Part shown: piece by piece, positions 1 through 64,000 of the stretch
How positions within the stretch are numbered: position 1 is the stretch's first letter
How the letters are laid out: each line of letters opens with the position of its first letter
DNA from: Gammaproteobacteria bacterium
GTDB lineage: Bacteria; Pseudomonadota; Gammaproteobacteria; Steroidobacterales; Steroidobacteraceae
Length of the DNA stretch: 64,000 bases
Assembly (NCBI GenBank): GCA_027365225.1
Contig: DAHXNV010000001.1
Location: 58,004 to 122,003, forward strand
Direction: 5' to 3'
The notes under the pieces: model-generated
What the model saw: only the letters and a program-made list of their open reading frames with translations
Told to the model about the DNA's origin: nothing
Databases searched by the model: none
Program-made: the position numbers and the translations under genes

Positions 1-555
1 CTCGATCCAGCCCCGCACACTCAACGGTCGGGCTGCGGCGCGCCAGGACTCGCCCAGCCGCTCGCGCAACTCGTGCGTGGCGCGGGGCGCGGTCCGCAGC
101 TCCTGCAGCAGCTGGCGCTGCTTCGGGGCCCGCGCCGGCTCGCCCCGCGCGCAGGCTTGCTCGCCGGCGGATGTGATTCGCCAGCATTCCTCGCTGGCCT
201 GAGTGCTGGCCCCGGTGCGCAGCGCCGTGGGCAGCGCGCTCGCCACGACTTCTCCGATGGGGTGATGATAGTAACCTGCCGCCCATTGCAGCAGCTGCAG
301 CAGGTCGGAATCGACGATCGGCCGCTCGTCGAGCACATCAAGGATGCTTTTGAGCTTCTCCTCGGGCACGTCCGAGCGCTCAGCGCAGCCCATGACGACC
401 CCGATCATCCGGTGCGGTCCGAACGGAACGCGCACCCGCATCCCCGCGCCAGCGGCGCGGTGTCCCTGAAGGTCCGTCGTTGCCCGCGCCCGGTAGTCGA
501 ACAGCCGGCGCACGGGCGTGGGGAGGGCCACACGCAGAACAGAGGCGGAGGACAT
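1..555 (-). CDS. priA: Primosomal protein N' (PriA), N-terminal part, runs off left edge
   Basis: An open frame reads from an ATG at 555 to the window edge (185 codons, no stop). PriA is the replication-restart helicase that loads the primosome at stalled forks. The visible part is the N-terminal DNA-binding region: it opens VLRVALPTPVRRLFDYRA, followed by GMRVRVPFGPHRMIGVVMG and a WAAGYYHHPIGEVVASALP segment, all typical of PriA. The helicase motifs and zinc region lie outside the window. It diverges from the sigma-factor operon at 642 across an 86 bp spacer. The family call is from remembered motifs, not a search. Confidence 0.9.
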   Translation of the reverse strand, partial: MSSASVLRVALPTPVRRLFDYRARATTDLQGHRAAGAGMRVRVPFGPHRMIGVVMGCAERSDVPEEKLKSILDVLDERPIVDSDLLQLLQWAAGYYHHPIGEVVASALPTALRTGASTQASEECWRITSAGEQACARGEPARAPKQRQLLQELRTAPRATHELRERLGESWRAAARPLSVRGWIE

Positions 556-641
556 GGAAGATATTGAAAAACCAGGAATAATCCGCATCGCGCGCGGCGC
601 GTCGCCGTCAACCGACAGGCGATGCGCGCGTTATACGGGGC

Positions 642-1262
642 ATGCCTGAGTCTGTTACGCTCGTCCCGCCTTATAGCATGCCGGCTGCCGCAGGCGGCGA
701 TGTGGATCTTCCGAATTCGAATGCCCAGATCCTAGAACGCACGCTTGGCCTGTTTCTGGCGAGCGTCGAACTCAGGGCATTCCGGATCGCCCGCGCGGCT
801 TTGCGCGACGAGGACGATGCGCTCGATGCGGTGCAGGACGCGATGCTGCACCTGGTGCGCGCCTACGCGCATCGTCCGCCGGAGCAATGGAAGCCGCTGT
901 TCTACCGGATTCTCGAGAACCGCATTCGTGACATGCAGCGGCGGCGCAGCGTGCGCAATCGGGTGATGTCATGGCTGCCTTTCGCGGCCGATGGGGACGA
1001 CACCGCCGATCCCATTGCCGAGGCGGTCAGCCCGCAGATGCCGCCGGAGCGGCGGCTGGAGCTCGATGAGAGCCTGGCCGCGCTGGAGCGGGCACTGGCG
1101 GCGCTACCGCGCCGCCAGCAACAGGTGTTTCTCCTGCGTACGCTGGAGGGTCTCGATGTCGCGCAGACGGCGCACGCCATGGGCTGCTCGCAAGGCAGTG
1201 TCAAAACCCATTACTTCCGGGCGCTGCGCGCGCTGCGGGCCCAGCTCGGAGATCTCGAATGA
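642..1262 (+). CDS. ECF-type RNA polymerase sigma factor
   Basis: A 206-residue sigma-70-family protein. Region 2 is seen around residues 45-110 (DAVQDAMLHLVRAY, then FYRILENRIRDMQRRR, the core-binding and -10 recognition helices). Region 4 is at about 150-200 (LPRRQQQVFLLRTLEGLDVAQTA, then CSQGSVKTHYFRALRALRA), a classic helix-turn-helix for -35 binding. No region 3 lies between, as in ECF factors. Its TGA overlaps the ATG of the next gene, so the two are translationally coupled. The operon order sigma / short one-helix protein / small exported protein / DUF3106 protein recurs in gammaproteobacteria. The signal it responds to is unknown; start at 642 is the first ATG, with another in frame at 678. 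Confidence 0.88.
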   Translation: MPESVTLVPPYSMPAAAGGDVDLPNSNAQILERTLGLFLASVELRAFRIARAALRDEDDALDAVQDAMLHLVRAYAHRPPEQWKPLFYRILENRIRDMQRRRSVRNRVMSWLPFAADGDDTADPIAEAVSPQMPPERRLELDESLAALERALAALPRRQQQVFLLRTLEGLDVAQTAHAMGCSQGSVKTHYFRALRALRAQLGDLE

Positions 1263-1690
1263 CCGCCCGGAATGACGATCTGGCCGGGTTTGAGCGGCGG
1301 GTGCGGGCTGTCCTGGAGCACGATGCGGCCGGGGCGAGCGGGCGCGTTCGGTCGCGGCTGACTCAAGCGCGTCACGTAGCCCTGGCCGGTGCTCGTGCAC
1401 GGCGCGAGATGCCGTCCGGGCGGCTGCCGCGGCCGCGGGCCTGGCTGCCGGCGACTGTCACCGCGGCGGCGGCGCTGGCGGCTGTTTGGCTGTTGCGGCC
1501 GTACCGGGCCGCGCAACCGCGCGCACCCCGGATCGTGACCGCGCAGAACGTGCAGCTGCTGACGGATCGCGATGGCTTGGCATTGGTCGAGGGTGGGGAC
1601 GGCGAGTTCTACGAGTGGGCCGTGGCGCAGGCACGGAGTACGCCGGTTTCGGCTGCCGGCGAGGCCGGACCGGGCAAGCATGGCGGTTGA
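1259..1690 (+). CDS. Small single-pass membrane protein, DUF3619-like, candidate anti-sigma partner
   Basis: A 143-residue protein coupled to the sigma gene by an ATGA overlap. A basic cytoplasmic N-terminus (residues 1-60, with a helical FERRVRAVLEHDA start) is followed by one hydrophobic helix (about 61-80, WLPATVTAAAALAAVWLL) and a short outer segment ending in an acidic/aromatic patch (LALVEGGDGEFYEWAVAQ). This layout matches DUF3619-type proteins that sit next to ECF sigma genes. An anti-sigma role is inferred from position and topology only; no zinc-binding anti-sigma motif is visible. Confidence 0.6.
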   Translation: MTARNDDLAGFERRVRAVLEHDAAGASGRVRSRLTQARHVALAGARARREMPSGRLPRPRAWLPATVTAAAALAAVWLLRPYRAAQPRAPRIVTAQNVQLLTDRDGLALVEGGDGEFYEWAVAQARSTPVSAAGEAGPGKHGG

Positions 1691-1997
1691 GCGTTGTCAT
1701 GGGGCGATTGCCGCGATGCTCCTGGCCGGCGCGCTCTTGCCGCTGGCGCGCGCGGCGCCACCGCCGGCGGCGCACCCGGCGCACCCGGCGCACCGGCCGG
1801 TGCCGCTGGCTCTGTTGGAGTTTCTCGGCGCCCGGGCACCTGCGAGCCCTGCACGCAAGTCCGACAGTAGCCGCTGGCTGCAGTATCTGTCACGGCTCAA
1901 TCTGGGCAAGACCGTGCACGCTGCCCAGACCCCGGCACCGGCACGGCGCAAGCCTGCGCGCGGGTCGTCCTCTGTGAAGAAGGAACGCGGCCGATGA
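1680..1997 (+). CDS. Hypothetical small exported protein
   Basis: 105 residues from the ATG at 1680, which lies inside the end of the previous gene (11 bp overlap). It has a probable signal peptide (ATGs open MAVERCHGAIAAMLLAGALL, then PLARAAPPP), a short HPAHPAHRP repeat, and a basic C-terminus rich in Lys and Arg. A longer in-frame opening at 1572 would destroy the signal peptide and overlap the upstream gene more, so I reject it. Its stop overlaps the start of the DUF3106 gene. I recognise no domain; function unknown. Confidence 0.55.
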   Translation: MAVERCHGAIAAMLLAGALLPLARAAPPPAAHPAHPAHRPVPLALLEFLGARAPASPARKSDSSRWLQYLSRLNLGKTVHAAQTPAPARRKPARGSSSVKKERGR

Positions 1998-2677
1998 ATA
2001 GGGTGTGGCGCATCGCTCTGCTTGTTCTGCTGCTCGTGTCGGGGCCGGCGTGGGGCGTGGCGGCGCACACGGCGCACGGCGCGGTGTCCTGGTCGGCGCT
2101 CTCGAGCGCTCAGCAGCATTTGCTGGCGCAATTACGGGGCGAGTGGGCGCGGCTGCCGGCGGCGCGGCAGCGCGCGCTCGCGCGCGGCAGCCGGATCTGG
2201 CTGCATATGTCGCGGGCGCAACGGCGGCAGGCGCAGCAGCGTTTTCGCAAATGGCGGCAGTTGACGCCGCAGCGCCGGGAGCTGCTGCGGCGCCGCTGGC
2301 GGCAGTTTCGGGCGCTGCCGGCCTCGCAGCGTGCCGCAATCCGCCGCAGTTTCCAGCAGTTCGAGCGCCTGCCCGCATGGCGCCGGCAGCAGCTGCGCCA
2401 GCACTGGGAGCGCGCGACACCCGCGCAACGCCAGATGATGATCGCAACCATGCGCCGGGAAATGCGCCATCAGCGCATGCTGCAGCAGCGGATGCTCGGG
2501 CCGCACACGATCCCCCGGTTGCGGCCGAATCCGCCCTTTGATTTTGGCCGCAGGCGCTTCGGACCGGGGGGATTCGGACCCCCACACGGCAATTTCGGCG
2601 GCGTTCCGGGCGGGATGCCCCACGGCATGCCCGGAATCGGCATGCCGCACCGATTCATGATGCCGCCGCGTCCCTAG
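1994..2677 (+). CDS. DUF3106-type exported protein, Arg/Gln-rich with Gly/Pro/Phe tail
   Basis: 227 residues, last gene of the sigma operon, starting at an ATGA overlap. A signal peptide (about residues 1-24, LLVLLLVSGPAWGVAAH) is followed by repeated helical units of the form W..LP..QR..(L/A)..(W/F)..(L/M)..(Q/R)R (residues 35-160), for example RWRQFRALPASQRAAIRRSF and QQFERLPAWRRQQLRQHW. This repetitive W-LP-QR pattern is the hallmark of DUF3106. The last 55 residues form a low-complexity Gly/Pro/Phe/Met region. It probably acts in the periplasm; the actual function of the family is unknown to me. Confidence 0.75.
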   Translation: MNRVWRIALLVLLLVSGPAWGVAAHTAHGAVSWSALSSAQQHLLAQLRGEWARLPAARQRALARGSRIWLHMSRAQRRQAQQRFRKWRQLTPQRRELLRRRWRQFRALPASQRAAIRRSFQQFERLPAWRRQQLRQHWERATPAQRQMMIATMRREMRHQRMLQQRMLGPHTIPRLRPNPPFDFGRRRFGPGGFGPPHGNFGGVPGGMPHGMPGIGMPHRFMMPPRP

Positions 2678-2700
2678 GGGGCGGTCCGGCCGAGTGTCGC

Positions 2701-4092
2701 CTAGCCCGCCTTGACCGCCTGAATCAGCTCCGCGGCCGCTTTCTGCGCATCGCCGTAGAGCATGCGGGTATTGTCGAGGTAGAACAGGGCGTTCTCGATG
2801 CCCGAGAAACCCGCGCCTTGACCGCGCTTGATCACGATGACGTTCTTGGCCCGATCGGCGTTCAGGATGGGCATGCCGTAGATGGGGCTCGACTTGTCGG
2901 TTCGGGCCACCGGATTGACCACGTCATTGGCCCCGATGATCAGTGCCACGTCGGTGGTGTCGAACTCGGCATTGATCTCATCCAAGTCCCCGATCAGGTC
3001 GTAGGGCACGCCGGCCTCGGCCAGCAGCACGTTCATGTGCCCGGGCATGCGTCCGGCCACCGGATGGATGGCGAAACGCACCGTCACGCCCCGGTCGATC
3101 AGCAGTTGGCACAGCTCCCAGATCTTGTGCTGCGCCTGCGCCACCGCCATGCCGTAGCCCGGCACGACGATCACCTTCTCGGCGTAGGCGATCATCACGC
3201 CGGCATCGGCGGCGTCAATGGGCTTGAGCGAGCCGGCGATCGTCCCGCCCTGGGCCGCGCTTTCACCGAAATTGGAGAACAACACATTGGCCAGCGAGCG
3301 GTTCATCGCCTTGGCCATCAGCTGGGTGAGGAGCGTGCCGGCCGCCCCGACCACCATGCCGGCGATGATCATCGCGGCATTGCCCAGCACGAAACCCTCG
3401 AAGGCGACCGCGAGGCCGGTGCATGCGTTGTAGAGGGAAATGACCACCGGCATATCCGCCCCGCCGATCGGTATGGTGACCAGAACACCGAAGGCGAGCG
3501 CCAGCGCGAAAAAAGCGATCACCAGCTGCATCGGGGCGTCGCCGCGCAGTGCGATCATCCATGCCCCGACCACGACGGTGGCGAGCAGCACCAGGAAGTT
3601 GACGATCTGTTGGCCGCGATAGCGCAGCGACTTCTTGATCAGGCCCTGTAGCTTGGCGAAGGCGATGAGGCTGCCGCTGAACGATACCGCGCCGATCAGG
3701 GCACCGATCACCGCCAGCACCACGGGCGCCGGCGCGAACGGGTGGCCGCGCACCAGCTCCTGGCAGGCGATGGCGGCGGCCGCCCCGCCGCCCATGCCAT
3801 TGTAGAGAGCCACCATCTGCGGCATCGCGGTCATCGGTACACGCTTGCCGCTCCACCAGGCCGCCAGACCGCCCACGAAAATCGCGGTCAGGATCAGGAT
3901 GTCATTGTGCATTCCCGGCCACAGGAACGTGACCAGGCCGGCAATCAACATGCCCACGCCCGCCCAGATGATTCCGCCGCGCGCCCCTTTGGGCGAACTC
4001 ATGCGCTTGAGGCCGATGATGAACAGCAGCGCGGCGGCGAAATACACCGCCTGAATCAGATCGCCGGTCACCGAGGCCGGTAGTGCGCTCAT
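2701..4092 (-). CDS. pntB: NAD(P) transhydrogenase subunit beta
   Basis: 463 residues. PntB carries the proton-translocating membrane domain II helices and the NADP(H)-binding domain III of the energy-linked transhydrogenase, which makes NADPH from NADH using the proton gradient. The N-terminal half is strongly hydrophobic; the C-terminal half shows the domain III motifs VPGYGMAVAQAQ, a GRMPGHMNVLLAEA stretch, GANDVVNPVA and VIKRGQGAGFSGIEN. It is the last gene of a pntAA-pntAB-pntB operon, overlapping pntAB by 4 bp, and converges on the sigma operon. Confidence 0.95.
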   Translation of the reverse strand: MSALPASVTGDLIQAVYFAAALLFIIGLKRMSSPKGARGGIIWAGVGMLIAGLVTFLWPGMHNDILILTAIFVGGLAAWWSGKRVPMTAMPQMVALYNGMGGGAAAAIACQELVRGHPFAPAPVVLAVIGALIGAVSFSGSLIAFAKLQGLIKKSLRYRGQQIVNFLVLLATVVVGAWMIALRGDAPMQLVIAFFALALAFGVLVTIPIGGADMPVVISLYNACTGLAVAFEGFVLGNAAMIIAGMVVGAAGTLLTQLMAKAMNRSLANVLFSNFGESAAQGGTIAGSLKPIDAADAGVMIAYAEKVIVVPGYGMAVAQAQHKIWELCQLLIDRGVTVRFAIHPVAGRMPGHMNVLLAEAGVPYDLIGDLDEINAEFDTTDVALIIGANDVVNPVARTDKSSPIYGMPILNADRAKNVIVIKRGQGAGFSGIENALFYLDNTRMLYGDAQKAAAELIQAVKAG

Positions 4093-4391
4093 GCTCTGCC
4101 GCCTTTGCGCTTGTCCTGACTCGATTTGAACATCTCGAGCATCCGCTCGGTGGAGACGTAGCCGCCGACCACGTTGCCGGAGGCGAGCAGCACGCCGATG
4201 AAGCCTATCGTCCTCTCGAGCGGGGTATGGGCGTTGCCGAGCTCCACCATCGCGCCGACCAGCACGATACCGTGCACGAAATTCGAGCCCGACATCAGTG
4301 GCGTGTGCAGGATCACCGGCACGCGCGCGATGACTTCGTAGCCGGTGAAGGCCGCCAGCATGAAGATGTAAAGTGCGATGATTCCAGTCAT
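4089..4391 (-). CDS. pntAB: NAD(P) transhydrogenase subunit alpha-2 (membrane part)
   Basis: 100 residues with about three hydrophobic helices (IIALYIFMLAAFTGYEVI, then ILHTPLMSGSNFVHGIVLVG, then a third). This is the separate C-terminal membrane piece of the alpha subunit, as in three-subunit transhydrogenases; in E. coli it is fused to the alpha chain. The SGSNFVHGI motif is diagnostic. It overlaps pntB by 4 bp and lies 24 bp after pntAA. Confidence 0.93.
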   Translation of the reverse strand: MTGIIALYIFMLAAFTGYEVIARVPVILHTPLMSGSNFVHGIVLVGAMVELGNAHTPLERTIGFIGVLLASGNVVGGYVSTERMLEMFKSSQDKRKGGRA

Positions 4392-4415
4392 GATTTCCCC
4401 CCGATTCGAGGCTGC

Positions 4416-5537
4416 TCAGCCTGTGATCGCCTTGCGGGTCGGCTCGTGGCGGATTTCACCGGCATGCGTGAGACACGACTGGGCGAAGACCTCGTCATTC
4501 CAGTCCACCTCGAGGGCTCCCTGCCTGATTGCCGGTGTCAGGAAATTGAACAGATTGCGCGCATACATTTCGCTGGCGTTGTAAGCCAACTGCGCCGGGA
4601 GGTTGACCGGTCCGATCACCTGCACGCCCCGATGGACGACGGTTTCCCCCGGGCGCGTCAGCTCGCAGTTGCCGCCTTGTTCGGCGGCAAGGTCCACGAT
4701 CACTGATCCGGGCCGCATCCGCTCCAGCGCGCCGCGCAGGATGATCTTGGGTGCGGGCCGGCCCGGGACGGCAGCAGTGCTGATCAGCGCATCGGCGGCG
4801 GCGATCCGCGCATCGAGCGCCTCCTGCTGGCTGCGCCGCTCGGCCTCGGTGAGTTCTCGCGCGTATCCGCCCGTGCCTTCGGCGCTGACGCCCGTGTCGA
4901 GGAATTTCGCGCCGAGGGATTTGACTTGTTCGCGTGTGGCGCTGCGGACGTCGTACGCCTCCACCATCGCCCCGAGGCGCCGCGCCGTCGCGATCGCCTG
5001 CAGTCCCGCCACGCCGGCGCCGATGACCAGCACCTGGGCGGGCCGGATCGTTCCGGCGGCGGTGGTCAGCATCGGCAGGAATTTCTGCAGGTGGTCGGCC
5101 GCGATCAGCACCGCCTTGTAACCGGCAACGGCCGCTTGTGAAGAGAGCGCATCCATCGATTGCGCACGCGAGATGCGCGGCACGAGTTCCATCGCGAAGC
5201 TGGTCGCGCCCGCGCGCTGCAGGGCCAGGATCTCCTCGCGCCGGGCGTGGGGCTGCAGGAAGCCGACGAGCACCGCGCCGGCTTTGAGCGAGCCAATCTG
5301 AGCTGCGGCGAGCGGCTGCACGGTGAGCAGCACGTCCGCCTGGGCGAGCACCCCGGCGGCATCGCTCCACTCGACGCCGCGGTAGGCCGAATCGGGAAAG
5401 TTGGCCCGTTCCCCGGCGCCCCGCTCGAGCAGGATCCGGGCGCCTGCCCGGATGAATTTCTCGGCCACTTCCGGTACCAGGCTGACCCGTGTCTCGCGGG
5501 GCGCCGCTTCGCGCAGCGCGCCGATAATGATTGGCAT
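4416..5537 (-). CDS. pntAA: NAD(P) transhydrogenase subunit alpha-1 (NAD-binding)
   Basis: 373 residues from the ATG at 5537; an upstream in-frame start at 5567 would add ten residues unlike the family, whereas MPIIIGALREAAPRETRVSL is the usual N-terminus. It forms the soluble domain I that binds NAD(H). The alanine dehydrogenase/PNT fold is visible, with VLVIGAGVAGLQAIATARRL followed by AYDVR as the Rossmann dinucleotide loop (about residues 166-190). It ends before any membrane helix, consistent with a split alpha subunit. A promoter is expected in the divergent spacer shared with the HNH gene. Confidence 0.94.
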   Translation of the reverse strand: MPIIIGALREAAPRETRVSLVPEVAEKFIRAGARILLERGAGERANFPDSAYRGVEWSDAAGVLAQADVLLTVQPLAAAQIGSLKAGAVLVGFLQPHARREEILALQRAGATSFAMELVPRISRAQSMDALSSQAAVAGYKAVLIAADHLQKFLPMLTTAAGTIRPAQVLVIGAGVAGLQAIATARRLGAMVEAYDVRSATREQVKSLGAKFLDTGVSAEGTGGYARELTEAERRSQQEALDARIAAADALISTAAVPGRPAPKIILRGALERMRPGSVIVDLAAEQGGNCELTRPGETVVHRGVQVIGPVNLPAQLAYNASEMYARNLFNFLTPAIRQGALEVDWNDEVFAQSCLTHAGEIRHEPTRKAITG

Positions 5538-5656
5538 CGATGGCCCTCGCAAAGCGGCAACCGGCACGGTTTACGGGGCGCCGGCCCCTGGAGTGTCTAC
5601 CCTACACGTTGGCACGTTGAACTCAAGTACATTCTTGCCTTAATCTTAAGGCCGTC

Positions 5657-6331
5657 ATGATGGGCATCGACCTCGATCGGGCCGATCACGGTGTGATCGA
5701 CGACCCGCACATCATCCCGGCCGGAACGGCACGCGGGCTCTCCCAACTCGTGCTGCGTGCGGACGTATCCGGGATGCCGCTCGAGTGGATCGATTATCGG
5801 GAGGCGGCCCGGCTGTACACTCAGGGGCAGGTGGCGTACACCTGCGGCAGCCGGCTGTATACGCTGTTCGGCGGGATCAACGCGCTGACCGGCCGGCGCA
5901 CCGCGCTCGAGATCAACTCCATCGTCGCCACCGTGGGGCACACCGGCAACCCCGGCAGCACGCGCCACGATTACGTGCCGCCGCTGAACAACCAGACGCT
6001 GTTTCGCCGGGACGCCCACGTTTGCATGTACTGTGGGCTGCGTTTCCCGACCCGGGAGCTCTCGCGCGATCACGTCCGGCCATTCAGCCAGGGAGGCCTC
6101 GACATCTGGACCAACGTGGTGACGGCCTGCCGGCGCTGCAACAACCAGAAGGCCTCGCGCACCCCGGAGCAGGCGCACATGCAGCTGATCGCGGTGCCGT
6201 TCACGCCCACCTATGCCGAGTACGTCTTCCTGAAGGGGCGGCGTGTGCTGGCCGACCAGATGGAGTACCTGCTGGCGCACTTCCCGCGGTCGAGCCCGTT
6301 GCACGACCGTATCCAGCGCTGGCTGAGCTGA
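5657..6331 (+). CDS. HNH endonuclease family protein
   Basis: 224 residues; starts ATGATG at 5657. The HNH core spans about residues 115-170: CMYCGLRFPTRELSRDHVRP supplies the first Cys pair and the DH metal ligand, then SQGGLDIWTNVVTACRRCNNQKASRTP gives the Asn, second Cys pair and closing residues. The preceding WIDYREAARLYTQGQVAY segment is shared with chromosomal HNH proteins found widely in proteobacteria with no known substrate. It faces away from pntAA. A DNA-nicking or repair role is inferred from the family only; it is not linked to a restriction system here. Confidence 0.85.
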   Translation: MMGIDLDRADHGVIDDPHIIPAGTARGLSQLVLRADVSGMPLEWIDYREAARLYTQGQVAYTCGSRLYTLFGGINALTGRRTALEINSIVATVGHTGNPGSTRHDYVPPLNNQTLFRRDAHVCMYCGLRFPTRELSRDHVRPFSQGGLDIWTNVVTACRRCNNQKASRTPEQAHMQLIAVPFTPTYAEYVFLKGRRVLADQMEYLLAHFPRSSPLHDRIQRWLS

Positions 6332-6379
6332 CGCGGGCTCGGCCGCAAGCTGCGCGCGCGGATGGTGGAATAGCCGACG

Positions 6380-7303
6380 TTGGTTTACCTCATCGACGCT
6401 TCGGTCTACGTTTTCCGCGCCTATCACTCGCAATTGCCCGACATGCTCGACATCGAGCAGCGGCCGGTGCACGCCGTATTCGGCTTTGCCCGCTTCCTCG
6501 GCGACCTGCTCGAGCGGACTCGGCCGGAGCTGATTGCGGTGGCCTTCGACCGGCGGCTCGCCTCCTCCTACCGCAACGACATCTATCCGCCCTACAAGGC
6601 CAACCGCGAGCCCGCGCCGCCGGATCTGGCGGCCCAATTCGATTACTGCCGCGAGCTGTGTGCCCGGCTCGGCCTCGCGGTGTTCGTCGATTCGCGCTAC
6701 GAGGCGGACGATCTGATCGGGACGCTCTCGTGCCTGATGCGCCGGCAGGGGATTCCCTCGGCGTTCATCACGCGTGACAAGGATTTCGCCCAGCTGGTGC
6801 GCGTGGGTGATCTGTACTGGGATTTCGGCGCCCGCGGCCAGCTGGGCTATCACGAGGTCGAGCGCCGCTTCGGGGTACGGCCGGAGCGCTTCGCCGATTA
6901 CCTGGCGCTCACCGGAGATGTATCCGACAACATCCCGGGCGTGCCTGGCGTCGGACCGAAGACCGCCTCGGCGCTGATGCGCGCATTCGGCTCGATCGAC
7001 GAGTTGTATGCCGGACTCGGGCGGGTGACGGCGCTCGGCCTGCGCGGCGGCCGCGAGCTGCGGGAGCGGCTGCGCGAGCATCGCGAGATGGTGTATCTGG
7101 CGCGCCGTCTCACCCGCATCGTATGCGACATGCCGCTCGAGGTGACGCCTCGGGATCTGCGGCCGCGCGTGCCGGATCTGGCGGCGCTGGGCATGCTCTA
7201 TGATCGGCTGCGATTCGGCCAGCTGCTGCGCTGTCAGGGCGAGCGTCTGGCTGCCTGGGTTGCCGAGCGGGGCGGCGGGTCTGCGCCGGGCGATGATGCG
7301 TGA
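6380..7303 (+). CDS. 5'-3' exonuclease (FEN/Pol I 5'-nuclease-like)
   Basis: 307 residues starting with TTG at 6380; an in-frame TAG at 6371 rules out any earlier start, and GGTGGA at 6364-6369 can serve as the ribosome site. It is a stand-alone homolog of the 5'-nuclease domain of DNA polymerase I. Metal-binding acidic clusters are seen: LIDASVYVFRAYH at the N-terminus, VAFDRRLASSYRNDIYPPYK, YEADDLIGTL, ITRDKDFAQLV, and a helix-hairpin-helix region GDVSDNIPGVPGVGPKTAS. These match flap nucleases that process Okazaki or repair intermediates. It lies 48 bp after the HNH gene, possibly cotranscribed. Confidence 0.9.
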   Translation: MVYLIDASVYVFRAYHSQLPDMLDIEQRPVHAVFGFARFLGDLLERTRPELIAVAFDRRLASSYRNDIYPPYKANREPAPPDLAAQFDYCRELCARLGLAVFVDSRYEADDLIGTLSCLMRRQGIPSAFITRDKDFAQLVRVGDLYWDFGARGQLGYHEVERRFGVRPERFADYLALTGDVSDNIPGVPGVGPKTASALMRAFGSIDELYAGLGRVTALGLRGGRELRERLREHREMVYLARRLTRIVCDMPLEVTPRDLRPRVPDLAALGMLYDRLRFGQLLRCQGERLAAWVAERGGGSAPGDDA

Positions 7304-7309
7304 GCCTGG

Positions 7310-7328
7310 CATGCAGTGGTTCTGCATG
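7310..7328. promoter_or_regulatory. Short perfect inverted repeat between exonuclease and acs
   Basis: CATGCAG, 5 bp TGGTT loop, CTGCATG: perfect 7 bp arms, 57 bp before the acs start and just after the exonuclease stop. No T-run follows, so a terminator is unlikely. It could be an operator for acs. Function is inferred. Confidence 0.35.
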
Positions 7329-7385
7329 ATTTCCTGAGCGGTTCAGTTATGCTCGGCGCTCTTTGATCGGTCGATGGGGGCAAGC

Positions 7386-9614
<2,229 letters not shown>

Positions 9615-9698
9615 CGTGCGGATATTTCGGAGGCAGGCCAGACGCACGCCGCTGCACGATTCACCGGCGTGTCGCGGCAGCGTCAGCCGCCCCGAGAA

Positions 9699-9989
9699 TC
9701 AATGCGGCGTCAGCGGCTCGTAACGGCGCTCGCCACTTGCGGGGTCATAAAGGACCTCCATCGGTTGGCCCGTGGCGGGGTCCTCGAACCGCTCTCCGGT
9801 GCGTTCCCAGCGTCCGGCCACCGGTAGTTGCTTGCGGTAGCGCCAGCGCTCGAGGGCGGTGGCAATCGTCGCCAGGGTGCCGAACGCGAGCAGCTGCGCT
9901 CCGCCGTCCGTGCGCCCCAGCAGCAGCAGCGTGCCCCCGGCCAGGGCCGTGAGCACGCCTACGGCGAGGACCGCGGTGCGCAGCATCAT
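9699..9989 (-). CDS. Hypothetical membrane protein, two short helices and a soluble tail
   Basis: 96 residues. Two hydrophobic segments (about 5-25, AVLAVGVLTALAGGTLLLLG, and 30-45) precede a hydrophilic C-terminus with a RFEDPATGQPMEVLYDPASGERRYE stretch, a PATG/PASG near-repeat. It starts inside the end of ybjQ (4 bp overlap), so the two are probably cotranscribed. I do not recognise the family. Coding is supported by the coupling and by hydrophobic layout. Confidence 0.6.
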   Translation of the reverse strand: MMLRTAVLAVGVLTALAGGTLLLLGRTDGGAQLLAFGTLATIATALERWRYRKQLPVAGRWERTGERFEDPATGQPMEVLYDPASGERRYEPLTPH

Positions 9990-10309
9990 GGGGATTTCTC
10001 AATGTCCACCGCGGTGCCGTAAGCGACGATCTCGGTCATGGTCTGCCCGATCTCGGAGGAGTCGAAGCGCATCATGACGACGGCGTTCGCCTGCATCAGC
10101 GTCGCATTCTTCACCATGCGGTCGACGGCATGCCGACGCGCGTCCTCGAGCAGCTGCGTGTACTCGGAGATCTCGCCGCCGGCGAGCGAGCGCAGCCCCG
10201 CCATGATGTTGCCGGCTAGGCCGCGGCTGCGAACCACGACGCCGAACACCTGGCCTTTGACGGCGGTGACGCGATAGCCCGGGACATTCTCGGTTGTGAC
10301 GATCAGCAT
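9986..10309 (-). CDS. ybjQ: YbjQ/UPF0145 family protein
   Basis: 107 residues from the ATG at 10309; a longer opening from 10423 is rejected because MLIVTTENVPGYRVTAVKGQ is the canonical family start. The family forms a small pentameric fold (heavy-metal-binding-like, DUF74) of unknown role. Visible conserved segments are VFGVVVRSRGLAGNIMAGLR, SLAGGEISEYTQLLEDARR and NAVVMMRFDSSEIGQ. Followed by the small membrane protein gene, with which it overlaps. Confidence 0.9.
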   Translation of the reverse strand: MLIVTTENVPGYRVTAVKGQVFGVVVRSRGLAGNIMAGLRSLAGGEISEYTQLLEDARRHAVDRMVKNATLMQANAVVMMRFDSSEIGQTMTEIVAYGTAVDIEKSP

Positions 10310-10521
10310 CGGCGGCGACTCCTGTGCGGGTGTGCGCGGCGCCCGACGGGGCGCACCGTGGGGGCCTCGAGAGAATCGTAACACCGGGCATCGCGGGGCG
10401 TGCGCCGCGCACCAAGAGCGCAAATCTGCACGTTTTCGCCACCTATACCCCTGGCAGGGCCGTACCGGAAGCGCCTACTCTGTTCCGGTCCCTCAGGGAT
10501 CAATCCGCGGGAGCGGCGCGC

Positions 10522-10881
10522 ATGGGCGAAAATATCCGGGTGACTTTCCAATCCGAGCACGACTGGGAGCGAGCCCGCGTGCAATGGGTCGAGGATCTGC
10601 TGGCGGTCGGCGCCTTGTTCGGCGACGACGAGTCGCTGCTGCGCGCCAAGGCGAACCGCGTGCATCAGTTGCTGCGGCGCATCGTCGAGGATGTCCCGGC
10701 GGTGCGCATCACCGCCAGATTGCCCGACGGCGTGCCGCCGGAACAGATCCCGTTGCTCAGCGCCGCGATCCGCGAGGCGGCGCTGAAGGCAATCGAGGCG
10801 AGCATGAATCATTCGGTACGCCTGGTCATGGCGGCCATCTTCGATCTGTGCACCTCCAAGTTGCGCCGTGAGCCGTCCTAG
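10522..10881 (+). CDS. Hypothetical protein, 119 residues
   Basis: From the ATG at 10522 (GGAG-like site at 10510-10513). An in-frame start at 10324 exists but its first 66 residues look non-coding. The protein is soluble, mixed helical, with a central RLPDGVPPEQIPLLSAAIREA segment and an amphipathic C-terminus (ALKAIEASMNHSVRLVMAAI). I recognise no family. It is convergent with hemH, 8 bp apart. Confidence 0.5.
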   Translation: MGENIRVTFQSEHDWERARVQWVEDLLAVGALFGDDESLLRAKANRVHQLLRRIVEDVPAVRITARLPDGVPPEQIPLLSAAIREAALKAIEASMNHSVRLVMAAIFDLCTSKLRREPS

Positions 10882-10889
10882 CGTGCGGC

Positions 10890-11963
10890 TCAGGCCGAGC
10901 TGTCGCGCGGCACCGCCGCCGGCAGCAAGCCGAGGTCGACCTCCGTCCAGCCTTGGCTGTGCCGGGCAAGGAGATTGGCGAGCAGCGCCGCGTGCTCCGG
11001 ACGGGCGTTGAGCGCCGGGACGTAATCGAATCGTTCGCCGCCGGCGCGCATGAACGCCGCGCGGTTCTCGACATCGATCTCCTCGAGAGTCTCGAGGCAG
11101 TCGACCGCGAAACCCGGACAGATGACCGTGACATCTTTGATGCCGCGGCGCGGCATGGCGGCGAGCGTCTCCATGGTATAGGGGCGCAGCCACTCGGCCC
11201 GGCCAAAGCGCGACTGGAACGTGACGGTCCACTCACCTTCGGTGAGCAGCAGCTCTTCGGCGAGCAGGCGCGCGGTTTTCTGACACTTGCAGAAGTATGG
11301 ATCGCCCTGATGGAAGTAGCGCTCGGGAATGCCATGGAACGAAATCAGCAGGTGAGCCGTCCGGCCATGCGCGCGCCAGTGCTGCACGACACTCTCGCGC
11401 AGCGCATCGATGTATTCGGGCTGATCGTGGTATTCGGCGATGAAGCGCAGCTCGGGCAGCCAGCGCCAGCGGGCGAGTTCCGCGTTGACCTGATCATAAA
11501 CCGCGGCCGTCGTGGCACCGCAGTACTGCGGGAACAGCGGCAGCACCACGATCCGATGGGCGCCCGCCGCGCGCAGCCGTTGCAGGGACTGGGACACGGT
11601 CGGAGTGCCGTACAGCATCCCGAACTCGACCGAGAACGGCGCCATCATCCGCTGCGCGAGGACGCTGCTCAGCGCGGCGCGCAGCTGCTGCGACTGCTCG
11701 CGCAACGGGGAGCCTTGCGCCGACCAGATTTTGCGGTACTTGGGCGCCACCCGCCCGGGGCGCAACGGCAGGATGAATCCGTAAAGGATCGGCAACCACA
11801 ACGTCCGGGGCAGCTCCACCACGCGCGGGTCGCGCAGCATCCGCGCCAGAAAGCGCCGCACGTCGCGCGGCGTGGGAGACTCGGGTGTGCCGAAGTTCAC
11901 CGCGAGGATGCCGATGCGCTCGGCCATGTCGCGGTGGAAATCCAGGGACCCTTGATAGCGCAT
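10890..11963 (-). CDS. hemH: Ferrochelatase
   Basis: Inserts Fe2+ into protoporphyrin IX, the last step of protoheme synthesis. From ATG 11963 the protein is 357 residues; a second ATG at 11927 (MAERIGILAVNFGTPESP) is also possible. Family motifs are clear: the N-terminal VNFGTPESPTPRDVRRFL, the active-site LISFHGIPERYFHQGDPY with the catalytic His, FQSRFGRAEWLRPYT, and VICPGFAVDCLETLEEI with the metal-side Glu. Length fits. Longer starts up to 12119 read through Arg-rich non-coding DNA. Confidence 0.95.
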   Translation of the reverse strand: MRYQGSLDFHRDMAERIGILAVNFGTPESPTPRDVRRFLARMLRDPRVVELPRTLWLPILYGFILPLRPGRVAPKYRKIWSAQGSPLREQSQQLRAALSSVLAQRMMAPFSVEFGMLYGTPTVSQSLQRLRAAGAHRIVVLPLFPQYCGATTAAVYDQVNAELARWRWLPELRFIAEYHDQPEYIDALRESVVQHWRAHGRTAHLLISFHGIPERYFHQGDPYFCKCQKTARLLAEELLLTEGEWTVTFQSRFGRAEWLRPYTMETLAAMPRRGIKDVTVICPGFAVDCLETLEEIDVENRAAFMRAGGERFDYVPALNARPEHAALLANLLARHSQGWTEVDLGLLPAAVPRDSSA

Positions 11964-12152
11964 ACGGCGCACGATAGCGCAGCGAGCCGGTGCCGAGCCA
12001 GGGGGGTTGCGGGAACTCCCTACCCGCGGCCGGCGATAGCCGCTCGTTGCAGCGGTCATTCGCCTCAGGCGGTTGCGCATCCGTCCCGCAAGCCAGGTCG
12101 GATCACGTGCCGCTGCCAAGCTAAGCCTTGGCCGTCGAGTCTCCTCTTTGCA

Positions 12153-12863
12153 TCATCCCCGCGAGGGGTCCGTGGCCCCGCCGGCTCCGTCCCGATCGTT
12201 GCGCTGGAGGTGCTGCTCGAGGAACTGCAGTGTCCGTTCCCGGGCCAGCTCGGCGGCGGCAGGGTCGTAGGAGGCTCGCAGGTCGCAATTGAAACCGTGA
12301 CCGGCCCCCGGGTAGATGTAGAACGTTCCGCCGGGGTGCAGCGCCTTGATGCGATCGACCTCGTGAGGCGGGATGCTCTGGTCGGCGCTACCGAAGTGAT
12401 ACAGAACCGGACAACGCGGTGGCGATCCCGCATCCTGGACGCGGCCGTAGTAGACGACCGCGCAGTCGATCGGCAGGAGGCAGGCGGCCCGGTAGGACTG
12501 GGCGCCGCCGAAACAGTAGCCCACGGTGGCGACGCGTCCGGCATGCTTGACGACCGCGACGGCCGCAGCCAAGTCCTTCAGCGTCTGCTCGGGATTCAGC
12601 TGCTGCGCATAACCGCGGCCTTCGTCGACTTCAGGCGGGCTGTAGCCGAGCTCGATGCCGCGGCGGACGCGGTCGAACAGCGCCGGGGCGATCGCCGTAT
12701 AGCCCGCCTGCGCGAATCCGTCGGTCACGGCGCGGATATGCCCGTTGACCCCGAAGATCTCCTGGATCACGACCACCCCGCCCCGTGACTTGGCGGGCGG
12801 CGCGGCGAGATAGGCCTGCAGTTTGTGCCCGTCGCGGGCCATGAGGGGGGTGAATTCGCCCAT
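12153..12863 (-). CDS. Dienelactone hydrolase family protein
   Basis: 236 residues from the ATG at 12863 (MGEFTPLMARDGHKLQAYLA); the frame is open further upstream but without similarity. An alpha/beta hydrolase of the DLH type: the nucleophile elbow GYCFGGAQ has Cys in place of Ser, with Asp in FGSADQSIP and His in PGAGHGFNCD. Carboxymethylenebutenolidase cleaves dienelactone in chloroaromatic or catechol routes, but no such pathway lies nearby, so the substrate is unknown. VVVIQEIFGVNGHIRAVTDG is the family N-terminal signature. Confidence 0.88.
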   Translation of the reverse strand: MGEFTPLMARDGHKLQAYLAAPPAKSRGGVVVIQEIFGVNGHIRAVTDGFAQAGYTAIAPALFDRVRRGIELGYSPPEVDEGRGYAQQLNPEQTLKDLAAAVAVVKHAGRVATVGYCFGGAQSYRAACLLPIDCAVVYYGRVQDAGSPPRCPVLYHFGSADQSIPPHEVDRIKALHPGGTFYIYPGAGHGFNCDLRASYDPAAAELARERTLQFLEQHLQRNDRDGAGGATDPSRG

Positions 12864-13032
12864 TGATTCTGTCCTTTGGTCCGCGCCATTCGCCGCTGAA
12901 TTCAAAAGGATAGCGTGCGAACCCTGGTGCGGCAAAAGCGTCGCCGGCCCGCGGCGCAATTGCCCCGGTGGGAGCCGCGCATGATAGCCTAGCGGCCGGA
13001 TTGGGTCGCCGGGCGTCTCGTGGGAGGGGTCT

Positions 13033-14319
13033 ATGCTGGTCGGCTCGGCCGTACGGCGAGTGGCCATCTTGGGGGGGGTGCGTATACCGTTCGCCCGCGC
13101 CCACGGCGTCTACTCGTCCGTGGGAAACCGGGAGATGCTCACCGCAGTGCTGAGCGCGCTCGTGGCGCGTTTCGAGCTGCAGGGGGCGCGGCTCGGGGAG
13201 CTCGCCGCCGGCGCGGTCATCAAACATCCGCGGGACTACAATCTGACTCGCGAGTGCGTGCTCTCATGCGGCCTGGATCCTCGCACTCCCGGGTTCGACC
13301 TGCAGCGCGCCTGCGGCACCGGCCTGGAGGCGGCGCTCGCGATCGGCAACAAGATCGCCCTCGGCCAGATCGATGTGGGCATCGCCGGCGGCACCGACAC
13401 CATCAGTGATCCGCCGATCACGTACCCGCGCGCCTATCAACAGCTGTTGCTCGCGAGCTTCCGAGGCCGGACGTTCGCGCAGCGCTCGCGGCCGTGGCTG
13501 CGCCTGCGGCCCCGGTATTTCAAACCCGTGCTGCCGACGGTGACCGAGCCGCGCACCGGATTGTCGATGGGACAGAGTGCCGAGTTGATGGCGCAGCGCT
13601 GGGGAATCACTCGAGCGGCGCAGGACCGGCTCGCCTACGAGAGCCACATGAAGGCGGCGGCCGCCTGGCGCGAGGGATTCTACCAGGATCTGGTCGAGCC
13701 TTTTCTCGGGTTGCGGATCGACAACAACATCCGGCCGGACTCCTCGACGGCGAAGCTCGCAACGCTGCGCGCCAGTTTCGACCCGCGTGCCGGTACGCTC
13801 ACTGCCGGCAACAGCACGCCGCTGACCGACGGTGCGAGCGCCGTGCTGCTCGCCTCGCAGTCCTGGGCCGAGCAACACAAGCTTCCCGTGCTCGCCTACC
13901 TGCGCTACGGCAAGGCTTGGGCGGTCGACTACGCCGGCGGGCGGGAGGGCTTGCTGATGGCGCCGGCGTATGCCGTCGCGGCAATGCTGCGGGATGCGGG
14001 GCTGAATCTGCAGGACTTCGATTATTACGAGATTCACGAAGCGTTCGCGGCGCAGGTGCTGTGCACGCTCGCGGCCTGGGAGTCGGAGCGGTTTTGTCGC
14101 GAGAACCTCGGCCTGGATGCGCCGCTCGGCTCGATCGAGCGCACGCGCATGAACGTCAAGGGCGGCAGCCTCGCCATCGGTCATCCGTTCGCGGCTACCG
14201 GTACGCGCATCCTGGCGACGCTGGCAAGGCTGCTCGCCATGGATCCGGCCGCCCAGCGTGGCCTGGTCTCGGTCTGCACGGCCGGCGGTATGGGCGTCGC
14301 GGCGATTCTAGAGAGGTAA
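13033..14319 (+). CDS. Acetyl-CoA acyltransferase / thiolase (FadI-like)
   Basis: 428 residues. Thiolases condense or cleave acyl-CoA units. The acylated cysteine lies in LQRACGTGLEAAL, the His in YEIHEAFAAQ, a second Gly-rich loop in NVKGGSLAIGHPFAATGTRI and the second active Cys in SVCTGGMGVA-like VCTAGGMGVAAILE at the C-terminus. The length and the internal TEPRTGLSMGQSAELMAQ segment resemble the FadI or trifunctional beta-subunit group. No fadJ partner is adjacent. The start MLVGSAVRRVAILGG is the first in-frame ATG. Confidence 0.9.
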   Translation: MLVGSAVRRVAILGGVRIPFARAHGVYSSVGNREMLTAVLSALVARFELQGARLGELAAGAVIKHPRDYNLTRECVLSCGLDPRTPGFDLQRACGTGLEAALAIGNKIALGQIDVGIAGGTDTISDPPITYPRAYQQLLLASFRGRTFAQRSRPWLRLRPRYFKPVLPTVTEPRTGLSMGQSAELMAQRWGITRAAQDRLAYESHMKAAAAWREGFYQDLVEPFLGLRIDNNIRPDSSTAKLATLRASFDPRAGTLTAGNSTPLTDGASAVLLASQSWAEQHKLPVLAYLRYGKAWAVDYAGGREGLLMAPAYAVAAMLRDAGLNLQDFDYYEIHEAFAAQVLCTLAAWESERFCRENLGLDAPLGSIERTRMNVKGGSLAIGHPFAATGTRILATLARLLAMDPAAQRGLVSVCTAGGMGVAAILER

Positions 14320-14416
14320 CCGGGCCGCCGACAGCGGGGGTCCGGCGGAGCGGGGCGCGTTGCGCGCTCCGCGCTTGAACAAACACAGACGTGCCTCAGC
14401 ACGCGGGGAGGTTTGA

Positions 14417-14467
14417 ATGAACGGCATTGCAGTCGATGCCGCGGCGATCGCGCCGCCGTGCCTATGA
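14417..14467 (+). other. Possible 16-codon leader ORF overlapping the patatin gene start
   Basis: A short frame, ATG at 14417, encodes MNGIAVDAAAIAPPCL and its TGA (14465-14467) overlaps the ATG of the patatin gene at 14464 as ATGA. GGGGAGG at 14405-14411 is well placed for this ATG and poorly placed for the in-frame TTG at 14413. Suggests translational coupling. Evidence is positional only. Confidence 0.3.
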
Positions 14468-16263
14468 ACCGCGGCCTTCACGAGGGCAGCACGGCCCTGC
14501 GGGCCGATCTCGGGGCGCTGCTGGCGCGGATGCCGCTGTTCAATGCCCTGGCGCCGACCGTGCTGCGGCAGATCGCCGATGCGGCGCAATGGCTGTCGCT
14601 GCCCGGCGGCGCGGCTCTGTTCGCCGCCGGCGAGCCCGCCGATGCGCTCTACGTCGTGCTCAGCGGGAGTCTGGCGGTTCTGACGGCCGACGGCCGGGTG
14701 CAGGGCCGCTTTCTGGCGCGGCTGGCCGCCGGCGACACTGTCGGGGAGATGGGCCTGATCTCGGGGCGCCCGCGCACCGCGCACGTCGTGGCGCTGCGCA
14801 ACACCGAGCTGGCGCGGATCCCGGCCTGCGCATTCAACGACGTACTGCGGCGCGATCCGCAGGCCATGTGGCGTATCGCGCAGCTGATGGTCGAGCGGCT
14901 GGAGCGGATGGATGCCATGCCCCGGGCGCATCTGCGCGGCGCCTCCACCTTCACGGTGCTGCCGCAGAGTCTGGAGGTGGATGTTGCGGGATTTTCCACC
15001 GCGCTGATCAAGGCGCTCGCCGAGTTCGGGCGCGCGGAGCTGGTCTGGAGCGTGCGCGCCGGCACGCACACCAGCGAGTGGTTCAACAACATCGAGTCGA
15101 CCAACGACTTCGTCGTCTACGTGGCCGATCCCATGCCGAGCCGCTGGACGAAGCTGTGCGAGCGACAGGCGGACGCGCTGTTGCTGCTGGCGCGCGCGGA
15201 CAGTCCGGCGGGCAGCTGGGGCGCGCTGCGTTGGCCGCACGATCACAGTCTCACTCCGCAGCGTTGGGAGTTGATCCTGGTGCACGACACCAGGATCGAG
15301 ACCGGCGCCGCCGCCCGTTGGCTCGCCAATCTGCCCGACATCCCGCATCACCACGTGCAGTCCCCGGCCGATTATGCGCGGCTCGCGCGGCTATTGACCG
15401 GTCGCGCCGTGGGGCTGGTGCTCTCCGGCGGCGGCGCGCGCGGCTTTGCGCACATCGGTGCCGTCAAGGCGCTGCGCGAGGCGGGGATCCCGATCGATCT
15501 GGTCGGCGGGACCAGCATGGGCGGCATCCTTGGCGCCGCCGTCGCCGGCCATTGGAGCGTGACGGAGCTGACCGACCGGTTCCGTCACTACTTCGTCGAG
15601 TCCGGGCCGCTGCGCGACTACACGCTGCCGTTCGTGTCGCTGGTATCCGGACGCAAGGTGAGCCGAATGTTGTTCGAGGCGTTCGGCGAGCTTGCGATCG
15701 AGGATTTGCCGCTCTCGTTCTTCTGTGTCTCGTCCAATTTGACTACCGGTTACCCGCACGTGCACCGGCGCGGCGAGCTTTGGCGGGCGCTGCGCGCCTC
15801 GGTCTCGGTGCCGGGCGTGCTGCCGCCCGTGGTGCACGCCGGGCAGGTGCTGGTCGACGGCGGGGCCATGAACAACCTGCCCGTGGATGTCATGCTGGAG
15901 CTTGGCCGCGGACCGGTGATCGGCTGCGATGCGGGGGCGGATCGGGCTTTCACGACCCGAGGCGATGAGCTCGACGTGCCCCGGCCGTGGCAGCTCTTGT
16001 CCTGGATCCGGGCGCGGCGGCAGCTGCCGAATATCTTTCAGATTCTGTGGCGCAGCGGCATGGTCAACAGCACGACGCTCACGGCCGCGCAGCGCAGCAG
16101 GACGGATCTGCTGCTGCGCCCGCCGCTGGCCGAGATCGACATGCTCAACTGGAAGGCATTCGAGCGGGCGATTCAAGCCGGCTACGACTACACCGCGCGT
16201 CAGCTCGATGACTTGCCCGAGGAATCTCCGCTCTGGCGCAGCACGGGGCCGACCGGCCCGTGA
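14464..16263 (+). CDS. Patatin-like phospholipase with cyclic-nucleotide-binding domain (NTE/RssA type)
   Basis: 599 residues from ATG 14464; a TTG at 14413 in the same frame would give 616. Residues about 20-140 form a cNMP-binding domain (MPLFNALAPTVLRQIADAAQ, DALYVVLSGSLAVL, GDTVGEMGLISGRPRTAHV). A middle region follows, then the patatin core: LVLSGGGARGFAHIGAVKAL (oxyanion loop), GGTSMGG (G-x-S-x-G with the catalytic Ser near 350) and VDGGAMNNLPV with the catalytic Asp near 465. Such enzymes hydrolyse membrane lysophospholipids and are similar to neuropathy target esterase. The cNMP domain suggests ligand control, but no cyclase lies nearby. Confidence 0.92.
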   Translation: MNRGLHEGSTALRADLGALLARMPLFNALAPTVLRQIADAAQWLSLPGGAALFAAGEPADALYVVLSGSLAVLTADGRVQGRFLARLAAGDTVGEMGLISGRPRTAHVVALRNTELARIPACAFNDVLRRDPQAMWRIAQLMVERLERMDAMPRAHLRGASTFTVLPQSLEVDVAGFSTALIKALAEFGRAELVWSVRAGTHTSEWFNNIESTNDFVVYVADPMPSRWTKLCERQADALLLLARADSPAGSWGALRWPHDHSLTPQRWELILVHDTRIETGAAARWLANLPDIPHHHVQSPADYARLARLLTGRAVGLVLSGGGARGFAHIGAVKALREAGIPIDLVGGTSMGGILGAAVAGHWSVTELTDRFRHYFVESGPLRDYTLPFVSLVSGRKVSRMLFEAFGELAIEDLPLSFFCVSSNLTTGYPHVHRRGELWRALRASVSVPGVLPPVVHAGQVLVDGGAMNNLPVDVMLELGRGPVIGCDAGADRAFTTRGDELDVPRPWQLLSWIRARRQLPNIFQILWRSGMVNSTTLTAAQRSRTDLLLRPPLAEIDMLNWKAFERAIQAGYDYTARQLDDLPEESPLWRSTGPTGP

Positions 16264-16344
16264 GCGCGGCTCGGTGTGTGGGCACGGGGACGGGCCGCAT
16301 CGCGATCGAGCGGGCCAATTCCCGCGCCCTCACTCGCGGCAACT

Positions 16345-16369
16345 ATTTGCCGGGTAGTGGGTCAGTTTG
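16345..16369. repeat. Left target duplication (8 bp) plus left terminal inverted repeat (17 bp)
   Basis: ATTTGCCG at 16345-16352 then GGTAGTGGGTCAGTTTG at 16353-16369. Both are repeated exactly at the right end; the duplication could be read as 9 bp if the first G is shared. Confidence 0.85.
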
Positions 16370-16376
16370 GAAATTT

Positions 16377-17003
16377 CTAGAACGGATACCGCTCGATAAC
16401 CAAGTCCGCGTGTTCTCGCATCCCTTCCTTGATCCCGTGTGCCAGAGTTATCAGGAACAGCTGGGCCCCTTCTCGCCTAGCGAATTTCATGGCCGGGATA
16501 AAGTCACTATCTGCGGTAACCAGGACGATGACCTGCGCCTGACGCTTGAGCGTTAAGCTAGCGATGTCGAGTCCGATCCTCATATCGACACCCTTCTGTC
16601 GAATGCTTGGCATCACATCAGAGGATTCGATTTCTACGGTGGGACCCGCCCGGCTTGCTCAGGATTTTTGGCTTGAGATGCCACCCTTCGTGAAATAGCT
16701 CGCCGAAGCGTAGTGCGAAGAACGGCTCTTTCAAAAGAGCCGCTTGGGCGCTCTTGTTTCTCGCAGCAATTTCCGTTGCGCCAAAGTCCATAGCACCGCC
16801 CCGAGTGGTCTGGTGGCGATACCTTCCAGGGGCCTAGCGTCGTAATAGTAGATGCGATGAAGCCGCATCTGACCGAGACATGGAAGCTTCTGAATGCTGC
16901 TGGCAAAGGCGGAAATAGCGGCAGCGTTAGCGGGCGTCTTCTTCGTGCCAAGCTTGCGACGGATGAACCCGCCATCAAGCAGCATTGCGTACGATACGGC
17001 CAT
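16377..17003 (-). pseudogene. NYN (LabA/DUF88-like) domain gene broken by two compensating frameshifts
   Basis: Start at ATG 17003 with GGGAGG four bases upstream. The frame begins SYAMLLDGGFIRRKLG (the metal-binding Asp of the PIN/NYN fold) and continues through RLHRIYYYDARPLEG to PLGAVLW near 16790. There the family sequence continues in another frame (DFGATEIAARNKSAQ, then KEPFFALRFGELFHEGWHL), as if one base were lost. Near 16650 it returns to the first frame (PSIRQKGVDMRIGLDIASL, then VIVLVTADSDFIPAMKFARR with the second Asp pair) and ends at a TGA at 16377. The intact protein would have about 205 residues. NYN proteins are RNases or RNA-binding factors; this copy should be inactive unless the shifts are sequencing errors. 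Confidence 0.78.
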
Positions 17004-17193
17004 TTGGCCTCCCAAATAAAAAGGCCGCAAAGCGGGTGGGGGACGTGCCCCTCTTATATGACACCCACTAAGCAGCCGTTTCTTATCGGCGGTAATTCTA
17101 CGCCTGCCCTGCCGGATATGCGAGCGACGGAGTTCACTTTTCTAAGTATCTAACAACGCTGCAATTTCTTCTAGAGTCCAAAGCTTATCCGAG

Positions 17194-17216
17194 ACCCCAG
17201 CCGCCATCGCTGGGGT
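17194..17216 (-). terminator. Hairpin downstream of the small basic-protein gene
   Basis: ACCCCAGC, 7 bp loop, GCTGGGGT: a perfect 8 bp stem 32 bp past the stop of the small minus-strand gene. There is no clear T-run, so it may be a weak or factor-assisted terminator. Confidence 0.4.
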
Positions 17217-17248
17217 GATCCGTAGCGTCTGATGGGTATTGGAATTCC

Positions 17249-17485
17249 CTATCTTCCCCAGCGCTTTTGGGCAGCCTTCTTCGCTATATCGGACCGCTGC
17301 TTTTTTGTCAGAGCCTCAGCCCTGGCTTTGCCGCCCTTCAGGCCACCCCGTCGGCCGAGCGACACGGCTGCTGCGTCCTTGCCCTCGTCCGTCTTGGGCA
17401 TCTCTGCCTGTCCCGTGGCGATGTCGGTGAGAAACTTGGCGAGCTGATTTACGTCACGAAGACGCTTGCTTGAGCGGTCTGGCAT
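17249..17485 (-). CDS. Small basic protein, histone-H1-like C-terminus
   Basis: 78 residues from ATG 17485 (MPDRSSKRLRDVNQLAKFLT); another ATG at 17518 is less likely. An N-terminal helical part is followed by AAVSLGRRGGLKGGKARAEA and LTKKQRSDIAKKAAQKRWGR, a pattern I know from many small proteobacterial proteins of unknown function, often seen in accessory DNA. The GRRGGLKGGKARA repeat suggests nucleic-acid binding. It lies inside the inverted-repeat element, 245 bp upstream of the NYN gene on the same strand. A role with the NYN protein is only inferred. Confidence 0.75.
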   Translation of the reverse strand: MPDRSSKRLRDVNQLAKFLTDIATGQAEMPKTDEGKDAAAVSLGRRGGLKGGKARAEALTKKQRSDIAKKAAQKRWGR

Positions 17486-17680
17486 GCTCACACTATGGCC
17501 CTTGGAGCACCGCATCACAACGGGGCGTCATGAAAAATGGGAAGCGGATGACTGGCGGGGCCGGCTGGGTCCTCCAAACCACAAAGGGCAGAGAGCGCGC
17601 ATTCAGGGCAACGCTCCTCAAGACGTTCAACCTTGGCCATCGGCGCATCGCTATCTTCAGCGTCCCAAAGCGCTTCGGCT

Positions 17681-17705
17681 CAAACTGACCCACTACCATT
17701 TGCCG
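17681..17705. repeat. Right terminal inverted repeat (17 bp) plus right target duplication (8 bp)
   Basis: CAAACTGACCCACTACC at 17681-17697 is the exact complement of the left end; ATTTGCCG at 17698-17705 is the direct copy of the left flank. Confidence 0.85.
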
Positions 17706-18149
17706 GTATCGCTTTACGATCCTGTGTTCACGCCGCCCGACCGCAGACCTCTCGGCACCTGAGTTCTCCAGGGGCTGACGTTCGAAAATGTCCCAAACGC
17801 GCCAGCGCCTCGCTCGAGCGCGTATTGGCCACCTGCCCGGTACCGCTCACCGGAGAGCTGGCCGGACGATGCGTCGATGTCTAGCGGGGCGGGATGGACA
17901 AATGCCGCCATTGCGGCACTCTCACCCGACCGCAGAAGGCAAGGCGGAAATCAAGTGCTGCACGACGACAGGCGCCGAGGTTTTCCGCGAGCACCGGCTG
18001 CGAAACACCAAGCCAAGCAACGCCAAGTCCTCGGGCTACTCCTCGCGTTGCCTCAACGCCGACAATTTAACCCGTCCATGCTGCGAACGAACCGTCGTTT
18101 AAGACCCTAAGCGACCGCAAAGCTACGCCGTGGCTTATCCGAGTACTCG
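17706..18149. other. Region without a supportable gene
   Basis: 444 bp between the inverted-repeat element and the cytochrome c4 gene. Open frames here are short and show no family-like segments, signal peptide or good ribosome site. It may be remnant accessory DNA. Confidence 0.5.
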
Positions 18150-18812
18150 TCAGTTTTTCAGATAACTGAGGTAGGCCGCGAGGGCGGCAATTTGGGCTGC
18201 GGATAAATTGTGCGCAATATGCTTCATGGGGGCCGATGCGCCTGCTTTGAGCGGATTTTGCCCGCGTACTTTACTCCAATTCGTCAGCTCTCTCACGATG
18301 TATGAATCGAGCTGACCAGCCAGACGAGGGATTTTGTTCATGCCCTTGGCGCTGGGGCCGTGGCAACCGGAGCATGCGGGAATATTGTCGGTAGGAACAC
18401 CCTCCTCGTAGATTGTTCGGCCTGTTGCCACCAGATTCCTCGGGCCCTGTCCGATCGGCGCGGGGTTGAGACCGCTAAAGTGCGCTGCCAGAAGGAGGCG
18501 CATTGCCGGGCTGAGAGAATGCGCCGATGTTATACCTAAAGAACTGTTCTTATCCCGCATGGAGTGCGCAAACGCCAGCAGCTGTCTCTCGATGTATTCG
18601 GGTGTCTGGCCCGCGATACGCGGGATGGGAAGATATCCGCCGACCGTGCCTCGGCCGGACGGCCCGTGGCAGTCTTGGCAATATTGTATCTTGGCCCGAA
18701 GGTCGGCTGCAGAAATGGCCTTCGCCTCTGCGCCAGCCGTCAAACTTACCGTCGAGAGCAGTAGCGCGAGCAGTGCCCATGGCGTCGCCGCGAGCACACG
18801 GTTACACGTCAT
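18150..18812 (-). CDS. Diheme cytochrome c4-type protein
   Basis: 220 residues. A signal peptide (residues 1-28, LAATPWALLALLLSTVSLTAGAEA) is followed by two heme c sites: QYCQDCHGPSGRG near residue 50 and PACSGCHGPSAKG near 145. The repeated layout of two similar halves, each with IPR(I/L)AGQ after the heme site and a Met axial-ligand segment (MRDK / MKHI), matches periplasmic cytochrome c4, an electron carrier to terminal oxidases or from dehydrogenases. It is followed on the same strand by the monoheme cytochrome gene just upstream (18860-19462), so the pair likely forms one redox unit. Confidence 0.88.
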   Translation of the reverse strand: MTCNRVLAATPWALLALLLSTVSLTAGAEAKAISAADLRAKIQYCQDCHGPSGRGTVGGYLPIPRIAGQTPEYIERQLLAFAHSMRDKNSSLGITSAHSLSPAMRLLLAAHFSGLNPAPIGQGPRNLVATGRTIYEEGVPTDNIPACSGCHGPSAKGMNKIPRLAGQLDSYIVRELTNWSKVRGQNPLKAGASAPMKHIAHNLSAAQIAALAAYLSYLKN

Positions 18813-18859
18813 GTGGCAGCCTTTTTAACAACATGCCGATATGAAGACTATGAAACACA

Positions 18860-19462
18860 TCACTCCCGACCGGGTCCGCAGCCAGAGGCGCGACCTGGTC
18901 CGCAGCCGGACACCCAATTGCTGCCAATGGGGGTCTTGTTCCACGCCTTGAAATTTGCGTCCGAGACCGTCGATAGCTTTCGCAAGTAAGCCACAATGCT
19001 CCAAATCGTATTGTTTCGAACCGGTGGCCTGTCGGAGCCGAAACTCGGCATGGCGGTCATCTTGATGCCGTGTTTTATGACCCAGAATAGTTCCTCCGGC
19101 GTGAGCTGGTTGACTACCTTTCTGAGATCCGGTGGCGGGTTGAGCCCTTCGGAGAAGGTTGCCGACTCAACACCAGGCTCGCCATGACAGTAGACGCAAC
19201 CGATCGTGGCGTACGCCCGTGCGCCTGCCTGCACCGCGGCCGCATTGTCGAGCAACCCTGCCGGAGGACGCGTGGTCGCATGTCGCACGATGGACGCTTT
19301 GCGAACCTGCACGAGCGCCCAATTCACGATCGTCGGATCCGGGTGATCGGCCGCGACGTTGAAGAACCCGCCAAAGAAGAAGGCGGTCGAGCCAATGCCC
19401 GCCACGATCGCCAGCGCGCCGATCAGCGCCAAAGCGAAAAGTAGCGGTTTTCCTGAGCGCAT
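18860..19462 (-). CDS. Membrane-anchored monoheme cytochrome c with Cys-Gly-Pro repeats at the C-terminus
   Basis: 200 residues from ATG 19462; an in-frame ATG at 19564 is possible and would add 34 residues. One N-terminal helix (about 5-29, LLFALALIGALAIVAGIGSTA) anchors it; the heme site is IGCVYCHGEPG near residue 110, with a probable Met ligand in MTAMPSFG. The sequence GFFNVAADHPDPTIVNWAL and VRKASIVRHA resembles small anchored cytochromes found with oxidases and dehydrogenases. It ends SGCGPGRASGCGPGRE, a tandem repeat reflected in a roughly 20 bp DNA repeat. It lies 47 bp upstream of the cytochrome c4 gene on the same strand. Confidence 0.8.
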   Translation of the reverse strand: MRSGKPLLFALALIGALAIVAGIGSTAFFFGGFFNVAADHPDPTIVNWALVQVRKASIVRHATTRPPAGLLDNAAAVQAGARAYATIGCVYCHGEPGVESATFSEGLNPPPDLRKVVNQLTPEELFWVIKHGIKMTAMPSFGSDRPPVRNNTIWSIVAYLRKLSTVSDANFKAWNKTPIGSNWVSGCGPGRASGCGPGRE

Positions 19463-19929
19463 CAAGGGAGTAAGCGTTTCGTCTGACCGAGGCGATTCAG
19501 CGCGGCCGGGCAAACTGCATTGGTCCCAGACGCAGGTTGGATCATGAGTGTATTCTAAGTTCATCGGCTCGCCGGCGTATGTGCGGCAACGTACTAATGA
19601 GGAGCGTGGTGGTCCGGTGCAGACGATGGCGAAACGCCGTTCCAGACGCCGCATTCGGCCCAGTCAACCCGCGTAAGTGCCGACAACTTGCGCGTCGCTC
19701 GTTATGTGAGGCGAGCCAAAGAGTGAGCGCGCGCAAAGCAATGGCGCAGCACTCGGATGAGCCACGTAACCAAATGCCATGGTGTCGTGAGCCGTGAGGA
19801 CTGACTGCGTATCAGAGGTTTCGTCAACGCGGCTCGGTCGATCAGTCTGCCGACTATCGGTCGCGTCGCGGTTCTGGATGAGCATGCCGAGGCTCTGGCC
19901 CGCGATCTCGGCCGGGACGTCGGGCGCAT

Positions 19930-20490
19930 CCGTGTCGATGTCACGGCGTTCATCGAGGTCGGACTGCTCGAGGGCCGTGCGGCAACCGCGCATTGGAGCT
20001 GCAGCGCGGCCTTTGTGCACCGCTTTGTCAATGTGCGCGTGGAAGCGGACCGCATCGATGACCTGCGATGTGAAAGTCCGTGCTTGGCCGAAAGTACCGC
20101 GGCGATGAATCTCGCCCTGGCTCTGGTCGCAGGGGATCTTGGCGAGGAGAGTGCCCGCCGCGTTGCGCAACAGCGGTGCCCCTGTCGCCGCCGACCCGGC
20201 GGGCAGTCGCGGGTCTCGCAGTTGCTGCAGATCGCGCGCGCCAACGGTCACCGTGCCGGGCTGCTGGATCATATCCGGCAACACCGGGGCCGCCGTCGTG
20301 ATGTCGCCGAAAGTACGCGCTTGAGTTGCGTGAGTCCGTGTTACGTCTCACGCCCGGGCCGCGCTGCACGGCGCGGGTGCGACCGTGCAACGCGTTGGCC
20401 TCGATCGCGGCTTCGGCGCAGTCGAACGCTCGCGCCGCAGTTTCCCTCGACTCCCCGGTACGGGTCCCTCGGCAGTGCTCGGGCGCGCGG
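19930..20490 (+). pseudogene. Decayed GlxA-type AraC-family regulator (DJ-1/PfpI plus AraC HTH)
   Basis: No intact frame, but clear remnants in order. In one frame around 19946-20210: AFIEVGLLEGRAATAHW, then RFVNVRVEADRI, AAMNLALALVAGDLG and RRPGGQS, all landmarks of the amidase-like domain of GlxA/FtrA-type regulators. In another frame at 20349-20490: RAALHGAGATVQRVGLDRGF and GAVERSRRSFPRLPGTGPSA, the C-terminal helix-turn-helix of AraC proteins. The expected nucleophile-elbow segment and the N-terminus are lost. The gene has frameshifts and internal loss, so it is not functional. It directly precedes the GST gene, which it may once have regulated. Confidence 0.7.
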
Positions 20491-20651
20491 GACGACCGCA
20501 ACGATTGCGTGGCGTCGGCGCATCGCCGCGGTGATGTTGCCGGGATCGCGCGTGATGATCAGGCCGGATGCAGGAGACCTGGTGTCTTGAAAGCAACCAT
20601 CGAGCGTGACAAACTGCAAGATCGGCCTGCCGGCGCGGAGGACGCGCGACC

Positions 20652-21251
20652 ATGATCACCCTGTTCCATCACCCCAAGACGCGCTCCACACGTTTCATCT
20701 TCTTGCTCGAGGAACTGGGGGTCCCGTATCAGATCCGGCGGGTCGAGGTCCGCAAGCGCGACGGCACGGGGGCGGTGGATCCGGCCAACCCGCATCCGCA
20801 CGGCAAGGTGCCCGCGATCGACGATGACGGGTCGGTCGTGTTCGAATCCTCCGCCATCACGCTGTATCTGACCGACCGGTTCCCCGAGCGCGGCCTCGGG
20901 CCGCAGGTCGGCGGCCGGGATCGCGGGGCCTATCTGTCGTGGCTGGCCTATTACAGCGGAGTGCTGGAGCCGGCCTTCGTGTCCAAATTCCTGCACGTCG
21001 AGGTCCCGCGCGGCACGGCGGGCTGGGTGGCAGTGGAGGAGGCGATGCCGGTGCTGGTCCGCAGGCTCGAGCACCGGCCATACCTGCTCGGCGAGCACTT
21101 CAGCGGCGCGGATGTGCTCTATGGGACGACCTTCGCGATGTTCGGTCAGAGTCCGTTGATGGACAAATCGCCGGTGATTGAAGCTTATGCGCAGCGCGTC
21201 ATCGCCCGTCCGGCCTTTCAGCGCGCCCAGGCGCGGGATGAGCAGGCATGA
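20652..21251 (+). CDS. Glutathione S-transferase family protein
   Basis: 199 residues. The N-terminal thioredoxin-like domain starts MITLFHHPKTRSTRFIFLLE and contains HGKVPAIDDDG and the glutathione-binding ESSAITLYLTDRF; the helical C-terminal domain follows (YLSWLAYYSGVLEPAFVSKF). GSTs conjugate glutathione to electrophiles or reduce disulfides. The substrate is not predictable. Its TGA overlaps the ATG of the GH39-like gene (ATGA), so the two are cotranslated. Confidence 0.9.
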   Translation: MITLFHHPKTRSTRFIFLLEELGVPYQIRRVEVRKRDGTGAVDPANPHPHGKVPAIDDDGSVVFESSAITLYLTDRFPERGLGPQVGGRDRGAYLSWLAYYSGVLEPAFVSKFLHVEVPRGTAGWVAVEEAMPVLVRRLEHRPYLLGEHFSGADVLYGTTFAMFGQSPLMDKSPVIEAYAQRVIARPAFQRAQARDEQA

Positions 21252-22804
21252 GGCGCCTTGCGTGCCGTAGCATGCCGCGATGCCCACGGTCTTGGCTGCC
21301 CGCGCTCGCCCTTGGTGCATTGGCGGCATCTGCGCCATGGGCTCGGGCGGTGCCGCGCGGCACGGCGCCGGTCCGCATCCTCGTGAACGGTGATGCGCCC
21401 GCCCATCCGTTCCCGCACTTCTGGGAACAGATGTTCGGTTCGGGCCGCGCGATTCTGTCGCTGCGCGCCGATTACCGGCGCGATCTGCGTCAGGTCAGGC
21501 GGGCGACGGAGCTGCGCCTCATCCGCTTTCACGGCATCTTCGATCGCGGGGTGGGGATCGTTCACCTCGATGCGCGCGGCAGGCCGGTCTACAACTTCAC
21601 GAACGTCGACGCGATTTATGACGGGTTGCTGAAGAACGGCGTCCGACCCTACGTCGAACTCAGCTTCATGCCGCCCGCGCTCGCGGCGCATCAGGTCAGT
21701 AATGGCTTCTGGTACCACCCGATCGTGTCCCCGCCGAAGAGCTGGGCGCTGTGGCGGCAGCTGATCCAGCACTTCGCGCGCCACTTGATCCATCGCTACG
21801 GCATTCAGCAAGTCTCGCATTGGTACTTCGAGGTCTGGAACGAGCCGAACCTCTCGTTCTGGGCCGGTACCCCGAAACAGGCGACGTATTTCCACCTGTA
21901 CGACGTGACGGCCCGGGCGCTGAAGAGCGTCAGTCCGCGACTGCGGGTGGGCGGGCCGGCCACGGCGCAGACCGCGTGGATCGGCGCGTTCATCCGCCAC
22001 TGCGTGCGCCGTCACGTTCCGGTGGACTTCGTCTCGACGCACGTCTACGGCGATGACACTGCGGAGAACGTCTTCGGTAAGCACGAGCACATTTCGCGGC
22101 GCGACATGGTGATCCGCGCCGTCGAGAAGGTGCACCGTCAGGTCGCGGACTCGCCATTGCCGCATCTGCCGATCATCTTCAGCGAATTCAACGCCACCTA
22201 TACCGGCAATGAGATCGACGTCACCGATTCGCCCTACATCGGACCGTGGCTCGCCAATACCATCCGTGCCACCGCAGGCCTCGTTCACCTCATGTCGTAC
22301 TGGACGTTCTCCGACGTGTTCGAGGAGCAGGGGGTGATCAGCACGCCGTTTCACGGCGGTTTCGGCTTGATTGCCGTGGGCGACATTCCCAAGGCATCCT
22401 TCAACGACTTCAAGCTGCTGCACTGGCTCGGTGACCTGCGCCTCGCGAACCGATCCCACTCGGTGATCGTGACGCGTCGCCCCGACGGCATGCTTTCGAT
22501 CGCGGTGTGGAATTACGCGCCGCCCGGACCCGGCGGGCACACGCGCACGGACGTGCTGCAACTGCGGCACCTCGACGGTGCGCGCTACGCCTACATCTGG
22601 GTGGTCGATCGCAATCATGGCTCGGCGCTGACGGCCTGGCGGGCGATGGGCCGTCCGGCCTACCCGACTTTCGAGCAATTGCGGGTCCTGCGCGAAGCTG
22701 CGCGCTTGCCGCCGCCGCGGATCGTGGCGCTGCACGGCGCGTCTGCTCGGCTGAGCCTGCGGCTGATTCCACACGCGCTCGCGCTCGTGAGGCTCGAACG
22801 CTGA
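21248..22804 (+). CDS. Secreted glycoside hydrolase, GH39-like (beta-xylosidase type)
   Basis: 518 residues with a signal peptide (SWLPALALGALAASAPWARA, about residues 15-34). A TIM-barrel clan A hydrolase: the acid/base Glu is in YFEVWNEPNLSFW (near residue 197) and the likely nucleophile Glu in PIIFSEFNATY (near 310). FWEQMFGSGRAILSL and RLIRFHGIFDRGVGI match GH39 enzymes. After the barrel comes a beta-rich domain (SVIVTRRPDGMLSIAVWNYA). Such enzymes release xylose or related sugars. It overlaps the GST gene; the partner glycosyltransferase-like gene follows after 75 bp. Confidence 0.85.
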   Translation: MRRLACRSMPRCPRSWLPALALGALAASAPWARAVPRGTAPVRILVNGDAPAHPFPHFWEQMFGSGRAILSLRADYRRDLRQVRRATELRLIRFHGIFDRGVGIVHLDARGRPVYNFTNVDAIYDGLLKNGVRPYVELSFMPPALAAHQVSNGFWYHPIVSPPKSWALWRQLIQHFARHLIHRYGIQQVSHWYFEVWNEPNLSFWAGTPKQATYFHLYDVTARALKSVSPRLRVGGPATAQTAWIGAFIRHCVRRHVPVDFVSTHVYGDDTAENVFGKHEHISRRDMVIRAVEKVHRQVADSPLPHLPIIFSEFNATYTGNEIDVTDSPYIGPWLANTIRATAGLVHLMSYWTFSDVFEEQGVISTPFHGGFGLIAVGDIPKASFNDFKLLHWLGDLRLANRSHSVIVTRRPDGMLSIAVWNYAPPGPGGHTRTDVLQLRHLDGARYAYIWVVDRNHGSALTAWRAMGRPAYPTFEQLRVLREAARLPPPRIVALHGASARLSLRLIPHALALVRLER

Positions 22805-22879
22805 GCACGGGGCTGCACCGCCGCCGGCGCGCGGTCTTCGCTGAGCGCCGGACAGGCGAGATGCACGGACTGCGCCCAC

Positions 22880-23587
22880 ATGCCCAATGATGCCTCGCCG
22901 GCGCGCACCGCCGCGCTGGCTCTCTTGTGCCGTAAGCCCGTGCCCGGTGCGGGTAAGCGGCGCCTCGCCCGGTGTCTGGGCGAGGCCTGGACGCTGGCCG
23001 TGGCGGCCGCGCTGCTCGAGTGTGTGCTGGAAGACGCGGCCGCGTGGCCGGATGAATTGATCATTTCACCGGCCGAGGCGCGCGATGCGCAGTGGGCCCA
23101 AGGCCTGATGTCCCGGCCCGCATGGGTCGTGCCGCAGCCGGGCGGCAATCTCGGCGAGCGGATTGCCGCAGTCGATGCGGTTGCACGCGCGCGCGGCTGC
23201 GATCGGGTGTTGTTCATCGGCAGCGATGCGCCTTCGATGCGGCTCGAGGACCTGATCGCGGCGCGTGCGGCGCTCGATCACAGCGATGTCGTTCTGATCC
23301 CTGCCGCCGACGGCGGGGTCACCCTGATGGGCGCGCGCGTCGAGTGGCCCGATCTGACCGACCTGCCCTGGAGTGAGCCGACGTTCGGTGCGGCGCTCGA
23401 GCGCCGCTGTCGGCAGTCCGGGCGAGCCGTCGCCAGACTCGCCGGCTCCTACGATATCGACACACCCGCGGATCTGGCCCGGGCCATGGACCAGCTGGCG
23501 CAGGATAACCGGCCGGCGCGGCGCCGCCTGCACGCGTTGCTGCGCAAGCTGTCGCTGTCGGCGCCCGGCGCCGGCGTGCCGTGCTGA
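22880..23587 (+). CDS. DUF2064 / TIGR04282 family glycosyltransferase-like protein
   Basis: 235 residues. The N-terminal LLCRKPVPGAGKRRLAR is the nucleotide-binding loop of this family, and FIGSDAPSMRLEDLIAARA holds the DxPS metal/sugar site. Such proteins resemble CofC/GlmU-type nucleotidyltransferases and are often found with selenodomain or natural-product clusters; the reaction is unknown. It ends 11 bp before the convergent MTA/MTI phosphorylase gene. Confidence 0.8.
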   Translation: MPNDASPARTAALALLCRKPVPGAGKRRLARCLGEAWTLAVAAALLECVLEDAAAWPDELIISPAEARDAQWAQGLMSRPAWVVPQPGGNLGERIAAVDAVARARGCDRVLFIGSDAPSMRLEDLIAARAALDHSDVVLIPAADGGVTLMGARVEWPDLTDLPWSEPTFGAALERRCRQSGRAVARLAGSYDIDTPADLARAMDQLAQDNRPARRRLHALLRKLSLSAPGAGVPC

Positions 23588-23597
23588 TGCGTCCGGT

Positions 23598-24443
23598 TCA
23601 CAGGGCGAGGAAGTCGAGGATTTCCTTCTGCGCCGCGCTCAGGTGCTCGCGCGGCGTGACCACCGCTGCGCGCAATGCCCGGCGGCATGGCCGTGATTCG
23701 TCGTCGCGGTAATCGGCGACTGCGCGCGCGAGCAGTTGTTGGACACGCGTCAGGCTGTCGCGAAATTGGCTCATCACCTGGTCCACCGAGACGTGTTGCC
23801 CCGGATCATCCAGCCAACAATCGTAATCGGTCGCCACAGTCACGGTGCAGTAGCCGAGTTGGGCCTCCAGCGCGAGGAACGCCTCCGGTATGTTGGTCAT
23901 GCCGACCAGGTCGGCGCCCGCGCCGCGCAGCCAGAAGCTTTCGGCGCGTGTGCCGAGGCGTGGGCCCTCGACGCAGGCATAGGTCTTGTCCCTATGCAGC
24001 CGCAGACCGAGCATGTCGGCCGTGCGGGCGAGCAGCGCGCTCGTGGTCGCGCAGGAGGGATTGGCCGTCGAGACGTGGGCCACCATGCCTTGGCCGAAGA
24101 AGCTCGCCACGCGTACCCCTTTGGTGAAATCCAGGTACTGCGCGGGCAGGGCGAGATCGCCCGGCCGAATCTCCTCGCGCAGGCTTCCGACCGCGGACAC
24201 GCCGATCACGGTGCGCACCCCGACGCTCTTCAGCGCCCAGATATTGGCCCGGTAGTTGATCTCACTCGGCAGCAGACTATGCTGCAGACCATGGCGGGCC
24301 AGGAACGCCACCGGCCGGCCGCCGAGCCGGCCCAGCATCACGGGCGAGGAAGGGTGTCCATACGGGGTTTGAAGCTGCCGCGACTCGTCCACTTCCAGTC
24401 CGCTCATGCGATACAGACCCGTACCACCGATGATGCCGATCAT
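23598..24443 (-). CDS. mtiP: S-methyl-5'-thioinosine / thioadenosine phosphorylase
   Basis: 281 residues. Purine nucleoside phosphorylase fold of the MTAP type: GIIGGTGLYRM at the N-terminus, FLARHGLQHSLLPSEINYRA for phosphate binding, VSAVGSLREEIRPGDL, and the substrate motif DLVGMTNIPEAFLALEAQ. The TNIPEA form, with Asn-Ile where classic MTAPs have different residues, is what I associate with the S-methyl-5'-thioinosine phosphorylases of Pseudomonas. It recycles methylthio-nucleosides from polyamine synthesis. The MTI versus MTA choice is inferred. Confidence 0.82.
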   Translation of the reverse strand: MIGIIGGTGLYRMSGLEVDESRQLQTPYGHPSSPVMLGRLGGRPVAFLARHGLQHSLLPSEINYRANIWALKSVGVRTVIGVSAVGSLREEIRPGDLALPAQYLDFTKGVRVASFFGQGMVAHVSTANPSCATTSALLARTADMLGLRLHRDKTYACVEGPRLGTRAESFWLRGAGADLVGMTNIPEAFLALEAQLGYCTVTVATDYDCWLDDPGQHVSVDQVMSQFRDSLTRVQQLLARAVADYRDDESRPCRRALRAAVVTPREHLSAAQKEILDFLAL

Positions 24444-24536
24444 AATGATTCTCGGTTGCGCGGCTCGCCGCGAGGCTGCAAGATGCCTGAATCGGCGCTG
24501 GGCAACAAGTGCCGCGTCTAACTCGGGGATCCGTCC

Positions 24537-25331
24537 ATGAGCACCACTGCATTCCCCTCATTGAATCCCCCGCGGTGGCCCGGACGTGTGACGCACCTGG
24601 GCCTGTGGATTCTGGGCGCAGGGCTGCTCACCGCCGGTATCTCCGGCCCGCTGAACCGCTTCGCGCTCTCGAGCGTCGGTGCGGCGTTGATGACGCTGAT
24701 GATCGGCTTCGTGCTGATCGTGGCGGGCACCGCCGTCACGATCATTGGCGTGCTGTTCGGGACGTTGAAGCACGCGCGCATCCCCGGCACCGTTGCCGTG
24801 GTAGGCATCGTGATCGGACTCTCCCTGAGCGCCTACGTGACATCGTGGCTGTATCGGGCCGAGCACACCCCTCCGATCAACGACATCACCACCGATACGG
24901 CCAATCCGCCGAAGTTCGTCGCGGTCATTCCGTTGCGCGAGCGTGCGCACGCGAGCGTTTCGCCGCGCTACATTCGCGAGGAGCGTCTCGGGGACAAGAC
25001 GATCGATGTGCCGGCGCTGCAGGCGAAGTACTACCCGTACATCAAGCCGCTGTTCATGAGTCTGCCCCCGGCGCAGGCGCTGGCCAAGGCCCGGCGCGTG
25101 GCGCGGGCGCTGGGCTGGCGCATCGATGCGTACGTGCCGGCTGACGGGCGCCTGGAAGCCACCGCGCACACGTTCTTCTTCGATTTCAAGGACGATGTGG
25201 TGGTGCGTGTGCGGCCGCACGGTTCCGGTTCGCGCATCGACGTCAGAAGCGAGTCACGAGTAGGCGTGGGCGACGTCGGTACCAATGCGGCGCGAATCCG
25301 GGCGTTCCTCGATCGCATGAAAGCATCTTGA
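24537..25331 (+). CDS. DUF1499 domain membrane protein
   Basis: 264 residues. Three hydrophobic helices occupy about residues 17-105 (LGLWILGAGLLTAGI, LMTLMIGFVLIVAGTAVTII, GTVAVVGIVIGLSLSAY). The C-terminal soluble domain (from about 120) is DUF1499: PPKFVAVIPL, ARRVARALGWRIDAYVPADG, ATAHTFFFDFKDDVVVRVRP, and IDVRSESRVGVGDVGTNAARIRAFL, the last being the family signature. Function unknown. It lies 10 bp before gshA and may be in the same transcript. Confidence 0.83.
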   Translation: MSTTAFPSLNPPRWPGRVTHLGLWILGAGLLTAGISGPLNRFALSSVGAALMTLMIGFVLIVAGTAVTIIGVLFGTLKHARIPGTVAVVGIVIGLSLSAYVTSWLYRAEHTPPINDITTDTANPPKFVAVIPLRERAHASVSPRYIREERLGDKTIDVPALQAKYYPYIKPLFMSLPPAQALAKARRVARALGWRIDAYVPADGRLEATAHTFFFDFKDDVVVRVRPHGSGSRIDVRSESRVGVGDVGTNAARIRAFLDRMKAS

Positions 25332-25341
25332 TTCCAGGACC

Positions 25342-26934
25342 ATGCAGCGCATGAACGGTCCGGGTCGCGATACCGTGTTCGAGCGGCGCCTGGCTGCCCT
25401 GATCAACAGCGGTCAACCCGAGATCCTGCAGGGTGGTCTGCGTGGCGTGGAGAAAGAATCGCTGCGCGTGATGCCCGACGGGCGGATCGCGCCGACGCCA
25501 CATCCGGCGGCGCTCGGCTCGCCACTCACCAGCGAGCATATCACCACGGATTATTCCGAGGCGCTGATCGAGCTGGTCACCCCGACCTTCACCACCACCT
25601 GGGAACTGCTGCAATACCTGCTCGATCTGCACCAGTTCGTCTACCGCCACATCGGCGATGAGCTGCTGTGGGCGACGAGCATGCCCTGCCGGATCGAGCG
25701 TGACGAGGAGATTCCGATCGCGCGCTACGGGAATTCGCACATCGGACGCATGAAAAGCATCTATCGCGAAGGTCTGGGACTGCGTTATGGACGCATGATG
25801 CAGGCCATCTCGGGGGTGCATTTCAACTACTCGTTCCCGACCGGCTTCTGGCCCGTCTATGCGGCGGCGCTGCAATCGAGCACGCACGGACAGGAATTCG
25901 TCTCCGCGCGCTACTTCGATCTGTTGCGCAATTACCGCCGGCACGGCTGGCTGGTGCTGTACCTGTTCGGCGTCTCGCCGGTGTTGTGCGAGTCGTTCCT
26001 GCGGGGGCGGCCGCACTCGATGGCCGAACTGACACCGGGTACCGTTTTCGAGCCCTACGCCACCAGCCTCAGGATGAGCGATATCGGCTATCGCAATCGC
26101 ACTCAGTCCGAGCTGAACGTGTCGATGAACAGCGTCGAGGAATACATCGATGATCTGAGCCGGGCGATCAGCACGCCGCACCCGCCCTATGCCGCTCTCG
26201 GGGTGCGGACCGGCGAAGTCTACCGGCAGCTCAACGCGAACCTGCTGCAGATCGAGAACGAATACTACAGCTTCATCCGGCCCAAGCGTGTCGCCCGTTC
26301 CGGGGAGCGACCCACCCAGGCGCTCAAGCGCGCGGGCGTGCAGTACGTCGAGGTGCGCGCGCTCGACGTGAGCGCCTTCGATCCGGTCGGTGTCAACCAG
26401 AACAAGCTGCGTTTTCTCGAGGCGTTCGTGGCCCTGTGCCTGCTGAAGGAGAGCCCACCCATCGCCGCCGCCGAGCAGCATGCGCTCGATCACAATCACC
26501 TCGAGGTCGCGTATCGCGGCCGCCAGCCCGGGCTGACTCTGTGGCGCGACGGGCACGAGCTTGCCATGCGGGAATGGGCCCGGGAGCTGCTCGATGAGAT
26601 GGCCGGTCCGTGCGAGATCCTGGATCGCGGCAATCCGCTGCGGCCGTATTCCCTGGCGCTCGAGGTGCAAAGGGCCAAGCTCGAGGACGTCGCGCGTACG
26701 CCCTCGGCGCGCTTGATGGCCGAGCTCGCAGCCACCGGCGAGAGCTTCTCGCAGCTGGCCTTGCGGATGTCGAGCCAGCACAAGGCGTATTTCCTGGACA
26801 TGTACCCGCCGAACGAGGCGCGGCTGGCGGAATTATCCCGTGAGGCTCGCGAATCGCTCGAGGCGCACAGGGCCGCCGAGGCGGCCGATCAGGGCACGTT
26901 CGAGGACTATCTGGCGCGCTACTTCGCCCCCTGA
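25342..26934 (+). CDS. gshA: Glutamate-cysteine ligase, proteobacterial type
   Basis: 530 residues, close to the family length of about 520. Catalyses the first step of glutathione synthesis (Glu + Cys + ATP). Visible motifs: GLRGVEKESLRVMPDGRIA (metal/ATP Glu residues), ITTDYSEALIELVTP, SGVHFNYSFP, YVEVRALDVSAFDPVGVN, and the C-terminal KAYFLDMYPPNEARLAELSRE. Together with GST at 20652 it indicates glutathione use. I start at the first ATG, 25342; the second, at 25351, is equally plausible. Confidence 0.95.
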   Translation: MQRMNGPGRDTVFERRLAALINSGQPEILQGGLRGVEKESLRVMPDGRIAPTPHPAALGSPLTSEHITTDYSEALIELVTPTFTTTWELLQYLLDLHQFVYRHIGDELLWATSMPCRIERDEEIPIARYGNSHIGRMKSIYREGLGLRYGRMMQAISGVHFNYSFPTGFWPVYAAALQSSTHGQEFVSARYFDLLRNYRRHGWLVLYLFGVSPVLCESFLRGRPHSMAELTPGTVFEPYATSLRMSDIGYRNRTQSELNVSMNSVEEYIDDLSRAISTPHPPYAALGVRTGEVYRQLNANLLQIENEYYSFIRPKRVARSGERPTQALKRAGVQYVEVRALDVSAFDPVGVNQNKLRFLEAFVALCLLKESPPIAAAEQHALDHNHLEVAYRGRQPGLTLWRDGHELAMREWARELLDEMAGPCEILDRGNPLRPYSLALEVQRAKLEDVARTPSARLMAELAATGESFSQLALRMSSQHKAYFLDMYPPNEARLAELSREARESLEAHRAAEAADQGTFEDYLARYFAP

Positions 26935-27011
26935 ACGGCCGCGCCCGCCCCGAGCCGCAATCTCCCCGATGAGCCATTGCAGATAAGAGCCGGGTAAGGG
27001 ATTCTTAGGGG

Positions 27012-27932
27012 ATGAATGCACTTTCCGTCCAGGAATTGACCAAGACCTACGGCAACGGCGTCCAGGCCCTCAAGGGGATCGACCTTGCCGTCGAGGAGGG
27101 GGACTTCTTCGCGCTGCTCGGGCCGAACGGCGCCGGCAAGACCACCCTCATCGGCATCGTCACCTCGCTGGTGCGCAAGAGCGGCGGCCAGGCCACCATC
27201 TTCGGCTACGACCTCGACCGCGAATTGGAGGCGGCCAAGAGCTGCATCGGCGTGGTGCCGCAAGAGATCAACTTCAATCAGTTCGAGTCGCCCGAGACCA
27301 TCGTGATCAATCAGGCGGGCTTCTACGGCATTCCCCGCCCGGTGGCGCGCGTGCGGGCGCAGTTGTACCTGAAACAGTTGCAGCTGTGGGACAAGCGCAA
27401 GCATGCCTCGCGCGCACTCTCCGGAGGCATGAAGCGCCGGCTGATGATTGCCCGGGCACTGATGCACGAGCCGCGGCTGCTGATACTGGACGAGCCCACC
27501 GCCGGCGTCGACATCGAGGTTCGCCGCTCGATGTGGGAATTCCTGCGCGAGATCAATCAGCGCGGCACGACCATCATCCTCACCACGCACTATCTCGAGG
27601 AAGCCGAGACGCTCTGCAGGAACATCGCCATCATCGACCACGGCCGGATCATCGAGCGGGACCGGATGAGCAATCTGCTGCGAAGGCTGCATACCGAGAC
27701 GTTCGTGCTTACCCTGCGCCATCCGCTGCAGCAAGCGCCACTGCTGCCGGCATACACTGCGAAGCTCGTCGACGAGCACACCGTCGAGGTCGAGATCTCC
27801 ATGGAGCAGAACGTCAATGATCTGTTCGCGCGCCTCTCCGAGCTCGGCATTGAAGTGATCTCGATGCGCAACAAAGTGAATCGCCTGGAGGAGATCTTCA
27901 TACGCCTGGTGGAGAAGGGAGCGGCTGCATGA
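27012..27932 (+). CDS. yadG: ABC-2 exporter ATP-binding protein (YadG-like)
   Basis: 306 residues. Walker A is LLGPNGAGKTTLIGI (about residue 38), signature SGGMKRRLMIARALMHEP, Walker B LLILDEPTAGVDIE, switch His in TTHYLEEAE. The C-terminal domain resembles YadG of E. coli. ATG 27012 is preceded by AGGGG. The next gene starts within its stop (ATGA), so it pairs with the permease. Substrate unknown. Confidence 0.9.
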   Translation: MNALSVQELTKTYGNGVQALKGIDLAVEEGDFFALLGPNGAGKTTLIGIVTSLVRKSGGQATIFGYDLDRELEAAKSCIGVVPQEINFNQFESPETIVINQAGFYGIPRPVARVRAQLYLKQLQLWDKRKHASRALSGGMKRRLMIARALMHEPRLLILDEPTAGVDIEVRRSMWEFLREINQRGTTIILTTHYLEEAETLCRNIAIIDHGRIIERDRMSNLLRRLHTETFVLTLRHPLQQAPLLPAYTAKLVDEHTVEVEISMEQNVNDLFARLSELGIEVISMRNKVNRLEEIFIRLVEKGAAA

Positions 27933-28741
27933 GCACCGTGGTCGAACGCGCGACGCGGCGTCCGCTGGCGCTCGGCCGGGCGCGCTGGATCGGCTTCGAG
28001 ACCATCCTCATCCGGGAGTTCCAGCGGATTGTCCGCATCTGGCCCCAGACCATCGTGCCCTCGGCCGTCACCGCGACGCTGTACCTGGTGATCTTCGGCA
28101 GCGTCATTGGCCGGCGGATCGGCACCATGGACGGCTTCGCCTACATGGTGTACATCGCGCCGGGCCTGATCATGCAGGCCGTGATCATCAACTCGTACAA
28201 CAATGTGGTGTCGTCCTTCTACGGGGCCAAATTCGGCCGGCACATCGAGGAGCTGCTGGTCTCGCCGTTGCCGAGCTGGATCATCGTGTCGGGCTACGTG
28301 GCCGGTGGCATCATGCGCGGGGCCATGGTCGGCCTGGTGGTGAGCGGCGTGTGGATGTTCTTCACCCGCCTGCCGGTCTTGCATCCCACGATAATCGTCG
28401 CGGCGGCGGTGCTGACTTCGGTCACGTTCTCGCTCGGCGGCTTCCTCAATGCGATGTTCGCCAAGAGTTTCGACCAGATCAGCATCATTCCGACGTTCGT
28501 GCTCACGCCACTGATCTACTTCGGCGGGGTGTTCTATTCGATCAACACGCTGCCGGTATGGGCTCGGCACCTGTCGCTGGTCGACCCCATCTTGTACATG
28601 GTCAGCTCGTTTCGCTTCGGGTTCCTCGGCGTGTCCGCCGTCGGCGTCTGGGACGCGTTCACGATCATGATCGTGGCGGTTACCGTCCTGTTCCTCGCCG
28701 CGATCCTGCTGTTGGATCGCAGCTCGGGCATCCGCGAATGA
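27929..28741 (+). CDS. yadH: ABC-2 exporter permease (YadH-like)
   Basis: 270 residues with six hydrophobic helices and the ABC-2 signature PTFVLTPLIYFGGVFYSINT followed by LPVWARHLSLVDPILYMVSS. The N-terminus FETILIREFQRIVRIWPQTI is typical of YadH. It is coupled to the ATPase gene by a 4 bp overlap. Partner and substrate are unknown. Confidence 0.9.
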   Translation: MSTVVERATRRPLALGRARWIGFETILIREFQRIVRIWPQTIVPSAVTATLYLVIFGSVIGRRIGTMDGFAYMVYIAPGLIMQAVIINSYNNVVSSFYGAKFGRHIEELLVSPLPSWIIVSGYVAGGIMRGAMVGLVVSGVWMFFTRLPVLHPTIIVAAAVLTSVTFSLGGFLNAMFAKSFDQISIIPTFVLTPLIYFGGVFYSINTLPVWARHLSLVDPILYMVSSFRFGFLGVSAVGVWDAFTIMIVAVTVLFLAAILLLDRSSGIRE

Positions 28742-28925
28742 GGACCCCGCGCCCCTGAGCGGGATGCGGCCCGGCCGCCCGCCCGTCCACAGTGGGGGCG
28801 CTCGGGGCGCCCGAACGAGCCGCACGCCGTGCGCCATGGCCGTTCGAGGCCGCTCCCGCGCGCCCGCCGCGCGGACAGTACGCTACACTGGCCGGCAAGG
28901 GCCGAGCGGACCGGCAGAGGCGCAG

Positions 28926-30008
28926 GTGCAGAGTAAACGGGCGCGGGGCGCGGACAGTTTGCAGGGGACATGCGAGGCGGCGGTGCTGCCGGCGCCGGAG
29001 GACGGCTTTCAGCCGCCGTTGTGGCTGCGCAGTGGTCATCTGCAGTCCATGCTGGCGAGCCTCTCACTGCGCCGCGGGGCGATCGTGCGCCGCGCCGCGC
29101 CTTTGCTCGCGGTGCAACAGGAGTTGTTGCTCGAGTGCGGCGAGGGCGTGCGCCTGCAGTGCTGGCGCTCCACGGGTGCCCCGGGAGGCGATCCGGTGGT
29201 CGTCTTGCACGGCTGGGAAGGCAGCGCCGATTCGCTCTACGTGCTGTCGCTTTCGCAGCAACTCTACGAGCGCGGATTCGACGTGTTTCGGCTCAATTTG
29301 CGCGACCACGGCGAGACCCACCACCTGAATCCTGGCTTGTTCCACTCCTGCCGTCTGGCCGAGACGTGCGGCGCCTTGCGTGCGCTGCGGCGGCTGACCG
29401 GGCGGCCCATGCGGCTGGTCGGCTTTTCCCTCGGCGGTAACTTTCTGCTGCGTGCGGCCGCCGAGGCGCGCGCCGCCGATCTGGATCTGCTGTCGGTCGT
29501 TGCCGTCTCCCCGGTCCTCGATCCACATGCAACCCTGCGGGCGCTCGAGTCCGGCCTGCGAGCCTATGCGCTGTATTTCGCGCGCAAGTGGTGGCGCTCG
29601 CTGCAAAAGAAGCAGGCCACGTGGCCGGCCGAGTACGATCTGCGCGATCTGCGCGGCCTGTATGACCTGCGCCGCCTTACCGCCGAGCTGATCCGGCGGT
29701 ATACCGATTTTCCCAGCCTCGATGCGTACCTCAGCGGATACGCGCTGGTCGGCTCGCGGCTCGCGAGCCTCGATGTTCCGGCGCTGATCATCACGGCGCT
29801 CGACGATCCAATCATTCCGGCACGGGACCTCGCGCACCTGGCCTGTCCGCCGGGGTTGCGAATCGTCGTGACTCGCCGCGGCGGGCATTGCGGATTTCTC
29901 GATCGCTTGACCGGCCCGACTTGGGCGGAGCGGCGGATACTGGCGGAGCTGACCGCGGGCGATACGATTCCGACGGGCTGCAAAGCTTCAGCTCAAGAAC
30001 TAACTTGA
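28926..30008 (+). CDS. YheT-type alpha/beta hydrolase
   Basis: I choose GTG 28926 (360 residues): AGAGG at 28916-28920 lies five bases upstream and the protein then begins just ahead of the conserved FQPPLWLRSGHLQSMLASL. The frame is open from 28764, but that part is Arg/Pro-rich. The catalytic set is VGFSLGGNF (nucleophile Ser), ALDDPIIP (Asp) and RRGGHCGFLD (His). RLNLRDHGETHHLNPGLFH is diagnostic of YheT/ABHD1-like hydrolases; the natural substrate is unknown. A TACACT at 28883-28888 may be a -10 box. Confidence 0.85.
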   Translation: MQSKRARGADSLQGTCEAAVLPAPEDGFQPPLWLRSGHLQSMLASLSLRRGAIVRRAAPLLAVQQELLLECGEGVRLQCWRSTGAPGGDPVVVLHGWEGSADSLYVLSLSQQLYERGFDVFRLNLRDHGETHHLNPGLFHSCRLAETCGALRALRRLTGRPMRLVGFSLGGNFLLRAAAEARAADLDLLSVVAVSPVLDPHATLRALESGLRAYALYFARKWWRSLQKKQATWPAEYDLRDLRGLYDLRRLTAELIRRYTDFPSLDAYLSGYALVGSRLASLDVPALIITALDDPIIPARDLAHLACPPGLRIVVTRRGGHCGFLDRLTGPTWAERRILAELTAGDTIPTGCKASAQELT

Positions 30009-30130
30009 ACGCGAGCGCGAGCGTGCCACGGGTCCGGATCCCTCGTCCGGCGGACTGGCCGCTCCCTATTCCGTCGTAGCACACCGGCCCGGCGGCCGTG
30101 CGCGGCAGAGACAGGGCGTACACTGGGTTC

Positions 30131-31453
30131 ATGAAACGGACGGCCCTGGCACGCGCTGCGGTGTATTGTCCTGCCGAACCGGCGGGGCGCGCGCAGGTGC
30201 ACGCCCGGCGGCTCGCCAACGGCATGCAGGTCATCGTCTGGCCGGTGCATCACATTCCCAACGTGGCGCTCAATCTGTGGGTCCGGGCGGGCAGCCGCAA
30301 CGAGCGGCCGGGAATCACGGGGTTGGCGCATTTCTTCGAGCACATGATGTTCAACGGCACGCGCGCCCGTGCGCCGGGAGAGTTCGATCGGCTGATGGAG
30401 GCGCAGGGCGGCGCCAACAATGCCTTCACCAGCGACGACGTCACCGTCTACGAGGACTGGTTTCCCGCCAGCGCCCTGGAGCTGGTTGTCGCGCTCGAGG
30501 CGGATCGGGTGGCGAACCTGACCTTCGCGCCGCAGCTGATCGAGAGCGAGCGCGGCGTCGTGGCCTCGGAGCGGCGTCTGCGGGTTGAAGACAATAATCA
30601 CGGACTGCTTGCCGAGCAGGTGCAGGCGGCCGCGTTTACCACGCATCCCTACCGATTCCCAACCATCGGTTGGCCCGAGGACATTCGCGCGTGGCGGCTG
30701 GAGGATCTGCAGAGCTTCCATCGCACCTACTACGCACCGAACAACCTGACATTGACGCTCGCCGGAGACGTCAACCCGGACGAGGTGCTGGAGTTGGTGC
30801 GCCGGCATTTCGAGCCGATCGCGGCCCAAGCGCCGCCGGCGCCGGTCGCGGCGCGCGAGCCGCCGCAACTTGCCGAGCGGCGCGTGCGCATGTGGCGCAA
30901 GGTCCAGACACCGCTGGTGCAGTGCGCCTACAAAGCGCCCGCGGCAGCCGATGAGCGGGCGAGTGCGATTCACCTGTTGATGTCGGTGCTGATGGAGGGC
31001 GATGCCTCGCGTCTGCACCGGGCGCTGGTCGAGGAGCAGGGCCTCGCGATCGAAGTGGGCGGGCACTGGCAGGAGGGCTTCGATCCGGGACTGCTCTGGG
31101 TCTCGCTCACCTTGCCGCAGGATACCGACCCGGATCAGGCGCTGAGCGCTCTCGATGCGCAGCTGGCGCGGGTGATCGAGGACGGCGTGACGCGGGCGGA
31201 GCTCGATCGGGCGCGTAATCTTGCGATGGTGGGATTCTGGAAGCGTCTGGCGACCATCGAGGGCAAGGCGCACTTGCTCGGGGAGTACGCCGTGTTCCAC
31301 GATCGGTGGACGGCGCTGTTCGATACGCCGGCACGGCTCGCGACCGTGTCTCGCGAGGAGCTGCGCGCGACGGCCGCGGATATCCTCCGCGCCAGCCGGC
31401 GTACCGTGGGCATCCTGGCCGCAAGCGCTGCGACGCCGCCGGCCGGCCGCTGA
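30131..31453 (+). CDS. M16 family zinc metallopeptidase, active subunit
   Basis: 440 residues from ATG 30131; an in-frame start at 30098 adds eleven residues. The inverted zinc motif HxxEH is seen as GLAHFFEHMMFNGT (near residue 70), with the third ligand Glu in the ESERGVVASERRL region. It belongs to the processing-peptidase/pitrilysin fold, acting on short or unfolded peptides. I see no clear signal peptide. The next gene follows without a gap (TGA then ATG) and encodes the non-catalytic partner, the usual bacterial M16 heterodimer. Confidence 0.9.
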   Translation: MKRTALARAAVYCPAEPAGRAQVHARRLANGMQVIVWPVHHIPNVALNLWVRAGSRNERPGITGLAHFFEHMMFNGTRARAPGEFDRLMEAQGGANNAFTSDDVTVYEDWFPASALELVVALEADRVANLTFAPQLIESERGVVASERRLRVEDNNHGLLAEQVQAAAFTTHPYRFPTIGWPEDIRAWRLEDLQSFHRTYYAPNNLTLTLAGDVNPDEVLELVRRHFEPIAAQAPPAPVAAREPPQLAERRVRMWRKVQTPLVQCAYKAPAAADERASAIHLLMSVLMEGDASRLHRALVEEQGLAIEVGGHWQEGFDPGLLWVSLTLPQDTDPDQALSALDAQLARVIEDGVTRAELDRARNLAMVGFWKRLATIEGKAHLLGEYAVFHDRWTALFDTPARLATVSREELRATAADILRASRRTVGILAASAATPPAGR

Positions 31454-32809
31454 ATGGTACGCGTGCCGGCTCACGAGCGCCTGGAGCTCGAGAACGGGAC
31501 GACGCTGCTGCTGCTGCCGCGCCGCGAAGTGCCGCTGCTCGCCTGCCAGCTGCTGGTGCGCGGCGGCGCGCGCGGCGATCCGCCAACGCTCCCGGGGGTC
31601 GCCTCGCTGGTGGCGGCCCTGCTGGAGAAGGGCGCCGGCCGGCGCGATGCGTACGGGTTCGCCGAGGCCGTCGAGGGCGCCGGCGGCAGCTTTACCGCCG
31701 GCGCGGCTGCCGAGGCGATCACCGTGCGCAGCCAGTTCATGGCGCGCGACCAGGGTCTGATGCTTGAGTTGCTTGCCGATGCGTTGCGCGCGCCGCGGCT
31801 TGCCCCCGAGGAATTCGCGCATCTGCGCGACCGGCAGATCGAATTCATCAAGGCGGTCAAGGACTCAGAGCCCGCCGAGTTGCTCGACGCGTACGGCCGG
31901 GCGCTGCTGTTCGGCGGCCATCCGTACGGACGTGCGGTCCACGGCAGCGAGTCATCCCTGGCCGCCATCACCCTCGCGGATGCGCACGAGTACTACCGGA
32001 GGCACTTCGGCGCCGAGCGGCTGCTGCTCGTCCTCGCCGGCGATCTCGACCTGCGCCGCGCCGAGGCCGCGGTGCGCGCGGCCCTGGCCACTTGGCCGCG
32101 CACGCCCGCGCCCCTGCCGCCACTGGCTTCGCCGCCCGCCGCGTCCGCCCGGCGCGTCTTGTTGGTCGACGCGCCGGGCGCGGCGCAGAGCCATTTCTGG
32201 ATCGGTGCGCCGGGTGTGAACAAGCGCTATCCGCGCCGGGCCGCGCTCGATCTGGTGAACACTCTGTTCGGCGGGCGGTTCACCTCGCTGCTCAACGTCG
32301 AGCTGCGCGTCAAATCGGGATTGTCGTACGGCGCCCGCTCGGGATTCGTGCGCGGCAGCGCGGGCGGGGATTTCACCATCCGCTCATTTGTCGAGACCGC
32401 CAACACGGGCCAGGCAATCCGCCTGGCGCTGCAGGCGCTGGAGCGCCTTCGCGGCGAGGGAGTGAGCACCGAGATGCTGCAGTCCGCTCGTGCGTACACG
32501 CTCGGTCAGTACGCCCTCGGGCTGGAAACGGCGGCCGATTGGGCCGCGGCGCTTGCGGATGTCGAGTTTTTCGGGTTGGGCACCGGCTACATCGACGACT
32601 ACGCCGTTGAGCTCGCGGCGGTGGATCGCGACGCGGCGCGAGCGGTGATCGCCGAAGCGTTTCCCGATCCGCGCAACACCATGCTGGTCGTGATCGGGGA
32701 CGCGGCACGTATTGGCGCGCAGCTCGAGGGCTTCGGGCCGATGGTGCGGCTGCGGCTGAACGATCCGCAGTTCAGTCCCGAGACGGCGGGAGACGAAGCC
32801 GGTCCATGA
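31454..32809 (+). CDS. M16 family protein, catalytically inactive partner subunit
   Basis: 451 residues starting immediately after the stop of the active subunit. The position equivalent to HxxEH reads GVASLVAALLEKGAG, with no His or zinc Glu pair, so it cannot bind zinc. The second-half signature is present: GAPGVNKRYPRRAALDLVNT followed by LFGGRFTSLLNVELR and KSGLSYGARSGF, the R/Y pair that contacts substrate in M16B proteins. Such partners supply the substrate-binding half of the clamshell. Confidence 0.9.
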   Translation: MVRVPAHERLELENGTTLLLLPRREVPLLACQLLVRGGARGDPPTLPGVASLVAALLEKGAGRRDAYGFAEAVEGAGGSFTAGAAAEAITVRSQFMARDQGLMLELLADALRAPRLAPEEFAHLRDRQIEFIKAVKDSEPAELLDAYGRALLFGGHPYGRAVHGSESSLAAITLADAHEYYRRHFGAERLLLVLAGDLDLRRAEAAVRAALATWPRTPAPLPPLASPPAASARRVLLVDAPGAAQSHFWIGAPGVNKRYPRRAALDLVNTLFGGRFTSLLNVELRVKSGLSYGARSGFVRGSAGGDFTIRSFVETANTGQAIRLALQALERLRGEGVSTEMLQSARAYTLGQYALGLETAADWAAALADVEFFGLGTGYIDDYAVELAAVDRDAARAVIAEAFPDPRNTMLVVIGDAARIGAQLEGFGPMVRLRLNDPQFSPETAGDEAGP

Positions 32810-33000
32810 GGGGGTATGGGCCGCCCCGTCTCCCGCTCCCGTCGGCATCCCGGCCGCCCAAGCTCCTCCTGTTAGGTTGCGCCCGGAGTGGATTCCGGGA
32901 GACGGAGTGGGCTCGCGAGGCATGAGCGCGCGTTCCGTCTCCCGGACCCGTCCGATGCGCAGAGTGTCGCGCAGATTCCGGAAGGCGAGGCGCGCTCATG
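32805..33000. repeat. Palindrome-rich intergenic patch (REP/BIME-like)
   Basis: Between the convergent M16 and hypothetical genes. TCCGGGAGACGGA (32894-32906) and its exact complement (32934-32946) form a 13 bp stem with a 27 nt loop. CATGAGCGCG (32921-32930) pairs exactly with 32991-33000. The 14-mer CATGAGGGGGTATG occurs at 32805 and 32997 as a direct repeat. No T-run. May act as a bidirectional terminator or a REP-type repeat. Confidence 0.6.
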
Positions 33001-33036
33001 AGGGGGTATGAGGGGACGCCCCGCCTCCCGGATCCG

Positions 33037-33582
33037 TCAATTGCCGCGTGCGTGCACCTCCGTGGTGTGGAATCTCACAGCTGCCTCGTTGCGGGCGAGG
33101 AAGCCGGCTTCGGGCGCGATTGCCATCGCCTTGGCCAGATCGGCGCGGGCGCCCGCCCGGTCATTGGAAAACCAGCGCATGACGGCGCGGTCCGAGTAGG
33201 CGACCGCCAGGCGCCGATTCGGGCTGTCGCCGCTCGAGACGGCCCAGGGCGCGGTTTGGAAATGCGGCGCGTCTGCCGAGTAGACGGCGGCGTCGCAAGC
33301 GACTCTCGCCTGAGGCCACTTGCGGGTCATTGCGTCGGCAACGCAGCGGTTGGCGTTGACGGCTCCCGGATCGAGCGCGCCGGCTCCATGCTCGCGCAGT
33401 TGACGCAGCGCGGTCGGATAGCGGCCCAACAGCAGGTCGCGTCCGCCCGGCGCGCTGGCGTAGACTTTCAGCACGAATGGAACGACTCGAGCGCCCGCGA
33501 ATGCGGTCGCCGAGAGCGCCAGCGTCACCCCGGCGCACAGCGCCAGAGGCAACGAGCGGCGTATGCGGTTCCGTGGTGACAT
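33037..33582 (-). CDS. Hypothetical exported protein with TPR-like C-terminus
   Basis: 181 residues from ATG 33582, chosen because GGAGAA lies 2-7 bases upstream; earlier in-frame ATGs (33600, 33639) are weaker. A signal peptide (RRSLPLALCAGVTLALSATAFA) is followed by a region with two Cys (NRCVADAM and VACDAAVY), probably disulfide bonded, and a helical end LAVAYSDRAVMRWFSNDRAG then ARADLAKAMAIAPEAGFLARN that looks like a tetratricopeptide unit. I know similar proteins as conserved periplasmic hypotheticals. Function unknown. Confidence 0.65.
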   Translation of the reverse strand: MSPRNRIRRSLPLALCAGVTLALSATAFAGARVVPFVLKVYASAPGGRDLLLGRYPTALRQLREHGAGALDPGAVNANRCVADAMTRKWPQARVACDAAVYSADAPHFQTAPWAVSSGDSPNRRLAVAYSDRAVMRWFSNDRAGARADLAKAMAIAPEAGFLARNEAAVRFHTTEVHARGN

Positions 33583-33699
33583 GTTTTCTCCGCTGTTCAT
33601 GGTTTGCGATGAACGCTCCAGCAGAGCGTCCGAAGCCACGATACGAGCAAGCTGTTTGGCTCACAAACGAGAAGATTTGCGGCGTGCATGCGCAATTGT

Positions 33700-34629
33700 T
33701 CACTCGTATGCCGCGGGCCGAGGCGAGGCGGGGAACTGCTCGCGCATCCACGCGGTGAACGCGCGCACGTCGGGCCGGTCGGCATCCCTGGGCCGATTGA
33801 CCAGATAGTACGAATCGCCCGTGGACAGCTCGACGGCGAAGATGCGCGCCAGCGTGCCGGAACGGAACCAGGCGTCGCAATGTGCAGTGGGTACCAGTGC
33901 CACACCGAGACCACGTTCCGCGGCGCGGACCACCGCGTGCATGGTGTCGAACTCCAGGACACTTCTGGGCTCCGGCGCATCGAGTCCGACCTCATGCGCC
34001 CAACTGCTCCAGGCATCGGGGGAAGGTTTGTGCACGATCAGCGCCAACTCCTGGAAGACCCCGCCGCCGAGGCGCGCCACAGCCGGCAGGTGCGCCGGAG
34101 AGCACGCGGCGGTCAGCGACAGCGCAAAGAGGTGCGCGGACTGCAGGCCCTGCGGCGGGGCATCGCGCAGCAAGATCGACACGTCCGCGTTGGCCGGATG
34201 CAGCGCTGGACGCGGATCATGCGTATCGATCCCTATGTCGATCCGCGGATGCCGGTCGCAAAAGGCCCCGAGCCGCGGCAGGAATAGCTCGCTGGCGAAG
34301 AACGCGGGCAGCTGGATGCGCAGCGTGCGCCGGCCGCCACCACGGGCGATCCGCGCCACGCTGAGGTCGAGCGCCTCGAGCAGCGGCTCGGTTTGCTCCA
34401 GCAGCGTGCTGCCCGCATGTGTCAGCTCGAGCGAGCGGGGTTTGCGCTCGAAAAGGCGCACGCCGAGCGCGGCTTCCAGCTCCTTGATCTGATGGCTGAC
34501 GGCCGAAGGTGTCAGGAACAGCTCGTCGGCCGCGAATTTGAAGCTGCGATGGCGCGCGGCTACGCAAAAGATCCTGAGGCTTCGGGTCGGCGGAGGGCGG
34601 GAGAGGCGCATGGGTGCAATGGGCGACAC
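33700..34629 (-). CDS. LysR-family regulator (GcvA-like)
   Basis: 309 residues. The N-terminal winged helix-turn-helix reads FCVAARHRSFKFAADELFLT then PSAVSHQIKELEAALGVRLF; the C-terminal effector domain has RIQLPAFFASELFLPRLGAF, the FVRHKP-like segment, and RGLGVALVPTAHCDAWF. The arrangement FKFAADELFLTPSAVSHQIK is typical of the GcvA/AmpR branch. No divergent operon is obvious, since its start faces the genes upstream on the same strand; the target is unknown. It may use ATG 34611. Confidence 0.88.
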   Translation of the reverse strand: MSPIAPMRLSRPPPTRSLRIFCVAARHRSFKFAADELFLTPSAVSHQIKELEAALGVRLFERKPRSLELTHAGSTLLEQTEPLLEALDLSVARIARGGGRRTLRIQLPAFFASELFLPRLGAFCDRHPRIDIGIDTHDPRPALHPANADVSILLRDAPPQGLQSAHLFALSLTAACSPAHLPAVARLGGGVFQELALIVHKPSPDAWSSWAHEVGLDAPEPRSVLEFDTMHAVVRAAERGLGVALVPTAHCDAWFRSGTLARIFAVELSTGDSYYLVNRPRDADRPDVRAFTAWMREQFPASPRPAAYE

Positions 34630-34814
34630 GTCGTGTGTTCTGGACGCTGCAAGCGCCGTGCCAGCACGCCTCGAGGCAAGAAAATGCAGCCTCTACCGGT
34701 TGTGCGGCCGCGGGCGCCGCGGCGATGCACGGATTTGGACCGATTTCAGTCCGTCTCGCACCAACTCGATACGTCGCCATGCGCCGCGGCTCGCCGCGCG
34801 GATCGTGCCGAGGC

Positions 34815-35465
34815 TCAGGATCCGCAATCGGCCGTGCCCGTGGACAGGAACGTGATCTCCTCGCGCGTGTTCGGGCGCCCGAGAATGCGGTTGCGCTCCG
34901 GAAAGCGCCCGAAGCGGGCGACGGTCGCATGATGGCGTTTGGCCAGCGCGTGCACGTCGGCGAGGAAGGGCTGGAATTGGCTCGGAGCCTCTTGCACGAG
35001 CCGCCGGTAGGCTGAGAGTGACTCCTCTTGGACGTCGAGCCGCTCGGCGTGCTGCAGCGGCATGCACAGGAAGGCCCGCTCGATGGGCGAGAGCGCCGCG
35101 TCCGCGGCCGCCTGAACGGCACGCAGGGTCAGGGCGAGCGCCCGCTCATCGGTGGCGAAGGCGCGCGGCGTGCCACGGAAGGCGCTGCGCGGAAACTGGT
35201 CGAGCAGCAGGACCAGCGCCAGACAGCGGCGGGGACTGGCTGCCCACGCATCGAGCTCGCCGCGCTCGGCCTGCTGCATCTGGGTGCCGAAGCGCTCGCG
35301 GACCATCGCGTCGGTTGCCGCCTGCTGCTGCGGCGTGGTGCCGACTGCGAACCAGAGCCTCTGGCGATCACTGACCGTCTGCGGCGTCAGCGGCGCCGGA
35401 CCGAACCAGAAGCGGTTGACCGCGAGTGCCTCCTGCGCCTGGCCGGTGCCTCGGCGTGCGCCCAC
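34815..35465 (-). CDS. DUF924 family protein
   Basis: 216 residues from a GTG at 35465. Family landmarks: VNRFWFGP near the start, LALVLLLDQFPRSAFRGTPR, AFATDERALALTLRAVQAA, ERAFLCMPLQHAERLDVQEE, and FGRFPERNRILGRPNTREE followed by ITFL. The fold is TPR-like and the function unknown. Six bases separate it from the hypothetical gene at 35471, so the two are probably in one transcript. No good ribosome site precedes the GTG, making the start uncertain. Confidence 0.85.
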   Translation of the reverse strand: MGARRGTGQAQEALAVNRFWFGPAPLTPQTVSDRQRLWFAVGTTPQQQAATDAMVRERFGTQMQQAERGELDAWAASPRRCLALVLLLDQFPRSAFRGTPRAFATDERALALTLRAVQAAADAALSPIERAFLCMPLQHAERLDVQEESLSAYRRLVQEAPSQFQPFLADVHALAKRHHATVARFGRFPERNRILGRPNTREEITFLSTGTADCGS

Positions 35466-35470
35466 GCTGC

Positions 35471-35851
35471 CTACTCGCAGAGGCTTTCCAGATAACCTTG
35501 CGCGACGGGCGAGAGCCGCTTCAGCGCCAGCGCGCGCGCCTTGGGTGCATCCACGATGTACTCCAGGGGCCCGGAGACGAGCATCTGACGGATGCCGGGA
35601 TGGCGCGCCGAGACCCTTGCCATCTTGTTGAGTACGGTGAAGCCGCGGTTGATTTTCTGGCGAGGCGCGCGGTTCTGTTCGATGGTGCGGGCGAGGTACT
35701 GGCCGAAGCGCACGTAGAGAAAATAGTCATCATCGCCCACTTGAAAGCGGGCTTCGGCGAAGAAATCGGGAAAATTCTTTTCCAAATACGAATTGACGCT
35801 GCACAGAGCGGGGCGAGGATCGCGATCGGGCGACGCAGTTTGCTGCTTCAT
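35471..35851 (-). CDS. Hypothetical soluble protein, 126 residues
   Basis: From ATG 35851 (MKQQTASPDRDPRPALCSVN); the frame extends upstream to 36094 but overlaps the sensory gene there and is Arg/Pro-rich. GGAGGTG lies 11 bases upstream, a little far. The protein is predicted mixed: NSYLEKNFPDFFAEARFQVG, DDDYFLYVRFGQYLARTIEQ, INRGFTVLNKMARVSARHPG. I do not recognise a family. It lies 5 bp upstream of the DUF924 gene. Confidence 0.55.
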   Translation of the reverse strand: MKQQTASPDRDPRPALCSVNSYLEKNFPDFFAEARFQVGDDDYFLYVRFGQYLARTIEQNRAPRQKINRGFTVLNKMARVSARHPGIRQMLVSGPLEYIVDAPKARALALKRLSPVAQGYLESLCE

Positions 35852-35996
35852 TTCGCGGATCACACCTCCAGAGGGTCCAGACCGCCATCGTTGGACGTCG
35901 CGAGCGGCACCACACCCCGCGGCGCGGCGCGAATGGTGCGCGAGAAGGCCGCGCGATGCAAGCGAAATCATGGCAGAGCTGTGCGTGGCGCGCGGA

Positions 35997-37169
35997 TCAA
36001 CCGGAGGGTCCTGGATCGCGCCGCCGCCGGGCGCGCGCCACCATCTGAAAGGCGAGCACGACGGCGACCAGGAAGGCCAGGGCGCTGGTTGCAAGCGTCA
36101 GATTCAGCATCTGTTCCAGCGTCTCGTCACGCACGTGAGCCCCCCGATCGGATGTTTGTGTGACCTCGAGATGGGCAATGACATCGTGGTCCGCCCTGCC
36201 GCGGATCGGCACGCTGACCGTGAGGGGCGCGTCGTGGCCCGCCTCGACCAGCCGGCGGAACAGGAGGGTGAGCATGCCGGCGTGCGGTGCCGGAATGCCC
36301 GGTACGATCGGCTTGGCCGCCTGGGCCAGCAGCGCGCCGGAGGGCGTGGTCACCGTAAGACGCAGTCCCGGCCGCAGCAAGCGGTGCAGGTAGACGGGGA
36401 GTGCCGCCGACGCCAGAACCAGTCCGCCTCGGGGGCGCAGGTTGTGCGGGTTCAGCATCCCGTAGACGAACGGTCTCGCCCCGCGGCGCACGCGATCATC
36501 GATCTGCACGCCGAAGGGTCCACCGACCATCGACAGCGGCATCGCGAACTCGACGTCGTAGCCGCCCGGTTCCAGTTGCAGCGCTCCGACGATGCGCGGA
36601 TCCAGGATCGCCCACTGTCGGCCGTACTCTCCGGTGATGATGCGGTCGGCTACCAGCGGTCCGGCGCCCTCGAGCGGTAGAAATTCCGAGTGCGGCCGCC
36701 CTTGCGGCCCGGCGAAGCCGATCCAGATGCGGTCGCCTATGGCGGCGCGATCGAGCGGATTGACGAGCGGGGTATCGAACACGGGCTGGGGGTCCGAGAT
36801 GCGCAGCAGCACATACAGCATTCGATTGGTGACACCGGTGAGAATGTCGAAATGATGGTTGCCGCTGCCGTAGCGGCGCCACGGGCGAGTCGCAGGCCAG
36901 CCTTGCGGATAGGCGTCGAAGTCGACCGGCGCCGGCAGCGGAACCGGCGTCAGCGTGTCCGGTCCGGGGTGGCGCGCTTCGGCCGCAAACCGGTAGATCA
37001 GGCGCGTACGGCCCTGGAGCGAGGCGGCCAGGGTGTGCGCGAGCGAGCTCAGGTCCAACCGCTCGCTGCGGCGCAGCTCGGCTTGCATCTGGCGCGCGTA
37101 ACGGACCCCGTCCCAGGGCAGCACCAGGGACACCAGCGTGAGGAGCAACAGCGAGAGCCAAGGCCGCAT
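35997..37169 (-). CDS. Two-helix periplasmic sensory protein without a kinase domain
   Basis: 390 residues. TM1 is at about 3-19 (PWLSLLLLTLVSLVLPW) and TM2 near 356-377 (LTLATSALAFLVAVVLAFQM); the roughly 340 residues between form a periplasmic sensor. It then stops after MVARARRRRDPGPSG, where a histidine kinase would begin its HAMP and catalytic domains. The N-terminus (LVLPWDGVRYARQMQAELRR, then SLAHTLAASLQGR) and the FDAYPQGW and DRIWIGFAG segments recall the sensor half of the proteobacterial sortase-system histidine kinase family. The next gene downstream does not supply a kinase. It could be a truncation or a natural stand-alone sensor. Confidence 0.6.
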   Translation of the reverse strand: MRPWLSLLLLTLVSLVLPWDGVRYARQMQAELRRSERLDLSSLAHTLAASLQGRTRLIYRFAAEARHPGPDTLTPVPLPAPVDFDAYPQGWPATRPWRRYGSGNHHFDILTGVTNRMLYVLLRISDPQPVFDTPLVNPLDRAAIGDRIWIGFAGPQGRPHSEFLPLEGAGPLVADRIITGEYGRQWAILDPRIVGALQLEPGGYDVEFAMPLSMVGGPFGVQIDDRVRRGARPFVYGMLNPHNLRPRGGLVLASAALPVYLHRLLRPGLRLTVTTPSGALLAQAAKPIVPGIPAPHAGMLTLLFRRLVEAGHDAPLTVSVPIRGRADHDVIAHLEVTQTSDRGAHVRDETLEQMLNLTLATSALAFLVAVVLAFQMVARARRRRDPGPSG

Positions 37170-37245
37170 CGAATCGTTTCAGCACTCTTTCAGCCGGCGC
37201 GTTTATAGTGGCGTCACCGCCTCATATGCGCGTACAGCCACGATC

Positions 37246-38535
37246 ATGAAGATACCTGAGATTTTGATCGTCGAGACCATTCATCAGCCCGGCAGCCTCG
37301 CCAAAGTGCTGCAGGTGATCGGCGATGCGGGTCTGACCATCCAGCATTTGACCGCCATACGGCGCGTGGAGGGCAAGACTCTCTGGGAAATTACCCTGGA
37401 GATGGACGAACAGGCCGACCGAAGTCTCTACACGCGGATCGACCAGTTGCCCAATGCCCGCTTCATCGGTAAATCCGATCGGGTATTCAATCGCCATCGC
37501 GGCGGCAAGATCCGCACCGTGGCGAGCCTGCCGATCAACACGCTGCAGACGCTGCGCGACATCTACACCCCCGGGGTCGCGCGGGTGTGCCTGGCCATTC
37601 AGCAGGACCCGCAGCTCGCCCACGAATACACGAGCATCGACAGCACGGTGGCGGTGATCACCAACGGCACGGCGGTGCTCGGCCTCGGCAACATCGGGCC
37701 GCTCGCCGGCTTGCCGGTGATGGAGGGCAAGGCGGCGCTGTTCGCCGATCTGGTGGGACTCTCGGCCGTGCCGATCCTGCTCGAGCAGACCCAGCCGGAG
37801 AAAGTCGTCGAGCTGATCTGTGGGATTCATTTGTCCTTCGGTGCGATCCAGCTCGAGGACTTCGCCGCTCCCGAGTGCTTCGCAATCGAGTCCCGGCTGC
37901 GCGAGCGGCTCGCCAAGCCGGTTCTGCACGACGATCAGCACGGGACCGCGGTGGTTGCGCTCGCCGCGCTGATCAATGCGGCACGCCGTGCCCGGCGCAG
38001 CCTGCCCGAGAGCACCGTGGGCCAGATCGGTCTCGGAGCGGCCGGCACGGGCATCGTGCGCCTGCTGCGCGCCTATGGCGTCAATCGGGTGCTGGGCGCG
38101 GACCGCAATCCGCAGGCGTTGGCGCGCATCAAGACGCTCGGGGCCGAAGCATCGACCCCGGAGTCGATCATGCGGGATGCGGACATCGTGGTCGCGACCA
38201 CCGGTGTCAAGGGGCTCATCCGACCCGAGTGGATCAGGCCGGGGCAGGTGATTCTGGCACTGTCCAATCCCGATCCGGAGATCGAGCCGAACCTGGCGCG
38301 CGAGCATGGCGCGGCCTTTGCCGCCGATGGCAAAGGGATCAACAACGTGCTGGCGTTTCCGGGGCTGTTCAAGGGGGCGCTCGCCGCCAAGGCCACGCGC
38401 TTCACGGACGCGATGCTCATGGCCGCGGCGCAGACACTGGCGGACTTGGCGGAAGACGATGCGCTCGTGCCCGGGCCGTTGGAAAAGAGCGTGCACGAGC
38501 AAGTGGCGGCGGCCGTCCAGGCCGCCGCCACTTAA
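37246..38535 (+). CDS. NAD(P)-dependent malic enzyme with N-terminal ACT domain
   Basis: 429 residues from ATG 37246 ([20 protein letters not shown]); an in-frame ATG at 37138 adds a non-conserved 36 residues. Residues about 1-80 are an ACT-type regulatory domain ([40 protein letters not shown]). The malic enzyme core follows: [56 protein letters not shown] (catalytic Lys/Asp area) and [19 protein letters not shown] for NAD(P). It decarboxylates malate to pyruvate. The ACT domain suggests control by a small ligand such as an amino acid. Confidence 0.9.
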
Positions 38536-38543
38536 GTCCGCGC

Positions 38544-39428
38544 TCAGGCCGCCGCCGCCTCGGGGGTCATCAGACCGCGCAGCTTGCCGAGCGCAGTGGC
38601 TTCGATCTGGCGGATGCGCTCGGCTGAAATGCCGTATTCCCCCGCCAGCTCGTGCAGCGTCGCCTTCTCCTCACGGATCCAGCGGCGTTCGACGATGTCG
38701 CGGCTGCGCGCGTCGAGCCGATCAAGGGCGGTGCGCAGGCGCGACGTGGAATCCCGTTCCCATTCCGCTTCCTCCACCTGATCGGCCGGGTCGGCGTTGG
38801 GGGACGGCAGGTACGCAGCCGGACTGTAGGCTTCCTCTTCGTCCGCGTCGGGTGCCGGATCGAACGCGAGATCGTGCGCCGCCAGGCGCTTCTCCATCTC
38901 GGTGACCTCGCTTGTGCTGACGCCGAGGTCGCGCGCCACGGCGGCGGTCTCTTCCACGGTGAGCCACGCGAGGTTCTTCTTCAGGCGGCGCAGATTGAAG
39001 AACAGCTTGCGCTGGGTTTTGGTGGTGGCAATCTTGACCAGGCGCCAATTGCGCAGAACATATTCATGGATCTCCGCCCGAATCCAATGCACGGCAAAGG
39101 ACACCAGGCGAACGTTAAGGGTTGGGTCGAAACGCTTGACCGCTTTCATCAAGCCGACGTTGCCTTCCTGGATCAGGTCGCTGAAGGGCAGCCCATAGCC
39201 GCGATAGCCCCGGGCGATGTGCACGACGAAGCGCAAGTGCGCCAGAACGAGCTGGCGGGCGGCATCGAGATCCCCGTGTTCTCGAAAGCGCTCGGCGAGC
39301 GCGCGCTCAGCCTCGCGATCGAGCACGGGGATGCGCCTCACCCGCTCGACGTACGCATCGACGCTGCCAATCGGCCCGACGACCGCGAGGTCGCAGGGGC
39401 GGGCGATCACTGCGGTGCTTGTGGACAT
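38544..39428 (-). CDS. rpoH: Heat-shock sigma factor RpoH (sigma-32)
   Basis: 294 residues from ATG 39428, chosen for its GGGAG five bases upstream; ATG 39440 lacks one. Sigma-70 region 2 is LVLAHLRFVVHIARGYRGYG then LPFSDLIQEGNVGLMKAVKR, with the -10-binding SFAVHWIRAEIHEYVLRNWR; the RpoH box QRKLFFNLRR is diagnostic; region 4 reads RSRDIVERRWI then LHELAGEYGISAERIRQIEA. It directs transcription of chaperone and protease genes. It lies alone rather than directly after ftsX as in E. coli. A perfect CIRCE operator sits just upstream. Confidence 0.97.
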   Translation of the reverse strand: MSTSTAVIARPCDLAVVGPIGSVDAYVERVRRIPVLDREAERALAERFREHGDLDAARQLVLAHLRFVVHIARGYRGYGLPFSDLIQEGNVGLMKAVKRFDPTLNVRLVSFAVHWIRAEIHEYVLRNWRLVKIATTKTQRKLFFNLRRLKKNLAWLTVEETAAVARDLGVSTSEVTEMEKRLAAHDLAFDPAPDADEEEAYSPAAYLPSPNADPADQVEEAEWERDSTSRLRTALDRLDARSRDIVERRWIREEKATLHELAGEYGISAERIRQIEATALGKLRGLMTPEAAAA

Positions 39429-39456
39429 CAATACTCCCATGCGCTGTAAGCAAATC

Positions 39457-39483
39457 TTAGCACTCGATGTCTTTGAGTGCTAA
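39457..39483 (-). promoter_or_regulatory. CIRCE element (HrcA operator) upstream of rpoH
   Basis: TTAGCACTC, 9 bp spacer, GAGTGCTAA: exact match to the CIRCE consensus (27 bp), ending 29 bp before the rpoH ATG. Read on the minus strand, TTAGCA and TAAGAT separated by 18 bp could be the -35 and -10 of an rpoH promoter lying in the same sites, with TAAGAT at 39455-39460. HrcA binding would then block RNA polymerase directly. Confidence 0.9.
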
Positions 39484-39638
39484 TCCGGGCCTGGGTTCCC
39501 GGGTAGCTCGCAAAACGGTATCGCTTAAGATCCCGCTCAACCGGGAGGCCTCAATACTTAGCCTTAATCATGACAATTCAGGTTCCCTCGCGCGAAGCCG
39601 GCTTTCGGGACTCGGAACGGCCGGCTACGCTCACCGGC

Positions 39639-40454
39639 ATGCCTGAGCTTCCCGAAGTCGAGACCACGCGTCGCGGTATCGCGCCGCACGTAACCGGGCG
39701 CACCATCGTGGCCCTCGAGCTCTACGAGCGGCGGCTGCGCTGGCCGGTGCCCCGCTCACTTGCGTTGCGGCTGCCGGGCCAGCGCATCGTGGGGACGGAT
39801 CGGCGCGCCAAATACCTGCTCATCATGCTGGAGCGAGGCACGGTGATCGTCCATCTGGGCATGTCGGGCTCGCTGCGGGTCCTGCCCGGCGACGCCCCCC
39901 GCACACGCCATGATCAGTATGACGTGCGGCTGGACTCGGGCCAGGTTCTGCGCTTCAACGACCCGCGCCGCTTCGGCAGTCTGCACTTCACGGAAGGCGA
40001 CCCCGAGCGCCACCGACTGCTCAGGGACTTGGCGCCCGAGCCGTTCGATTCGCGGTTCGATGCCGATTATCTCTGGGGCATCGCGCGGGGCCGACGGCTC
40101 GCGATCAAGCAGTTGCTGATGAACAGCCATCTGGTCGTCGGCGTAGGGAATATCTACGCCAACGAGGCACTCTTCCGAGCCGGCGTGCGCCCGGGGCGTG
40201 CGGCGGGCCGGCTCTCGCGGCTCGAGGCGCGGCGCCTCGTTGCAGCCATTCGAGCCGTTCTCACTGAGGCGATCCGGGCCGGCGGGACGACACTGCGCGA
40301 TTACGTCGGCGCCGACGGCGCACCGGGATATTTCCGCCAAAAACTGTTCGTATATGAGCGTGCCGGTACGCCGTGCCGCCGCTGCGGTACGCCGATCCGT
40401 CGCAGTACGCAGCAGGGCCGTTCGACGTATTTCTGCCCCGCGTGTCAGCGGTGA
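39639..40454 (+). CDS. mutM: Formamidopyrimidine-DNA glycosylase (MutM)
   Basis: 271 residues from ATG 39639; the frame is open upstream to 39570 but MPELPEVETTRRGIAPHVTG is the mature N-terminus, where the Pro after Met is the catalytic nucleophile. The enzyme removes 8-oxoguanine and cleaves the AP site. LLMNSHLVVGVGNIYANEAL is the helix-two-turns-helix DNA-binding segment; the C-terminal zinc finger is GTPCRRCGTPIRRSTQQGRS followed by TYFCPACQ (Cys4). Convergent with coaD. Confidence 0.96.
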   Translation: MPELPEVETTRRGIAPHVTGRTIVALELYERRLRWPVPRSLALRLPGQRIVGTDRRAKYLLIMLERGTVIVHLGMSGSLRVLPGDAPRTRHDQYDVRLDSGQVLRFNDPRRFGSLHFTEGDPERHRLLRDLAPEPFDSRFDADYLWGIARGRRLAIKQLLMNSHLVVGVGNIYANEALFRAGVRPGRAAGRLSRLEARRLVAAIRAVLTEAIRAGGTTLRDYVGADGAPGYFRQKLFVYERAGTPCRRCGTPIRRSTQQGRSTYFCPACQR

Positions 40455-40459
40455 GGCCG

Positions 40460-41550
<1,091 letters not shown>

Positions 41551-41602
41551 GCGATCTTTCGAGCCAGTGAACCAGAGCGCTACGATACACTAGCGCTCGC
41601 TC

Positions 41603-42592
41603 ATGTTCGGACGCGAATCCAAAGACGAGGCGCCAAAGGGCGCGCAGCGTCAGGGCTTTCTCCAGCGCCTGACCCAGCGCCTAGGGCGTGGCAGCCGGCT
41701 CACGTTTGATCTGCCGGGCCTGTTCCGCGGCCGCAAGATCGACGCCGAGCTTCTCGAGGAGCTCGAGACCCGGCTGCTCGGCGCCGACGTGGGCATCGAG
41801 GCGACGGAGTCCATTCTCGCCGGACTCAACAAGCGCCTGGCGCGCAAGGAGCTGGCCGACGTCGAGGCCCTGATTGCGGCACTGCGCGCGACGGTGGAAG
41901 AGATACTGGCGCCGTGCGCGCGGCCATTGGTGGTCGATCCGCTGCGCAAGCCGTTCTCCATTCTGGTCGTCGGCGTGAATGGCTCGGGCAAGACCACGAC
42001 GATCGGCAAGCTGGCCCGTCGCCTGCATCAGGAGGGCCACAGTGTGCTGTTCGCGGCCGGCGACACCTTCCGCGCGGCGGCCATCGAGCAGCTCGCGGTC
42101 TGGGCCGAGCGCAGCGGCGCGAGCTGTGTCGCGCAACACGCCGGCGCCGATCCGGCGGCGGTGGTGTTCGATGCGCTGCAAGCGGCACGGGCGCGCGGCG
42201 TCGATGTGATGATCGCCGATACCGCCGGCCGCCTGCACAGTCAGTCGCATCTGATGCAGGAGCTGAAAAAGGTCAAACGGGTGCTGCAGCGCGGCGATCC
42301 GGCCGCGCCGGACGAGGTTCTCCTGGTGCTCGATGCGAACCAGGGACAAAATGCTCTGACGCAAGCCGTACAGTTTCACGAGGCCGTGGGCGTCACCGGG
42401 CTCGCGATCACCAAGCTCGACGGGACCGCCAAGGGCGGGATCGTGATCGCCATTGCGCGCCGTCTGGGACTGCCCATCCGCTTCATCGGCATCGGCGAGC
42501 AAGCGGAGGATTTCGGCGAATTCGATGCGCGCGCCTTCGCGTCCGCACTGGTCTCGGGTGCGCACGAGCCCGCCGGGCAGGAGGGAGGATGA
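41603..42592 (+). CDS. ftsY: Signal recognition particle receptor FtsY (short form)
   Basis: 329 residues, lacking the long acidic N-terminal domain seen in E. coli (497). The N domain is about 1-110 and the GTPase G domain follows: [20 protein letters not shown] (P-loop), [40 protein letters not shown] (G3), [20 protein letters not shown] (G4) and [20 protein letters not shown]. It targets membrane proteins with the SRP. Its stop overlaps the ftsE start. Confidence 0.96.
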
Positions 42593-43281
42593 TCCGGCTC
42601 GAGCGGGTCAGCAAGCGCTATCCGAACGGACGCGAGGCGCTTACCAACGTGAGTTTCTTCGTCGACCGCGGGGAGCTGTTGTTCATCACCGGCCGCTCGG
42701 GAGCGGGCAAGAGCACTCTGCTGAAGGTGATCGCGCTGCTCGAGCGCCCGACGCGCGGCACCGTGACCATCAATGGCCGCAACATCGGCGCGCTCGGCGC
42801 GCGGCATATTCCGGCGTTTCGTCGCCAGCTGGGCATGGTCTTCCAGGATCACAAGCTGTTGGCGGACCGGCCGGTATTCGACAACGTCGCGCTGCCGCTG
42901 GTGGTGGCCGCAACGCCGTTCAAGGACATCGACAAGCGCGTGCGCGCGGCGCTCGATCAAGTGGGTCTGCTCGGCAAAGAGCGCATGTTGCCCCTGGAAC
43001 TGTCGGTCGGCGAGCAGCAGCGCGTGGGGATCGCGCGCGCGGTTGTGGGCAAGCCGCCGCTGATCGTGGCCGATGAGCCCACCGGCAATCTCGATCCGGA
43101 TCTGGCGCTGGAGGTGATGCGGCTGTTCAGACGGTTCAGTGAAGTCGGCGTGACCGTGCTCGTAGCCACGCATGATGTGCACATCGTGCGTGAGTTCGGT
43201 AGCCGCGAGATCGTCCTGACGAACGGCGAGCTGACCGGCGGCAGTGCCGATCCGCTGCCCTCGCTGGTTGCGAGCCGCTGA
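42589..43281 (+). CDS. ftsE: Cell division ATP-binding protein FtsE
   Basis: 230 residues. Walker A ITGRSGAGKSTLLKV, signature ELSVGEQQRVGIARAVVGKP, Walker B LIVADEPTGNLDPDLA, switch His ATHDVHIVREF. With FtsX it controls peptidoglycan hydrolases at the septum through EnvC-type partners. Coupled to ftsY by an ATGA overlap; ftsX follows after 17 bp. Confidence 0.96.
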   Translation: MIRLERVSKRYPNGREALTNVSFFVDRGELLFITGRSGAGKSTLLKVIALLERPTRGTVTINGRNIGALGARHIPAFRRQLGMVFQDHKLLADRPVFDNVALPLVVAATPFKDIDKRVRAALDQVGLLGKERMLPLELSVGEQQRVGIARAVVGKPPLIVADEPTGNLDPDLALEVMRLFRRFSEVGVTVLVATHDVHIVREFGSREIVLTNGELTGGSADPLPSLVASR

Positions 43282-43298
43282 GCCGCGGGCGCTTCGAC

Positions 43299-44210
43299 GT
43301 GCTGGACAGTCGCCAACTGCAAGCATTGCTCGGTGCCCTGGGGCGCCTGGCGCGCGCGCCTCTGGCAACGATGTTCACGCTGCTGGTGATCGGACTTGCG
43401 CTGGCGCTGCCGGGCGCGCTGGGATTGCTCGTGCGCAATGCCGAGGCGGTGAGCGGCGGCATCGGCCGCGCGGTCGATATGACGGTCTATCTGAAGAATG
43501 GCGTGCCGTTGTCCCGCGCGCAGCAGCTCGCCACGGCCGCCAGGTCCGAGCCCGGCGTGGCCAGCGTGACGGTCATCTCCGCGGGCGAGGGGCTGCGCCA
43601 GTTCCGCAAGTATTCGGGTTTCGGTGCGGCGCTGGCTGCGCTCAAGAGCAATCCGTTGCCCAATGTGTTGCGCGTCGTCCCACGGCCGCGTGCCAGCGGT
43701 CCTTTGGCGCTCGAGGCGCTGCGGCGCACTTTCGCCGCCTGGCCCGAGGTGGACATGGTCCAGCTCGACACGCAGTGGGTCATGCGGTTCGAGGCCATCG
43801 TCGCGCTGGTGCGGCGGCTCGTGTTGCTCGCGGCGGTCCTGCTCGGCGCCGGCGTGCTGGCCGTGGTAGGCAATACGATCCGGCTCGAGATCCTCAATCG
43901 CAGCGATGAGATCGAGGTTACCAAGCTCGTCGGAGGCTCGAACGCGTTTGTCCGCCGTCCGTTCGTATACACCGGCGCGCTGTATGGCTTGGGCGGCGCA
44001 CTGCTCGCGTGGCTCATCCTGGAGGGCGCGGTTCTCGCGCTGTCGGGGCCGGCGGCCCGCCTCGCGGAACTCTACGGCAGCGGCTTTGTGTTGCAGGGCC
44101 TTGGCGGCCGGGAGCTGGCCCTGCTGTTGGGCGGGGGCATGGCCCTCGGCTGGCTTGGGGCGTGGATCTCCGCCTTTCGTCATCTGCGCAGCTTCGAGCC
44201 TCGCGCCTGA
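43299..44210 (+). CDS. ftsX: Cell division protein FtsX
   Basis: 303 residues from a GTG (MLDSRQLQALLGALGRLARA). Four transmembrane helices: one near 25-45, then three in the C-terminal half (LVRRLVLLAAVLLGAGVLAV, ALYGLGGALLAWLILEGAVL, ALLLGGGMALGWLGAWISAF). The periplasmic loop lies between helix 1 and 2 and VTKLVGGSNAFVRRPFVYTG is the family signature. Convergent with rpmG. Confidence 0.93.
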   Translation: MLDSRQLQALLGALGRLARAPLATMFTLLVIGLALALPGALGLLVRNAEAVSGGIGRAVDMTVYLKNGVPLSRAQQLATAARSEPGVASVTVISAGEGLRQFRKYSGFGAALAALKSNPLPNVLRVVPRPRASGPLALEALRRTFAAWPEVDMVQLDTQWVMRFEAIVALVRRLVLLAAVLLGAGVLAVVGNTIRLEILNRSDEIEVTKLVGGSNAFVRRPFVYTGALYGLGGALLAWLILEGAVLALSGPAARLAELYGSGFVLQGLGGRELALLLGGGMALGWLGAWISAFRHLRSFEPRA

Positions 44211-44247
44211 TGCGGCTCGGGCCGGGCGCACTGGCCGGCGAGCGGTA

Positions 44248-44403
44248 TTACTTGATCTTGGCTTCTTTGTAGGCGACGTGCTTACGCGCCACCGGGTCGA
44301 ACTTGCGTACTTCCAGTTTGTCCGGATGCAGTCGCTTGTTCTTGGTGGTCACGTAGAAATGACCGGTTCCGGCGGACGACAGCAGCTTGATCTTATCGCG
44401 CAT
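44248..44403 (-). CDS. rpmG: 50S ribosomal protein L33
   Basis: 51 residues. It begins [20 protein letters not shown] and ends with [20 protein letters not shown], a clear L33. No Cys pairs, so the zinc-independent form. Second gene of the rpmBG operon, 16 bp after rpmB. Confidence 0.96.
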
Positions 44404-44419
44404 CGCGCAGCTCCTGATC

Positions 44420-44656
44420 CTAGACTTTCACGCCTTGTGCGCGCAGCTCCGCCACGACCTGCTCGATGCCTTTCTTCTCCATCGTGCGCAGTCCATGCGC
44501 CGAGACACGCAGCGACACCCAGCGCTTTTCGGCTTCCAACCAGAATCGCTGCGTATGCAGGTTCGGCAGGAAGCGCCGGCGCTTCTTGTTGTTTGCGTGA
44601 GAGACGCGATTTCCAACGGCCGGCCCTTTGCCGGTGACCTCGCAGACGCGCGACAT
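44420..44656 (-). CDS. rpmB: 50S ribosomal protein L28
   Basis: 78 residues, opening [20 protein letters not shown] and containing [20 protein letters not shown] then [20 protein letters not shown]. Standard L28 without zinc Cys pairs. First gene of rpmB-rpmG. It is served by the strong promoter at 44721-44749. Confidence 0.97.
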
Positions 44657-44720
44657 ATGCTACGACCTTGCAAATCAAATACTTGTGGTGAGCGGCGATC
44701 CCCGCCCACGGGAGCCGAGC

Positions 44721-44749
44721 TTTATACCAGGAGTGCCCGGCCGCGGCAA
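44721..44749 (-). promoter_or_regulatory. Sigma-70 promoter of rpmBG
   Basis: On the minus strand, TTGCCG (44744-44749) and TATAAA (44721-44726) are exactly 17 bp apart. The -10 box lies 65 bp before the rpmB ATG. Confidence 0.7.
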
Positions 44750-44999
44750 GCTCGCCGTGGCACGGCAGCCATGCGCCGCGAATACCGGCCAGTACACCCT
44801 ATTGCCCGAGCCGGCGGTGCCCCGGGGGGGGCTGCACCCGTTGGCCACGCTCAGCCGCCAAGCGCGGGTGCTAACGGTTCTTCTTCATTCAAGAGCACGG
44901 GACCAAGCCTCGCGATACCTGGGACGTGTGGCCCGTACGCGATCGAAGCGAGCGGACCGCGCAGCGCAAGCAGGCGCGCGCGGCTGACCCTCGCTCGGG
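44750..44999. other. Intergenic, no gene seen
   Basis: Together with the rpmBG leader this is a 343 bp gene-free stretch. It holds GC-rich DNA including an eight-G run near 44825-44832; no conserved frame. Confidence 0.5.
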
Positions 45000-45155
45000 C
45001 TAATGCAGATTAAGAGTGCCGCTGCCAAATAATCCGAGCAGTCCGATGATGATCAGATAAATTGCGACGGTGTAGTTGAGCAGGCGCGGCACCGTGAGGA
45101 TCAGAATGCCTGCGATCAGTGACACGAGCGGTCCGATGGAGTAATGGAGATTCAT
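45000..45155 (-). CDS. DUF3096 family small membrane protein
   Basis: 51 residues from ATG 45155. MNLHYSIGPLVSLIAGILIL is followed by VPRLLNYTVAIYLIIIGLLG LF-type hydrophobic sequence: two short helices with a PRLLNYxVAIYLI centre that I associate with DUF3096. Such proteins occur widely in proteobacteria with unknown role. No operon partner is obvious. Confidence 0.75.
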   Translation of the reverse strand: MNLHYSIGPLVSLIAGILILTVPRLLNYTVAIYLIIIGLLGLFGSGTLNLH

Positions 45156-45427
45156 GGATGGAGTCCCTAGTGACATGCGGAACCCACACAGGCTGTAATG
45201 CTACCCGAAGATCCGTCTGTGCGCCGGCGCACACCAACGTCACAGTCCTTGTCTGCGAAACCGTGCTCCGGGAAAGCAAGCCGCGAGATCGTGGACGAGA
45301 CTCCCGAACCGATCCGACCTTCCGGAATTGGGAATTGTGCGGGGTCAGGAGCTGTGCGCAGGGCGGGGACGTCGAGCGCGCTTTCAAGGGACCGTTACGA
45401 GCCGCAGCGGTTGTGCCGGCACGAGCC

Positions 45428-45982
45428 TCATGGCAGAGCGCCCGGCCGCGTGGTCCGTGCTGGAGCCATCATGGCGGCTGGCGCCTGCGGTTTCCGTGCG
45501 GGCAGGGATAGCAGATGGCTCACCACAACCCATTGGCTCACGAGCAGCAGCGCGAGGACAATCAGATACAGGACCGTTCGTGCGACCACCGTTGCCCGGT
45601 TCGGGAGGTTGATTACGCGCGATCCGCCAGGCGGGATTCGTTGCGCTGCGCTCGCGCCCGCCGACCGGCGCGGCAAGAGCGCGATGAGCTGCGCCGCAAT
45701 CATTCCGCTGTCCGGAGGCGTTGCAGATTCCGCGGGCAAGGCCGCGATCAGTCTCGCCAAGACCCGAGCAGCCGCCGCGCTTGAAAGCTGAGCGAGCCTG
45801 GCGGCCTCCTCCCAGGGGTCGATGTTCTGGCGTGCGAGGACCGATAGCACCGTCAGCGGCGCACCGTCGGCATTGTCGCGAACCGCCGCATAGAGAAAGG
45901 GATCAAAGCGGGATTCGCGGGCGGAAGTAGCAGTCGCGAGCGCCATTGCAGTCACCGCACGGGTTTTTAATTCATCCGCCAC
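45428..45982 (-). CDS. Hypothetical protein with one C-terminal transmembrane helix
   Basis: 184 residues from a GTG at 45982. A soluble Ala-rich helical region (residues 1-110; FDPFLYAAVRDNADGAPLTV then LSVLARQNIDPWEEAARLAQ) precedes one helix at about 135-158 (VLYLIVLALLLVSQWVVVSH). The NIDPWEEAARLAQLS motif is familiar to me from small hypotheticals of proteobacteria. A tail-anchored membrane protein is inferred. Function unknown. Confidence 0.6.
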   Translation of the reverse strand: MADELKTRAVTAMALATATSARESRFDPFLYAAVRDNADGAPLTVLSVLARQNIDPWEEAARLAQLSSAAAARVLARLIAALPAESATPPDSGMIAAQLIALLPRRSAGASAAQRIPPGGSRVINLPNRATVVARTVLYLIVLALLLVSQWVVVSHLLSLPARKPQAPAAMMAPARTTRPGALP

Positions 45983-46095
45983 TGCGTCACGACAGTGGGA
46001 CCTGAAGACTCGGTCGAGAGGGCCGCAGTCTGCCGGGTCGGCCGCCGCCCGTCGGTGCGGCGACCCTCTTAGGAACTAATTAACAGCTTGAGCAG

Positions 46096-46637
46096 CTATG
46101 GCACGCGCCGTGTCGGTCCAATCGTGTAATTCGATTCGCCATGAAAGTCATGGGGCGTGAGATTGAGCGCCTGCATTTTCTTCCGGGTCACTTTGACTCC
46201 GAGCTTGTACGTTCGGCGATCCAAACGAGCTTTGACGGTCAACCCCGTCTTGGTCGTAGTCCCGGCAATCAGATTGACGATGGTACGGTAGTCCGTCAGG
46301 GGCCTGCTGCGCCAGTTGGCGGTGTTGAAAGAGAAGAGGCGGTGCTCGATCTTGTTCCATTTGCTGGTGCCTGGCGGAAAATGACACACCGTGATCGTCA
46401 AGTTCTCCTCCGTCGCAAAGTGTTGCAGCTGCCGCTTCCACAGGTGACAGCAATGACCGTTGTTGCCCCCGCTGTCGGCGCAGATCAGAAGACGGGAGCC
46501 TTCGGGTAACGGGGCTTGCCCATATATCGCCACCAGGCGCGGATGCTCTGCACGGCAAATTCGGCGGTGTCGCCGCTCATCCCGACATTGACCCAGCCCT
46601 TGTTCTCCCCGAAGTCGTACTTTCTTCCACGGTACTT
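46096..46637 (-). pseudogene. ISAzo13-type transposase remnant, 5' truncated and frameshifted
   Basis: The reading begins without a start as KYRGRKYDFGENKGWVNVG, then AEFAVQSIRAWWRYMGKPRY in one frame, and near 46505 shifts to the frame holding EGSRLLICADSGGNNGHCCH, FPPGTSKWNKIEHRLFSFNT, TTTKTGLTVKARLDRRTYKL and DFHGESNYTIGP, ending at 46096. These are C-terminal half landmarks of the ISAzo13 (Rhodopirellula-type) DDE transposases. The N-terminal part is absent. The remnant starts two bases from the radC stop. Confidence 0.85.
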
Positions 46638-46638
46638 A

Positions 46639-47337
46639 TCAGATAAGTCCATGTTCGGCGAAGGAATAGCACTGGGTCGCGCCCACGATGATGTGGTCGA
46701 GCACCTGCATGTCCATCAAGGACAGTCCCGCCTTCAGGCGGCGCGTGATGGCCTCGTCCGCCGGGCTGGGCGTGAGCCCGCCCGAGGGATGATTGTGCGC
46801 CAGAATCACCGCAGTTGCATTGTGCAGCAGCGCTTGGCGCAGCACCTCGCGCGGATGCACTTGCGCGCAGTCGACCGTGCCGCGAAACAGTTCCTCGAAG
46901 GCGATCAGGCGGTGGCGGTTGTCCAGATGAAGACAGCAGAACACTTCGTAGGGGAGATCGCGTAGCTGCGCCTGCAGGAAGCGGAACGTCGCCTGCGGCG
47001 TCGTCAGCGGCTGTCCGCAGCGCAGCTCCTCCTGCAGGTGACGGCGGGCGAGCTCGACGGCCGCCTGGACGGTGGCATAGCGCGCCGGACCGATGCCTTT
47101 GCGCCTCCAGCGCCCGCGCTGCGCGGCGAGCAAGGCGCGCAGAGAGCCGAAGTCCCCGAGCAGATTGCGCGCCAGCTCGACTGCTGAGCAGCCGCGCGTC
47201 CCCGAGCCGATCAGCAGTGCGAGCAGTTCCGCGTCCGAGAGGGCGCGCGGGCCGCGCTCGAGCAGCTTCTCGCGCGGGCGCTCGGTGCGCGGCCAATCAC
47301 GGATGGACAGGACTGGCGCGGTGGATGTCGAGGGCAT
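46639..47337 (-). CDS. radC: RadC family JAB/MPN domain protein
   Basis: 232 residues from ATG 47337 (MPSTSTAPVLSIRDWPRTER); the frame is open upstream to 47595 but that overlaps the divergent coaBC region. An HhH-like part comes first (RPREKLLERGPRALSDAELL), then the JAMM domain with HPREVLRQALLHNATAVILA and the metal motif HNHPSGGLTPSPAD. The name RadC is historical; a nuclease or peptidase-like role is unproven. Divergent from coaBC, the classic gammaproteobacterial order. Confidence 0.93.
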   Translation of the reverse strand: MPSTSTAPVLSIRDWPRTERPREKLLERGPRALSDAELLALLIGSGTRGCSAVELARNLLGDFGSLRALLAAQRGRWRRKGIGPARYATVQAAVELARRHLQEELRCGQPLTTPQATFRFLQAQLRDLPYEVFCCLHLDNRHRLIAFEELFRGTVDCAQVHPREVLRQALLHNATAVILAHNHPSGGLTPSPADEAITRRLKAGLSLMDMQVLDHIIVGATQCYSFAEHGLI

Positions 47338-47482
47338 CGGCACACTCCATGGGAAGGAAGACGCATCCTGCGGCGGGAGCCCCCCATTGACCAGGGGGAA
47401 TAACCGGCCAGTTCGTGCACAAATGCGCAGTCTCGCATCCAGAGTTTGCGTCGCCGGGGAGCGGGGCCGGATAATCGGACGC

Positions 47483-48709
47483 ATGCTGCAAGGCAAACGC
47501 ATCCTGCTCGGGGTCACCGGTGGCATCGCGGCGTACAAAAGCGCCGAGCTGGTGCGCCGGCTGCGCGAGCGTGGCGCCGAGGTGCAGGTGGTCATGACCG
47601 CCGCGGCCCGCGAGTTCGTCGCTCCGCTCGTTTTTCAGGCGCTCTCGGGGCGGCCCGTGCGCACCGACCTCTGGGACAGTGCGGCCGAGGCCGCCATGGG
47701 GCACATCGAGCTGGCGCGCTGGGCCGAGCTGGTGCTCGTTGCGCCTGCCACAGCCGATTTCCTGGCACGTCTCGCGGGCGGTCGTGCGGACGACCTGCTG
47801 GCGACGTTGTGTCTCGCCACTGCCGCGCCGATGGCCGTTGCGCCGGCGATGAATCAGCGCATGTGGGCCAATCCGGCCACCGTGGCGAACGTCGAGCGGC
47901 TTCGTCAGCGCAACGTCCACATCCTGGGCCCAGGCGAGGGAGGGCAGGCCTGCGGGGAGGTGGGTGAGGGCCGCATGCTCGAGCCCAACGAGCTGGTCGA
48001 CTGTCTGCAGGAGTTCCTGCCCGGTGCCGGTCCCCTGCGCGGCCGGCGGGTGTTGATTACCGCCGGCCCGACGCGCGAGCGCATCGATCCGGTGCGATTC
48101 ATCAGCAACCGCAGCTCGGGGAAGATGGGCTTTGCGGTTGCGCAGGCTGCCCGCGAGGCCGGCGCCGACGTCGTGCTGGTGAGCGGCCCGGTGGCGCTGG
48201 CGACCCCGCCCGGCGTGCGGCGCGTCGACATCGAGAGCGCCGAGGCAATGCTCGCGGTCGTGCAGCGCGAGGTCGACCAGGCGGATATCTTCATCTCGAC
48301 GGCGGCGGTGGCGGATTATCGACCGGCGCGCCCCGCTGAGCAGAAGATCAAGAAGCACTCCGAGCACCTGCAGCTGGAGATGGAACGTACCGTTGATGTG
48401 CTCGCCAGCGTCGCCGCCCGCCCGCGCCGGCCCTTCGTCGTCGGATTCGCCGCCGAGACCGAGTCGGTGGAACAGAACGCGCGGGCCAAGCTGCTGAAGA
48501 AGAACCTCGACATGATCGCCGCCAACGAAGTCGGCCACACCAAGGGATTCGACTGCGAGGACAATCATTTGATCGTACTCTGGCGCGCCGCGCGCCGAGA
48601 CTTGGGCAGCGGGCCGAAGCTGCAGCTGGCGCGCGAGCTGGTGCGGCTGATCGCGGAATCCTACGCGGCGTCCGCGGATTCAACCGCGCGCGGCGAGGCG
48701 CAGGCTTGA
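47483..48709 (+). CDS. coaBC: Bifunctional phosphopantothenoylcysteine decarboxylase / synthase
   Basis: 408 residues from ATG 47483 ([20 protein letters not shown]); a longer frame from 47093 is antisense to radC. The CoaC half has the catalytic His in [13 protein letters not shown], substrate Asn in APAMNQRMW, and the Cys in [14 protein letters not shown]. The CoaB half has [40 protein letters not shown] and [20 protein letters not shown]. Makes 4'-phosphopantetheine for CoA. Its TGA overlaps the TTG start of dut. Confidence 0.96.
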
Positions 48710-49182
48710 GCGGCCCGGCCCGCGCGGCGCACCCCCTGAAGGTGCGCGTTCTCGATCCTCGCCTGGGAGGCGAGTTTCCGCTGCCGGCCTATGCGACTGC
48801 GGGCTCGGCCGGGATGGATCTGCGCGCCTGCCTGGATGCGCCATTGACGCTCGCACCCGGCCGGGCCGAACTCGTGCCGACCGGGCTCGCCATCCACATC
48901 GAAGATCCGACTCTGGCGGCCGTGATCCTGCCGCGCTCGGGCCTCGGCCACAAGCACGGCGTGGTGCTTGGCAACCTGGTCGGCCTGATCGATTCGGACT
49001 ATCAGGGCCAGCTGATGGTGTCGTGCTGGAATCGGGGCGGTGAGCCCTTCGTCATGCAGCCCGGGGAACGCATCGCCCAGCTGGTGATCGTTCCGGTGGT
49101 GCAGGTGGCGCTCGAGGTCGTCGCTTCCTTTGAAGCCAGCGCGCGCGGCGCGGGCGGCTTCGGTCATTCTGGCCGGGATTGA
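48706..49182 (+). CDS. dut: dUTP diphosphatase
   Basis: 158 residues from a TTG at 48706 that overlaps the coaBC stop; the start is fixed by the need for [20 protein letters not shown]. Five dUTPase motifs are visible: [61 protein letters not shown], and the C-terminal [11 protein letters not shown] arm. It hydrolyses dUTP, keeping uracil out of DNA. Confidence 0.95.
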
Positions 49183-49282
49183 CGCCGGTTCGAGCCGACG
49201 ACGCAATTCCATCGGCCTTCGCTCGGTGAGCGCCCGCCGGCGTGGCCGCAGCGGGTTCAATCTGAAGGCGACGCGCGCACAA

Positions 49283-50479
49283 TCAGCGGTCCTCGGCGGC
49301 TGATCCGGGGGCCGACAGCCGGTCCAGGCCGGCGCGCAGATCCGCTTTCAGGTCGTCGGGTTCCTCGAGCCCGATCTGCAGGCGCAGCGCGAACCCTTCG
49401 GGATTCCAGCGGGTCGCGGTACGGTACTCGCGGCAGTCGAACGGGATGATCAGGCTCTCGAATCCGCCCCAGGAATAGCCCATGCCGAAGATCGACAAGT
49501 GATCGAGCATGTCGGCGAGCCTCTCCCGGGTGAAGCCCGGCCGTAGAATGACGGAGAACACGCCGCTCGAGCCCTTGAAGTCACGCTTCCAGAGCGCGTG
49601 GCCCGGACAGGATGGAAAGGCAGGATGCAGGAGAGTCGCGACTTCCGGCTGCGCCTGCAGCCAGCGCGCCATCTCCAGACCCCTCGTCTGGGCCTCCTTG
49701 AGTCTGATGTGCAGGGTGCGCATTCCCCGCAGGGCGAGGGAACAGTCCTCCGGTCCCGGCAGCATGGCCATGCTTTGATGGGTTTTCTTCAGAGCCGGCC
49801 ACGCCTGCGCGCGCGCGCTCACCAGCCCGAGCAGCAGGTCGGAGTGTCCGCTCAGATATTTGGTTCCGGCTTCCACCGCCACATCGCAGCCGTGCTCGTG
49901 GGCGCAGAACAGCAGCGGCGTAGCCCAGGTATTGTCGATGATCGTCTTGATGCCGCGCCGGCTGGCAAATTCGGTGATCCGCGGAACGTCCTGTATCTCG
50001 AAGGTCTGCGAGCCGGGTGACTCGAGGAAGATGGTCGACGTGTTGGCTTTGATGAGCCGCTCGAGATCACCGCCCAACAGAGGATCGTAAAAGGTCGTTT
50101 CGATCCCGAATCGGGCCAGAAAGCCCGAGCACAGCGCGCGTGTCGGAACGTACACGCTGTCGGGCACCAGCAGATGGTCGCCCTGTTTGAGTGTGCTCAA
50201 GAGCGCCATCGCGACCGCGCCAAGTCCCGAGGGGCACAGTACGGTGCCGGCGGCGCCAGTGAGCGATGTCCAGGCGCTTTCCAGGCTCTCCACGGTCGGT
50301 GAGCCGGCGGTGCCGTAGGTGTAGCGGGCGCGGCCGTGCTCGAGGTCGTCCAGGGTCTTGAACAGAACCGTCGAGCCCCGGTAAGTCGGCGTATTGATGA
50401 AGCCGAAGTGCTCATCGGACATCCTGCCCAGCTTGGACAGCCGTGTGCCGATCCCCATTCGATTCCCAGTGTGTTGCAT
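49283..50479 (-). CDS. metC: Cystathionine beta-lyase (PLP enzyme)
   Basis: 398 residues. Cys/Met metabolism fold type I: the PLP lysine is in VEAGTKYLSGHSDLLLG, the Asp in IIDNTWATPLLF, and the N-terminal INTPTYRGSTVLF plus RYTYGTAGSPTVESLE are MetC-like. It cleaves cystathionine to homocysteine, pyruvate and ammonia. The family also includes lyases and L-cysteine desulfhydrases, so the substrate assignment is moderate. Divergent from the DUF938 gene. Confidence 0.88.
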   Translation of the reverse strand: MQHTGNRMGIGTRLSKLGRMSDEHFGFINTPTYRGSTVLFKTLDDLEHGRARYTYGTAGSPTVESLESAWTSLTGAAGTVLCPSGLGAVAMALLSTLKQGDHLLVPDSVYVPTRALCSGFLARFGIETTFYDPLLGGDLERLIKANTSTIFLESPGSQTFEIQDVPRITEFASRRGIKTIIDNTWATPLLFCAHEHGCDVAVEAGTKYLSGHSDLLLGLVSARAQAWPALKKTHQSMAMLPGPEDCSLALRGMRTLHIRLKEAQTRGLEMARWLQAQPEVATLLHPAFPSCPGHALWKRDFKGSSGVFSVILRPGFTRERLADMLDHLSIFGMGYSWGGFESLIIPFDCREYRTATRWNPEGFALRLQIGLEEPDDLKADLRAGLDRLSAPGSAAEDR

Positions 50480-50531
50480 AGAATGCCGCCGGCGTACAGC
50501 GTGGCTGTGCTGCGGCTATCATAGAGCCGCC

Positions 50532-51134
50532 ATGCCCGAAGCCAAGCCCCATGCGCCGTCTTGCGAGCGCAACCAGGGTCCGATCCTTAAGGTGCTGCGG
50601 CAGCACTTCGCCGACCGGCGCCGGGTGCTCGAGATCGGCAGCGGGACCGGACAGCACGCGGTGCATTTCGCGGGTGCGCTGCCGGAGCTCACCTGGCAGA
50701 CATCCGATCTCGAGGCCAATCTGGCGGGTATCCGCCTGTGGATCGATGCGGCGCGGCTGCCGAACCTTCCGCCTCCGTTCGCCCTCGATGTCTTCGGTCC
50801 CTGGCCCGATGCGCGATTCGATGCCGTGTTCACGGCAAATACGTTGCACATCATGAGCTGGGCGGGCGTGTGCGCGCTGTTCGCCGCGCTGGCGGCGATC
50901 CTCGAGGAGGGTGGTGTGTTGGCAGCGTACGGTCCTTTCAAATACGAGGGCGCCTTCACCAGCGCGAGCAATGCCGCGTTCGATGCGTGGCTCAAGCAGC
51001 GAGCGGCGCACAGCGGCATTCGCGATTTCGAGGCGGTGAATGCGCTGGCACGCTCATCCGGGATGACACTCCTGGAGGACCAGCCGATGCCCGCGAACAA
51101 TCGAACCCTGGTCTGGCGCAAGCTCGGGTCCTGA
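50532..51134 (+). CDS. DUF938 family SAM-dependent methyltransferase-like protein
   Basis: 200 residues from ATG 50532; an in-frame opening at 50394 overlaps metC. The SAM loop is RRVLEIGSGTGQHAVHFAGA; family-specific segments are HAPSCERNQGPILKVLRQHF, FTANTLHIMSWAGVCALFAA, AAYGPFKYEGAFTSASNAAF and the C-terminal PANNRTLVWRK. DUF938 proteins have no proven substrate. Confidence 0.88.
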   Translation: MPEAKPHAPSCERNQGPILKVLRQHFADRRRVLEIGSGTGQHAVHFAGALPELTWQTSDLEANLAGIRLWIDAARLPNLPPPFALDVFGPWPDARFDAVFTANTLHIMSWAGVCALFAALAAILEEGGVLAAYGPFKYEGAFTSASNAAFDAWLKQRAAHSGIRDFEAVNALARSSGMTLLEDQPMPANNRTLVWRKLGS

Positions 51135-51192
51135 TCGACGTCGGCTGCGCGTAGTGAGATAATCGGCAGCCCTTGCGCCGGAGGTCGATTCG

Positions 51193-51762
51193 ATGAAATC
51201 AGCCAGGTGGCAAAGTCTCGCGTGCGTCTTGCTCGCACTGAGCGCTCCGGTCGCGCTCGCCGGCAGTTACAGCAACACGGTCGCACTGTTCAGGCGCGCC
51301 GGGGCAACCGCTGAATTTTTCAAGAGTAGCTACGGCTACGCCGTCTTTCCAACGATCGCCAAAGGCGGTTTCGGCATTGGCGCGGCCTATGGCGACGGGC
51401 GGGTCTATGAGCAGGGCCGGTACGTCGGCACCGCCTCCATGACGCAGGTCAGCTTCGGCTTTCAGCTCGGCGGCCAGGCCTACAGCGAAATGGTGTTCTT
51501 CGAGAATCCGGCGGCGCTGAAGCTGTTCGAATCCGGCAACTTCTCGCTGAGCGCGGACGTAAATGCCGTGGCGCTCACGGCCTCCGCCTCGGCGAGTGCC
51601 GGCACCGCCGGCGCCGCGGCCGGGGTCAGCGGCAACGAGCACCACGCGGTCGCCACTGGCCACTACGAGAACGGTATCGCCGTGTTCACCATCGCCAAAG
51701 GAGGCTTGATGTACGAGGCCGCGGTGGCCGGTCAGAAGTTCTCGTTCACGCCGGCGCATTGA
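51193..51762 (+). CDS. SYLF/Ysc84-domain exported protein
   Basis: 189 residues with a signal peptide (LACVLLALSAPVALAGS). The SYLF domain is seen in YGYAVFPTIAKGGFGIGAAY, EQGRYVGTASMTQVSFGFQL, GGQAYSEMVFFENPAALKLF and AVFTIAKGGLMYEAAVAGQK. The domain binds lipids in eukaryotic homologs; the bacterial role is unknown. An Ala/Ser/Gly-rich insert lies at about 120-145. Confidence 0.88.
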   Translation: MKSARWQSLACVLLALSAPVALAGSYSNTVALFRRAGATAEFFKSSYGYAVFPTIAKGGFGIGAAYGDGRVYEQGRYVGTASMTQVSFGFQLGGQAYSEMVFFENPAALKLFESGNFSLSADVNAVALTASASASAGTAGAAAGVSGNEHHAVATGHYENGIAVFTIAKGGLMYEAAVAGQKFSFTPAH

Positions 51763-51916
51763 AACCGGCCCTCGTGCCGCCGTTGGCGCTTTGCGCCGTA
51801 TGCGGGTCCGAGTGGGATCGGCCCCGGTGCCGATCGCACCTCGAAGCCCGATTGCGCGCCAGTCACGCAAGCGTTACTTTGCATATCCTGACCCATCGAG
51901 AAGGATCGCCACACTC

Positions 51917-52564
51917 ATGACGAGCCTGATCCAGGACGCGAACCGTTCGCGATTCGACGCTATTGCCGCCCAATGGGATGAGTCACCGATGCGTGCGAAC
52001 ATGGCCAAGGCGGTGGCCGATGCGATCGCGGCCGCGGTGCCGCTGCAGCCACACTGGCGGGCCCTCGAGTACGGATGCGGCACGGGACTCGTCGGGCTGA
52101 GACTGCTGCCGCATCTGGGTCATGTGCTCGAAACCGATTTGTCGCCAGGCATGCTGGGCGTGCTCGAGGCGAAGGCGCGCGCCGCGGGCCTGGACAAGAT
52201 TGAAACACAGGTCCTCGACCTGACCGGCGGTGCGCCGCCCGCTTCGCGCTTCGATCTCATCTTCAGCAGCATGGCCCTTCACCATATCCCGGACGTTGCG
52301 GGGCTGGTGCACACGTTCTTGTCCATGCTGGCCCCCGGCGGCTGGGTCGCCCTGGCGGACTTGGACGCGGAAGACGGCAGCTTCCATGGGCCCGATGTAC
52401 CCGGGGTCCAGCACCACGGTTTCGAGCGCGAGACTCTGGAGCGCTGGCTGCGCGCGGCGGGATTTACCGCGGTGAGCACGCGCACGGCGCATACGGTCGA
52501 GCGGGAACGGGAGGCTCGGCAGCGCCGCTACCCGATCTTCCTCGCAATCGGGCAACGACCGTAA
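51917..52564 (+). CDS. Class I SAM-dependent methyltransferase
   Basis: 215 residues from ATG 51917 (MTSLIQDANRSRFDAIAAQW). The SAM site is ALEYGCGTGLVGLRLLPHLG, followed by LETDLSPGMLGVLEAKARAA, IFSSMALHHIPDVAGLVHTF and LAPGGWVALADLDAEDGSFH, the Methyltransf_11-type layout. The HHIPD motif suggests a small-molecule substrate. Convergent with soeC; unrelated by strand. Confidence 0.85.
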   Translation: MTSLIQDANRSRFDAIAAQWDESPMRANMAKAVADAIAAAVPLQPHWRALEYGCGTGLVGLRLLPHLGHVLETDLSPGMLGVLEAKARAAGLDKIETQVLDLTGGAPPASRFDLIFSSMALHHIPDVAGLVHTFLSMLAPGGWVALADLDAEDGSFHGPDVPGVQHHGFERETLERWLRAAGFTAVSTRTAHTVEREREARQRRYPIFLAIGQRP

Positions 52565-52594
52565 GCGAGTTTCCCGCCCGGTGCGCGAGTGCGC

Positions 52595-53536
52595 TTAAAT
52601 CCTTCGGCCGTAGTACACCGCCGACACATGGGTGGCCTCGGCGAAGAACAGCCAGCGCTCGAGCAGCAGACCGACGCCGGTGCAAGCGACCGCCAGCGTC
52701 GTGGTTGCCATCGGAGCCAGTGTCAGCCCGGCCAGGATGCTCAAGGCCAGCGGTAGGGCAAACCCGATGATGAGGACGATGCGCCGCAGCTTTACGGCGT
52801 GCCGGCGAGCGATGGCGAATCCCATCTGGCGCAGGATGTAGTTTTCGGTGAAGTGCGGCGCGTCGAGCGGTCTCGCCTCGATGCCTTTGGGCAGGCCGAT
52901 CGCGGCGGCAAGCGTCGCGAGCGGCGTCTGTGCATCGATGTGTCGCCAGTAGGCGCGCTTGGCAATCAGCGCAATGCCCGCTGCCGCGGCGGCAGCCGCG
53001 CTTGCCGTCGCTCCGGGCGCTCCGAGATCCAGGGTACGGAGCGTCGCAAACAGCACCGCGCCGGAGAAGACGGCATAGAGCAGGTAATCCGCGGCGGTGT
53101 GCCGGTTGTGCCATTGGCGGATCGGCTTGAGGCTGGCGTAGATCATCGCCGTGCAATACACGGTGCCGAGCGAAGCCACGAGCGCCGTCGCGCCGAGCAG
53201 CCGCGTCCAAATGACCGGTCCGTCGCGCCAGAAGACGGCGGCGAAGGCGATGGCCACCGGGTAAGTGAGCACCGCGGCGACGCCTTCGCGCGACAGCCAC
53301 GAGGAGCGCCATTGGCTGAACGCGCGCCAGGCGCGCTCCTTGCGCTCCAGATGGAACATGGATGCGCCGAGGCCGAACGAAGCGAACAACAGGGAGGTGG
53401 CGACGCCGGCGGCGATCAGAACCCGCGCGTGTCCCGGCAGCAGCCCGAGCACCGAGTATGCCCCGAGCCACGCCAGCAGCCCGAACCCGAACCCGGTCGC
53501 GGTGGTGAGCAGCAGAACCGAGGCAGCCGGTCTCAT
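52595..53536 (-). CDS. soeC: Sulfite dehydrogenase membrane subunit SoeC (DmsC/NrfD-like)
   Basis: 313 residues and about eight hydrophobic helices (for example VLLLTTATGFGFGLLAWLGA, IAAGVATSLLFASFGLGASM, FAAVFWRDGPVIWTRLLGAT). The LGLGASMFHLERKERAWRAF segment resembles DmsC-type anchors that pass electrons to the quinone pool. Downstream of soeB with a 4 bp overlap. Named Soe by its partners; in isolation it could be a DMSO-reductase anchor. Confidence 0.85.
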   Translation of the reverse strand: MRPAASVLLLTTATGFGFGLLAWLGAYSVLGLLPGHARVLIAAGVATSLLFASFGLGASMFHLERKERAWRAFSQWRSSWLSREGVAAVLTYPVAIAFAAVFWRDGPVIWTRLLGATALVASLGTVYCTAMIYASLKPIRQWHNRHTAADYLLYAVFSGAVLFATLRTLDLGAPGATASAAAAAAAGIALIAKRAYWRHIDAQTPLATLAAAIGLPKGIEARPLDAPHFTENYILRQMGFAIARRHAVKLRRIVLIIGFALPLALSILAGLTLAPMATTTLAVACTGVGLLLERWLFFAEATHVSAVYYGRRI

Positions 53537-54273
53537 CGGCTGAGAGCCTTGTCGAGCAGGCCGAGCAGCGCCGCGCCGATGCCCTTGCCGCCGGGCGCGG
53601 GGGGCTTCGCCGGTGCGGTCGGGATCGTCGCCCGGCGGGGCGGAAGGTACTTGTTGGTCGGTCGATAGCCGAGTCCCGCGAGCAGATCGACACCGCCACG
53701 CTCCTTGACGAGCTGCGAGACCTTGCTGTCGGGGTCGGCGAGGTCCCCGAAGTGCCGTGCCCGTGACGGGCAGGTTGTGACACAGGCGGGCTCACGTTCC
53801 GCCGGTGGTAGATGTTCGTCATAGATACGGTCGACGCACAGGGTGCATTTGCGCATCACGCCCGCCTCCTCGTCGAGCTCGCGTGCACCGTACGGGCAGG
53901 CCCAGGAACAGAGCTGACAGCCGATGCATTTGTCGGTATCCACCAGAACGATGCCGTCCTGCACCCGTTTGTAGGATGCACCGGTCGGACAGACCGTGAC
54001 GCACAGTGCGTCTTCGCAGTGCAGGCAGGAGCGTGGGACGTTGACGGTCCGGGAGCACCCCTGTCCATCGGTTTCGTAGGAATGGATCCGGTTGAACCAC
54101 ACTCCATCGGGCTCGGGGCCGTACTTGTCGTAGTCGGGCAGGATCCCGGCCTCTCCGCCGGTGTTCCACTCCTTGCAGTTGACCGCGCAGGCATGGCAGC
54201 CGACGCACGTGTCGAGATCGATCACCAGGCCGAGCCGCTTCGCGCCCGGCGCTCTCTCGGGAAGCATGGTCAT
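53533..54273 (-). CDS. soeB: Sulfite dehydrogenase iron-sulfur subunit SoeB
   Basis: 246 residues with four [4Fe-4S] motifs: DLDTCVGCHACAVNCKEWN, SCLHCEDALCVTVCPTGAS, KCIGCQLCSWACPYGAR, and CTLCVDRIYDE with ACVTTCPSRARH. It carries electrons from the Mo centre in SoeA to the membrane subunit. Overlaps both neighbours by 4 bp, showing one operon soeA-soeB-soeC on the minus strand. Confidence 0.9.
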   Translation of the reverse strand: MTMLPERAPGAKRLGLVIDLDTCVGCHACAVNCKEWNTGGEAGILPDYDKYGPEPDGVWFNRIHSYETDGQGCSRTVNVPRSCLHCEDALCVTVCPTGASYKRVQDGIVLVDTDKCIGCQLCSWACPYGARELDEEAGVMRKCTLCVDRIYDEHLPPAEREPACVTTCPSRARHFGDLADPDSKVSQLVKERGGVDLLAGLGYRPTNKYLPPRRATIPTAPAKPPAPGGKGIGAALLGLLDKALSR

Positions 54274-57077
54274 CGGGAATTCTCCCCGGCCAATCGTACC
54301 CGCAGCGGATTTGCTGCGGGGCGTGGTGAGGTCTCATCGTGCGCCTCGGGCCCGCAGGGCTCGACGGATACCGTCAGATCGAACCAGGCGGCCTGGCCGG
54401 TGACCGGATCGGAATTGGAGTGCTGCATTTCATCCTTCCGTTTCGGCAGGTATTCCGAAATGACGTGATTGAGCAGGAAGCCACGGCGGAACTCCGGTGC
54501 GTCGTGCTTCAGCGCCCAGGCGCCGGCGCGCTTGCCGATTGCATTCCAGGTCCACACGGTGTCGCGGTTGACGCCGGCCATGGTCCGCGCCCGGCATCTG
54601 AGGCTGCCGCTGCGCGAGCGGACCCATACCCAGTCCTCGTCGTGGACGCCCAGTCGAGCGGCCAGATCGCGGTGCAGATAGATGCGGTTTTCCGACAGCA
54701 CTTGCCGCAGCCACGCGTTGTGCGAGCCCCAGGAGTGGTACATCGCCATGGGCCGCTGAGTGATCGCGTGCAGCGGGAAGCGCACGCGGTCCGTCATCGC
54801 TTCTTCGAGCGGCACGTACCAGATGGGCAGCGGATCGAAGAAGCGCCGGATGCGTTCGCGCAGGCGCTGCGGCGGGCAGCGTACGCCGTGTCCCTCGGCG
54901 GCCAGACGGAAACGCTGCAGGGGCTCGCAATACAGTTGCAGGACGATCTGCGCCTCGTCGTCGATCAAGCCCATCGCCTTGGCACCGGTCAGGTAGGCTC
55001 GATTGGCATGCTTGAAGTAGAGCTGCTCGTGCGGCAATTCGTGCCGCCAGAAGCTGCCGTTCTCGACATAGCGCTCGAGCTGCCGCGGATTCGGCGCTCC
55101 TGTGCCGATCGCGCGGCCGTCCTCGCCACGGAAGCCAGCCAGCGGTCCGACGCCGGGTCGGCGCTCGTGGCGCACCATGTAATCGGCGTACGATGAATAG
55201 AGCGGCGTGCCTTGCTCGTCGGCGAAATCCGCCAGGCCGAGGCGCCCGGCAAGCTCGATGAGTACGTCCTGGAACGGCCGGACGTCTCGATCGGGCCGCA
55301 GTACGGGTATGCGGATCGCGTCCGCCGGACCATCCGCCGAGCCGATCGGCCGGTCGAGCAGCGAGATGCAGTCGTAACGCTCGAGATAGGTGGTATCCGG
55401 CAGCACCAGATCGGCATACGCGACGGTTTCCGACGCGAAGGCATCCGCGACGATGACGAAGGGGATCCGGTAGGCGCCCTTCCCATCACGCTCGCTGAGC
55501 ATCCGCGTGGTCTCACCGGGATTCATCGCCGAATTCCACGCCATGTTCGACATGAACAGGAACAGCGTGTCGATCACTTCCGGGCCGGCCTCGTATGCCC
55601 GCGTGATCGCCATGTGCATCAGGCCGTGAATGGCGATGGGGGCTTCCCACGAAAACGCCCGGTCGAGGCGCAGCGGCTCGCCGGCCTCGTCGACCAGCAG
55701 ATCCTGCGGTCCGCGCGGAAAACCGAGCGGGGGCGCATCGAGCGGGCCGCCCGGGGTACGGGGACGCCCGGGCGGCTCGCCCCCGGGAATCGGCTTCGGA
55801 TAGGGCGACTTGTAGCGCCAGGAGCCCGGCGTATCGATCGCGCCGAGCAACATCTGCAGCACATGAATTGCGCGGCAGGTGTGAAACCCGTTCGAATGCG
55901 CGGAAACACCGCGCATGGCATGCATCGCGACGGGCCGGCCCGTCATGGTTGCATGACGGCGCCCCGCCGTGTCCGTCCACGGTTGATCGATTACCACCGC
56001 CTGATTGAACGCGACTTCGGCGATTTCCGCAGCGATGCGGCGGATGGTGGCGGCGTCGATGCCGCAGCGGGAGGCAACCGCCTCCGGAGCATACTGCGGC
56101 GCGCAATAGCGCTCGGCGAGCAGCGCGAAGGCCGGGCGGGCGCGGCGTCCGTCCGGCAGTGCGAACTCGCCGATCAATGCCGGATCCGTCCCGACCGTCT
56201 GCGCGTCGAGGAAGGTGCCCGATGCGCGATCGAAGCACAGCTCGCGACCGGCCGCATCGCGGGCGATCAAGCCGTGCTCGGCCGCCCCGGGGGCATCGGT
56301 CACCAGATGGTGAGCGTTGGTGTAGCGAACGAGGAATTCCGTGTCGATCCGGCCTGCTTCGAGCAGGCAATGAATCAGCGCGAATACCAGCAGACCGTCG
56401 GTCCCCGGGGTGATGGCGAGGAATTCGTCCGCGATCGCCGAATACCCGGTTCGTACCGGATTGATCGAGATGATCTTCGCCCCGCGCGCCTTCAATCTGC
56501 CGAGGCCCAGCTTGATCGGATTGGAGTCGTGATCTTCAGCGACGCCGAACAGCAGGAACAGCCGCGCGTGCTCCCAGTCCGGCTCGCCGAACTCCCAGAA
56601 CGCCCCGCCAACCGAGTACAGCCCCGCCGCGGCCATGTTCACGGAGCAGAAGCCGCCGTGCGCCGCGTAATTGATCGTACCGAACATCCGTGCAAAGTGG
56701 CCCGTGAGCGACTGCGATTGGTCACGTCCCGTGAACAGCGCGAGGCGATTGGGGTCGGTGGCGCGGATCGCGGCGAGTCGATCCGTGGCGATCCGCAGCG
56801 CCTCATCCCAGGAAATCGCCTCGAACTCGCCGGAGCCCCGCGCGCCGGTGCGCCGCAGTGGCCTGGAGAGTCGCGCCGGGGAGATCGCCGTCATGATCCC
56901 GGCGGACCCTTTGGCGCAGAGCACGCCTCGATTGATCGGATGGTCGCGATTGCCCTCGATGTAGCGGAGCTTGCCGTTCTCCAGGTGCACTTTGATGCCA
57001 CAACGGCACGCGCACATGTAGCAGGTCGTGCGCGCGACGGTTCGCTCCGGCTCTGGTTGCTTCGCTGCAGGCCGCAT
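54270..57077 (-). CDS. soeA: Sulfite dehydrogenase molybdopterin subunit SoeA
   Basis: 935 residues from ATG 57077; TTG 57143 would add 22. CYMCACRCGIKVH with later GVLCAKG holds the N-terminal [4Fe-4S] cluster, and FGTINYAAHGGFCSVNMAAA includes the likely Mo ligand Cys. GVAEDHDSNPIKLGLGRLKA and INPVRTGYSAIADEFLAITP match what I recall of SoeA from purple sulfur bacteria (SoeABC oxidises sulfite to sulfate in the cytoplasm). There is no Tat signal, as expected for a cytoplasmic enzyme. Other DMSO-reductase family members (polysulfide, thiosulfate) are less likely because of these segments. Confidence 0.85.
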   Translation of the reverse strand: MRPAAKQPEPERTVARTTCYMCACRCGIKVHLENGKLRYIEGNRDHPINRGVLCAKGSAGIMTAISPARLSRPLRRTGARGSGEFEAISWDEALRIATDRLAAIRATDPNRLALFTGRDQSQSLTGHFARMFGTINYAAHGGFCSVNMAAAGLYSVGGAFWEFGEPDWEHARLFLLFGVAEDHDSNPIKLGLGRLKARGAKIISINPVRTGYSAIADEFLAITPGTDGLLVFALIHCLLEAGRIDTEFLVRYTNAHHLVTDAPGAAEHGLIARDAAGRELCFDRASGTFLDAQTVGTDPALIGEFALPDGRRARPAFALLAERYCAPQYAPEAVASRCGIDAATIRRIAAEIAEVAFNQAVVIDQPWTDTAGRRHATMTGRPVAMHAMRGVSAHSNGFHTCRAIHVLQMLLGAIDTPGSWRYKSPYPKPIPGGEPPGRPRTPGGPLDAPPLGFPRGPQDLLVDEAGEPLRLDRAFSWEAPIAIHGLMHMAITRAYEAGPEVIDTLFLFMSNMAWNSAMNPGETTRMLSERDGKGAYRIPFVIVADAFASETVAYADLVLPDTTYLERYDCISLLDRPIGSADGPADAIRIPVLRPDRDVRPFQDVLIELAGRLGLADFADEQGTPLYSSYADYMVRHERRPGVGPLAGFRGEDGRAIGTGAPNPRQLERYVENGSFWRHELPHEQLYFKHANRAYLTGAKAMGLIDDEAQIVLQLYCEPLQRFRLAAEGHGVRCPPQRLRERIRRFFDPLPIWYVPLEEAMTDRVRFPLHAITQRPMAMYHSWGSHNAWLRQVLSENRIYLHRDLAARLGVHDEDWVWVRSRSGSLRCRARTMAGVNRDTVWTWNAIGKRAGAWALKHDAPEFRRGFLLNHVISEYLPKRKDEMQHSNSDPVTGQAAWFDLTVSVEPCGPEAHDETSPRPAANPLRVRLAGENSR

Positions 57078-57555
57078 CGATGAGTGCGCCTTATTTCCTC
57101 CGAACGTGGCGCGATCATGGCCACGGTTCAGATATAAATCCAATGCAAATACTACAACGGGTATTGCACGTTTATATATATCAATCCGGGGCGCGCCCCC
57201 GGGGTGTTCGTCGTTTCGTCCACAGCGGATCGCGGGGGCCGCGGGGCTGGCGGATGAGACGTCTGTGCGCGCGAGGGTTCATCCGAACTGTACGCCCGTG
57301 AGCGCGCTCGAGCGGTCTGTGGACGCCTTGTGCTTCCCGAGTCGCCGGAAGGTGGACCGGCTCTCACGGGCACTCGGGGCTTGCGTACGCGGTCGAACGG
57401 GCCAGGGACGCAGCGCCGGCCGCGCTGCCGGGATTCATCGGCGCAGGGCGCGGGACGAGCGGCCTCGATCCTCTGCGCAGCGCGGCGGCTCGGCGGGCTG
57501 CTGCACCGCCGCCAGAGGCGACTCTCGGGCGCGCCAAAGCCGGACCAAGGGGTCT
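57078..57555. other. Promoter-bearing intergenic region upstream of soeA
   Basis: About 480 bp with no supportable gene. The stretch at 57120-57185 is clearly AT-rich (ATATATAAACG and TTGCATTGGATTTATAT on the minus strand), likely the soe promoter region; I cannot assign boxes with certainty. The rest is GC-rich and featureless. Confidence 0.5.
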
Positions 57556-58314
57556 TCAGTGCACGTAGGAGCCGGCATTCACGTCGATCGTGCAGCCCGT
57601 CGCATGGTCGGCAAGGCCGCTGGCGAGAAATACGACGATAGGAGCTATGTCATCCGGTTCCGTCATCCGTGTGAGGGCAATGTCGCCGCTGGCGTGATCC
57701 TCTCCATATTGATCGATGAAATCGCTGGCCATGTCCGTTCGGGTGAATCCCGGTGCGACGTTGAACGCGAGTACCCCGGCCTTGCCGAATCCGCGGGCCA
57801 CGGACCGGGTCAGCGCCACCAGCCCCGCTTTGGAGGCGGCATACGCCAGATAAAGCGGCTGATCGCCACGAAACGCCGCGCGTGAACTGATATTGATGAT
57901 TCGTCCGCCGCCGTTGTCGAGGAAGTGCTGGATCGCGAGCTTCGAGAGAATGCCAGGCGCCCGAAGGTTGACGGCCATGGTGGCGTCCCATCCGGCAGCC
58001 CATCCGGCGAGGTCGGCCTCGAGCGGGGACGACACCGCGATGCCGGCGTTGTTGATCAGCGTGTGAATCCGGCCGAAGCGGCTCATCACGGCGTGCCAGA
58101 GCGCCGCACAGGCGGCGGTATCGGCGAGGTCCGCCTGAAAAGCCTCCGAGCCATGCCCAACCTCGGTCGCAAGGGTCGCTGCCCGAGCGCGCTGATCGCG
58201 ATAGTGAACCGCAACTCGCGCGCCCGCACTGCCCAGCGCGCGGGCGATGGCGGCGCCGATGCCTCGGCTTGCGCCGGTGACCAGAACGTTGGTGTTCGTC
58301 AGGTCGATCTGCAC
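57556..58314 (-). CDS. Short-chain dehydrogenase/reductase (FabG-like)
   Basis: 252 residues from GTG 58314 (MQIDLTNTNVLVTGASRGIG); a longer frame from 58407 has no similarity. NAD(P) site VTGASRGIGAAIARALGSAG, INNAGIAVSSP, catalytic Ser in INISSRAAFRG and YAASK with the Tyr/Lys pair (YLAYAASKAGLVALTRSVAR). The C-terminus GCTIDVNAGSYVH is typical. A 3-oxoacyl reductase or sugar-alcohol dehydrogenase; substrate not predictable. Confidence 0.88.
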   Translation of the reverse strand: MQIDLTNTNVLVTGASRGIGAAIARALGSAGARVAVHYRDQRARAATLATEVGHGSEAFQADLADTAACAALWHAVMSRFGRIHTLINNAGIAVSSPLEADLAGWAAGWDATMAVNLRAPGILSKLAIQHFLDNGGGRIINISSRAAFRGDQPLYLAYAASKAGLVALTRSVARGFGKAGVLAFNVAPGFTRTDMASDFIDQYGEDHASGDIALTRMTEPDDIAPIVVFLASGLADHATGCTIDVNAGSYVH

Positions 58315-58408
58315 GGATGGAACTGGCCTCTCGTGAACGGCACCGCGAGTGTACCACCGCGAAAACCGCGCGCCCCCGCCGGCCCGCGCGCGGCTCGAGC
58401 GATGCACC

Positions 58409-59311
58409 TCAGCCGTCGGAATCGGCCGCGCCGTGCGGCAGCTCGAGCAACCCCAGAAATGCCTCGGCGGGCGGCGCGGTATAGCCTTGCGGACGACGCA
58501 CGACGCTGAGCGGACGGCGAATGTCGAGCGACTTCACGGGCAGTCGAACCAGCTCGCCGGCCGCCAGCTCCCGGGACATGCATATGCGCGGCAGCCAAGC
58601 AATGCCGCCGCCGTGCACCGCCGCCTTCTTGATCGCCTCGGTGCTCCCCAGCTCCACGATGTTGCTCAGGGGGATGCCGTGCTGCTGCAGGCGCTTCTCA
58701 ACCAACTCCCGTGTGCCGGAGCCGACCTCGCGCATCAACAACGGCTGATCGGCGAGGTCGGCGGGGCAGAGGCGTCTCCTGCGGCTCAACGGATGATCCG
58801 CCGAGGCGATGGGCACGATCTCATCATCGAGGAATCGCTGGACCCGAAGATTCCGGCCGTGCAACGGTCCCTCGATGAAGCCCAGCATGAAGCGCAGGTC
58901 GGCCACGCCCTGCGCGACCTGCTCCGTGTTGCCGACGAACATGGATATTCTGACGGCAGGGTGGCTGCGGCGGAAGCGCGCCAGCAGGCTCGGCAGGATG
59001 TACGTGCCCACCGTATTGCTGGCTCCGATCGAAAGGTGGCCCTGGCGGGCCTCGGAGAGCTCCCGGACCGACATTTCGGCCGACCGCGCGATTTCGAAGA
59101 GTCGGGCCGCATAATCACGTAGCACTTCACCAGGGTGTGTCAGGCGCATGCCCCGCGGCAGGCGCTCGAACAACACGACGCCGATGCGCTGCTCGAATTC
59201 CTTCAGCTGGCGCGAAATCGCCGGTTGCGAAATATGCAGCCGTTCAGCGCAGGCAGTGATGCTGCCGGTCTGCGCGACGGTGTAAAAGATCTCGAGATGA
59301 TGCAGATTCAT
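58409..59311 (-). CDS. LysR-family regulator resembling YeiE
   Basis: 300 residues. HTH: LEIFYTVAQTGSITACAERL then HISQPAISRQLKEFEQRIGV. Effector domain: SIGASNTVGTYILPSLLARF, RFMLGFIEGPLHGRNLRVQR, LLMREVGSGTRELVEKRLQQ and ELGSTEAIKKAAVHGGGIAW; the GTYILP, GFIEGP and RERGSGTRE-like segments match YeiE of enterobacteria, which is reported to respond to sulfite. The gene lies 94 bp upstream of the SDR gene on the same strand, and the soe operon follows. A role in regulating soe is inferred from this. Confidence 0.8.
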   Translation of the reverse strand: MNLHHLEIFYTVAQTGSITACAERLHISQPAISRQLKEFEQRIGVVLFERLPRGMRLTHPGEVLRDYAARLFEIARSAEMSVRELSEARQGHLSIGASNTVGTYILPSLLARFRRSHPAVRISMFVGNTEQVAQGVADLRFMLGFIEGPLHGRNLRVQRFLDDEIVPIASADHPLSRRRRLCPADLADQPLLMREVGSGTRELVEKRLQQHGIPLSNIVELGSTEAIKKAAVHGGGIAWLPRICMSRELAAGELVRLPVKSLDIRRPLSVVRRPQGYTAPPAEAFLGLLELPHGAADSDG

Positions 59312-59471
59312 AACGAATAGCTATGGCGATGCGACCTGCGAATTCTATTCGATATGGCGTGAACGGCGGCGCCAAATGCGCCGCGCCGGGCCAACTCGGC
59401 CGGTTGCTGCGGGCCGCGCCTGGCCGTGCCGATACCGGCCCCCGACACGCCGCAGCGGCCTCGGAGCGCAC

Positions 59472-59954
59472 TCAGAGCAAACAGCGCGTGATAAAGACCG
59501 CGAGCATCGTGAATACGATGATCAGGCGCAAGACCACCGAAAAGGCCAGTCCCACCCAAGTGCCGGCGCCTGCGCGAACGGACTGGCGCACCTGGCGTTT
59601 CGCCAGCAGCTCTCCGGCGGTGGCGCCGAGGAATGGTCCGAGCAACGCGCCCGCAAGTCCGAAAAAGATCCCGACCAGGATGCCGATGGCGGCACCGATC
59701 AGCGCGCCTTTGCTCGCCCCGAACCGCTTCGCCCCAATGAGGCTGCCCAGCAGATCGCCGAGAAGCGCAACGAGCGCGAGCAGTCCCAGGATGACCAGTG
59801 TCACCCAGCCGATCCGCCTGAAGCCATCCGCCCACGCGCCGAACAGCATGCCGGCAAGTACGAGGAACACTCCGGGGGAGACGGGCAAAAAGCTGCTGAG
59901 CACTCCGGCCAGGATCAGCACTGCGCAGATCACCCACAACAGGACGGGAACCAT
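59472..59954 (-). CDS. DUF456 family membrane protein
   Basis: 160 residues with about four helices (VLLWVICAVLILAGVLSSFL, VSPGVFLVLAGMLFGAWADG, LVILGLLALVALLGDLLGSL, LRLIIVFTMLAVFITRCLL). The Gly-rich GAKRFGASKGALIGAAIGIL then VGIFFGLAGALLGPFLGATA segment is the DUF456 signature. Function unknown. Confidence 0.85.
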   Translation of the reverse strand: MVPVLLWVICAVLILAGVLSSFLPVSPGVFLVLAGMLFGAWADGFRRIGWVTLVILGLLALVALLGDLLGSLIGAKRFGASKGALIGAAIGILVGIFFGLAGALLGPFLGATAGELLAKRQVRQSVRAGAGTWVGLAFSVVLRLIIVFTMLAVFITRCLL

Positions 59955-60290
59955 CGGTAGTCCATCGCGCTGACGCCGTGCAGCCCCAGCACCCGCTCAG
60001 ACTCGGGCGAGGGCTGGAATCAACGGCAATGCCCCTGAGAATACCTATCCGCGCAAACCAAGCGCTAGCCCGCGAGCGCGTCAGGTCCTCGATCACGGCT
60101 CGCGCGAGTTCCCGCAGCGAGCGACCGGCTGGCCGCCGCACGCAAGCCCGGCCGGGTCGGATCCCGTACGGCGAGGAACGTATGCCTCGGCGGTATGCCG
60201 CCATGGCCGCGAGCACAGTCGGGCATCGGTGCAGGTGCGTCACAGGCCAATGGCTGGGCTGCGCGTCGACATCCGCGCGCCCCGTAGGGT
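59955..60290. other. Intergenic, no gene seen
   Basis: 336 bp of GC-rich DNA between DUF456 and the SLC13-type gene, both on the minus strand. Open frames on both strands show no hydrophobic or family-like pattern. Confidence 0.5.
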
Positions 60291-62102
60291 TCAGAATGGG
60301 AAGTACCGTGGCAGCAAGATCGTGAACAGCCCGCCCATGAGCAGCAGCAGCGGCAGTCCCACCCGCAGGAAGTCCCCGAACTTGTAACCCGCGGCGTTCA
60401 TGACCAGCACATTGGTCTGGTAGGCCATGGGTGTGGCGTAGCCGAGATTGGCGCCGAACAGGACCGCCAGCAGGAAAGGCTCGGGCGACAGATGCAGCCC
60501 GTGCGCGATCTGAATCGCCAGCGGTGCCCCGACCAGCGCCGCGGTGGTGTGCGAGGCCGCATTGCCGAGCACCGCCACGAAGAACAGTACCAGTGCCAGC
60601 GTGACGCTCGGCGGCAGGCTCGCGGTCGCCCCCACGACCGCGTGGGCGAGGAACTGTCCCGCATCGGTCCGCATCAGCGCAGTGGACAGGGCAAAGCCCG
60701 AGGCGATCAACAAAATGACCGCGGGGCTGACGCCGCCGCCGATCTCGTCCCACTTCAGGCAGCCGCTCGCGATCATGCCGAGCACCCCGATCGGCGCGGT
60801 GATCTCGATCGGCAGCCAGCGCAGGGCCGCCGGCAGCACGATGACCACCATCCACAGCAGCGCGAGATTCGCCTTGCCACTGCGGGGCAGATCGGTGGTG
60901 GCATCCAGAATCGCGAACTGCTGAGTCAGCCGCAGCGCCTCGACGGCCTCCTTGCCGCCCTGCACGAGCACCACATCACCGGGCTGGAGCAACTCCTCGT
61001 CCATCATCCGGGCCGCCAGGCGCGCGCCGCGCCGATAGATCCCGAGTGGGATGACGTTGAATCGCGCCTTGAACGCCGCGTGGCGCAGGCTGTGACCGGC
61101 GAAACGCGACGCGGGCAGAATGGCGATTTCGGCAAGTTGCTGATCGTCGAGCGGCGCCGCATCGCCCTCCCAGGGCTTCTCGCCGATGAATAGTTTCGCG
61201 CTCAGGGTCTTCTCGGCGGCCTTGAGCAGCTCGGGCCGATCCGCGACCATCAGCCGATCGCCGCCGCGCAGCTCCAGGGTGGGATTTGGCACCAGCTCGA
61301 CGCCGCCGCGCACCACCGCGAGCACCGACATGCCGCCGAGCGCCTCGACGGCCTTAGCAAGCGGCTTGCCCGCCGTCGAGCTCTCTTCGCTCAATTCCAG
61401 CGCGGCGCGGAACTGCCGCTGGGAGGCCTGCTCGAACGCGTGGTCGCGCTCGGGCAGCAGCCTGGGCGCGATCAGCCACAAATATACGAGGCCGACCGCG
61501 GCGGGAATGAGCGCGAGGGAAGTGAAGGCGAACATGCCCATGGGCGGCAGACCGGCCTGCTTGGCGACCTCGAGCACCAGCAGGTTGGTCGAGGTGCCGA
61601 TGGTCGTCCCCATGCCGCCGATCAAGGCGGCAAAGCCGAGCGGCATCAGCATCTTCGAGGGGCTGCGCCCGCTGTCACGGGCCATCCGGGTCAATACCGG
61701 AATGAGCAGCACCACGATAGGCGTGTCATTGACGAACGCGCTGAGCGCTGCCGTGAGGGCCAGCACCAGCAGCAAGGTGAACACGGGCGAGAGTTTCCAC
61801 AGCCGGGAGAGCACCCGGGTCAGGGGCGCGAGCGCGCCGGTGCGCACGAGCGCTTGACCGGCGATCATCAACGAAACGATCGCCACCAGTGCGCCGTTGG
61901 CAAAGCCGCGGTAGAACACCATGGGGGAAAGTTTCCCGTGCGCACCGTGGTAGGGCCACAGCGCAAACACCAGCAGCAAAGTGAGCAATACGCCGAGGCT
62001 CGTGGTCTCGATCGGCACGCGCGGGCGACTGTAGAGGACGAGCGCGGCGACCAACAGCACGATGACGAATACGCCGTGCCAACTCAAGGTCAGGGTATGC
62101 AT
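60291..62102 (-). CDS. SLC13/DASS-like permease with paired TrkA-C (RCK_C) domains
   Basis: 603 residues from ATG 62102 (MHTLTLSWHGVFVIVLLVAA). Two halves of 5-6 helices each flank a soluble middle (about 215-385) with two RCK_C-like repeats: LGGMSVLAVVRGGVELVPNP and RFNVIPLGIYRRGARLAARM then ELLQPGDVVLVQGGKE. Transporter motifs: SAFVNDTPIVVLLIPVLTRM and GNAASHTTAALVGAPLAIQI, the SNT-like signatures of the family. Such proteins move dicarboxylates, sulfate or other anions. A sulfate/sulfite link with soeABC is plausible but unproven. Confidence 0.88.
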   Translation of the reverse strand: MHTLTLSWHGVFVIVLLVAALVLYSRPRVPIETTSLGVLLTLLLVFALWPYHGAHGKLSPMVFYRGFANGALVAIVSLMIAGQALVRTGALAPLTRVLSRLWKLSPVFTLLLVLALTAALSAFVNDTPIVVLLIPVLTRMARDSGRSPSKMLMPLGFAALIGGMGTTIGTSTNLLVLEVAKQAGLPPMGMFAFTSLALIPAAVGLVYLWLIAPRLLPERDHAFEQASQRQFRAALELSEESSTAGKPLAKAVEALGGMSVLAVVRGGVELVPNPTLELRGGDRLMVADRPELLKAAEKTLSAKLFIGEKPWEGDAAPLDDQQLAEIAILPASRFAGHSLRHAAFKARFNVIPLGIYRRGARLAARMMDEELLQPGDVVLVQGGKEAVEALRLTQQFAILDATTDLPRSGKANLALLWMVVIVLPAALRWLPIEITAPIGVLGMIASGCLKWDEIGGGVSPAVILLIASGFALSTALMRTDAGQFLAHAVVGATASLPPSVTLALVLFFVAVLGNAASHTTAALVGAPLAIQIAHGLHLSPEPFLLAVLFGANLGYATPMAYQTNVLVMNAAGYKFGDFLRVGLPLLLLMGGLFTILLPRYFPF

Positions 62103-62361
62103 GAGCACCTGGTTATTGAACCGATCATTATCGCAAGCGCGCCTGCCAAGGCGCATTCGTACACGGTCGACGGGCCGGGTGCAAGCCGCGCCGCCCGGCG
62201 GCGGCCATTGAGCGACGTTTCAGCTCGGCCGATCGGTGGGCGCATCTGGCGTATCGAGGTGACCGGGTCCGGCATATCGTGCCGCTGCTCGAGAACAACG
62301 AACAACCGGTCAGCAGCACGCGGCCGCCGGCCTCGGCAGCTACGCGTCCACGGGAGGCCTT

Positions 62362-62440
62362 GTGAGCATCATCATCTGGCTGGTCGTCGGTCTGATTACC
62401 GGCTGGGGCGCCGGCAAGGCGCCGGGTCCGATCTTAAGCA
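62362..62440 (+). pseudogene. Truncated GlsB/YeaQ-like small membrane protein gene
   Basis: GTG 62362 with GGAGG a few bases upstream begins SIIIWLVVGLITGWGAGKA, the first helix of GlsB/YeaQ/YmgE-type stress membrane proteins (normally about 80 residues, Gly-rich). After about 25 codons similarity ends and the frame runs into the tRNA fragment, stopping at 62598. Probably interrupted by the neighbouring mobile DNA. Confidence 0.55.
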
Positions 62441-62488
62441 ACAGGGACATGCCGTCGCTACAGCTTGCCTGGCATTGCCTGGAAGTGC

Positions 62489-62518
62489 AGCGGGCGATGG
62501 GAATCGAACCCATATGGG
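62489..62518 (-). other. 3' end of a tRNA gene (T arm and acceptor strand only)
   Basis: On the minus strand, ATGGG TTCGATT CCCAT forms a perfect 5 bp T stem with a standard 7-nt T loop, followed by CGCCCGC and discriminator T. No matching 5' acceptor GCGGGCG lies within the next 100 bp, so this is a fragment, as left at the edge of elements that integrate in tRNA genes. Confidence 0.6.
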
Positions 62519-62639
62519 AATTTGGACAAATCAATATCTTGGGTTGCGGCATGGCCATGTCGCACGTTCTAGCGAGGGACTGCCCGGGTAGCTGCTAGCC
62601 ACAGGCCCGGTATCCAGCCTTGCAGTCATGGCGGTAACG

Positions 62640-64000
62640 ACATGATTGATGCGTAGGTAGGAAAATCGAGAGAGGTGAAATAGCGATGCAATATCGCCGT
62701 GAAGGAAGTAGCCCCGAAAAATGTACTTGGAATGAGCCGATGGCGTCTAAGTGTTCGCAGGCCATGGTACGGCAGACGAAAAGGCGAGTCTGTCGCACTC
62801 ACCCGGGGTCGCAGGCCTTACCGAGCCCGATGTACAGAACGTACGGTAACCATGGAGATCCTGGCGGGAGTGCCGACGGAGTGGCACAGCTTTTGACAAG
62901 CCTAAACAGCGAGGAAGAAGCGAGAACCGGCAGGAAGTCTGAGTCGCCCATAGTAGCGATGAAATCCGGTAATGCGGATGGAGCGAAGGGGCGGCAGTAC
63001 TGGGATAGCGAATCACTGGCAAACATGCCCCGACACCGAGCGGACTCTGCGCATGAACACTGAGTTGATTCGCTTCACGCAATGGGTCAGAGACCAGCCG
63101 CAGAAGCGCTTCACGGCGCTGATGGGGTTGCTGGCTGCGGAGGAAGGACTCGCCGAGAGCTATCATCGGCAGCCGTCTAAGAAGGCGGTGGGGGTGGACG
63201 GGATCAACAAGGCGGACTACGGGCGCGAGCTCAAAGCGAACCTTGCCGATCTGTCGGCACGACTGAAGCGGATGGGGTACCGTCCGAAACCGTCGCGCCA
63301 AGTGTACATCCCGAAGTCCTCCGGCCATGGCCGGCGCCCGATAGGAATCCCTTGCCTCGAGGATCGGATCGTTGAGGATCGACTCAGTCGTATCCTGCAA
63401 GCGGTCTGGGAACCGGAGTTCAGGGATTGTTCCTATGCATTCAGACCGGACCGCAACGCGCATCAGGCGCTGGTCCGGCTGGAGCACATCATCACCGAGG
63501 AGCGGACACAGTGGGTGTACGAGGCGGATCTGAAGAACTTCTTCGGGTCCGTTTCGCACGACCACATGATGCGGTTTATCGAGCACCGGATAGGGGATTC
63601 GAACCTGTTGAGGCTCATCCGGCGTTTTCTCAAGGCGGGAGTGATGGACGAGGGCGTGTTTCACGCCAGCGACCAAGGCACCCCGCAGGGAAATTTGGTC
63701 AGCCCCGTGCTGTCCAACATTTACCTGCACTATACGCTGGACGAGTGGTTCGAGCGGCGCTTTGCTCGCCAATGCCGGGGCAAGGCGTTTCTGGTGCGTT
63801 CGGCAGACGACTTTGTGGCTTGTTTCGAGTTCGAAGCCGACGCACGCGCCTTTGAGCACTCGCTCAAGGAGCGTCTGCAGAGCTTTGGGCTGGAAATTGA
63901 GCCGACGAAGACCGCGTTGCTTCGCTTCGGTAATCTCGCGCCGATCCTCTGTAAACGGGACGGCCTGAAACGGCCGCGTACGTTTTCATTCCTTGGGTTC
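62640..64000 (+). mobile_element. Group II intron, 5' part and RT, continues off right edge
   Basis: About 400 bp of structured, non-coding DNA ahead of an intron-type reverse transcriptase gene at 63053, with phrases familiar from group II intron ribozymes (GTGCCGACGGAGTGGCACAG, a stable hairpin; GTAATGCGGATGGAGCGAAG). I could not find the GUGYG 5' boundary, so 62640 is approximate; domains 5 and 6 lie beyond the window. Confidence 0.7.
63053..64000 (+). CDS. ltrA: Group II intron-encoded reverse transcriptase/maturase, partial
   Basis: 316 codons to the window edge from ATG 63053. RT blocks: VGVDGINKADYGRELKANLA, PKPSRQVYIPKSSGHGRRPI, GIPCLEDRIVEDRLSRILQA, SYAFRPDRNAHQALVRLEH, EADLKNFFGSVSHDHMMRF and QGTPQGNLVSPVLSNIYLHY. 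The catalytic box reads LVRSADDFVACFE (residues 250-253 SADD) where YADD is usual. The maturase domain X is outside the window. It lies at the end of a junction with a broken gene and tRNA fragment. Confidence 0.92.
   Translation, partial: MNTELIRFTQWVRDQPQKRFTALMGLLAAEEGLAESYHRQPSKKAVGVDGINKADYGRELKANLADLSARLKRMGYRPKPSRQVYIPKSSGHGRRPIGIPCLEDRIVEDRLSRILQAVWEPEFRDCSYAFRPDRNAHQALVRLEHIITEERTQWVYEADLKNFFGSVSHDHMMRFIEHRIGDSNLLRLIRRFLKAGVMDEGVFHASDQGTPQGNLVSPVLSNIYLHYTLDEWFERRFARQCRGKAFLVRSADDFVACFEFEADARAFEHSLKERLQSFGLEIEPTKTALLRFGNLAPILCKRDGLKRPRTFSFLGF

Follow-up and report, generated by a model that had tools for sequence, protein, structure and literature searches.

Textbooks present two controls of the heat-shock response, repression by HrcA and activation by sigma-32, as alternatives or as running in parallel, with E. 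coli sigma-32 as the gammaproteobacterial model. The level of sigma-32 in E. coli is set mainly after transcription; in the alphaproteobacteria its gene, rpoH, is autoregulated by sigma-32. E. coli rpoH carries the sequence GAACTT-N16-TCTGA, which is its known sigma-E promoter P3. The classical HrcA regulon, marked by the CIRCE operator, consists of groESL and hrcA-grpE-dnaK-dnaJ. For Geobacter sulfurreducens, a study of 2004 (PMC545781, Table 8) predicted a CIRCE at rpoH itself; it reports neither overlap with promoters nor wide conservation.

We describe a gammaproteobacterial rpoH locus with a perfect CIRCE. As in Geobacter sulfurreducens, where the identical operator stands upstream of rpoH at position -51 (PMC545781), CIRCE is also found at groESL; that organism belongs to a different phylum, however, and its hrcA-grpE-dnaK operon also has CIRCE. 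The operator is the one used by the classical regulon, including at the groESL genes of the present genome, but hrcA is without CIRCE in most of the relatives examined. With E. coli the locus shares a promoter of the form GAACTT-N16-TC..A upstream of rpoH, whereas both hrcA and the rpoH CIRCE are absent from E. coli. Regulation would be transcriptional, as for alphaproteobacterial rpoH, but through a repressor, although one hrcA-less genus of the same order has a sigma-32-like promoter instead.

The rpoH locus

The window, meaning the whole stretch of 64,000 nucleotides that was analysed, comes from a metagenome-assembled genome (MAG) of 1.96 Mb in 218 contigs, 66% complete. The nearest named relatives of its RpoH are in gammaproteobacterial MAGs, one of them labelled Steroidobacteraceae, and then in Woeseiaceae. 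The genes and sites at the center of this analysis are as follows, in window positions:

38544..39428, minus strand: rpoH, heat-shock sigma factor sigma-32, passing the equivalog model TIGR02392 with 402 bits (cut-off 323); probable start ATG at 39428
39434..39438, minus strand: probable ribosome-binding site GGGAG, read in the sequence; GGGAG or GGAG is similarly placed in congeners
39457..39483, no strand assigned: CIRCE operator, perfect TTAGCACTC-N9-GAGTGCTAA, exact match, conserved
39639..40454, plus strand: mutM/fpg (TIGR00577/NF002211), divergent neighbour, probably not a CIRCE target

The longest rpoH open reading frame begins at 39440, with an upstream in-frame ATG that overlaps the ribosome-binding site. 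Because of this overlap, and because a distance of 28-29 bp between CIRCE and the start codon is conserved in the genus, the ATG at 39428 is the likely start; 28 bp separate it from CIRCE. For mutM the family match begins at residue 24 of a long open reading frame, which places the start near 39639.

A first-pass annotation of this DNA had reported a perfect CIRCE at rpoH. The exact match was confirmed, but the site had been drawn as starting 2 bp early. It is the sole match to CIRCE in the window at ≤3 mismatches, and 100 dinucleotide shuffles of the window gave 0 matches; it is not a chance match. Across the 1.96-Mb genome the same threshold yields one further CIRCE, a site before groESL with 2 mismatches, and the reversed pattern, used as a control, has 0 matches. 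The second site, TTAGCACTC-N9-GGCTGCTAA on the plus strand of the groES locus (contig C218), marks groESL as a target of the HrcA/CIRCE regulon. Many congener species show the same departure in one arm of the groESL operator (for example L002:1501-1527), and their rpoH operators are often perfect. With a perfect operator at rpoH and an imperfect arm at groESL, rpoH may conceivably be held more tightly than groESL, but this is a guess.

The operator lies between two divergent genes, 155 bp from mutM, which runs upstream in the opposite direction, and it might be thought to serve mutM. The distance from CIRCE to rpoH stays constant, however, whether the gene upstream is ftsX (61 loci), mutM (11) or another, and the promoter elements described below face rpoH. 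A role at mutM is thus already largely refuted, and we give it hardly any credence.

The usual ftsYEX-rpoH order is lost here. The ftsY-ftsE-ftsX genes are found at window 41603-44210, a few kb from rpoH, with mutM, coaD and rsmD in between; from their present position we conclude that rpoH has left the position behind ftsX that it usually occupies and that the operator moved along with it.

Two proteins on the other side of rpoH are only partly covered by the models that they match. The product of 37243-38535 (plus strand) matches only residues 20-359 of NF009501, a 764-residue model for malic enzyme; the score is below the cut-off, and the protein has approximately 86 extra N-terminal residues that resemble an ACT-type regulatory domain. 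The 390-aa product of 35997-37169 (minus strand) matches only the first third of TIGR03785, a model for a proteobacterial sortase-system histidine kinase, with 75 bits, again below the cut-off and apparently without the kinase part.

Conservation within the order

In a sample of 99 genomes from the order, the region upstream of rpoH could be used at 96 loci, which come from 95 genomes. CIRCE with ≤2 mismatches was found directly before rpoH at 93 of these loci (92 of 95 genomes). All three exceptions (G071, G084 and G095) belong to one genus, g15, and are without hrcA; CIRCE is entirely missing from these three genomes and from no others in the sample. This loss is one evolutionary event and is to be weighed as one. 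Before their rpoH genes (loci L113, L110 and L098) stands a sigma-32-like promoter, CTTGAAA-N13-CCCCAA or CCCCCA, with a best match of 12/13, followed by TGRTAAAAT. To judge from these motifs, it is as if the repressor had been replaced in this genus by positive autoregulation at rpoH.

The hrcA gene is carried by 86 of the 99 genomes in the sample of relatives and by 52 of 57 congeners. Its own upstream region has no CIRCE at ≤3 mismatches in 26 of the 29 full-length regions from relatives. One genome estimated to be 100% complete (G063, locus L033) has two perfect CIRCE sites and no detected hrcA. Another (G012) has two different rpoH loci (L114 and L122), each with a perfect CIRCE, which may be a real duplication or a mixture of strains.

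Promoter elements under the operator

The first-pass annotation had also placed the operator over the likely -35 and -10 boxes of rpoH. That CIRCE overlaps promoters held up, but the placement was corrected to a sigma-E pair and a sigma-70 promoter of the extended -10 type:

39493..39499, minus strand: sigma-E type -35 element GGAACCC, from the fixed offset of GAAC[TC] to CIRCE
39472..39476, minus strand: sigma-E type -10 element TCAAA, inside CIRCE (left arm and spacer), N16 from the -35, with co-variation of the A at +11
39454..39462, minus strand: extended -10 sigma-70 element TGC-TAAGAT (TGCTAAGAT), made of the end of the right CIRCE arm and 3 bases beyond
39478..39483, minus strand: possible sigma-70 -35 element TTAGCA in the left CIRCE arm, with an 18-bp spacer and 4/6 consensus positions, weak

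These elements are visible only by alignment; a sigma-70 scan at a threshold of 9/12 found no promoter match. When 92 sequences from the order were aligned on CIRCE (its first base being 0), two conserved features appeared outside the operator. The first is GGAAC(T/C) at -16, which together with A-A at +10/+11 gives GGAACTT-N16-TCNAA, the form of a sigma-E promoter. The window has GGAACCC-N16-TCAAA, with the -35, N16 spacing and -10 of the E. coli P3 type. GAAC[TC] begins 15 or 16 bases before CIRCE at 83 of 93 loci in the order, no other offset occurring more than twice, and in the class it does so at 59 of 93 loci (61 with offset -14), with at most 4 at any other offset. The A at +11 co-varies with this -35 element, being present at 55 of 61 loci that have it vs 11 of 32 that do not (p = 4e-8). 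The genome encodes rpoE (TIGR02939, 288.8 bits, over the cut-off), whose own upstream region carries GAACTT-N16-TCTAT.

The second feature is a T at +29, three bases past CIRCE, found at 93 of 93 rpoH loci in the order vs 0 of 13 groES CIRCE sites. Taken with the right arm it gives TGC-TA(A/G)NAT, an extended -10 sigma-70 form. The weak TTAGCA -35 element is not separable from the operator itself. At groES the layout is another one, in which CTTGAAA...CCTATNA comes first and CIRCE lies just downstream of the -10. CIRCE at rpoH thus covers both promoters, sigma-E and sigma-70.

The promoter positions also bear on whether the inverted repeat works as RNA, forming a hairpin or thermometer in the leader of the rpoH mRNA, and not as a DNA operator. 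Palindromes close to a start codon can fold, and E. coli rpoH does use an RNA thermometer. However, of the two inferred starts, that of sigma-E falls within CIRCE and that of sigma-70 past its end; neither transcript would contain the whole palindrome. The leader folds no better than its shuffles, by a weak test (z of -1.1 and -0.03), and the N9 spacer is for the most part free to vary, showing no trace of a selected loop. A search of Rfam returned only sub-threshold noise. We consider an RNA role highly improbable.

Conservation across the class and beyond

The class was surveyed with one genome per gammaproteobacterial family, searching 350 bp upstream of rpoH for CIRCE with ≤4 mismatches. 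The site was found in 83 of 90 family genomes that carry hrcA vs 9 of 36 that do not (Fisher p = 1.1e-13). Among the seven misses with hrcA, one (G211) does have CIRCE, its spacer being 8 bases long, and another (G135) retains the right arm only. Among the carriers with a name are Thioalkalivibrio sp. ALJ21 (L204) and Methylocaldum sp. 14B (L234), both with a perfect site, Crenothrix polyspora and Woeseiaceae MAGs; no CIRCE was found at rpoH in the Pseudomonas, Halomonas, Endozoicomonas and Salinisphaera loci examined.

Since families are not independent of one another, we constructed a tree of RpoH with 129 rows and made comparisons between pairs whose paths are well supported and do not overlap, scoring G000 as a carrier of hrcA (on the evidence of its genus) and G211 as having CIRCE. 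CIRCE tracks hrcA in approximately 7.5 of 9 independent pairs and runs opposite to it in 0 (median sign-test p 0.0078), a result that is unchanged when low-completeness genomes are left out.

In 30 genomes of other Pseudomonadota, hrcA was found in 24, only one of which has a CIRCE-like site near rpoH. It is therefore the Gammaproteobacteria, and not carriage of HrcA generally, to which the link between CIRCE and rpoH belongs. The lone case outside the class is locus L422 of genome G271, a genome with hrcA, where the site has 3 mismatches. Within the class, by these surveys, CIRCE at rpoH is the rule and not a quirk.

The families that lack hrcA differ in what they have kept. In G175, which is 100% complete and without hrcA, CIRCE is broken by a 1-base deletion in one arm, which looks like what is expected after loss of the repressor. 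Nine families have CIRCE at rpoH without a detected hrcA, in several cases in genomes that are 97-99% complete (G114, G192, G226 and G233). Good rpoH operators in near-complete genomes without detected hrcA are those of L356/G114, L264/G192, L307/G226, L354/G233 and L033/G063. Such cases possibly reflect a very divergent repressor or a recent loss. We considered whether families without hrcA had generally exchanged CIRCE for a sigma-32 promoter; this was not seen, except in the single genus g15.

The repressor gene in the host genome

The first-pass annotation had counted absence of hrcA from the genome as evidence against HrcA control. We did not find hrcA in this MAG, with E. coli, which is without hrcA, as the control, so that formally the gene is absent from the assembly. 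Neither grpE nor full dnaK was found there either. In relatives within this class hrcA, grpE and dnaK usually form one cluster, and because grpE and dnaK are missing too, the hrcA locus is probably unassembled. For this reason, and given its presence in nearly all congeners, we do not count the absence as refuting HrcA control.

The same absence could be read another way, with hrcA lost in this species and the CIRCE bases persisting only for their second role in the -10 boxes, that of sigma-E and the extended one of sigma-70. Part of the palindrome does double as promoter sequence, and the nine families with an operator but no detected repressor would fit. Yet an assembly gap better covers the joint lack of the three genes, since grpE and dnaK are normally indispensable to free-living members of this class, and 52 of 57 congeners do have hrcA. 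Constraint from the promoters would also leave the intact GAG at 39463-39465 and the TTAGCAC of the left arm unexplained, and where hrcA is truly gone (f12) the palindrome is gone as well. A relic is therefore unlikely, and we keep to the reading of the site as a working HrcA operator.

Proposed control of rpoH by HrcA

We consider it very probable, from position and conservation, that HrcA uses the site as an operator, superimposed on the rpoH promoters, and HrcA would accordingly be a repressor of rpoH. The central proposal of the first-pass annotation, in which HrcA control of rpoH links the two heat-shock systems in a chain, draws strong support from the comparative evidence, both the family survey (83/90 vs 9/36) and the independent pairs (approximately 7.5 vs 0).

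In the proposed circuit, HrcA folded by GroEL would bind CIRCE at normal temperature and block RNA polymerase at both rpoH promoters. Under heat or other misfolding stress GroEL would be titrated away from HrcA, HrcA would fail, and groESL and rpoH would be released together. The released sigma-32 would then switch on dnaK and other heat-shock genes, and under envelope stress sigma-E could raise rpoH further once HrcA is off. HrcA would in this way control groESL directly, and the remainder of the response by way of sigma-32. Since hrcA is without CIRCE in most relatives, their HrcA would likewise act directly on groESL and rpoH and would reach dnaK only via sigma-32. The last step, sigma-32 acting on dnaK, follows the general picture of heat-shock regulation; consensus scores for a sigma-32 promoter before hrcA-grpE-dnaK in relatives were no better than those of shuffles.

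We lean, by a small degree, towards a broader reading in which a composite rpoH switch of approximately 50 bp, combining HrcA/GroEL as the sensor of cytoplasmic folding, sigma-E as that of the envelope, and housekeeping sigma-70, is present in most gammaproteobacteria with HrcA and is ancestral to the class, the E. coli arrangement, with P3, no HrcA and post-transcriptional control of sigma-32, being a remnant after loss of HrcA and its operator.

Our literature search found no report of a gammaproteobacterium-wide pattern or of overlap with a sigma-E promoter. The 2003 work of Permina and Gelfand, reportedly on beta-, gamma- and epsilon-proteobacteria, may hold gammaproteobacterial cases. The class-wide pattern and the sigma-E overlap are thus apparently new, and part may possibly have been reported before.

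Two stress systems usually deemed parallel appear, on this comparative evidence, to be wired in series. If HrcA does gate rpoH in most hrcA-bearing families, the capacity of GroEL would set the supply of sigma-32, and E. coli would be the exception, a derived state. An overlap of CIRCE with a sigma-E promoter would account for where the two kinds of stress, cytoplasmic and envelope, are brought together. It also raises the testable question of what replaces HrcA after its loss, to which the data suggest that the answers differ by lineage.
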